A DNA stretch of 33,879 nt from Desulfobacterales bacterium (GTDB lineage: Bacteria; Desulfobacterota; Desulfobacteria; Desulfobacterales; JARGFK01). The notes beneath the pieces are model-generated. The model worked only from the letters and a program-made list of their open reading frames with translations, searched no databases and was not told where the DNA came from. A program made the translations under genes and the position numbers. Shown here piece after piece: positions 1 through 33,879 of this stretch. How positions within the stretch are numbered: position 1 is the stretch's first letter; each line of letters begins with the position of its first letter. The DNA is taken from positions 1-33,879 of the forward strand of contig JARGFK010000046.1 of NCBI GenBank assembly GCA_029211065.1, given 5' to 3'.

Positions 1-246
1 GCATGAAATTTCAGTGACGACCCGTCCCGCAAAGGAAACCCTGTTGCGGCCGTAGCCGGTTGCCACAACTGTGTCGACATCGGCAGTCTGCAGTCCTGCC
101 TCGCCAAGGACATCTGTAAAGACAGTTTCTGCGGCGGCCTGGGCCTGATAGCCGGTTGCCGTTATCTTTTCCGAAATTATTTTTCCGTCTCTGATAACCA
201 CCGCCTTGGTGGTAATGGACCCGACATCAATGCCGACGGTAATCAT
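1..246 (-). CDS. BadF/BadG/HgdC-family ATPase activator (partial, N-terminus only)
   Basis: This is the start of an ASKHA-fold ATPase that activates 2-hydroxyacyl-CoA dehydratases and class I benzoyl-CoA reductases by ATP-driven transfer of an electron from its own [4Fe-4S] cluster to the catalytic subunits. Translating the minus strand from the ATG at 244-246 gives MITVGIDVGSITTK, the phosphate-1 loop of the family, and then VATGYGRNRVSF, the conserved second motif (residues about 62-73). The window ends after about 82 of an expected 260 or so residues, so the cluster-binding cysteines are not visible. It lies 183 bases downstream of two dehydratase-like subunits on the same strand, which is the usual company for this protein. 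Family assignment is firm; which enzyme it activates is inferred from position. Confidence 0.88.
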   Translation of the reverse strand, partial: MITVGIDVGSITTKAVVIRDGKIISEKITATGYQAQAAAETVFTDVLGEAGLQTADVDTVVATGYGRNRVSFAGRVVTEISC

Positions 247-267
247 CTGATTCAACCTTCCTTTTAT

Positions 268-425
268 TCGCCTTTGCCTGAATACCCTGCTGCTTGCAGC
301 AGGGATGAAAGGCGAGGTGAACCGCGCCGAAACTCAACTGAGCGTAGGCGAGTTAAGGCTTCGGCGCAATTCCGCTTTGATACCCTGCAGCTTGTCGAAG
401 ATCCCGGTTTATCGGGGCTGCGGGG
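268..425. repeat. Hairpin-rich intergenic palindrome mosaic
   Basis: The spacer between the dehydratase subunit and the activator is packed with inverted repeats. An 8-bp stem pairs 285-292 with 297-304 (CCCTGCTG/CAGCAGGG, loop CTTG) and is enclosed by a second 8-bp stem, 268-275 with 308-315 (TCGCCTTT/AAAGGCGA). A separate nested hairpin pairs GCGCCGAA (324-331) with TTCGGCGC (360-367) and, inside it, ACTC (332-335) with GAGT (350-353). Further on lies GCTTGTCGAAG, then CCCGG and CGGGG around a short loop. No U-tract follows on either strand, so this looks like a REP-type mosaic and not a simple terminator. In the transcript it could affect the ratio of activator to enzyme. Confidence 0.6.
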
Positions 426-429
426 AGCT

Positions 430-1674
430 TCATTTTCGATTCTCCAGCACTTCCATAAAAGCGTCGATGCGGGTATCAACCTGGCTTTCAGCGAAGCTGC
501 GTTCATCCACCATGTCGGCCTCGATCAGTAAAACCGGCACGTCCCGCTCCCGCTGGATGATTTTTTTAATATCGTACTGGCCGAATGAATAGGGCTTGCA
601 GCTTCGGTTGGAATGCATGACCACCCCGTCGGCAGCGTACTTGTCGATCATGGCGATGACATCCCGGGCCATTTCATCCACACCGATATTCAGATAGATG
701 CGGGAGTAGGCTTCGGCCATGGTTCCTAAAAAGTCGGCTTCGTCAAGATATTTCATCGTGCCGCACCAGGCCGACGTGTAGGTGTCGGCCACCAGGCAGG
801 CTTCATGGGCGGCGAATTTTTCCGACAGCCAGCGGGTGCGGTACCAGATCGGCAGGTTATCCCATAATAATCGGTAGGTTTCTTTGGGGACTGCGCTGAT
901 ACGGTTTTCAATTCTTGTTTTCATTTCCGCCAGCAGCGCCGTGTAGTAATCCACAACCGTCTGGGTGCCCCGCAGGGTGACGATCAGGGCCAGATGAAAA
1001 AAAGCGTCAAAGGCGCTCATGGGCGCAGGTTTGTGCATGGTGGTGTCCAGAACCGCCTGCCACAGGCGCTGTCCTTCCAGGGACAGGCGGCCGACCTGAT
1101 GCATGCGGTCGACGTCCATTTTACTGGCGCAGACGCCTTCAAGAAATTCGATGTACTCATCCACCTGGCGGCGCACATAGCGCCGAGCTTCGGCTGAAAA
1201 TTCCGTATGACAGAACGGCGTGTCAAAAATAAAAAGCGGCACTCCGAAATGACGGGCCTGTACCTGGTACCATTTTAAGACCGTTCCGCAGATATTATTG
1301 CAGCACACCAGCATGTCCGGTTTGGGCAGTCCGCCGATGGGGCCTCCGTTAATGGGCGCACAGGCGATATCGGCCCGGGCATAAGAACACAGATCTCTGG
1401 CGTATCCCATGGATTCGGCTTTTTCACACAAGTCCGATCCCATTTTAGACGCGCCGATCATGGCGCCGTGGTTTTCAGGGTAGACAGGGATGACATCCAT
1501 GGCAATCAGTGGCTCAACCGGTCCGCCGCTGGTGATCCAGGCGACTTTTTTGCCGGTCTGTTCGGCTGTTTTGGCCTCGATATAATAGCCTGTCATGATT
1601 TCTTTCATCTTGCCGACGGATTTGATTTTTCGTTTTTCCTTTTCAGGATCAGCAGGCTTGGGTTCATTGCTCAT
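430..1674 (-). CDS. 2-hydroxyacyl-CoA dehydratase / benzoyl-CoA reductase-like subunit (larger subunit)
   Basis: A 414-residue member of the HgdA/HgdB-BcrB/BcrC family of iron-sulfur proteins, which bind a [4Fe-4S] cluster and, after activation by a BadF-type ATPase, carry out ketyl-radical dehydration or aromatic-ring reduction of CoA thioesters. Visible family marks are DLCSYAR (residues 94-100), a Cys-rich run LVCCNNICG (122-130), TPFCHTEF (152-159), and near the end SNRSCKPYS followed by EADMVDERSF. The start at 1674 is chosen because GGGGGAAG lies just upstream; an in-frame ATG 18 bases earlier lacks such a site. It follows the partner subunit by 27 bases, so the two are very likely co-transcribed and form a heterodimer. 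The substrate cannot be read from the sequence: hydroxyacyl-CoA and aryl-CoA are both possible. Confidence 0.85.
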   Translation of the reverse strand: MSNEPKPADPEKEKRKIKSVGKMKEIMTGYYIEAKTAEQTGKKVAWITSGGPVEPLIAMDVIPVYPENHGAMIGASKMGSDLCEKAESMGYARDLCSYARADIACAPINGGPIGGLPKPDMLVCCNNICGTVLKWYQVQARHFGVPLFIFDTPFCHTEFSAEARRYVRRQVDEYIEFLEGVCASKMDVDRMHQVGRLSLEGQRLWQAVLDTTMHKPAPMSAFDAFFHLALIVTLRGTQTVVDYYTALLAEMKTRIENRISAVPKETYRLLWDNLPIWYRTRWLSEKFAAHEACLVADTYTSAWCGTMKYLDEADFLGTMAEAYSRIYLNIGVDEMARDVIAMIDKYAADGVVMHSNRSCKPYSFGQYDIKKIIQRERDVPVLLIEADMVDERSFAESQVDTRIDAFMEVLENRK

Positions 1675-1701
1675 GGTCTTCCCCCATTTCATTATTTTAG
1701 A

Positions 1702-2820
1702 CTATAATGTTTCCAAAAATGCCTGGCATCTTGTTTTCAACTGCTCCTCGGAAGGCAGTGGCGCTTCAATTTCAAGCAGCATGCTTGCAATTCCCTCCTT
1801 AACCAGCAGCTCCTTAACATAGGGATAATCAAAGGCATGGGGGTCGCAGAATTTTAAAAATAGAAAAATGACCCCGTCCGCCTTATTGTTTTTCGCGATG
1901 TTCACAAGGGCTTCGCCCCGTCGAAACAGGTCGGTGTGCTTTGCCGGGCATTCTATTTTATCCATATAGCGCTCGGCGATGGATTCGATGATATCGCCGT
2001 GCGGAGCGATGGAGCCCTCAAAATAGCGGGCGCCGCTGCAACTGTCGTCCCAAACGATCGCGGCGCCGCAGTCTTCAATGAGGGAATGAACAGACGGTAT
2101 GTTGCACATGCCGCCGCTGAGGACCAGCCGTTTCAGGGACTGAGACGGTTGGGGCTTTATTGCGCTTAAATCCCTGAGGATGGCCGATAGTTTTTCTGAA
2201 AAAACCTCACGGTCCATGATCATGGATGCTTTTACGAGCGCCTGGAGGTCGTTGCTGCTGATCAGCGAGGGATTTTCGCGCCGGAGATCAAACATCTGTT
2301 TCATATCGCTGCGCATCCGGTTGTATAGACCGGCAGCCCTTTGAAGATCGTCGGTTGTGATGGTGCAGTCCAGATGGCCGGACAGTTCATTTTTAAATTT
2401 TTTAAAGACGCTTTTCAGGTATTCCCTGGCGCTGGCGGTATCGAGCTTCACCGGCAGCCCGATATCCGAGTGAAATCCAAAGGTTAAATTGATACGCCAG
2501 ATATCGGAAAGCCGCTGGATCGTGTCACAAGTATGCGGAAAGACCGTTCCGTCTAAAAACGCCAGCTTGCCTGAAAGGGCGTCGGCCAAGGCGCTGCGGA
2601 CGAAACTGCAACTGTAGGCCTGCAAATGTTCATCCGAACGGGAAATGGCTTCGCCCGACCCGAAAATACGAAAGGGCAGGGCGCCGGCCGCATGGATGAT
2701 TTCCTCGGGGGTATAGGAGCAGAAGTGTCCGACGATCTTACGGCGATTCGCTTCTTTCCAGTTGCGGGCATAGTCGAACGGGTCAGTGACGATGTCATGA
2801 AACAGTTGAAATTCCGTCAT
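1702..2820 (-). CDS. 2-hydroxyacyl-CoA dehydratase / benzoyl-CoA reductase-like subunit (smaller subunit)
   Basis: A 372-residue partner of the next gene and of the same fold. The N-terminal motif HFCSYTPEEIIHAAG (residues 32-46) is diagnostic for the HgdB/BcrC side of the family. Candidate cluster ligands are Cys34, Cys71 (YSCSFVRSA) and Cys98 (FPHTCDTIQ). The C-terminal half has DDSCSGARYFEG and KFCDPHAFDYPYVK, the pattern seen in benzoyl-CoA reductase and hydroxyglutaryl-CoA dehydratase subunits. The start at 2820 is preceded by GGGAG at good spacing; the longer reading to 2892 has a non-homologous N-terminus. It is the first gene of the visible minus-strand operon and diverges from the dynamin-like gene. 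Because complete-oxidising Desulfobacterota often use the unrelated class II BamB enzyme for benzoyl-CoA, a dehydratase role is at least as likely as ring reduction. Confidence 0.86.
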   Translation of the reverse strand: MTEFQLFHDIVTDPFDYARNWKEANRRKIVGHFCSYTPEEIIHAAGALPFRIFGSGEAISRSDEHLQAYSCSFVRSALADALSGKLAFLDGTVFPHTCDTIQRLSDIWRINLTFGFHSDIGLPVKLDTASAREYLKSVFKKFKNELSGHLDCTITTDDLQRAAGLYNRMRSDMKQMFDLRRENPSLISSNDLQALVKASMIMDREVFSEKLSAILRDLSAIKPQPSQSLKRLVLSGGMCNIPSVHSLIEDCGAAIVWDDSCSGARYFEGSIAPHGDIIESIAERYMDKIECPAKHTDLFRRGEALVNIAKNNKADGVIFLFLKFCDPHAFDYPYVKELLVKEGIASMLLEIEAPLPSEEQLKTRCQAFLETL

Positions 2821-2990
2821 ATGGAGTGACTCCCTTGCAGATGTTTCACACCGCGGCAGTTTTCTCATTGATATCGGCAACAACGGCAGCAATTGATTTT
2901 ATAAATGATGGTTTATTCCATCTGCTGCAAAAAATCAACCGCATCAAGAGATATGGGCCGCGTGTTGTTTTCTTCCGGCCTTTTTCGCTC

Positions 2991-3019
2991 TTGACACCGT
3001 ATGACGCATTTTCTAAACT
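2991..3019 (+). promoter_or_regulatory. Sigma70-type promoter of the dynamin-like gene
   Basis: A perfect -35 box TTGACA (2991-2996) is followed after exactly 17 bases by TAAACT (3014-3019, 4 of 6 matches to TATAAT). Transcription would begin near 3026 and give a leader of about 55 bases that ends in a GGGGTGA ribosome site before the ATG at 3081. Confidence 0.6.
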
Positions 3020-3080
3020 CCCGGCAGGATAAACACAGGTAAAGGCTGTAATTTAATATGGACCGCATCGGGGTGAAATA

Positions 3081-4811
3081 ATGATCCTGGATAATAAAAA
3101 AGAAGCGCTTTTGAAAGATACCCGCAATGTGCTGGGCGACCTGCGGGAGACCCTGGGCCGTGCCAAGGCCGGGGAAGCTGACCGAACGGCGCTGACGGAT
3201 TCAATCTCCCAGTTGGATGAGCTTTTTCTGCTCGTGGTGGCCGGGGAGTTCAATTCGGGTAAAAGCGCGTTTGTCAATGCCCTCCTGGGTCAAAAAATTC
3301 AAGCCGAAGGGGTAACCCCCACCACCAGCAAGATCCACCTGTTGAAATATGGCGAAGTCCTTGACAGCCGTCCGGGGGAGCGGGGCGTATGGATTCAGAC
3401 AGCGCCGATTCCGCTGCTGCAGCATACGAATATCGTGGACACGCCCGGTACCAACGCCATTCAGCGGGAACATGAAATATTAACCACTGAATTCGTGCCC
3501 CGCAGCGACCTGGTCTTGTTTATTACATCGGCAGACCGCCCCTTTACCGAAAGCGAGCGGGCTTTTCTGGAAAAGATCAAGTCCTGGGGCAAGAAAATCG
3601 TTCTGATTATCAATAAGATAGATATCCTGACGCCCGAAGAGGCTGAAAAGGTTGCTGCTTTTGTAGAGGCTGCCGCCAACCGTCTGATCAATGAAATCCC
3701 TGTCATTTTTTCAGTGTCATCGCGAAAAGCCCTCCAGGCCAAAACAGGCGCCAAGGACATGAAGGTGCCGAGCGGGTTTGAGGCCCTGGAGGCATATATT
3801 CTCCAGACGCTGGAAGACGTCAACCGTTTTCGCCTCAAGCTGCTCAATCCGCTGGGGGTCGGTCAAAAGCTGGTAAGGCAGCAGATCGACGGCTGTCGCC
3901 AGGATCTGGAGGCCCTTTCCGAAGACATCATTATTCTGGATGATATCGACCGGCAAATGGCGGTCTACCGCGATGATATGCAGCGCAATTTCAAGGCCCG
4001 CCTGGGTGAAATCGATACGCTTTTGCTTGAGATGGAACGGCGCGGTAATGATTTTTTTGATGAGATGATCCGACTGGGCCGCATTGCCGACCTGATTCGC
4101 AGTGCCAAAATACAGCTTGCCTTTGAAAAAGAGGTTGTGGCGGATACCCCGCAAAAGATCGAGTCGCGTGTCAGTGAACTGATTGACTGGCTGGTGGAGC
4201 AGGACTTGCGCCAGTGGACATCCGTGGCCGAACATCTGGAACACAGACGGCAGCAGTATGCCGGCAGGGTTGTGGGACAGGCCGGCCCTAAAGAGGGAAC
4301 GCTGGCATATGATCGCAAGCGCCTGGTGGATTCCATCGGGCTCGCCACCCGTCAGACAGTCGCCGGTTACAGCAAAGAAAATGAGTCGGCCAAGCTGGCC
4401 GCATCGGCCCGGGAGGCGGTGGTAAATACCGGCCTGGTGGGGTTCGGGGGGGCCGGTATGGGGGCGGCCATTGCCGTGCTGGTGCACACAGCCTGGGCGG
4501 ATGTCACCGGCATATTGGCGGGTCTGGCGGCGGTGACGCTGGGACTCCTGATTTTACCGACACGCCGGCAGAAGGCCAAGAAACAGCTGTCGCAAAAGCT
4601 GGCGGATTTGATGGGGCAACTGATGACCGGTCTTACAGAGCAGTTCGAACATGAAATGCGCCGGGGTGTTCAGCGCATCGAGGACGGGGTGGCGCCTTAC
4701 AGCCGGTTTGTCCGTGCTGAAAAAGAAAATATCACCCATCGGCAGGATCAGTTTAAAGCACTGGAAAGCCGGATCGGCGGACTGCAGAACCAGTTAAAGG
4801 AAATAAAATAG
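3081..4811 (+). CDS. Dynamin-family (bacterial dynamin-like) GTPase
   Basis: A 576-residue large GTPase expected to bind or remodel membranes. The G domain is complete: G1 GEFNSGKS (55-62), G2 threonines in TPTTSK (79-84), G3 DTPG (120-123) and G4 NKID (178-181). A long helical stalk-like region follows. Next comes a strongly hydrophobic, glycine-rich stretch at about residues 450-500 that could form one or two membrane segments, and then a C-terminal helical tail rich in Lys, Gln and Glu. GGGGTGA precedes the ATG and a near-consensus promoter lies upstream, so it is probably a single-gene unit, convergent with hsdM. The family is firm. The cellular role (membrane fusion, envelope stress, or defence) is not decided by the sequence. 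It adjoins a restriction-modification remnant, but this alone does not show a defence role. Confidence 0.86.
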   Translation: MILDNKKEALLKDTRNVLGDLRETLGRAKAGEADRTALTDSISQLDELFLLVVAGEFNSGKSAFVNALLGQKIQAEGVTPTTSKIHLLKYGEVLDSRPGERGVWIQTAPIPLLQHTNIVDTPGTNAIQREHEILTTEFVPRSDLVLFITSADRPFTESERAFLEKIKSWGKKIVLIINKIDILTPEEAEKVAAFVEAAANRLINEIPVIFSVSSRKALQAKTGAKDMKVPSGFEALEAYILQTLEDVNRFRLKLLNPLGVGQKLVRQQIDGCRQDLEALSEDIIILDDIDRQMAVYRDDMQRNFKARLGEIDTLLLEMERRGNDFFDEMIRLGRIADLIRSAKIQLAFEKEVVADTPQKIESRVSELIDWLVEQDLRQWTSVAEHLEHRRQQYAGRVVGQAGPKEGTLAYDRKRLVDSIGLATRQTVAGYSKENESAKLAASAREAVVNTGLVGFGGAGMGAAIAVLVHTAWADVTGILAGLAAVTLGLLILPTRRQKAKKQLSQKLADLMGQLMTGLTEQFEHEMRRGVQRIEDGVAPYSRFVRAEKENITHRQDQFKALESRIGGLQNQLKEIK

Positions 4812-4868
4812 TTATATCAACCGTTTTTTGCTGGCGGCATAAAAAGTCTGACCGACCCCAATTCCCCT

Positions 4869-6347
4869 TTATCGTCCATTGAGCGACTCCATGATTTGCT
4901 TGAAACTCTCAACACCGGCCTCAAGGTTTTCAATGATTTCTTCAGCCAGCACGTCCGGGTCGGGGAGGTTATCGAGATCGGCCAGGCTTTTGTCTCTGAT
5001 CCAGAAGATGTCCAGGCTGGTCTTGTCGCGGGCAATGATCTCATCATAGGAAAATTTGCGCCACCTGCCGTCGGGGTTGTCTTCCGCCCAGGTTTCGCTG
5101 CGCGTGTGCCTGTTTTGCGGGTTGTAGCAGGCGATGAAATCCTTCAGTTCGTCATAGGTCATCTGGTTTTTCTTTTTGGTAAAATGAATGTTTGTCCTGA
5201 AGTCATAAAACCAGATCTCCTTGGTCCAGGGGTGCTTGGCGGCAGGTTTGTTTTCGAAAAAGATCACATTGGCCTTGACCCCCTGGGCGTAAAATATGCC
5301 GGTGGGCAGCCTGAGAATGGTGTGAAGATCGGTATTTTGAAGAAGCTTTTGTCGAACCGTTTCACCGGCGCCCCCTTCAAACAGCACATTGTCCGGAACG
5401 ACCACGGCCGCTTGCCCGGTGGTTTTGAGCATGGTGCGGACATGCTGGACAAAATTGAGCTGCTTGTTGGAAGTGGTGGCCCAGAAATCCTGCCGGTTGT
5501 ATCGCAGATCCTCCTTTTCCTGTTTGCCCTCGCCGTTGGTGATCGTGATGCTGCTTTTCTTGCCGAAGGGTGGATTGGTCAGGACATAGTCGTACCGGTC
5601 GCCGGTATCGGCTATCAGGGAATCATTGGGTGAAATGGCGGATTCACCGGTAATTTCGCCGATATTGTGCAGAAACATGTTCATCAAGGCCAGGCGGCGG
5701 GCATTGGCCACGATTTCGTTGCCGTAAAAGGTTTGATTCTTCAAAAAGAATTTCTGGCCCTTGTCCAGGTTGGAATGACTGATTAAAAAGTCATAGGCCG
5801 CCAGGAAAAAACCGCCGGTGCCGCAGGCCGGATCGGCAATGGTTTTACTGGGTTCGGGCCGGATGCATTCCACCATGGCCCGGATCAGCGCTCGCGGCGT
5901 AAAATACTGACCGGCGCCGCTTTTCACGTCTTCGGCGTTTTTTTCAAGCAGGCCCTCGTAGATATCCCCCTTGACGTCCGCGCCCATCATGACCCAGTTT
6001 TCCGCATCGATCATGTGGATGATCTTAAAAAGCTTGGCCGGGTCCTGGATCTGGTTCTGGGATTTAACGAAAATCTGGCCGATCATCCCTTTCTGCTGTC
6101 CCAGCGCCCTGAGCAGCTTGATGTAATGGGATTCAAGATCCGCTCCCTTTCTGTTTTTCAGACTGTCCCACGTATATTCAGACGGAATGCCGACGTCCTT
6201 TTTATAAATTTTACCGTATTCATCGGCCATCTTGAGAAACAGCAGGTAGGTGAGCTGCTCCAGGTAATCGCCGTAACTGACGCCGTCATCCCGCAGGGTA
6301 TGGCAGAAACTCCAGACTTTTGAAACAATGCTTGCAGTGTCGTTCAT
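4869..6347 (-). CDS. hsdM: Type I restriction-modification DNA methyltransferase subunit M
   Basis: A 492-residue N6-adenine methyltransferase subunit. The N-terminal HsdM helical domain (residues 1-140, with YGDYLEQLTYLLFLKMADE) precedes the catalytic domain. That domain carries the SAM-binding motif DPACGTGGF at about 172-180 and the catalytic NPPF at about 257-260. The reading frame is intact to a normal C-terminus, with no frameshift or internal stop. HsdM normally methylates only with a specificity subunit HsdS, and none is visible in the window: the gene ends 58 bases from the convergent dynamin-like gene. Upstream lies a pseudogene fragment whose stop codon sits one base before this ATG, and then an hsdR fragment. 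It may work with an HsdS encoded elsewhere or be silent. Confidence 0.93.
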   Translation of the reverse strand: MNDTASIVSKVWSFCHTLRDDGVSYGDYLEQLTYLLFLKMADEYGKIYKKDVGIPSEYTWDSLKNRKGADLESHYIKLLRALGQQKGMIGQIFVKSQNQIQDPAKLFKIIHMIDAENWVMMGADVKGDIYEGLLEKNAEDVKSGAGQYFTPRALIRAMVECIRPEPSKTIADPACGTGGFFLAAYDFLISHSNLDKGQKFFLKNQTFYGNEIVANARRLALMNMFLHNIGEITGESAISPNDSLIADTGDRYDYVLTNPPFGKKSSITITNGEGKQEKEDLRYNRQDFWATTSNKQLNFVQHVRTMLKTTGQAAVVVPDNVLFEGGAGETVRQKLLQNTDLHTILRLPTGIFYAQGVKANVIFFENKPAAKHPWTKEIWFYDFRTNIHFTKKKNQMTYDELKDFIACYNPQNRHTRSETWAEDNPDGRWRKFSYDEIIARDKTSLDIFWIRDKSLADLDNLPDPDVLAEEIIENLEAGVESFKQIMESLNGR

Positions 6348-6348
6348 T

Positions 6349-6720
6349 TTATTTTTTCTCTTTGACTGAATAGTACTTCTGGTTCGGGCTTGAGGGTTTA
6401 TCCGGAATAGTTGGTTTAAGAACGTTTTCTTCCAGTAAAGGTCGAAGTATAAATTTCCTAAAATATTTATTATCAGTTATTTTTATATGGGCCTGTATTT
6501 CCTTGCTGCTTCGTGGTGTTTGACAAAATTTACGTATTTGCACCACCCTTTCAGCTTGGGGGGTAGCTTGGGGGGTAACTTGCACGGTATCTTGTGCGGT
6601 GACTTGCGCGGTAGCTTCCGAGGCAAGCGGAACGATGCACTTGAAAATATCTTCCTCGATCAGTTTAGGGTCTTTACCCCCGGTGTAATGGCGGCAGTAC
6701 TTGAAAAGCTTTCTTATAAT
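6349..6720 (-). pseudogene. C-terminal fragment of a COG2865-like ATP-binding / winged-helix protein
   Basis: Only the tail of a larger protein remains. Read on the minus strand from about 6720, the frame gives IIRKLFKYCRHYTPGGKDP, then LIEEDIFKCIVPL. A Gln/Thr/Val-rich linker with short repeats (QVT, VTPQATPQ) follows, and then a winged-helix-like end (TPRSSKEIQAHIK, KYFRKFILRPLL, TIPDKPSSPNQKYY). I recognise this order as the C-terminal end of AlbA_2/COG2865-type ATP-binding regulators, which are often found inside type I R-M loci. The N-terminal AlbA_2 and ATPase parts are missing; at that point the DNA switches to hsdR sequence in another frame. A GTG at 6585 could start a 78-residue peptide, but I regard the whole as a deletion remnant. 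Assignment is from memory of the family pattern. Confidence 0.65.
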
Positions 6721-7118
6721 GTTTTGGGGTGGTGAAATGAAAAGACCGGCCTTGCGCGGGGTTTGGGGTCCCGCAGATCGGTATAACGTGTCAATATGCC
6801 GGTGCTTTCATAAACAAAGGGTAGGGACCGGTTGTCTGCAAACCATTTCAATTTGCTCTGGGCATAAAACTCAGCCTGCTGTTCATTAACGCTCAGGCGG
6901 TGGCCTTCCGCTTCTTTTTTGGCTTCAATCACACCGATGGGTTCACGATCCACAAACAGGACGTAATCGGCGGGACCTGCATCGGTCTGATATTCCCGAA
7001 CCGCTAACCCCGGACCGAGGCTCCAGTTGATTGCATTCTTGTCAACGACTGCCCAGCCCGACCGTTCAAGCATTTTGTCGATGTTGTCTCTTGCTTTTTG
7101 TTCGGGGGTTCTGTTCAT
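6714..7118 (-). pseudogene. hsdR: Truncated type I restriction enzyme subunit R (N-terminal nuclease part)
   Basis: A 134-codon frame matching the start of HsdR, the restriction and translocation subunit of type I systems (normally about 800-1,000 residues). It begins with TPEQKARDNIDKML. It keeps the PD-(D/E)xK nuclease core, with Asp51 in GPADYVLFVD and Glu65/Lys67 in GVIEAKKE, then LPFVYESTG and DPKPRARPVFSFH. It stops at TTA-TAA just after HHPKTL, where intact HsdR proteins continue into the DEAD-type helicase motor. The sequence then continues as the C-terminal scrap of a different protein in another frame, which points to a deletion that removed the HsdR motor. Without the motor, restriction in the usual manner is not expected. 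Whether the fragment is translated is unknown. Confidence 0.82.
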
Positions 7119-7319
7119 GTCAGGACATGTTCATATGCATTTTATGGGGCTGTAAAATGAGTCGAAAACCGGACATTATATTTCTTTTACGGTTTGAATC
7201 GATAAAGTTATCTTCCATACAAACCGAGTGCCTGGCAGGTCGTCATTCAATTGTTTGTGGTCGTTTTGATTTATCAATCGGTCAAGGAAACGGGCCTGAA
7301 CTGAAAACAGATGAAGAAA

Positions 7320-7640
7320 TCACTTTTTATGAAAATCAATTATTTTAGCGTGTCCATTTCCATTCCTTGTTACCGCTTTGATTTTGCCAAGCAAATGAGG
7401 TGAAACATTCCATTTTTGCCTTGATTCGGTAATTACAGTAACCGTTTTTTTGTTGAATTTAACCAACGTGCCGGATTGTTTGCCTCGGCCGGGGAGTTCA
7501 AAACAAACTTGATCGCCGGGACTGAATTGCATCATTTCTTTATGGGCATGCATCGCATCTAAGAACTTAAGCCTTTCAATTATCTTGAGATTCAATTCGA
7601 CAAGCTCATCATAACTCAAGGAGTCGATTTCGATTTTCAT
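7320..7640 (-). CDS. Small conserved hypothetical protein (106 aa)
   Basis: I do not recognise a named family. The protein begins with a Leu/Glu-rich helical segment (SLSYDELVELNLKIIERLKFL, about 7-27 split by no obvious break). A compact beta-rich part follows with FSPGDQVCFELPGRGKQ and GTLVKFNKKTVTVITE, which reads like a KOW/SH3-like barrel of the kind found in nucleic-acid-binding proteins. It ends in a basic tail with KWNVSPHLLGKIKAV. The start at 7640 has a weak GAG-type ribosome site. It stands alone on the minus strand between the R-M remnant and dapB, with gaps of about 200 bases on both sides. Coding character is good (balanced composition, clear secondary structure); function is unknown, and the barrel reading is my inference. 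Confidence 0.6.
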   Translation of the reverse strand: MKIEIDSLSYDELVELNLKIIERLKFLDAMHAHKEMMQFSPGDQVCFELPGRGKQSGTLVKFNKKTVTVITESRQKWNVSPHLLGKIKAVTRNGNGHAKIIDFHKK

Positions 7641-7842
7641 ATTTCACATCTCGCTAAAGTCATGCATAATATGTAATTTTAGAGTTTTCCGGATATCTGC
7701 AATAACCAGAAAGATCCTTGACCGGGCAATTTGTTCGTTTCAATATTTTTAATCTAAAAGAATTGTGCTTGTATCTGTATATTACTGTTTACACAATATA
7801 TTTGATCTTGACAAGGGTTTCCTTTGCAGTAACCAAGACGAA

Positions 7843-8676
7843 TCAATCCGATTTTTTCAACACATCGATCATGCTATAAACTTTCCCCCGGCTGTCCGCC
7901 GATAACTTTTGATACAGAAAGGCCACCGCATCCAGGGTACCAAAAGCATAAATCTCCCGGCCGTTGACATTGTGGCTGAACTGAAAGCGGACGGTTTTAT
8001 CCAGCGAGTCGAGGGTATAGGTGTGCCAGGCGTGGCCGCCGATATATTCCTGCGGGATTCCCCATTGTTCTTGCTGGGTTTTTGGGTCGCGTTCCTTAAT
8101 GATGCGGTCTTCGGAAAAAGGCGTGCCCAGGGCGTTGAAATACCGCACCATCGCTTTGGCGGTGCCGCTGGTGTCGGCCTTTCCCTGTTGGTGGCTTTCC
8201 CGGATTTGGAGCGTATATCCTTCAAAGAGCCCCGCAAAGTTGGTGGCGGCATATTCCATCATGGCCTGAAACCCGACAATCTGCTTGGCCATATTGGGTG
8301 CGATGACAGCGGAAACGGTTGACGCAACAACAAGTTTTTCGAGACGGTTGTAATCCCCCCCGGTGGTGCCCATTACAAAGGGGAGCCCGTGGCGGCAGTA
8401 AAACTCGGCGTTGGCGAAAACAGCGGACGGATGCGTGAAATCCACTGAAATGAAATTGCCTTCCGATGCTTTAATCGACTCGATTGCTTCATCACGGGCG
8501 TCCGGCCGGATCAGGCCGACGGTGGTTTCAGCGACAGCCTGTTCGTCGGCGGTTATTTCAGGACCGGTGAGCGAATGGGCCACCAGTTGAAACCTTTTAT
8601 CGTTGAGGACATGGCCGGCTACTACCTGGGCCACATTACCGGGGATCCCGTTTACCATCACTTTAATTGAGGGCAT
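7843..8676 (-). CDS. dapB: 4-hydroxy-tetrahydrodipicolinate reductase, plant-type
   Basis: A 277-residue NAD(P)H-dependent reductase of the diaminopimelate/lysine pathway, acting in the cytoplasm on the product of DapA. The nucleotide-binding loop is NGIPGN (9-14). FVMGTTGGD (100-108) and the catalytic/substrate region ESHQQGKADTSGTAK (160-174) are both present, and the C-terminus reads MIDVLKKSD. The pattern (VDFTHPS, PNMAKQIVGFQ, GHAWHTYTL, the MIDVL ending) follows the plant DapB type as I remember the Arabidopsis enzyme, and not the usual bacterial form with its GxxGRMG loop. AAAGGAG lies at good spacing before the ATG. It sits downstream of the MurU-AmgK fusion on the same strand, both serving peptidoglycan precursor supply. 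A 224-base gap with operator-like repeats suggests its own promoter. Confidence 0.88.
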   Translation of the reverse strand: MPSIKVMVNGIPGNVAQVVAGHVLNDKRFQLVAHSLTGPEITADEQAVAETTVGLIRPDARDEAIESIKASEGNFISVDFTHPSAVFANAEFYCRHGLPFVMGTTGGDYNRLEKLVVASTVSAVIAPNMAKQIVGFQAMMEYAATNFAGLFEGYTLQIRESHQQGKADTSGTAKAMVRYFNALGTPFSEDRIIKERDPKTQQEQWGIPQEYIGGHAWHTYTLDSLDKTVRFQFSHNVNGREIYAFGTLDAVAFLYQKLSADSRGKVYSMIDVLKKSD

Positions 8677-8694
8677 GATGTTTCTCCTTTAAAT

Positions 8695-8731
8695 ACAATT
8701 ACAATAACTCGAATTGTGATAAAATACAATT
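8695..8731 (-). promoter_or_regulatory. Putative dapB promoter/operator with repeated ACAATT/AATTGT half-sites
   Basis: Three identical half-sites lie directly upstream of dapB: ACAATT at 8695-8700, its inverse AATTGT at 8712-8717, and ACAATT at 8726-8731. The last two form the 20-base dyad 8712-8731. On the minus strand a weak promoter reading, TTGTAT (8724-8729), a 17-base spacer and TATTGT (8701-8706), overlaps these sites, so a repressor bound here would block it. The regulator is unknown. Confidence 0.35.
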
Positions 8732-8900
8732 TGGATTCTTCGAACCGCCCAGGCTGAAGACTGAATTCATCCGGATGCGTGACGGACAGCCTCAAAACCT
8801 CAGTCAATGTCAATGGGCAGCGACGGCCTCCTCCGATTTATCAACGGACCACGGACAAATAACAACTGACATCGTGCATGTCGTCCGGTTCACGGTTGCT

Positions 8901-10580
8901 TTAGATGTTCTCCACGATTTTTCGCAGCAGCGGAAATTCTTCCGGAACCATACTGAGAGTATGCTTTAACGTTTGTACGGCCGGCGGGATGAAAGCCTCA
9001 AAATAGGTTTTGCCCTTTTGCCGGCTCAGGTATCCGAATGCGCCCAGCATCTGAAGATTCCGGGTAAGGGTGCAATAGCGGTAACCTTTATAAAATGCGT
9101 CCCGCGAAATCCCGCTGCCCGCCGTTATCTGCTCGAAGCAGTAGCTCAGAAGTTTGTCCTGGATCGAGCGCGGGAGATCTACGTAAGGATCGATCATCAG
9201 GGAGGCCAGATCGTACTGAACCGGTCCGAAGCGGCCACCCTGAAAATCAATCAGATAATACCGATTGTTTTTCACCATGATGTTGCGGGATTGCAGGTCC
9301 CGGTGCATCAACCCGGTGACGGCATACTGCAGGGCGTTGTCGGCCAGGGCTGAGAATTCATCTGCCAAATCCGTAAAAGATACGCTGCGGTTCAGATAAC
9401 CGTTTAAAAAAGTGTCCACAAAGTAGCGGCACTCTTTTTCAAGAATCAGGGTGCGGTTGTAGTCCGAAGTCTGATACGTCCATCCGGGATCAAAGCCGAC
9501 GGCGCCTTTAATCGACAGCTTTACCAGGATATCGATGACCGCCTGGTAACAGTCGCAGATCGCATCGCTGTCGTGCAGGCTGCGGACGACGCTCTGCAGG
9601 CTGACGTCGCCGAGATCTTCCAGAAAGACCAGACCGCTGAAGGCGTCGGACAGAAAAATTTCAGGTACGGGAATCCCGCTTTCGAACAAATGCCGGCCGA
9701 TGATAACAAAGGCATCCACCTCGGATGGCGCATCCTGTTTTCGGATGCCGTGATCGGCCAGTATCAGGGTGCGGGGGCCGGCGGACACTCGATACCATTT
9801 CCGGTCTGAACCGTCGCCTGCCAAGGGGGAATAATCAACCGGGTGGGAATTGTTCTTTCCAAAGGCGCGTTGAAAGGCCCGGGGGGCCATTCGGGAGAGA
9901 ACGGTCTGCCGGTATCGCTCCGGGGTGCCGATATCCTTCCAGGACTGGGCCGGCGCAAGAAAGGCTTTCAATTTTCGGTGGGAGGACAACAGTTTTTTAT
10001 ACATATCGATGCTGCCTGAAAAACAGTTGTCCGGAATGAGAGCGAGCACTTCGGGGTCAAGGACCTGGATGCCGGTAAAGGTGAGGGGACTGTTCTTTTG
10101 CGGCGACGATATGCCCCTCGAATTTTCAAACGCAATCACAAAACCGTCCGGGTCGACCTGAACCGTATTGAACTCCGGATCGTCGCAAAGCACCAGCGTG
10201 GCCGGATAGGGATGCTGCAAATGTAACTCATAGACGGCCTTTAGGGAGATGTCCGTAAAGATATCGCTGTTGATGACCATAAAGGGGTTGTCGTCCCAGA
10301 AATCAGCGGCATTTTTAATGGCGCCGCCGGTTCCCAGGATTTGGGATTCGTAGCGGGTGGATACCGGAATCCGATAATTCTGCGAGGCAATGAAGGTTTC
10401 AATCTTTTGGGGCAAATGGTGGGTGTTGACGATAATCTCCCGGCAGCCGGCTTTATGCAAATTACAGATGATGAAGTCCAACAGCGGACGGCCGTCTATG
10501 GGAAATAAACACTTGGGGGTAATATTCGTATAGGGTTGCAGCCGTGTGCCGAAGCCGGCAGCCAGGATCAATGCTTTCAT
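8901..10580 (-). CDS. Fused MurU-like nucleotidyltransferase and AmgK-like anomeric sugar kinase
   Basis: A 559-residue two-domain protein. Residues 1-240 are a sugar-1-phosphate nucleotidyltransferase with LAAGFGTRL and TPKCLFP at the N-terminus, LGTGGA (82-87), NSD (104-106) and WKDIGTPERY near the domain end; the closest pattern I know is MurU. Residues about 250-559 are an aminoglycoside-phosphotransferase-fold kinase. It has GDGSDRKWYR, FLEDLGD, the catalytic loop MHRDLQSRN (about 424-432) and the Mg-binding IDFQGGRFGP, as in AmgK. In Pseudomonas putida AmgK phosphorylates MurNAc (and GlcNAc) at C1 and separate MurU makes UDP-MurNAc. Here both steps would lie in one chain, in reverse order of the reaction. 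The gene follows plsB by 60 bases and is probably in its operon. The sugar specificity is inferred; another hexosamine is possible. Confidence 0.85.
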   Translation of the reverse strand: MKALILAAGFGTRLQPYTNITPKCLFPIDGRPLLDFIICNLHKAGCREIIVNTHHLPQKIETFIASQNYRIPVSTRYESQILGTGGAIKNAADFWDDNPFMVINSDIFTDISLKAVYELHLQHPYPATLVLCDDPEFNTVQVDPDGFVIAFENSRGISSPQKNSPLTFTGIQVLDPEVLALIPDNCFSGSIDMYKKLLSSHRKLKAFLAPAQSWKDIGTPERYRQTVLSRMAPRAFQRAFGKNNSHPVDYSPLAGDGSDRKWYRVSAGPRTLILADHGIRKQDAPSEVDAFVIIGRHLFESGIPVPEIFLSDAFSGLVFLEDLGDVSLQSVVRSLHDSDAICDCYQAVIDILVKLSIKGAVGFDPGWTYQTSDYNRTLILEKECRYFVDTFLNGYLNRSVSFTDLADEFSALADNALQYAVTGLMHRDLQSRNIMVKNNRYYLIDFQGGRFGPVQYDLASLMIDPYVDLPRSIQDKLLSYCFEQITAGSGISRDAFYKGYRYCTLTRNLQMLGAFGYLSRQKGKTYFEAFIPPAVQTLKHTLSMVPEEFPLLRKIVENI

Positions 10581-10640
10581 GCGTCAAATGTCCAATGGGT
10601 TCGAACGACGCCACGAATGGTTGCCGTTCCGGCCGGCATG

Positions 10641-13259
10641 CTAAAAAGACAGGTACCCCAGGAATCGCTGGATGTTTTGTTCATAGTGGCTTATTTTTTT
10701 TGTGCTGGCGGAACCTTTGACATTATGGGCGATGAAATAATTTATGGCATTGTCGTAGTTGACCTTTGAGAGCGCCTCTTTGAGGGTTATCTCCTCTCTT
10801 TTGTACATCCGTAACCCGCGCGACTGGATTTTTTTGATCCGTTCCTTGGGGCTGTTGGCATTGGCCTGGTAACGTCGGAAATAATTCAGGACAATCCAGT
10901 AGGATTCAAAATAGGTTTTTAAAAAGTGCGCAAAAAATTTCAACTTTCGGAGACCTATCGATGTGACATTGTAAGTGTCCGGCAGGGTGGGATGCGGCAC
11001 CAGAATAGCGTCGTCGATAAAGGCCTTTAAGGTTTTACGGATGACATATTCGGGAGGGTGGTCGACGTCGTATGCAAATTCATTTTGAAAAAAATCCCGC
11101 AGAAAATTATAGTCAGCATAAAGGTCCACGGCTGAAAACTGAAACGCTTCTTTTGCGATAATGGCCAATGCGGTATAGGCCGCCGGAATAAAAAAAGAGA
11201 TACAGTTGTTTTTATAGTATTCCAGCTGGGCCCTTTTATTAATCTGGAGCATCAAGATGGTTTCACCCGACACGCTTTGTCTGTTCAGTTCAATCCGGTC
11301 AATCAGTTTTTGTTGAACGTAACTCTCCAACACCTGATCGACGGCGCGGGCCGGATCCACCAGGAGCGTGTCAGCCAGGAGAGCTTTTTGAGCGTTTAAA
11401 TGCGCCATGAGGGTTTCAATATGAAACATCATGTGCTTGAAAGTAATCCGTTTGCGGGAACAGTTTAAAATCGCACTGGCGGTCAGGGCGTGGGGGGTGA
11501 CCACCGTCACTTTATTGATGGAATTGATAATCCTGAATCCCAGGTAGCGGCAGAGCGTATTTAGCTCTTTCGGCTGTAATGCGGCAATCGATGTGTTGTT
11601 CTGTTCCAGGCGTTCTTTGATGGAAATGGGTTCGTGAAATTTGATATAGATTCTGCCATAACGCGTCTTTAAAAACTTCCTGGCCTGAATGACCTGGGAA
11701 AAACTTTCCGGTTTTTTCTGGCCGCCTTCGATTTCGTCCAAATAGGAGCCTTCCTCCAGCACCCGATCATAACCGATGTAGATCGGGACAAAAACCATAT
11801 CCTGGCAGGCCCCGTTTTTATATGCATCCAGCAGGATCGAGAGCAACCCGAGTTTTGGCATGATCAATTTGCCGGTCCGGCTGCGACCGCCCTCGATGAA
11901 CAGTTCAATATTAAAACCTTCTTCAAGAAGTTTTTTGATATATTCCGCAAAAACCTTTGAATACAGGACCGCCCCCCCAAAGGTTCTTCTGATAAAAAAT
12001 GCGCCGCCGCCCCTGAAAAAAGGGCCGATCGGCCAGAAAGAGAGGTTTTTACCGGCGGCTACATGGGGGCAGGGCATATTGTTGAGATACATGACATAGG
12101 AGAGAATCAGATAATCGATATGACTTTTATGGCAGGGAATCAGGATTAGCGGGCCCTTCTGGTACATGCTTTTGAGCCGGTTGAGTTCGTCCTTGTCAAC
12201 CGAAACCCCTTCAAACATGGTGTTGGTGATCCATCCCACCAGGGAGGCGGCAAACCTGATAATGGCCGGGCTGTATGCGGCCGCAATTTCGTCGATACAA
12301 TCTTCAGCTTCCTTTTGGACCTGATGAATCGGAACCTTCCTTTTTTCAGAATATTGCGCCATGTACTGTTGAAGGCTTTCATTCGTCAGGATATTTTCTT
12401 TAAATTCAATGCGCGACTTTAAAACCGGTCCGGTTATGATCTGGCGGTGGCGGTTGATCTGGAGCAGTAAGTTTCGGCGAAGTACCAGGGTCTGATGTTC
12501 AATGGTGCGATCCGTATTTTCCGGACTGGATATAAATGTTTTGATGTTGATCGGTTCGGAAATTTCCACAAACACATTGCCGGGATCTTTAAACAGGGTA
12601 ATGAGCCTTCGAATTCTGCCCGGATTCGTTTCCGTTCCGAAAAGCACATCGGTAAGGCTTAAAATCGTCCGCTGCGGGTTTTTACTGAAAAACATCAACT
12701 GCGGCACCAGCAGGATCGGCCGGTTGGTGGTTTGCTGCATCCTGATCAGAAATTGAAGGGGGTCGGTTTCTTTTTTTACAAATCGGCGATAAAACCCTTT
12801 TTCCTCGATGAGCGAGAGCAAAGCGGAGCGCCCCCTTAAAAGTTCCTTGCGGAAATAATCATTTTGATAAGGGTTCAGCCTGTTTCTATGGACAAGAAAA
12901 TTGTCGAGGTGGGCCAGTAGAATTTTTAACAGCCGAGAGACCGGCTGCCACAAAATCACCCGGTAATCAAAACCGATTTGGGGAAACGGTAACTTTAAAA
13001 GCTGATATCGGACAAAGTAAAACAGAAACTCAAAAAGACTTTTGTTTCGGATCACATATACGACAATGGCGTCTTCTTCTATTTTTTTCAGGGTCGGGAT
13101 CTGGGTGTCGTCCAGCGTTATCCCGGAATAAAAAAGCTTCAAAATGTAAAAAGAAAAAGCGCCGATTTTCTGCGGGAGATAGCACAAATAATGATTGTAT
13201 GTCCCCTGGAGATAGGTTGTCAGTCCGTTTCTAAAATTTTTTTTAATTTTTTTAAACAT
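10641..13259 (-). CDS. plsB: Glycerol-3-phosphate 1-O-acyltransferase
   Basis: An 872-residue membrane-associated acyltransferase that makes 1-acyl-glycerol-3-phosphate, the first step of phospholipid synthesis. The acyltransferase blocks are all visible: block I HKSHIDYL (about 376-383, the HX4D catalytic pair), block II GGGAFFIRR, block III FIEGGRSRTGK and block IV VFVPIYIGYD. The long N-terminal domain (1-340) and C-terminal half match the PlsB type and not short PlsC proteins. It is somewhat longer than the E. coli enzyme (about 807). The ATG at 13259 has only a weak ribosome site (GGA). A possible promoter lies at 13371-13399. The fused kinase/nucleotidyltransferase follows closely on the same strand. 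Confidence 0.93.
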   Translation of the reverse strand: MFKKIKKNFRNGLTTYLQGTYNHYLCYLPQKIGAFSFYILKLFYSGITLDDTQIPTLKKIEEDAIVVYVIRNKSLFEFLFYFVRYQLLKLPFPQIGFDYRVILWQPVSRLLKILLAHLDNFLVHRNRLNPYQNDYFRKELLRGRSALLSLIEEKGFYRRFVKKETDPLQFLIRMQQTTNRPILLVPQLMFFSKNPQRTILSLTDVLFGTETNPGRIRRLITLFKDPGNVFVEISEPINIKTFISSPENTDRTIEHQTLVLRRNLLLQINRHRQIITGPVLKSRIEFKENILTNESLQQYMAQYSEKRKVPIHQVQKEAEDCIDEIAAAYSPAIIRFAASLVGWITNTMFEGVSVDKDELNRLKSMYQKGPLILIPCHKSHIDYLILSYVMYLNNMPCPHVAAGKNLSFWPIGPFFRGGGAFFIRRTFGGAVLYSKVFAEYIKKLLEEGFNIELFIEGGRSRTGKLIMPKLGLLSILLDAYKNGACQDMVFVPIYIGYDRVLEEGSYLDEIEGGQKKPESFSQVIQARKFLKTRYGRIYIKFHEPISIKERLEQNNTSIAALQPKELNTLCRYLGFRIINSINKVTVVTPHALTASAILNCSRKRITFKHMMFHIETLMAHLNAQKALLADTLLVDPARAVDQVLESYVQQKLIDRIELNRQSVSGETILMLQINKRAQLEYYKNNCISFFIPAAYTALAIIAKEAFQFSAVDLYADYNFLRDFFQNEFAYDVDHPPEYVIRKTLKAFIDDAILVPHPTLPDTYNVTSIGLRKLKFFAHFLKTYFESYWIVLNYFRRYQANANSPKERIKKIQSRGLRMYKREEITLKEALSKVNYDNAINYFIAHNVKGSASTKKISHYEQNIQRFLGYLSF

Positions 13260-13370
13260 TTCCGATGCGATTGTTTCACCTGGACTTGCAGGAAAATGGC
13301 TTCACCCCTTAAATGTCCTGGGGATGAAAGCCTCCGGTTCGTGCAAAAATCAGGTTTCGTGTCAATATGG

Positions 13371-13399
13371 ATTATGGCTAATTTACAGCAATTGATCAA
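13371..13399 (-). promoter_or_regulatory. Candidate promoter of plsB
   Basis: On the minus strand TTGATC (13394-13399) and CATAAT (13371-13376, 5 of 6 matches) are separated by exactly 17 bases. Transcription would start near 13364, about 105 bases ahead of plsB. The rest of the 383-base gap (13260-13642) is AT-rich and holds no gene or stable hairpin that I can support; a promoter for the plus-strand gene at 13643 must also lie there, but I see no convincing pair of boxes. Confidence 0.4.
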
Positions 13400-13642
13400 A
13401 CTAACAAAAATAAAAATTCAGTTCAATCTTTATTTGTATTGCGGCTAATTATGGATAACCGGGTGTTTGAAAAATAATCTTGCGTTCCAGTATTTGTTAT
13501 GTTAGCTGTTTAATTAGAGATAATCAAGAAGCACGCAAGGATCGGATTGGTTTGCTCCGCTCGTGCTGTTTTTCAATTTGCTGCCTTTTGGGAACATCTT
13601 TTTAGGCACAAACCAAAATAGAGATAAAGGAGGATGTTTTTT

Positions 13643-13927
13643 ATGAAGACATTAATTGGTGGGGCGATAGCAGCAGTTTTGGGCATCATTTGCCTTTCGG
13701 TGTGGTTTAAAGAGTTTTTACAGATTTTAGCCGGCGCTATCCCCGCAATGCTTCTGTTGGGGGGCGGCCTGGCGGTTTACCTGGGATTGGACGAACTGAA
13801 AGATAATTGGAAAAAAGAGGATGTCTCTGTGGACAGCACGGCTCAGGCTGAAGATGTTGAAAAATACAAAAAAGAAATCGACGATCTCAAGCAAGAAATT
13901 GACGCTTTAAAAAGCGAAAAAGCATAA
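13643..13927 (+). CDS. Small two-helix membrane protein with C-terminal coiled coil
   Basis: A 94-residue protein that I cannot assign to a named family. Two hydrophobic segments (about residues 3-20, TLIGGAIAAVLGIICLSV, and 26-46, around AGAIPAMLLLGGGLAVYLG) are joined by a short turn. A charged linker follows, and then a heptad-like Lys/Glu/Asp/Leu tail (YKKEIDDLKQEIDALKSEK) that should form a coiled coil in the cytoplasm. The start at 13643 is preferred over the ATG at 13634, because AAAGGAGG abuts the earlier ATG with no spacing but sits 9 bases from the later one. It stands alone on the plus strand between two minus-strand blocks and ends at a strong hairpin. A role in envelope organisation is only a guess. 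Confidence 0.72.
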   Translation: MKTLIGGAIAAVLGIICLSVWFKEFLQILAGAIPAMLLLGGGLAVYLGLDELKDNWKKEDVSVDSTAQAEDVEKYKKEIDDLKQEIDALKSEKA

Positions 13928-13950
13928 TCCAAAAGATTCTATCCGTAAAT

Positions 13951-13983
13951 AAGGGCCCTGTATGTTTGGCATATAGGGCTCTT
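13951..13983. terminator. Bidirectional terminator-like hairpin
   Basis: AAGGGCCCT (13951-13959) pairs with AGGGCTCTT (13975-13983) with one G-T wobble, and TATG/CATA extends the stem inside. GTTTTAG follows shortly on the plus strand and TATTT on the minus strand. It lies between the convergent small membrane protein gene and the RNase H gene, and could terminate both. Confidence 0.6.
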
Positions 13984-13990
13984 ATGCGTT

Positions 13991-14683
13991 TTAGAATTCA
14001 TTATTACTGCGCAAAGCAGTAGTTGCCAGAAAGTCCGCCCGCTCATTTTCGATCACACCGCTGTGTCCTTTAACTTTTATAAGCTTGATATCACTAAATG
14101 CCGCAATCAGCTCCTGAATGGATTTGATCAGATTCTGGTTTTTCTTTGCCTTCCAACCACGCACCAAGACGCCTTGGGCGTAGCTGCTGTCCGTAAAAAT
14201 TCGTACAGGCAGATCGGTCTTTTTGATTTCCAACAGGCCGATTCTAATGGCTTCAAGTTCGGCGATGTTATTGGTCGCTATTCCGATCGGTTTGGATATT
14301 TCCTTTGTGTGGGTTCCATAACGCATGACAACTCCGATTCCGGATGGACCGGGGTTGCCGGAGGAAGCCCCATCTGTAAATAGACAGACAACATCTTTTT
14401 CGATAGCCGACGCGTAATCTTCCAGGGATTTGTTTTTTGTAACTTTTATTTTCGGCTGCCCCCCGGTTGAAACCTTTCCGGATGGATTCTTCTTGGGAGA
14501 TGGTTCGGATTCAATCGGAACAACCCCCCCGGAATGGACCCAGTACTCATGATCCTGATCCAGCTGGTATTTAATCAAAACCTTGTTATTTTTAATAATA
14601 GGATTTCCCTCGGAATCCGTTGCCAACCAGACCTTGTTGGTTTTAAAACGCATGCGTTTCCAGGAAGGTATCGTCTGCTCCAA
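13991..14683 (-). CDS. rnhA: Ribonuclease HI with an extra N-terminal domain
   Basis: A 230-residue enzyme that cleaves the RNA strand of RNA-DNA hybrids. The RNase H fold occupies residues about 97-225 and keeps the catalytic set Asp104 (LFTDGASSGNPG), Glu144 (AELEAI), Asp165 (FTDSSYA) and Asp217 (NERADF), plus His207 (KGHSG). The first 55 residues (KVWLATDSEGNPII, QDHEYWVHSGGV) form a separate small domain, joined by a Pro/Ser/Lys linker. It is not the usual hybrid-binding domain, which starts with a YxVxxGRxxG motif, and I do not recognise it. The apparent start is TTG at 14683 with AAGGGGA upstream; an ATG at 14653 (residue 11) is the alternative. The gene follows namZ by 25 bases, so the two are probably co-transcribed. 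Confidence 0.85.
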   Translation of the reverse strand: MEQTIPSWKRMRFKTNKVWLATDSEGNPIIKNNKVLIKYQLDQDHEYWVHSGGVVPIESEPSPKKNPSGKVSTGGQPKIKVTKNKSLEDYASAIEKDVVCLFTDGASSGNPGPSGIGVVMRYGTHTKEISKPIGIATNNIAELEAIRIGLLEIKKTDLPVRIFTDSSYAQGVLVRGWKAKKNQNLIKSIQELIAAFSDIKLIKVKGHSGVIENERADFLATTALRSNNEF

Positions 14684-14708
14684 GCGGTTTTCCCCTTACG
14701 ATAATAAT

Positions 14709-15884
14709 TTAATGGTACAGATAGCAGGATCTACTCATTTTCTCAAATGCCAGCAGCTCATTCTCCCACGATTTTTCGATGGCATCAATATCTTCGAAAT
14801 TTTCGATGCGCTGCCGAATCATCCGGTTGCCGATAATTAAATCGATGGGCAGTCTTTCGAATTCATATTCATAGGGTGGCGGCTTCCACTGAAATTCGTT
14901 GGCGTGCAGGCGTTTAATGGCCTGCAGGAACTTGAGGGTGGTTCGATACGGCCGGTACAGATCCGGATTTGTTATGTGAAGCTGAAAACCGCGACACAAC
15001 CTGCCCTGCCATTTATTGGCGGTGGGTTCGAATGCCACCGGTCTCAGGAAGACGCCGGTATCTGAGGCTTCCGCAAGTTCTTTCGACAGCTTTTCAATGT
15101 CGATAAAGGGGGCTCCGAAAAATTCAAACGGCTGGGTTGTTCCCCGCCCTTCAGAGACATTGGTGCCTTCCCATATGACCTGTCCGGGATATACCATGGC
15201 TGAAACCGGCGAGGGTAGATTGGGCGACGGTGCAACCCAGGGAAGACCGGTATCCCTAAAATACATGGCCCTTTTCCAGCCCTTCATGGGGATGATGTCA
15301 AGGTCGCAGTCAATACCATAAGCTTGTTTGAACAACAGCGCCAGTTCTCCCATGGTCATCCCGTGCCGCATGGGTATCCCATATCGACCCACAAATGAAG
15401 CGCAATCCGGCGACAGGCAGTTTCCTTCCAGGGTGACGCCGTTTACCGGATTGGGGCGATCGAGTATGACCACTTTTACCCCCCAGTTTTTCGCGGCCTC
15501 CATCGCGTAAGAAAGGGTGGTTGAAAACGTATACACCCGTGTGCCGGCATCCTGCAAGTCTACCAGGAGGATATCAATCTGCTTAAACATGTTTTCCGTG
15601 GGCCGGCGTGTTTGGCCGTAAAGGCTGAAAATCGGAATGCCTGAGACCGGATCGACCATGTCGGCAGACTCGATCATATTGTCCTGTTTTTCAGCAAAGA
15701 AGCCATGCTGGGGCGCAAACAAAGCCTTTAGCTGCCCCGGGAAAACTTGCCCGATCAACTCACGGGCATGTCGGAAGCTACGGTCAACAGAGGCGGGATT
15801 GCTCAAAAGGCCCAGGCATTGTCCATTCATCCAAGGCGGCGGGGATGCGATCAAGGCCTCAAGGCCGGTTTTTACGATAGTCAT
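14709..15884 (-). CDS. namZ: DUF1343 / NamZ-type exo-beta-N-acetylmuramidase
   Basis: A 391-residue DUF1343 protein. Bacillus subtilis NamZ (YbbC) is the characterised member and releases MurNAc from the non-reducing end of peptidoglycan fragments. Family marks in order are LGLLSNPASVD, LFAPQHGFFAE, LLVDLQDAGTRVYTF, VVILDRPNPVNG, RYGIPMRHGMTMGEL, WEGTNVSEGRGTTQPFE and LCRGFQLHI. Length is typical of the mature protein. No signal peptide is evident at the N-terminus (MTIVKTGLEALIASPP), so unlike secreted homologues it would act in the cytoplasm on imported fragments, unless the true start lies elsewhere. The ribosome site is weak (TTGGA). It precedes rnhA in a short operon. Together with the MurU-AmgK fusion about 4 kb away it suggests MurNAc salvage. 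Confidence 0.85.
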   Translation of the reverse strand: MTIVKTGLEALIASPPPWMNGQCLGLLSNPASVDRSFRHARELIGQVFPGQLKALFAPQHGFFAEKQDNMIESADMVDPVSGIPIFSLYGQTRRPTENMFKQIDILLVDLQDAGTRVYTFSTTLSYAMEAAKNWGVKVVILDRPNPVNGVTLEGNCLSPDCASFVGRYGIPMRHGMTMGELALLFKQAYGIDCDLDIIPMKGWKRAMYFRDTGLPWVAPSPNLPSPVSAMVYPGQVIWEGTNVSEGRGTTQPFEFFGAPFIDIEKLSKELAEASDTGVFLRPVAFEPTANKWQGRLCRGFQLHITNPDLYRPYRTTLKFLQAIKRLHANEFQWKPPPYEYEFERLPIDLIIGNRMIRQRIENFEDIDAIEKSWENELLAFEKMSRSCYLYH

Positions 15885-16127
15885 TTACGATATCCAAGGC
15901 GGTTGATTTATGATTCTTGATTGAAGTGTCCTCGCGTCACCTTCAGCCTATTTGTTTAAGAATGTTTAACACATCAATTTACATTTCAAAAGTGAAAAAA
16001 CGGTTCTTGTTCCTTCACTGGCGCCCTTGGCCCTTTGAATCCTACCAGAATTGTAAGCTTACCAGAAGAAGTTCTGAAAACGTACCATGAAAATCCTCAC
16101 GGTAACAAAATAATTGCCTTAAATTGC

Positions 16128-16156
16128 TTGACACAGGAATTAATTAAAATTACAAA
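16128..16156 (+). promoter_or_regulatory. Promoter of the MinD/CobQ-like ATPase gene
   Basis: TTGACA (16128-16133) is a perfect -35 box. After 17 bases comes TACAAA (16151-16156, 4 of 6). Transcription would start near 16163. This lies inside the longest possible reading frame (from 16035), which argues that the real gene starts later, at 16236. The promoter may drive the whole downstream oxidoreductase cluster. Confidence 0.55.
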
Positions 16157-16235
16157 ACAAATTTATGTTTTTAGTCAATATCACGATGCTTTTAAACCGT
16201 TCCGGCGTTGTATTCTATATTCGGGGAAAAATTTT

Positions 16236-16949
16236 ATGGAGATCAATTTGACCGGCATTGTCGGGATTGTGGGCAATTACGGCAGCGGAAAAACGGAGGT
16301 TTCAATCAACCTGGCGGTCAGCAGAAAGCGGGCCGGTGTGGACGTTCGCATTGCCGACCTGGATCTGGTCAACCCCTATTTTCGCACCCGCGAAGCCAAT
16401 GCATCGCTGAAAGATCATGGGATTGACGTGGTGCTTCCCGACAAGGAATACCTCCAGGCGGATTTGCCCATCGTGAGCCCGGCGATTGCCGGATTGATTC
16501 GAAACCCGGCGCAGTTGACCCTGCTGGACATTGGCGGCGATGATGCCGGCGCTACCGTTCTGTCAAGCCTGGCAGATCACCTCCGGACCCAGAAGGTAAG
16601 CCTGCTCCAGGTGGTGAACCCGCACCGTCCCAATACCGATTCGATTGCAGGCTGCCTGAAAATAAAGGCGGAGATTGAAAAGGCGGCAAGGCTGCCTGTC
16701 ACCGGCCTGATCGGCAATGCCAATTTGATCGATGAGACAACCGTGGACGTTATTTATGAGGGGTATGAATTTGCGAATGAGCTGGCAATAGAAAGCGGTT
16801 TGCCCCTTGAATTCATTACGGTATCCACCGGATTGCTGCCAAAAATTGACATGGAGCGGTTCAACTGCCCGGTATTGGTTTTGGAAAGACAGCTGGTGCC
16901 CCCCTGGAAGAAAGCGTTCCGGTTGGGGGTAAAGAATTATGCCGTTTAA
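16236..16949 (+). CDS. MinD/CobQ-like P-loop ATPase next to a 2-oxoacid oxidoreductase operon
   Basis: A 237-residue P-loop NTPase of the MinD/ParA/CobQ group. The Walker A motif is GNYGSGKT (13-20). DLDLVNPYFRTRE is the switch-like region typical of SIMIBI-class proteins, and LLDIGGDDAG matches Walker B. The start at 16236 is chosen because GGGGA lies 9 bases upstream and a promoter precedes it; the preceding in-frame codons (16035-16235) read as low-complexity, AT-rich sequence. No membrane segment is seen. It lies 192 bases before the ferredoxin gene of the oxidoreductase operon on the same strand and may help in cofactor loading or assembly, but this is an inference from position only. 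I cannot name a characterised orthologue. Confidence 0.75.
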   Translation: MEINLTGIVGIVGNYGSGKTEVSINLAVSRKRAGVDVRIADLDLVNPYFRTREANASLKDHGIDVVLPDKEYLQADLPIVSPAIAGLIRNPAQLTLLDIGGDDAGATVLSSLADHLRTQKVSLLQVVNPHRPNTDSIAGCLKIKAEIEKAARLPVTGLIGNANLIDETTVDVIYEGYEFANELAIESGLPLEFITVSTGLLPKIDMERFNCPVLVLERQLVPPWKKAFRLGVKNYAV

Positions 16950-16987
16950 AGGCAAATTCCGAAAAAATAGATAAAGAGGCCGGAAGA

Positions 16988-17066
16988 ATAGAATATTGGA
17001 ATATTGAAAGAATGGAAAGATGCCCGTTACCTTGCATCTCATTATTCCAAGATTCCATCATTCCAG
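16988..17066. repeat. Intergenic ATTCCA-type short repeat element with inverted arms
   Basis: The left arm has irregular copies of TGGAAT/GGAAA (TTGGAATATTGAAAGAATGG, then AAAGATG). The right arm is the inverse, CATCTCATTATTCC, then AAGATTCC and ATCATTCC: three ATTCC units in tandem. AGATG/CATCT and the GGAA/TTCC units let the arms pair around the loop CCCGTTACCTTG. No coding potential is seen. Confidence 0.55.
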
Positions 17067-17141
17067 GATGATTTTCGCAGAAGCCGGCATAAGGACCGAC
17101 CCATCAGCTTATGATGGACGAATAAAAGGAGTTTTATTGTT

Positions 17142-17375
17142 ATGGGATATCAACACACAATTGATCGCGACCGCTGCAAGGGTTGCAGTTTATGTATCAC
17201 GGTATGCCCTAAAAATGTTTTGGAAATTGCATCCGACATGAACACCAAAGGGTATTTTCCCGCATACCAGGCCAGGCCGGAGGATTGCATTCACTGTTCG
17301 ATCTGCTGTATCATGTGTCCGGATGTGGCCATCACCATCACTGAAACAGCGGAAGCATCAACCACGGAAAAATAA
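17142..17375 (+). CDS. Ferredoxin-like delta subunit of a 2-oxoacid:ferredoxin oxidoreductase
   Basis: A 77-residue protein with two [4Fe-4S] motifs, CKGCSLCITVCP (about 13-24) and CIHCSICCIMCP (about 50-61). This is the form of the small electron-transfer subunit (KorD/VorD) that takes electrons from the catalytic TPP subunit. AAAGGAG stands 10 bases before the ATG. It opens a four-gene set of delta, alpha, beta and gamma subunits in close order, with the alpha gene starting 13 bases after its stop. The second cluster motif has an extra Cys in tandem (ICC), which does not disturb the CxxCxxCxxxCP spacing. The complex decarboxylates 2-oxoacids reversibly in the cytoplasm and gives acyl-CoA and reduced ferredoxin. 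Confidence 0.9.
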   Translation: MGYQHTIDRDRCKGCSLCITVCPKNVLEIASDMNTKGYFPAYQARPEDCIHCSICCIMCPDVAITITETAEASTTEK

Positions 17376-17388
17376 AGAGAGGGAAACC

Positions 17389-18468
17389 ATGGGCAAAGTA
17401 TTGATGAAGGGGAATGAGGCGATCAGCGAGGCAGCCATCCGGGCCGGATGCCTGAACTATTTCGCCTATCCGATTACCCCGCAGAATGAAGTCGCCGAAT
17501 ATCTTTCCAAGCGTCTGCCGGAGGTTGGCGGGGTATTTTTGCAGGGGGAGAGCGAGGTGGCCGTTTCTTATATGCTTTTCGGCGCGTCTGCCTGCGGCGC
17601 CAGGGTTCTGACGACGTCCTCCAGCCCGGGGATCAGTCTCATGAGCGAAGGGCTCAGTTATATGACGGCCGCCCAATGTCCGGTCGTTTTGATCAATATC
17701 ATGCGCTGCGGTCCGGGACTGGGGGGAATTCTGCCGGCCCAGGGGGATTATTTTCAGGCCACCAAAGGCGGCGGCCACGGAGATTATCATCTGCTGGTCA
17801 TGGCGCCGGCCAGTGTTCAGGAAGCCGTTGAAATGGTCATGCAGGCGTTTATACTGGCGGAAAAATATCGCAATCCCGTCATGCTTTTAGGCGACGGACT
17901 GATCGGTCAAATGATGGAACCGGTTGAATTTCCGGAAGATTATATCGTCCCGCCCGTCAATAAAGACGCCTGGGCCACCAGCGGCATGGGAACCCGCAAG
18001 AGCCGCACCCGAAATCTGGTCAAAACGCTCTACCTGGATCCGGTTGAACTGAATAATCACAATCTGCTGCTGAAATCAAAATACGACCGGATGAAGAGAG
18101 AGGATGTCAGATTTGAGAACTACAATACCGATACGGATTACAGCGCTCTGATCGTGAGCTATGGCACCATGAGCCGGGTCTGCATCACGGCCATCGACAA
18201 TTTAAAGGCCGAAGGTCTTGAAGTCGGCATGCTGAGGCCCCAGACCCTTTTTCCGTTTCCTGAAAAGGGAGTCCACGCAGCCGCGGCAAAGAAAAGCTGT
18301 AAAGTGGTGATCAGCGTTGAAATGAGCATGGGCCAGATGGTGGAGGATGTCGACCGCAGCGTCAAGGGCCAGCGTCCGGTGGAATGGTATGGGAAATGCG
18401 GCGGCGAGGTGCCCACACCGGAAGAAATAATGGACGTCGTACGGGCGAAGTTAAAGCAATCGTCTTAA
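17389..18468 (+). CDS. vorB: 2-oxoacid:ferredoxin oxidoreductase alpha subunit (VorB/KorA type)
   Basis: A 359-residue alpha subunit carrying the pyrimidine-binding and C-terminal transketolase-like domains. Typical features are VLMKGNEAISEAAIRAGC at the start, the YPITPQNEVAEY loop, LQGESEVAV with the conserved Glu, TTSSSPGISLMSEG, and PGLGGILPAQGDY. The length and pattern fit the 3-methyl-2-oxobutanoate (ketoisovalerate) subfamily named VorB, but 2-oxoglutarate (KorA) cannot be excluded from sequence alone. The start at 17389 has GAGAGGG upstream; the longer frame to 17323 overlaps the ferredoxin gene. In an anaerobe the enzyme could serve branched-chain amino acid oxidation or reductive carboxylation. 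Confidence 0.88.
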   Translation: MGKVLMKGNEAISEAAIRAGCLNYFAYPITPQNEVAEYLSKRLPEVGGVFLQGESEVAVSYMLFGASACGARVLTTSSSPGISLMSEGLSYMTAAQCPVVLINIMRCGPGLGGILPAQGDYFQATKGGGHGDYHLLVMAPASVQEAVEMVMQAFILAEKYRNPVMLLGDGLIGQMMEPVEFPEDYIVPPVNKDAWATSGMGTRKSRTRNLVKTLYLDPVELNNHNLLLKSKYDRMKREDVRFENYNTDTDYSALIVSYGTMSRVCITAIDNLKAEGLEVGMLRPQTLFPFPEKGVHAAAAKKSCKVVISVEMSMGQMVEDVDRSVKGQRPVEWYGKCGGEVPTPEEIMDVVRAKLKQSS

Positions 18469-18563
18469 CCCCAGATACGGGATAAGTACCCTCTCGAAAT
18501 AAATTTCCGCCAAAAACGCGCAGAAAATTATTTCACAGGTACGAATGCAAGGAGCTGAGAACA

Positions 18564-19301
18564 ATGGGTAAAACATACAAAAAACCGGAGGCGCTTTCCG
18601 ACAACTATACACATTACTGCCCGGGTTGCACTCACGGCACTATCCATCGGCTGATTGCCGAAGTCATTGATGAACTGGGGATCCGGGACCGCACGGTGGG
18701 GATTGCCCCGGTGGGATGCGCCGTCCTGGCCTACAATTATTTCACCTTCGATTTCCAGGAGGCGGCCCATGGCCGTGCGCCGGCCATGGCCACCGGCATC
18801 AAGCGGGTCCGGCCGGACCTAATGGTTTTCACCTATCAGGGCGATGGCGATTTGGCGAGCATCGGCTTATCGGAAATCATCCACGCCGCCAACCGCGGCG
18901 AGAAGTTTACGACCGTTTTTGTAAATAACGCGGTTTACGGCATGACCGGCGGCCAGATGGCGCCCACCACGATGCCGGACCAGCGCACCACGACATCCCC
19001 CTACGGGCGCAAAGTCGAAGATGCCGGCATGCCCATCCGGATAGCGGAACTGCTGGCCACGCTGGCGACCCCCTCCTATATTTCGCGCCATACGGTGATT
19101 CGACCCAAATATATCACCAAGGCAAAGCGCGCTATTAAACAGGCGTTTACCTATCAACTGGAAGGCCGCTGTTTCAGCCTGGTGGAGATTGTGAGCACGT
19201 GCCCCACCAACTGGGGAATGACACCGTCCGAGGCGCTGGACTGGACCGAAGACAAATTGCTGGCCTATTATAAACTGGGCGAATATAAAACACCCGAATA
19301 G
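18564..19301 (+). CDS. 2-oxoacid:ferredoxin oxidoreductase beta subunit (TPP-binding)
   Basis: A 245-residue beta subunit that binds thiamine diphosphate. The TPP/Mg motif is GDGD followed 23 residues later by VNN (YQGDGDLASIGLSE to TTVFVNN). The N-terminal YCPGCTHG and the PVGCAVLAYNYF region supply cysteines typical of the family. MTGGQMAPTT is the conserved segment after the TPP motif. GGAG lies upstream of the ATG. The gap to the alpha gene is 95 bases, the only loose spacing in the set, and no terminator is seen in it. It pairs with the alpha subunit to form the catalytic core and passes electrons to the ferredoxin subunit. Confidence 0.9.
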   Translation: MGKTYKKPEALSDNYTHYCPGCTHGTIHRLIAEVIDELGIRDRTVGIAPVGCAVLAYNYFTFDFQEAAHGRAPAMATGIKRVRPDLMVFTYQGDGDLASIGLSEIIHAANRGEKFTTVFVNNAVYGMTGGQMAPTTMPDQRTTTSPYGRKVEDAGMPIRIAELLATLATPSYISRHTVIRPKYITKAKRAIKQAFTYQLEGRCFSLVEIVSTCPTNWGMTPSEALDWTEDKLLAYYKLGEYKTPE

Positions 19302-19315
19302 CTGGAGGAGAACGA

Positions 19316-19858
19316 ATGCAAAGTGAAGTAATGTTTGCCGGTTTCGGCGGGCAGGGCATATTGTTAATCGGAAAAATTTTGGCAAACGCTGCCATGGAAC
19401 AGGGCTTCCAGGTCGGGTGGATTCCCTCTTACGGTCCGGAGATGCGCGGCGGAACCGCTTACTGCACGGTGGTGATCAGTGATCGCCCCATCGGGTCTCC
19501 CATTATCCGCAACCCCGGGCATCTGATTGCCATGAACCGACCGTCGCTGGAAAAATTTGCCCCCATGGTAAAACCCGGCGGCGTTGTCCTGATCAACAGC
19601 TCGCTGATTCATGTCGGCAGCGGCCGCACGGACATTGACGAACTTAAGGTCCCAACCATGGAAATCGCCAGCGAACTGGGAAATGTCCGCGCGGCGAATA
19701 TCGTGGCGCTGGCTGCCTTTGCGGCCCGCAGTAAAATTGTGGATTTTGAGGTGCTGCGCAATACCGTCAAGGAAGAATTCGCAAAGAAGAAAAAGCTGAT
19801 ACCGCTGAATATGGATGCCATGGATGCCGGGCAAAAGGCGGCTCTAAAGACAGAATGA
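19316..19858 (+). CDS. 2-oxoacid:ferredoxin oxidoreductase gamma subunit
   Basis: A 180-residue gamma subunit with the CoA-contacting fold of the family. FAGFGGQGILLIGKILA (8-24) is the usual glycine-rich opening, and SYGPEMRGGTAYCTV (38-52) is the signature segment. The gene begins 14 bases after the beta gene, with GGAGGAG before the ATG. It completes the delta-alpha-beta-gamma complex. No truncation or missing motif is seen. Confidence 0.9.
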   Translation: MQSEVMFAGFGGQGILLIGKILANAAMEQGFQVGWIPSYGPEMRGGTAYCTVVISDRPIGSPIIRNPGHLIAMNRPSLEKFAPMVKPGGVVLINSSLIHVGSGRTDIDELKVPTMEIASELGNVRAANIVALAAFAARSKIVDFEVLRNTVKEEFAKKKKLIPLNMDAMDAGQKAALKTE

Positions 19859-19877
19859 GTCATACGCAGGGAGAGAT

Positions 19878-20969
19878 ATGCTGAAATTAACGCCGCCGGA
19901 TTATATTGCAGGCTTAACACCCTACAAACCCGGCAAACCTTTGGAAGAGCTTGAACGCGAATACGGCATTTCCGATTCCATCAAGCTTGCCTCCAACGAA
20001 AATCCGCTGGGACCCTCGCCAGCGGCGCTAAAAGCGATGCAAGGCGCCCTTAAGGAGTTGCATCGTTATCCGGACGGCAGCGGGTTTAAGCTGAAGCGCA
20101 AAATCTCCGAAAAATTCGGGGTCGATTCCGGGCGGGTGGTTCTGGGAAACGGCTCGGATGAAATCATCGGTATGCTGACACGCGCCTTCCTGCAGCCGGG
20201 AGATGAGGTCGTTTTGCCCACGCCGTCTTTTCTGATGTATGCAATCATGGTGCGCAGCGCAGGCGCGGTTCCGGTTTATGTTCCCTTAAAAGATCTGTCC
20301 CTGGATTTAGACGGCATGAAAAGCCGCGTCAATCCGAAAACCCGCATGATTTTCATCTGTAATCCCAACAACCCAACCGGAACCTTTATCAGCGATAGGG
20401 ATTTCAGGGGGTTTCTCGAAAGCCTCCCGACGGAACTCATGGTGGTGGTGGACGAGGCTTATATCGAGTTCGTGCGCGGGGTCAAGGCTGCCAGCAGCAT
20501 CGAATACCTCAAGGGCGGCCGGGAACTGGTGACCCTGCGGACATTTTCCAAGGCTTACGGTCTGGCCGGGTTAAGAATCGGTTTTGGGGTCATGCCGCCG
20601 GAAGTCGCCGACCTGCTCAACCGGGTCCGCCAGCCCTTCAATGCCAACAGCCTGGCCCAGATAGGCGCACTGGCAGCTTTGGACGACACCGTCTTTTTTG
20701 AAAAAACCCTGAAATTGATTCATAGCGGACTCGATTTTCTTTACAGCAGCCTGGATAAAATGGGGATCGAGTATTTTCCGAGCCAGGCCAATTTTTTTCT
20801 TGTCAATGTCAGACAAAATGCAGACGCGGTCTTTGAAGCCATGCTTAAGCAGGGCGTGATTGTTCGCTCCATGACGGAATACGGTTTTCCTGAGTTTATC
20901 CGCATTAATGTCGGTCTTCCGGCGGAAAACGACCGGTTTTTAAAGGCCCTGGCAAAGGTGCTGGGATGA
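19878..20969 (+). CDS. hisC: Histidinol-phosphate aminotransferase
   Basis: A 363-residue PLP-dependent class I/II aminotransferase. It converts imidazole-acetol phosphate to histidinol phosphate and may also act on aromatic 2-oxoacids. Visible marks are LASNENPLGPSP near the N-terminus, NPNNPTGT, the VVDEAYIEF aspartate that contacts the PLP ring, and the PLP-lysine in TFSKAYGLAGLRIGF (Lys about 224). The C-terminal arginine is in EFIRINVG. GGGAGA precedes the ATG. Its stop overlaps the cmk start by four bases (ATGA), so the two are translationally coupled. The location next to cmk, away from other his genes, resembles the position of aromatic-pathway genes in other proteobacteria, so a role in phenylalanine or tyrosine synthesis is possible. 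Confidence 0.9.
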   Translation: MLKLTPPDYIAGLTPYKPGKPLEELEREYGISDSIKLASNENPLGPSPAALKAMQGALKELHRYPDGSGFKLKRKISEKFGVDSGRVVLGNGSDEIIGMLTRAFLQPGDEVVLPTPSFLMYAIMVRSAGAVPVYVPLKDLSLDLDGMKSRVNPKTRMIFICNPNNPTGTFISDRDFRGFLESLPTELMVVVDEAYIEFVRGVKAASSIEYLKGGRELVTLRTFSKAYGLAGLRIGFGVMPPEVADLLNRVRQPFNANSLAQIGALAALDDTVFFEKTLKLIHSGLDFLYSSLDKMGIEYFPSQANFFLVNVRQNADAVFEAMLKQGVIVRSMTEYGFPEFIRINVGLPAENDRFLKALAKVLG

Positions 20970-21631
20970 AACCGCTGCTCATCACCATCGACGGTCCTGC
21001 CGGAGCCGGCAAGACAACGGTGAGCCGTCTGCTGGCGGACTTGCTGGGCTATCGCTACATCGATACCGGCGCGCTTTACCGGGGAATTGCCCTAGCGGTT
21101 AAATCCGCCGGGATCGCCCCGGAGGACGACAGCGCCCTTGAGAAGCTTTGCAGCACCCTGGTTTTGCAGTTTGGCCGAAATGACGAGGGGGTCCGTCTGC
21201 TACTGAATCATCAGGACATTACCGATCAGATCCGTACACCTGAAATAACGATGCTGGCTTCGGCGGTTTCGGCGCGGCCGGTTGTCAGAAAATGCCTGTT
21301 GGGTCTGCAGCGGGAAATGGGCAGAGAGAAGAACGCTGTTTTTGAAGGCCGTGATATGGGAACCGTCGTTTTTCCAGATGCAGACGTGAAATTTTATCTG
21401 GATGCTTCACTGGAAAAACGGGCCATCCGGCGGCACCGTGAACTCAAGCCGCAAACCTGCCAGAGTCTGGCAGTGGTTGAAGCGGATATCGAACGACGGG
21501 ATAAAAATGACAGCACCCGTCAACATGCGCCCTTAAAACCGGCAGCAGACAGCATCATCATCGACTCAACCGAACTGACGGTGGAAGCGGTTGTAGAAAC
21601 CATGAGGTCCCATATTCAAAAGCGGCGGTGA
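20966..21631 (+). CDS. cmk: Cytidylate kinase
   Basis: A 221-residue (d)CMP kinase. The P-loop is GPAGAGKTT (10-18). DTGALYRGIAL (32-42) forms the substrate site, FEGRDMGTVVFPDAD carries the NMP-binding Arg and Asp, and RRDKNDSTR is the lid region. Length is normal. The start overlaps the hisC stop (ATGA), and rpsA follows after 117 bases: cmk next to rpsA is a widely conserved bacterial arrangement. I see no terminator between cmk and rpsA. Confidence 0.95.
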   Translation: MKPLLITIDGPAGAGKTTVSRLLADLLGYRYIDTGALYRGIALAVKSAGIAPEDDSALEKLCSTLVLQFGRNDEGVRLLLNHQDITDQIRTPEITMLASAVSARPVVRKCLLGLQREMGREKNAVFEGRDMGTVVFPDADVKFYLDASLEKRAIRRHRELKPQTCQSLAVVEADIERRDKNDSTRQHAPLKPAADSIIIDSTELTVEAVVETMRSHIQKRR

Positions 21632-21748
21632 ATATTTTTTATAAATAATCATTGCATTTTAATAGAGGGCTTGATAAATAATTATGGTTATGCGGCTATT
21701 TAAGATGTATCAGACCGCGATTAAATCGGCTTAGGGGGTATTTTTTTA

Positions 21749-23569
21749 ATGGAAGATTCTAAAAAAAACGAAACAACACAACATTCAAACCTGGAAGAAA
21801 CAGTCGGTACAGAGATTGACGAAAAGGACGACGCGCTGAAAACCGAGGGGAAAACGGAAGACCAGAAAACCAAAGAAGACCGTGCTGATGCCAATGAAAT
21901 GGAAAATTTCATGGATATGTACGAGGAGAGCTTCAAGCGTTTTCAGGAGGGCGAAGTCGTTTCCGGCAGGATTATTTCAGTCGATAAAGATTACGTTTCG
22001 GTGGATATCGGGTACAAATCCGAAGGTCAAATACGAATCCATGAATTCATGGATGAAAACGGCGACATCGTTGCCAAGGTGGGCGACAAGGTCGAAGTGA
22101 TGGTGGAAAGGTGGGATGATGAGGAAGAAGTCGTTGTCCTGTCTAAAGAAAAAGCCGCTTCCGTCAAGGTGTGGGAAGAGATCAAAAACGCCTACGATGA
22201 AGAAGGCGTTGTCACGGGCGTGATTGTCAACCGGGTCAAGGGAGGCTTTTCGGTGGACATCGGGGTCCAGGCCTTTTTGCCGGGATCCCAGGCGGATTTA
22301 CGGCCCATTCGCAACCTGGATGATATGGTCGGAAAAACCTTTAAATTCAAAATTCTAAAATACAACCGCAAGCGCAGCAATATCGTGCTGTCGCGGCGGG
22401 CGCTGCTTGAAGCAGAGCGGGAATCCAAACGCACGGCAACCTTGAAATCCATCCGCGAAGGCAAAGTCGTGGAAGGCATTGTCAAAAACATTACGGAATA
22501 CGGCGTTTTTGTGGATCTGGGCGGAGTGGACGGACTCCTGCATATTACCGATATTTCCTGGGGCCGGGTGAAACATCCGTCCGAACTTTTTTCAGTTGCA
22601 GATCAGATTAAGGTAAAGATTCTCAATCTCGATATTGAAAAAGAAAGAGTTTCTCTGGGAATGAAACAATTGACGGAAGATCCCTGGCTGACGGCTACGG
22701 AAAAATATCCGGTTGGAACGCGCATTACCGGTCGGGCCGTGAGTCTGACCGATTACGGCGCTTTTGTGGAACTGGAAGAGGGTATTGAAGGGTTGATTCA
22801 CGTTTCCGAAATGTCATGGACACGCAAGGTGCGCCATCCTTCCAAGATCGTTTCCATCGGAGAGGATGTTGAAGCGATCGTTCTGGATATCAAGCCGGAA
22901 AGCCGGCGGATTTCTCTGGGGATGAAACAGGTCGCTCCCAATCCCTGGGACGTCATCAGTGAGAAATATCCGGTGGGGACCACCATCGAAGGCAAAATAA
23001 AGAATATTACAGACTTCGGGCTGTTCATCGGAATTGATGAAGGCATCGACGGACTGATTCACATTTCGGATATTTCCTGGACGAAACGGATCAAACACCC
23101 CTCGGAAATATACAAAAAAGGGGAAACGGTCCAGGCCATTGTTCTCGACATCGACAAAGCGACGGAACGGTTCTCGCTGGGGATCAAGCAGATGCAGCCG
23201 GACCCGTGGCAAACTGTGGCGGAGCGGTATGCAGTCGGAAAGGAGATCACGGGCACCGTTACCAATATTACCGATTTCGGTGTTTTTGTGGAACTGGAAG
23301 AGGGGATTGAGGGGCTCGTGCATGTTTCCGAGATCGCCAAGGAAAAGCTGAAAACACCGGTGGGACAGTTTAACGTCGGTGATATCATAACGGCCAAGGT
23401 CATGAATATCAACAGCGAAGAAAGAAGGATCGGTCTTTCCATCAAACGACTTGAAATGGACGACGAACATGGCCTGCTGAATGATTATATCAGCAGCATG
23501 CGCCCCACAACGTCAGACTTCGGTGAAATTTTAAGAGAAAATCTTCAGGAAAAATTCAACGATAAATAG
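21749..23569 (+). CDS. rpsA: 30S ribosomal protein S1
   Basis: A 606-residue protein that binds mRNA leaders and helps the ribosome load structured or weak-site messages. Six S1 (OB-fold) domains can be traced at about 68-133, 152-217, 237-306, 323-393, 410-480 and 497-566. The last four carry the repeated pattern (D/E)YG.FV.L or DFG.F, then EGL.H.S. Before the first domain is an acidic, Lys/Glu/Thr-rich extension of about 50 residues that E. coli S1 lacks. An internal Met at residue 51 has no ribosome site, whereas TAGGGGGT precedes the ATG at 21749, so the long form is preferred. It lies between cmk and sppA, and a large hairpin follows the stop. Confidence 0.95.
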   Translation: MEDSKKNETTQHSNLEETVGTEIDEKDDALKTEGKTEDQKTKEDRADANEMENFMDMYEESFKRFQEGEVVSGRIISVDKDYVSVDIGYKSEGQIRIHEFMDENGDIVAKVGDKVEVMVERWDDEEEVVVLSKEKAASVKVWEEIKNAYDEEGVVTGVIVNRVKGGFSVDIGVQAFLPGSQADLRPIRNLDDMVGKTFKFKILKYNRKRSNIVLSRRALLEAERESKRTATLKSIREGKVVEGIVKNITEYGVFVDLGGVDGLLHITDISWGRVKHPSELFSVADQIKVKILNLDIEKERVSLGMKQLTEDPWLTATEKYPVGTRITGRAVSLTDYGAFVELEEGIEGLIHVSEMSWTRKVRHPSKIVSIGEDVEAIVLDIKPESRRISLGMKQVAPNPWDVISEKYPVGTTIEGKIKNITDFGLFIGIDEGIDGLIHISDISWTKRIKHPSEIYKKGETVQAIVLDIDKATERFSLGIKQMQPDPWQTVAERYAVGKEITGTVTNITDFGVFVELEEGIEGLVHVSEIAKEKLKTPVGQFNVGDIITAKVMNINSEERRIGLSIKRLEMDDEHGLLNDYISSMRPTTSDFGEILRENLQEKFNDK

Positions 23570-23581
23570 AAAACCGACTTG

Positions 23582-23617
23582 CCACGATCAGCGGCAGATA
23601 CATGCTGCTGATCGTGG
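23582..23617. other. Perfect 11-bp stem-loop after rpsA
   Basis: CCACGATCAGC (23582-23592) pairs with GCTGATCGTGG (23607-23617), and GCA/TGC extends the stem inside the 14-base loop. No T-run follows on the plus strand, so it is not a classical Rho-independent terminator. It may protect the rpsA message 3' end or pause RNA polymerase before sppA. Confidence 0.5.
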
Positions 23618-23665
23618 AAAAGTTGCTCATACTGAACCCCAACGATTCATCTATAAGATAGCATC

Positions 23666-24571
23666 ATGTTTTCCCGCCGGCATCCGTATCTTTTTTTTAT
23701 TTTGACAGCGCTTTCCATTTCCGCAGTTGTCGTCATTGCCATATCCCTGCTGTTTCTTTTTGGGGCTTCGGATTCGGATTTTGCCGGTCTGGACAGAGGG
23801 GGCGACAGGGTCGGGGTCATCGAGATAACCGGTGTCATTTCCGACGCCAAACAAGTGATTCAGCAACTGAAAAGATTCCGCAAAGAAGATTCCATCAAGG
23901 CCATTGTGATGCGTATCGATTCGCCCGGAGGCGGCGTCGGTCCGTCACAGGAAATTTTCCGCGAAATTCAAAAAACGATCGAATCCAAAAAGGTCATCAC
24001 TTCGATGGGGGCGGTGGCAGCGTCCGGCGGATATTACATCGCCGCTGGCACAAACGGCATCGTTGCAAGCCCCGGCAGCATTACCGGCAGCATCGGGGTC
24101 ATTATGGGTTATGCCAATTTTGAGCAGATTTTGAAAAAAATCGGGCTGGTGCCCGTTGTGATCAAAAGCGGTGAATATAAAGACATGGGATCGCCGGCCC
24201 GGGAGATGACCGGCCGGGAACAGCAATTGCTGCAGGATTTTGTGGATAAAATTCACGGCCAATTTGTGAAAGATGTCGCTCTCGGAAGAAAAATGGATCT
24301 TGCTGAGGTCGTAAAACTTGCAGACGGCCGAATTTTTACCGGTGAAGAAGCCCAGGAATTAGGGATTGTGGACCGTCTGGGAAACCTTGAAGATTCCATT
24401 GAATGGGCCGGGCGCCTGGGGGGGATTAAAGGGGAAGTTACAGCCGTCTACATTCGCGACAAGAAATTCTCCATTCTGAAATATCTGACCGAATCAACCC
24501 TGCAAGAATTGTTTGGACTCGCAGTCAGCCCGCATCTGACAGGCGGGTATCTGTATCGACCGACCGATTAA
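23666..24571 (+). CDS. sppA: Signal peptide peptidase SppA (short form)
   Basis: A 301-residue membrane serine protease that degrades cleaved signal peptides. One N-terminal membrane anchor (about 8-33, rich in Ile, Val, Leu and Phe) is followed by a single protease domain, as in the short Bacillus-type SppA and unlike the tandem E. coli form. The catalytic serine is Ser120 in GAVAASGGYYIA, and the general-base lysine is likely Lys172 in KSGEYKDMGSP, at the spacing seen in the Bacillus enzyme. RIDSPGGGVGPSQE is also conserved. No clear ribosome site precedes the ATG, so the start is less certain than the gene. It lies 96 bases after rpsA and converges on the TsaC-like gene. Confidence 0.92.
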   Translation: MFSRRHPYLFFILTALSISAVVVIAISLLFLFGASDSDFAGLDRGGDRVGVIEITGVISDAKQVIQQLKRFRKEDSIKAIVMRIDSPGGGVGPSQEIFREIQKTIESKKVITSMGAVAASGGYYIAAGTNGIVASPGSITGSIGVIMGYANFEQILKKIGLVPVVIKSGEYKDMGSPAREMTGREQQLLQDFVDKIHGQFVKDVALGRKMDLAEVVKLADGRIFTGEEAQELGIVDRLGNLEDSIEWAGRLGGIKGEVTAVYIRDKKFSILKYLTESTLQELFGLAVSPHLTGGYLYRPTD

Positions 24572-24597
24572 CCTGGTTATTCCAACAAAGCGAATCC

Positions 24598-24622
24598 AAG
24601 GCCCCCTGAACCTGGCTTTTTA
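24598..24622 (+). terminator. Weak intrinsic terminator candidate after sppA
   Basis: AAGGCC and GGCTT can form a five-pair stem with one bulge around CCCTGAACCT, followed by TTTTT. It overlaps the stop codon of the convergent gene. The stem is short, so the call is tentative. Confidence 0.3.
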
Positions 24623-25228
24623 CTCAAATATCGACACATCTCCTGCCCCTTTTCGTATGACTTCGGGCCGATCATCGATCAAGGAAATAACACTGGAAGG
24701 ATTCCCCGGGATGGGGCCCCCGTCAATGACCGCATCCAGGCGGCTTCCGAAATAATCGTGGATCAGGGAAGGATCGTAAAAGAGGGCGCCGTCGGGCATC
24801 GTGGCGCTGGTTGAAATAATGGGGTTTTCCAGCGCCTCCACCAGCGCAATGCAGATGTTGTTGTTCGGCACCCGGATGCCGGCGGTTTTTCGCTTGGTGA
24901 GCATCATTTTGGGAACCAGACGGGAGCCCTCCAGTATAAATGTATAGGGCCCCGGCAGAAGTCTTTTCATGGTTTTATAGGCATAGTTGGAAACCTTGGC
25001 ATATCGGCTGATGTTGGTCAGGTCCGAGCAGATGAAGCTGAAGGGCTTGTTTTTGCTGCGACTTTTGAGCAGGTAGATCTTTTCTATCGCTTTCTTGTTG
25101 AGGATATCGCAGCCGATGCCATAAAAGGTATCGGTGGGATAGGCAATGATTCCTCCTTTATGGAGGATTTCCACAACCTTGCGAATGAGCCGTTCCTGTG
25201 GATTTAGGGGATTAATTTTCAGCAGCAT
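24620..25228 (-). CDS. L-threonylcarbamoyladenylate synthase family protein (TsaC/Sua5/YciO)
   Basis: A 202-residue YrdC-domain protein. Enzymes of this family make threonylcarbamoyl-AMP from threonine, bicarbonate and ATP, for the t6A modification of tRNA. The conserved set is present: GGIIAYPTDTFYGIGCD (25-41), SRSKNKPFS, LLPGPYTFIL, KTAGIRVPN and ISTSATMPDG. These residues line the ATP/threonine pocket. Length fits the single-domain TsaC or YciO forms, not the two-domain Sua5, and YciO-type function cannot be excluded. It is a single minus-strand gene between plus-strand blocks. No strong ribosome site is seen before the ATG at 25228. Confidence 0.88.
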   Translation of the reverse strand: MLLKINPLNPQERLIRKVVEILHKGGIIAYPTDTFYGIGCDILNKKAIEKIYLLKSRSKNKPFSFICSDLTNISRYAKVSNYAYKTMKRLLPGPYTFILEGSRLVPKMMLTKRKTAGIRVPNNNICIALVEALENPIISTSATMPDGALFYDPSLIHDYFGSRLDAVIDGGPIPGNPSSVISLIDDRPEVIRKGAGDVSIFE

Positions 25229-25297
25229 AATATGTCCATCTGTTTAAGTCTCATAAAGATATTAACGCAATTTCAGTCAATAATACAAGAAAATGTT

Positions 25298-25471
25298 TCA
25301 GGTGTCAGGGATCAGGGGCCGGGGATCAGGTGTCAGGGATCAGAGGTCGGAGTATTCCACAGCGGCAAAATGATGAAAATGAATAAGGGATGCGCAGATA
25401 AACCTTTTCATGTTCAAAGCACATGTCCGCAACCGGCAATTCCTGACAACTGACCCCCGAAACCTGGCCCC
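25298..25471. repeat. Intergenic TCAGGTGTCAGGGATCAG direct repeat with a distant inverted arm
   Basis: An 18-base unit occurs twice without mismatch, at 25298-25315 and 25326-25343 (period 28). About 100 bases on, 25442-25471 (CCTGACAACTGACC, then CCGAAACC and TGGCCCC) is an imperfect inverse of the first arm's GGGGCC-GGGG-TCAGG-TGTCAGG part, so a long hairpin can form. The whole gap 25229-25590 holds no supported gene. Its last 100 bases are very AT-rich and probably contain the guaB promoter, though no box pair stands out. Confidence 0.55.
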
Positions 25472-25590
25472 CGAAATTAGTCATTGCTAAAGAGACAGCC
25501 ATTTGATAATTAATCAGATTATTAATGGTTATCTCTTAAAACTCATTGAAAAAATTATAAAAAACAACTCGTTGATACGGGAGGACGTCC

Positions 25591-27054
25591 ATGCTTAAAA
25601 TACCACCTGAAGAAGGTTATTCTTTTGACGATGTATTATTGGTCCCCAACCACTCCGAAGTGTTGCCGAAAGACGCCAACACAAGCACCCGGCTGACTAA
25701 AAACCTCAACCTCAATATTCCCATCGTCAGTGCCGCTATGGATACGGTTACCGAGGCCCGCACGGCCATCACCATGGCGCGTGAAGGCGGCATCGGTTTC
25801 ATCCACCGCAATCTGAGCGTTAAAAGCCAGGTTACTGAAGTCGACCAGGTCAAAAAATCAGAAAGTGGAATGATTATCGATCCGGTTACGATTTCCCCGG
25901 ATCGAACCGTTGCGGATGTGTTGAAACTGATGGAAAAGTATCATATTTCCGGGGTGCCTGTGACCAAGGGCGACCAGCTGGTGGGAATTGTAACCAACAG
26001 GGATTTGCGATTCGAGACCAAATTGGAAAAAAAAGTATCCGATATAATGACTAAGGATAAACTGATTACCGTTTCAGAAGGCATTTCCCTGGAAGATTCC
26101 AAAAAATTGCTGCACGAGCATCGAATTGAAAAGCTGTTGGTGGTGGATAAAAAAGGACAGTTGAAGGGGCTGATCACCATAAAGGACATTGAAAAAATTC
26201 GTAAATACCCCAACGCCTGCAAAGACAAGCTGGGCCGGCTGCGGGTCGGTGCTGCGGTGGGGGTGGGGCCGGACATGGAAGAACGCACCGAAGCGCTTTT
26301 GCAGGCGGGTGCGGATGTGATATTGATCGATACCTCCCATGGGCATTCGAAAAACGTCCTTGAAGCCGTCCGGAAATTAAAGCGTAACTTTAAAGACCTT
26401 GAATTGATTGCGGGCAATGTCGGTACCGGCAAGGGTGCTGAAGACCTTATCAAGGCCGGCGTCGACGGCGTCAAAATCGGGATCGGGCCCGGGTCGATTT
26501 GCACTACCCGGATTGTCGCCGGGGTGGGAGTTCCCCAGATCAGCGCCATTATGGACTGCCGTTCGGTTTCCAATAAAACCGGCGTGCCGCTCATTGCCGA
26601 TGGCGGGATAAAATTTTCAGGAGATATTACCAAGGCGATCGGGGCCGGCGCCCATTCGGTTATGATCGGCGGCCTGTTTGCCGGAACCGAAGAAAGTCCT
26701 GGTGAGACCATGTTTTATCAGGGACGCAGTTATAAGGTCTATCGCGGCATGGGGTCTCTGGAAGCCATGAAGCAAGGGAGCAAGGACAGGTACTACCAGA
26801 GCGAAGAAGTCGCGGAAGACAAGCTGGTTCCGGAGGGTATTGTCGGGCGGGTGCCGTATAAGGGGTCGCTTTCCGCCAATATTTTCCAACTGATCGGCGG
26901 ATTGAAAGCCGGCATGGGGTATGTGGGGTGCCGGACCATCGAAGAGTTGAGGGAAAAAGCCCGTTTTTTAAAGATCAGTGCCGCTGGACTGCGTGAAAGC
27001 CATGTGCACGATGTTATTATCACCAAAGAGGCGCCCAACTATCGCCTGGATTAA
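25591..27054 (+). CDS. guaB: IMP dehydrogenase
   Basis: A 487-residue IMPDH that oxidises IMP to XMP, the first committed step of GMP synthesis. It is a TIM barrel with an inserted pair of CBS domains (about 95-205; [18 protein letters not shown], then the second repeat around [15 protein letters not shown]). The catalytic loop is [13 protein letters not shown], with the Cys near residue 304. The flap has [10 protein letters not shown], and [16 protein letters not shown] lies in the substrate-binding region. GGGAGG sits at good distance before the ATG. dnaE starts 6 bases after the stop, so guaB, dnaE and manC appear to be one operon. Confidence 0.96.
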
Positions 27055-27059
27055 CTGTC

Positions 27060-30000
27060 ATGACGAGCCATAGTGCCCCTAATTCTGATTTTGTCCATCT
27101 GCATGTACATACCCAGTACAGTCTGCTGGATGGCGCCATCCGCATCGAACCGCTGTTGAAACAGGTTAAGGATTTCGGCATGGATGCCGTTGCCATTACC
27201 GATCACGGGACCATGTTCGGGGCGTTGGAATTTTACGAAACGGCCCATAAGGCCGGCATCAAGCCGATCATCGGATGCGAATGTTATCTGGCGCCGCGGA
27301 AACTGACGGATAAAACGCCGGGCGACAACAAAGGCGTTTCCCATCTGATCTTGCTGGCCCAGAGCCAGGAGGGATTTCAGAATCTTTGCAAGCTGGTGAG
27401 CATCGCTCAGTTGGAGGGCTTTTACTATAAACCCCGCATCGACCGGGAAGTTCTCAAAGAATACAGCCGCGGATTAATCGCTTTCTCGGCCTGTTTGCAC
27501 GGTGAAATACCCGAGAAGATAACGGAGAACAGGATTGGGCAGGCTGATGAAGCCGCGCTTTTTTACCAAAAAATATTTGGTGAAGGCAATTTTTTTCTGG
27601 AAGTCCAGAACAACGGCATTGACATACAGGGGAAGGTCAATCAGGCGCTTCTGGATATGAGCCGAAGGCTTTCGATTCCTTTGGTGGCTTCCAATGACTG
27701 CCACTATCTCAAAAAGGACGATGTCCGCGCCCACGACCTTCTACTGTGCATTCAGACCGGTAAAACGGTGCAGGATGCGGACCGTTTAAAATTCAGAACG
27801 GATCAGCTCTATTTTAAATCAAAAGAAGAAATGATCAGCGATTTCAAGGATTACCCCGGCGCCCTGGCCAATACGGTTGAAATTGCCAAGCGATGTCATA
27901 TCGAATTTGATTTTAAAACCTACCACTTCCCTAAATTCAGTACCGCGGACAAATTGTCCGCGGAACAATTTTTTGAACAAAGCGTTCGCGAGGGATTTGA
28001 GAACGTCCTCGCGCGGGTGCTCGCCAAAAATCCGAATGTGGATCAAGCCGTTTACCGTGATAGAATCGATTATGAAATCAGCGTCATCAATTCCATGGGG
28101 TTTGCCAGCTATTTTCTGATCGTGGCTGATTTTATCCGCTATGCCAAGGAGCACAACATACCGGTGGGCCCCGGCCGGGGGTCTGCCGCCGGAAGCCTGG
28201 TGGCGTATTCTCTGGGAATTACGGATCTCGACCCCATTGAACACGGCCTGATTTTTGAACGGTTTTTAAATCCCGACCGCAAGAGCATGCCGGACATTGA
28301 TGTTGATTTCTGTATCAACGGCCGGGAAGAAGTTTTTAAGTATGTCGTTGAAAAATACGGCGGTGGCGATTATGTGGCCCAGATCATTACGTTTGGAAAA
28401 CTAAAAACCCGGGCCGTTATCCGCGACGTCGGCCGCGCCCTTGCGATCCCCCTGCATGAAGTGGATGTGATCGCCAAAATGGTGCCGGATGTATTGAACA
28501 TCAGCCTGGACGATGCCCTCAAACAGGAGCCGCGACTGGCGGAACTGGTCGCCACCAAACCGGAAATAGCCGATCTGGTCAACATCTGCCGGGTGCTTGA
28601 AGGTCTGCCCCGACACGCCTCCACCCACGCGGCCGGCGTGGTCATTGCAGACCGGCCGCTGGTGGAGTACCTGCCGCTTTACCGGGGTAAAAAGGGCGAA
28701 GTCGTGACGCAGTTCGACATGAAGTGCGTTGAAAAAATCGGGCTGGTCAAGTTCGATTTTCTGGGACTTCGCAACCTCACGGTCATTGCCAACGCCCTGG
28801 CGTTGATTGAAGGCCATCAGGGCGCAGCGCCGGATATCTCCGCTCTGGATGTTAACGATCCCAAGACCTATGCCCTGCTTTCAGCCGGAGATACCACCGG
28901 CGTGTTTCAGCTTGAAAGTTCCGGAATGAAGGACCTGCTGGTGCGGCTGCGGCCGGCGAATTTTGACGATATCATCGCCCTGGTGGCCCTGTACCGCCCC
29001 GGACCCCTTGACAGCGGAATGGTGGACGATTTTGTAGAGCGCAAACACGGCCGCAAGAAAGTGGAATACCTCGTGCCTGAACTGGAGCCGATCCTGAAAG
29101 AAACATACGGCGTTATCGTTTATCAGGAACAGGTCATGAAAATCGCCGGTGAACTGGCCGCCTATACGATGGCGGAGGCCGATGATCTGCGCAAGGCCAT
29201 GGGAAAAAAGATACCGGCCATTATGGCCAAGCACAGTATACGGTTTTTACGTGGGGCCAAAGAAAACGGGCTGCCGTCCGATAGGGCCAAAAATATTTTT
29301 GACCTCATGGAAAAGTTCGGCGGATACGGCTTTAACAAGTCCCACAGCGCGGCCTATGCCCTGATTGCTTTCCAGACCGCTTATCTGAAAGCGCATTTCC
29401 CCATGGAGTTCATGGCGGCGCTGCTTTCAAGCGAAATGCAGTCCACCGACAATATTGTGAAATACATTGCCGAATGCCGCAGCCACGAAATTCCGATCCT
29501 GCCGCCGGACATTAATGCCAGTGGAAAAGCGTTTGCTGTCCAGGAAGCGGGAATCCGGTTCGGACTGGTTGCGGTGAAAAATGTGGGCGAAGGCGCCATC
29601 GAATCAATTGTCGAAGCGCGCCAGGAGGGTGGACTGTTTACGTCCCTATTTGAATTCTGTGAACGGGTGGACCTGCGGAAAGTCAACAAGCGGGTTATTG
29701 AAAGCCTGATTAAATGCGGCGCTTTCGATTCCACCGGTGCGTACCGGTCCCAGATGATGGCATCGCTGGAGGGCGCCCTGGAATATGGCCAGCGCATGCA
29801 GAAAGACAAACTGGATCCCCAGATGGGACTTTTTGATATGGGCCCGGACGGGCCGGTTGCGATTAACTATCCTCCCATGAGTGAGATCGACGAATGGGAC
29901 AAGAACCAGTTGCTCAATCTTGAAAAGGAAGCCCTCGGGTTTTACATCACCGGGCATCCGTTGACCGGTTACGAAGATCTGTTGGAAAAGTTTACCAATA

Positions 30001-30608
30001 CCGACACCCTTTCATTAAAGGAACGAACGGATCGTGAAACCGTCCGGATTGGTGGCATTATCCGGACCATCAAAACCATCAAAACCAAAAAAGGCGATCT
30101 GATGGCGTTTGTCACGGTGGAGGACCTGCTGGGTGCGGTTGAAGTGACCGTATTTCCGTCGATCTATACTTCTGTTTACAGCCTACTGGCGGAAGACAGC
30201 GCCGTTCTGATTCAGGGGCAGCTGCAAAAGGATGAAAACGCCGTTAAGATTCTGGCCGACAGCATCATTGCCATGGATACAGCCGAGGAAAACTGGACTG
30301 CGGTGATTCATTTTAATCTAAACCTGGATCGCACGGAGCGCAGCACCCTGGAGAAACTTTGCGATATATTAAAAAACCACCCCGGGTCCTGCCGGGCGTT
30401 CATTCATTTGCGGGAAGATGAACAAAAAGAAGTGGTGATCGAACTGCCGGATTCTCTCACCGTCAAAGCCGGCATGGCCTTGACTCGCGACATCAAGGCG
30501 CTTCTGGGCTATCCGGCCGTGGAAACGGTTTGCAGCCCGATGCCCTCCGAACCCGCCGGCAACAATTCCAGAACAAACCACAACAGAAGGAAAGCTCAGC
30601 ATGCCTGA
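27060..30608 (+). CDS. dnaE: DNA polymerase III alpha subunit
   Basis: A 1182-residue replicative polymerase. It begins with a PHP domain (HLHVHTQYSLLDGA, ITDHGTMFG). The catalytic palm has the Asp pair in MPDIDVDF (about 410-416) and the third Asp in VKFDFLGLRN (about 564). QMGLF near residue 921 lies where the E. coli protein has its beta-clamp binding motif. An OB-fold follows (RIGGIIRTIKTIKTKKGDL, about 996-1014). Length is close to E. coli DnaE (1160). The ribosome site before the ATG is weak, and translation may be coupled to guaB. Its 3' end overlaps the manC start by eight bases. Confidence 0.97.
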   Translation: MTSHSAPNSDFVHLHVHTQYSLLDGAIRIEPLLKQVKDFGMDAVAITDHGTMFGALEFYETAHKAGIKPIIGCECYLAPRKLTDKTPGDNKGVSHLILLAQSQEGFQNLCKLVSIAQLEGFYYKPRIDREVLKEYSRGLIAFSACLHGEIPEKITENRIGQADEAALFYQKIFGEGNFFLEVQNNGIDIQGKVNQALLDMSRRLSIPLVASNDCHYLKKDDVRAHDLLLCIQTGKTVQDADRLKFRTDQLYFKSKEEMISDFKDYPGALANTVEIAKRCHIEFDFKTYHFPKFSTADKLSAEQFFEQSVREGFENVLARVLAKNPNVDQAVYRDRIDYEISVINSMGFASYFLIVADFIRYAKEHNIPVGPGRGSAAGSLVAYSLGITDLDPIEHGLIFERFLNPDRKSMPDIDVDFCINGREEVFKYVVEKYGGGDYVAQIITFGKLKTRAVIRDVGRALAIPLHEVDVIAKMVPDVLNISLDDALKQEPRLAELVATKPEIADLVNICRVLEGLPRHASTHAAGVVIADRPLVEYLPLYRGKKGEVVTQFDMKCVEKIGLVKFDFLGLRNLTVIANALALIEGHQGAAPDISALDVNDPKTYALLSAGDTTGVFQLESSGMKDLLVRLRPANFDDIIALVALYRPGPLDSGMVDDFVERKHGRKKVEYLVPELEPILKETYGVIVYQEQVMKIAGELAAYTMAEADDLRKAMGKKIPAIMAKHSIRFLRGAKENGLPSDRAKNIFDLMEKFGGYGFNKSHSAAYALIAFQTAYLKAHFPMEFMAALLSSEMQSTDNIVKYIAECRSHEIPILPPDINASGKAFAVQEAGIRFGLVAVKNVGEGAIESIVEARQEGGLFTSLFEFCERVDLRKVNKRVIESLIKCGAFDSTGAYRSQMMASLEGALEYGQRMQKDKLDPQMGLFDMGPDGPVAINYPPMSEIDEWDKNQLLNLEKEALGFYITGHPLTGYEDLLEKFTNTDTLSLKERTDRETVRIGGIIRTIKTIKTKKGDLMAFVTVEDLLGAVEVTVFPSIYTSVYSLLAEDSAVLIQGQLQKDENAVKILADSIIAMDTAEENWTAVIHFNLNLDRTERSTLEKLCDILKNHPGSCRAFIHLREDEQKEVVIELPDSLTVKAGMALTRDIKALLGYPAVETVCSPMPSEPAGNNSRTNHNRRKAQHA

Positions 30609-31968
30609 TGCGGCGGTCAACATCCATGCGGTTCTTCTGGCGGGCGGCAGCGGGACGCGCCTGTGGCCGGTTTCCAGGGAGCTGTTCCCGAAGCAATTGG
30701 TCAGTTTCTTCGGGACGGATTCTCTCGTCCAGGCCACCATTAAACGTCTGAGTCCGCTGCTGGAAACCGAAAAGGTGCGGATCGTATGCGGCGCCGAACA
30801 TTATTATGAAATCGCCCGACACATGGAAGATATCGGCGTTACCGCCGCCGGCAAAATTATCCGTGAACCGGTGGGGCGCAATACCGCCCCGGCCATTCTA
30901 CTGGCGGTATTGACCATTTTGAAAGAGGAAAAGGATGCCGTGGTCTGCGTTTTCCCGGCTGATCATGTGATCAAGGATATCGACCGATTCCACCGCAAGC
31001 TTGAAGCCGCCATTGAACTGGCCCACTCGGGCCATATCATTACGTTCGGCATACAGCCTAATTTCCCGGAAACCGGTTACGGTTATATAGAAGGGGCTGA
31101 CCGGGTCAGCCCGGATGCGCTGGGGATCAAGCGGTTCGTTGAAAAACCGGATAAAACCACCGCCCGAAAGTATATCGAGGCCGGAAACTTTTTCTGGAAC
31201 AGCGGTATGTTTGCCTTCAAAGCTTCCGTCATTGTAGAAGAATATAATAAGTTTCAGCCGGCGCTTCTCAGCCGGTTGGAAGGAATCGTGAGCGGTCTGG
31301 CCCCGGTTACACTGGAAGATTATCAACAGTTGCCGAATATATCCTTCGATCATGCCATTATGGAATCCACCCAAAAAGGAGTGGTCCTGCCGTCGGATTT
31401 CGGCTGGAGCGATATCGGTTCCTGGAAGTCGCTGTATGATTTTCTGCCTAAAGACACGCAGCACAATGTAACGGCCGGCGATGTGATCGTAAAGGATACT
31501 CAAAACTGTTTTATCATGGGGCACGAGCGCTTGATAGCGACCAACCATCTTCGCAATATGGTGGTGGTGGAGACGCCGGATTCCGTATTTGTGTCGGATA
31601 TGGATCGCAGCCGGGATGTAAAGGAAATCGTCACGCAGCTGAAAGAAAGCGGCCGCCGGGAATACCATACCCATCGGCTTGTTTATCATCCCTGGGGGAC
31701 CCTGACCCTGCTGGAACAGAGAGAGGGGTATCGCGTGGATCGGATGGTGATTTACCCGAACTCAAAATTTAAAGTCGAGCGGCTCGCGGCTGCAACCAAG
31801 CAGATGATCTGCGTCTGCGGAGTGGTAGGTATTACCTCGGAAAAAGGCGACATTTCGCTGAAGGCAGGTCAGACCGCCGTGGTTTCCCCGAATGAGATCG
31901 TACAGATGAACAATAAGGGGAAAGAGAACGCCTGCATCATCCAGGTTCAGATGGAAAAAGGTAAATAG
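30601..31968 (+). CDS. manC: Mannose-1-phosphate guanylyltransferase with a C-terminal cupin lacking the usual His motif
   Basis: A 455-residue ManC/AlgA-type protein that makes GDP-mannose from mannose-1-phosphate and GTP for surface polysaccharide. The nucleotidyltransferase domain (1-345) is complete: GGSGTRLWPVSRELFPKQ, GRNTAPA, FPADHVI, FVEKPD, FWNSGMF and GWSDIGSW. The C-terminal part (about 360-455) aligns with the type II phosphomannose isomerase cupin (YHPWGTLTLLEQREGYRVDRM). However, the metal-binding stretch normally read as QMHHHRAEHW is here VERLAAATKQMICVCG, without histidines. Isomerase activity is therefore doubtful; the cupin may be structural. The last codons and stop fall inside the first unit of a 15-base tandem repeat. 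It overlaps dnaE and belongs to that operon. Confidence 0.9.
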   Translation: MPDAAVNIHAVLLAGGSGTRLWPVSRELFPKQLVSFFGTDSLVQATIKRLSPLLETEKVRIVCGAEHYYEIARHMEDIGVTAAGKIIREPVGRNTAPAILLAVLTILKEEKDAVVCVFPADHVIKDIDRFHRKLEAAIELAHSGHIITFGIQPNFPETGYGYIEGADRVSPDALGIKRFVEKPDKTTARKYIEAGNFFWNSGMFAFKASVIVEEYNKFQPALLSRLEGIVSGLAPVTLEDYQQLPNISFDHAIMESTQKGVVLPSDFGWSDIGSWKSLYDFLPKDTQHNVTAGDVIVKDTQNCFIMGHERLIATNHLRNMVVVETPDSVFVSDMDRSRDVKEIVTQLKESGRREYHTHRLVYHPWGTLTLLEQREGYRVDRMVIYPNSKFKVERLAAATKQMICVCGVVGITSEKGDISLKAGQTAVVSPNEIVQMNNKGKENACIIQVQMEKGK

Positions 31969-32034
31969 ACTGAAGGTAGATAGACTGAAGGTAAACAGAC
32001 TGAAGGTAGATAGACTGAAGGTAGATAGACTGAA
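31960..32034. repeat. Five tandem 15-base repeats (GGTAGATAGACTGAA) at the manC 3' end
   Basis: Units start at 31960, 31975, 31990, 32005 and 32020. Units 2, 4 and 5 are identical; units 1 and 3 differ by one or two bases (GGTAAATAGACTGAA, GGTAAACAGACTGAA). The first unit carries the manC stop codon TAG. Each unit supplies a CTGAA end that can pair with the CTTCAG-type sequences at 32058-32100, for example CTGAAGACC (32030-32038) with GGTCTTCAG (32071-32079). Confidence 0.9.
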
Positions 32035-32057
32035 GACCAATAGGCTTTCACACTACA

Positions 32058-32100
32058 GTCTTCAGACTTCGGTCTTCAGCCTTTAGCCTTCGGCCTTCAG
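32058..32100. repeat. CTTCAG-rich inverted arm of the 15-base repeat element
   Basis: Four CTTCAG copies (32060-32065, 32074-32079, 32095-32100 and a CTTTAG variant between) read as the inverse of the CTGAAG ends of the upstream tandem repeats. Together with them they can fold into several alternative hairpins between manC and the aminotransferase gene. No U-tract follows. Confidence 0.6.
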
Positions 32101-32116
32101 AAAGGACGCGTTATCT

Positions 32117-33241
32117 ATGAAAGTACCATTGTTGGACCTGAAAAAACAATATCAGCAGATCAAACCGGAAATCCTTGCGGTGACGCAGGAAGTATATGAA
32201 AGCCAGTATTTTATCCTCGGCCCCAAGGTGGAAGTCCTTGAAAAAGAGATTGCGGCTTACTGCGGCGTGAAACATGCCGTCGGCGTTTCTTCGGGAACCG
32301 ATGCCCTCATCATCGCTCTGATGGCGGCCGGGGTTGGTCCGGGTGACAGTGTGATTACATCCCCCTATACCTTTTTTGCCACAGCAGGGGCGATTGCCCG
32401 GGTCGGCGCCAGACCGGTTTTCGTGGACATCGATCCGGATACCTACAATCTGCTGCCGCAAAAGATCGAAGGCGTTGTCGGCGAGGGGCTGAAGGAACGT
32501 CCCAAGGCCGTCATTCCGGTTCACCTCTACGGCCAGTGCGCCGATATGGAGCCGATCCTTGCGGCTGCGGCCGGACACCGGCTGGTTGTCATCGAAGATG
32601 CGGCCCAGGCCATTGGCGCCGTTTACCGGGAAAAACCGGCGGGTTCCATGGGTGCTTACGGTTGTTTTTCTTTTTTCCCATCAAAAAATCTGGGAGCCTT
32701 CGGTGACGGCGGAATTGTGACCACCGATTCGGCGGAGATTGATGAGAGGTTGCGGATCTTGCGGGTGCACGGTTCAATGCCCAAATATTTTCACCAGATG
32801 ATCGGCGGCAATTTCCGACTGGACGCGCTCCAGGCTGCCATTGTTTCGGTGAAGCTCAGGTATCTGGATAAATGGACCGAAGCGCGCCAGATGAATGCCC
32901 GCAGCTACCGGGAGCTGTTTCACTCCGCAGGACTGGACGAAGTGGTGAAGCTGCCGCTGGAAAAAGAAGAGCGTCATATCTACAACCAGTTTGTCATCAG
33001 CGTCGCCGACAAAAGGGACGCGCTGCGCCGTTTTCTGGAAGGGGCCGGCATCGGAACGGAAGTTTACTACCCGGTGCCGCTGCATCTGCAGGAATGCTTT
33101 GCCTATTTGGGATATCGGAAGGGCGATTTCCCGGCGGCGGAATACGCCGCCGACCATACGATTGCCCTGCCGATCTATCCGGAGCTGTCACCTGATCAGC
33201 AGGCCCATGTAGTGGAAACGATTAAGAACTTTTTTGCGTAA
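32117..33241 (+). CDS. DegT/DnrJ/EryC1/StrS-family sugar aminotransferase
   Basis: A 374-residue PLP enzyme that transaminates nucleotide-linked keto sugars in the synthesis of O-antigen, capsule or glycans. Family marks are [10 protein letters not shown] at the start, [14 protein letters not shown] (the phosphate-binding loop), [10 protein letters not shown] (ring-contacting Asp), [14 protein letters not shown] with the PLP-lysine Lys190, and [13 protein letters not shown]. The pattern is close to WbpE/QdtB-type enzymes that act on 3-keto sugars, but substrate choice cannot be read. AAAGGA stands about 11 bases before the ATG. It is separated from manC by the tandem-repeat element but is on the same strand and fits with it in polysaccharide synthesis. 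Confidence 0.9.
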
Positions 33242-33259
33242 ATATTTTCCGGGTAAAGA

Positions 33260-33316
33260 GTATCTTTATTATCGAATTAGGAGTGAAGAGATTGCATAGA
33301 CTCTTCTAAAAGATAC
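33260..33316. other. Nested inverted repeat downstream of the aminotransferase gene
   Basis: GTATCTTT (33260-33267) pairs with AAAGATAC (33309-33316), and inside it GAAGAG (33285-33290) pairs with CTCTTC (33301-33306) around a 10-base loop. It starts 19 bases after the stop codon. No T-run follows, so it is terminator-like in place only. The rest of the 332-base gap (33242-33573) holds one promoter candidate and no supported gene. Confidence 0.45.
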
Positions 33317-33343
33317 AGAATGCCGAAAGGCCAGGAGAAGATC

Positions 33344-33372
33344 TCGAATCAACAGTACGAATATTTTATAAT
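33344..33372 (+). promoter_or_regulatory. Candidate promoter of the last small gene
   Basis: A perfect TATAAT (33367-33372) is preceded after 17 bases by TCGAAT (33344-33349), a poor -35 match (3 of 6). The leader to the ATG at 33574 would be about 195 bases long. Confidence 0.35.
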
Positions 33373-33573
33373 GCTGGACATTTTGCAAATGCCTTTCCTT
33401 TCACATGTGGATTCCAGCTTAGAAGTGCAACAGTCATTGACGAATAAAGGTGCGAACCAGACGGTTCACTTGACGCCGAGGACGGTCGTGGCCTGACGGG
33501 CAATTTTGGTGACAGCGCAAGCGACTTTATCGTTGAACCTCAGTAACAACTATCCATTTCAAGGGGGAGCGAT

Positions 33574-33834
33574 ATGGCAAGTTATTCTAAGTGGGATGGG
33601 TTTTTCAAGGTAATCTGTGGGGCCTCCGCAATAGTATTTCTCTCAGCCGTAGTCGTTAAGCTAGCGCGTCCCGCGTCGCTATCAGAAGTGAAATTAGAGA
33701 CCCTTTTGCTCATTCTAGGCGCTATAATCATATTCCCATATATAAGTCAATTAGAAGCATTTGGCGTTAAAATGGAAATCAAAAAGAAGGTTGATGATCT
33801 GGCGGTAGTGTATAATCTTTTGTGTAAATTTTAA
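33574..33834 (+). CDS. Small two-helix membrane protein of unknown function
   Basis: An 86-residue protein that I do not recognise. Two hydrophobic helices (about 10-31, FFKVICGASAIVFLSAVVV, and 42-59, around LLLILGAIIIFPYIS) are followed by a charged amphipathic tail (VKMEIKKKVDDLAVVYNLL). GGGGGAG stands 5 bases before the ATG, an excellent ribosome site. Codon use differs from the upstream genes, with more AT-ending codons (CTA, ATA, TCA), which suggests a different origin. After the stop comes an A-rich then T-rich stretch up to the window end, possibly a terminator that is cut off. It may be the first gene of an accessory region beyond the window. Confidence 0.6.
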   Translation: MASYSKWDGFFKVICGASAIVFLSAVVVKLARPASLSEVKLETLLLILGAIIIFPYISQLEAFGVKMEIKKKVDDLAVVYNLLCKF

Positions 33835-33879
33835 AATGGTATAAAAAAGGGCGCTTTTCCTTTAAAAGGGTTTTTGGCA

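Follow-up and report, generated by a model that had tools for sequence, protein, structure and literature searches.

A fused MurU-like and AmgK-like protein in Desulfobacterales as a candidate enzyme of a variant MurNAc salvage route

The fused gene and its surroundings

The stretch of DNA analysed here (the window, 33,879 nucleotides of contig JARGFK010000046.1 from a Desulfobacterales bacterium) carries an open reading frame that starts with ATG, runs over 559 aa without an internal stop and joins a nucleotidyltransferase domain to an APH-fold kinase domain (Table 1). The initial annotation had the limits of this frame exactly right and gave no strand, which is the minus strand. In a Pfam search, NTP_transferase was placed at residues 2–225 (E 7e-23) and APH (PF01636) at residues 250–464 (E 1e-16), both above their gathering scores and separated by a linker of about 25 residues, so that the two domains proposed for this protein were indeed found in one chain.

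Table 1. Features of the window around the fused gene
Feature	Position	Strand	Basis
DapB, dihydrodipicolinate reductase (diaminopimelate/lysine route), conserved downstream neighbour	7843..8676	-	TIGR02130 above cut-off; 17 loci
Gene of the nucleotidyltransferase/APH kinase fusion (559 aa), a putative MurNAc kinase and MurNAc-1-P uridylyltransferase in one protein	8901..10580	-	ORF, Pfam, NCBIfam, homologues
AmgK-like APH-fold anomeric kinase domain, residues 250-557	8910..9833	-	Pfam APH, NCBIfam AmgK NF045759
MurU-like nucleotidyltransferase domain, residues 1-225	9906..10580	-	Pfam NTP_transferase, NCBIfam MurU NF045761
PlsB-like glycerol-3-phosphate acyltransferase, separated from the fusion by 60 bp on its upstream side; conserved	10641..13259	-	
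RNase HI-like protein, N-terminal extension of ~98 residues, 25 bp downstream of namZ	13991..14683	-	
NamZ homologue (GH171-type exo-N-acetylmuramidase)	14709..15884	-	NamZ_N, NamZ_C, orthologue N-termini, motif

The catalytic motifs claimed for the two halves, LAAGFGTRL and NSD in the first and MHRDLQSRN and IDFQGGRFGP in the second, were all present in the translation. Across 21 aligned fusions, G9, G11, R13, K23, N52, E78, N104, D106 and D216 are invariant in the nucleotidyltransferase half, and the fusion carries both the LAAGxGTR motif of MurU and the equivalents of its metal and UTP residues (K23, N52, D106, D216). In the kinase half, H426-R-D428, N433 and D445-F-Q447 are invariant, the motifs HRDxQSxN and DFQ being kept in all 21 sequences, and the fusion has the APH fold with the HxDxxxxN and DxQ motifs over the whole domain, as in AmgK. 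N52 corresponds to a nucleotide-contact residue in PpMurU (PMC6981941); it was rejected as a MurU-specific signature, since Asn is also found there in a nucleotidyltransferase paralogue that the genome encodes within a heptose-type cluster. A structure model of the fusion predicted from the single sequence reached a pLDDT of 38, too low to bear on active-site distance or channelling.

About 53 of the 58 genomes of the order that were searched, each representing a different family, encode a full-length fusion of 40–60% identity, which rules out a chance reading frame or an assembly artefact. The remaining five (G005, G035, G038, G054 and G011) gave no fused homologue or only weak paralogues. 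Among named genome records, the only match was a 57% identical protein in a Deltaproteobacteria bacterium MAG.

Within the order, the genes follow the conserved arrangement NamZ–(RNase HI)–PlsB–fusion–DapB, and the presence in it of PlsB and RNase HI, neither of which is a recycling gene, counts against a recycling function. In the window, namZ lies 4.1 kb upstream of the fusion on the same strand. The namZ–RNase HI pair is separated from plsB by a 731-bp gap that holds a small ORF on the opposite strand, and namZ and the fusion are therefore probably not co-transcribed.

Several other features of the region were observed. The RNase HI with an N-terminal extension adjoins namZ in many relatives. 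An ORF of 97 aa between RNase HI and PlsB (13634-13927, plus strand) is conserved in 14 loci and another, divergent from namZ (16035-16949, plus strand), in 8 loci, both without a Pfam match; the homologue of the former in locus L059 has the appearance of a small membrane protein. On the other side of the fusion, an HsdM-like methylase (4869-7118, minus strand) is accompanied only by a piece of a type I restriction subunit (HSDR_N, 134 aa), and the arrangement resembles a decayed restriction system.

Relationships of the two domains

Both domains were scored against all 18,950 NCBIfam models. For the nucleotidyltransferase domain, the MurU model NF045761 came first with 125.9 bits, followed by mannose-1-P GTase (97.2 bits) and HddC (74.5 bits), while GlmU reached 46 bits. 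For the kinase domain, the two AmgK models came first with 92.8 and 72.5 bits and the next model scored 25.4 bits; the match to NF045759 spans model positions 26-321 of 324. All 21 fusions match both MurU models and both AmgK models. As a control, the nucleotidyltransferase paralogue from the heptose-type cluster of the same genome had MurU only in sixth place, with 67.9 bits, so the ranking does discriminate. The initial reading of the halves as MurU-like and AmgK-like thus agrees with the top-ranked model of each and with the recycling context found in several classes, and a check for better matches to another sugar pathway among all NCBIfam models returned none. However, the scores stay below the NCBI equivalog cut-offs, both for MurU (125.9 against 250 bits for NF045761, 83.9 against 370 for NF045697) and for AmgK (90.5–92.8 against 550 bits for NF045759, 72.5 against 500 for NF045698). 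The domains are therefore distant relatives of the characterised Pseudomonas-type enzymes, outside formal membership of these families.

It could also be proposed that the fusion serves to make another nucleotide sugar, such as a GDP-/UDP-hexose or heptose for envelope glycans, and that its resemblance to MurU and AmgK is confined to the superfamily level. NTP_transferase domains are promiscuous, and both the scores of mannose-1-P GTase and HddC and the missed equivalog cut-offs would fit such a function. In a single-sequence search, the closest PDB entry to the nucleotidyltransferase domain was 4y7t, P. putida MurU. A profile of the 21 fusions gave 8x7s, named as a UTP–glucose-1-phosphate uridylyltransferase, as its best match, in favour of another sugar. 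We nevertheless regard another sugar as improbable, because the kinase half has substantial matches to AmgK models only, the same genome holds a separate heptose-type cluster (HddA-like, GmhA-like and a nucleotidyltransferase of its own), genes for Mpl, LdcA, NagZ-type GH3, Amidase_2, NamZ and AmpG lie near the homologues in several classes, and NamZ co-occurs with the pair of activities. Two specific identities were rejected: heptose (HddA/HddC), on account of the separate heptose-type cluster and the different model ranking, and choline/phosphocholine (LicC/LicA), for which neither Pfam nor NCBIfam gave a match to a choline-kinase family.

A recycling enzyme acting chiefly on GlcNAc (GlcNAc to GlcNAc-1-P to UDP-GlcNAc), with MurNAc as a side substrate, seems likewise improbable. 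Pseudomonas AmgK also phosphorylates GlcNAc, according to the name of its NCBIfam model, and the NagZ-type GH3, which releases GlcNAc, is encoded in the genome. On the other hand, the nucleotidyltransferase half fits MurU better than GlmU, and the linked genes (NamZ, Mpl and LdcA) encode proteins whose substrates are muramyl products or the peptides of these.

Other forms of the pair and their neighbourhoods

In the rest of the phylum (297 genomes), the two domains are usually found as adjacent separate genes. The nucleotidyltransferase there mostly measures about 300–350 aa and exceeds the domain in the window's fusion by 70–120 residues. Two genomes (loci L109 and L110) hold a different fusion of 662–686 aa, which retains a stretch of about 70–120 residues between the domains, and locus L088 holds a third form of 562 aa. 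Apparent fused frames of 646–677 aa were rejected, since the loci checked held two genes side by side instead. A tree of 51 kinase domains, built by maximum likelihood, has well-supported branches that force three changes between the fused and the separate state. Therefore, the fusion probably arose more than once, the kinase tree leaving gain and loss undistinguished, and such repeated changes suggest repeated selection for keeping both activities together.

In several other classes, the neighbours of these homologues are genes of peptidoglycan recycling. Loci L112, L113 and L115 share the order GH3 (NagZ type)–NamZ–nucleotidyltransferase–kinase, with GH3 assigned by Pfam in the latter two and by eye in the first. 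L114 has, in a row, an Amidase_2–GH3 fusion, NamZ, a GHMP kinase-like gene, Mpl, nucleotidyltransferase, kinase and LdcA, while NamZ, Mpl, LdcA, GH3 and the kinase occur together in L120. The order nucleotidyltransferase–kinase–LdcA–Mpl was found in L081 and L082, the Mpl of L081 scoring 411 bits, above its curated cut-off. In L109 and L110, NamZ adjoins the fused nucleotidyltransferase/kinase and a convergent AmpG lies on the other side; the AmpG genes of genomes G227 and G073 are above the curated cut-off. No recycling genes were found in the neighbourhoods of the unfused kinase in L070, L072 and L076. As judged from gene context, these arrangements support a role of the fusion family in peptidoglycan recycling.

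Individual loci show further particularities. The Amidase_2 and GH3 domains of L114 (2011-3609, plus strand) form a single AmpD-like and NagZ-like protein, another fusion of recycling enzymes, and the gene between NamZ and Mpl in the same cluster (5319-6950, plus strand) encodes a galactokinase-like GHMP kinase. In L109 (8300-10587, minus strand), genes for a Peptidase C26 and an amidohydrolase immediately precede namZ and the second fusion type, and their products perhaps act on the released peptides.

A putative salvage route and its relation to known systems

The window's genome encodes an AmpG permease (498 bits, cut-off 350) and a GH3 candidate of NagZ length (348-aa frame), and 24 of 30 relatives have an AmpG that exceeds the curated cut-off. 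AnmK and MurQ were absent from the window's genome and above cut-off in none of the 58 genomes of the order, while control genomes were positive for both; compared with the Pseudomonas-type pathway, the order thus lacks the expected AnmK and shares the absence of the MurQ etherase. MurA was found in the window's genome. The initial proposal of a one-gene route to UDP-MurNAc would therefore hold as salvage, in line with the domain ranking and the gene context, but not as a replacement of de novo synthesis; the channelling between the two sites and the fosfomycin bypass that it also invoked are conjectural.

NamZ is present in 53 of the 58 genomes of the order. Three genomes (G005, G035 and G054) lack both NamZ and the fusion, which exceeds chance expectation (Fisher p 0.003, a value that overstates the association among related genomes). 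In one of them, G005, neither AmpG nor GH3 is present either, although the genome is 98% complete, which would fit a loss of the entire route. Outside the order, NamZ was found in 105 of 121 genomes with the pair (a match with an E-value of at most 1e-40), as against 48 of the 164 genomes without it; at the family level, the safer count since the genomes are not phylogenetically independent and their co-occurrence p-values overstate the strength, the numbers are 36 of 40 and 10 of 46. Conversely, AnmK was found in 1 of the 121 genomes with the pair compared with 27 of the 164 without. Six of the seven genomes with both NamZ and AnmK hold a long NamZ (open frame of 682–816 aa), so that short NamZ occurs in only 1 of 28 AnmK genomes (Fisher p 1e-8, again overstated by kinship). 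Of 86 genomes with AmpG above the cut-off and without AnmK, 70 have NamZ. Across the 297 genomes, AnmK is nearly mutually exclusive with both NamZ and the kinase/nucleotidyltransferase pair. Since NamZ and AnmK are so seldom found together, NamZ becomes the candidate for the use of anhydroMurNAc in bacteria that have AmpG and no AnmK.

In our opinion, the fusion is probably a MurNAc kinase/MurNAc-1-P uridylyltransferase of a variant anabolic salvage pathway, in which a cytosolic NamZ supplies MurNAc in place of AnmK and MupP. Given the absence of AnmK, the route would run through AmpG, NagZ, NamZ and the fused protein, without AnmK or MurQ. AmpG would import GlcNAc-anhydroMurNAc(-peptide), NagZ and an amidase would trim the imported fragments, and the neighbouring NamZ, devoid of a signal peptide, would produce free MurNAc in the cytosol. 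The C-terminal APH-fold kinase would then phosphorylate free MurNAc, and possibly GlcNAc, at C1 with ATP, and the N-terminal MurU-like domain would convert MurNAc-1-phosphate and UTP into UDP-MurNAc, to be charged by Mpl or MurC. The recycled sugar would thereby bypass GlmM/GlmU/MurA/MurB. No MurNAc-6-phosphate would arise, and MupP would hence be dispensable. We infer the substrates, the order of reactions, the cytosolic role of NamZ and the dispensability of MupP, and the weakest link of the proposed route is the conversion of anhydroMurNAc to MurNAc.

The NamZ of the window has both family domains above cut-off (NamZ_N 267.5 bits, NamZ_C 171.6 bits), and the solved homologue 4k05 aligns to it over about 390 residues. 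Judging by eye from orthologue N-termini, the NamZ proteins of the order begin directly at the domain and have no apparent signal peptide. Where the solved structures 4k05 and 4jja have the motif PEHG, the window's protein has PQHG. Of 42 distinct short NamZ, in a sample chosen mostly from pair-bearing genomes, 37 have PQHG, and in most of these Q(D/A)NM comes next. The other five have PEHG; two of these are long forms cut short, and the complete ones come from G121 (with AnmK), G319 and G154, all three with only weak matches to the pair. The association of PQHG with the presence of the pair, in a sample biased in this way, is a lead. As a separate observation, the long PEHG NamZ of loci L125, L127, L129, L130, L132 and L133 have a large N-terminal part that looks, by eye, like a serine beta-lactamase-type domain, and genomes G136 and G267 contain both a long and a short NamZ.

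In the anhydro bond, MurNAc is joined by a beta-glycosidic linkage to its own O6, so that a beta-N-acetylmuramidase could in principle hydrolyse it, which would explain the replacement of AnmK by NamZ. We tentatively suggest, as a possibility about which we are rather doubtful, that the PQHG-type NamZ opens the 1,6-anhydro bond of anhydroMurNAc, completing an AmpG–NagZ–NamZ–fusion route without AnmK, MurNAc-6-phosphate or MupP that would be the main one in much of the phylum. Alternatively, with a probability that we put at about one half, the fusion salvages MurNAc while the cytosolic NamZ is canonical and cleaves imported MurNAc-GlcNAc or similar fragments, anhydroMurNAc being lost or processed in some other way. 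This reading is a rival to the opening of the anhydro bond, and leaves the identity of the fusion untouched. A canonical NamZ would be in line with the secreted enzyme of B. subtilis, which frees MurNAc from non-reducing ends, and we know of no NamZ demonstrated to open the anhydro bond. It fits less well with the frequency of AmpG among the relatives, as classic AmpG (E. coli) imports anhydro-disaccharides, with the exclusion between AnmK and short NamZ, expected of proteins doing the same job, and with the change in a motif conserved in both solved structures.

In the literature searched, which left several central papers of the field outside its coverage, we found no report of a natural single-chain AmgK–MurU or of a route with NamZ replacing AnmK and MupP. 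With regard to NamZ, passages of one report describe the enzyme as extracellular and as releasing monosaccharides (PMC13204101). The protein of the window shares both domains with NamZ (GH171) of Bacillus subtilis and with the Bacteroides-type 4k05 and 4jja, and differs in its N-terminus without apparent signal peptide, in PQHG with Q(D/A)NM for PEHG, and in its linkage to MurU/AmgK-type genes.

Passages of a study of Tannerella forsythia (PMC7670621) describe a similar gene set: AmgK/MurU, AmpG, NamZ1/NamZ2 (the latter from the title of a reference) and no predicted AnmK. This bacterium uses anhydroMurNAc by a route that the authors call unexplored; unlike the case presented here, it is a MurNAc auxotroph without MurA/MurB, it also has a MurK/MurQ route, and these passages mention no fusion. 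The Desulfobacterales proteins could make testable how bacteria with AmpG and without AnmK use anhydroMurNAc, which those passages leave unexplained. In Caulobacter crescentus, AmgK and MurU (CCNA_03649/03650), with only 30-37% identity to the P. aeruginosa proteins, nevertheless recycle MurNAc in vivo (PMC13046382), so that distant homologues can serve this function. Likewise, the two genes are neighbours there, by their consecutive locus numbers, and recycling is of the AmpG type, but the genes are separate and both AnmK and MupP are present (PMC13046382), AnmK having also been detected in our Caulobacter control genome.

The closest comparison is with Pseudomonas putida and P. aeruginosa, in which AmgK and MurU perform anabolic MurNAc salvage together with AnmK and MupP (PMC5371407, PMC5371409). 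A kinase and a uridylyltransferase are common to both, each domain of the fusion having its best profile match there and the catalytic residues being conserved. The two proteins of Pseudomonas are, however, found here as one chain with the uridylyltransferase first, scoring below the equivalog cut-offs, in an order that has NamZ instead of AnmK. If the fusion acts as proposed, anabolic MurNAc salvage would extend to a large bacterial group with its two final enzymes in one chain, and a single natural enzyme leading from MurNAc to UDP-MurNAc would suit cell-wall labelling in laboratory E. coli, for which two genes are now used (PMC13041923). Both reactions are already known, and the single-chain form and the replacement of AnmK/MupP by NamZ would represent a variant of the Pseudomonas-type pathway.
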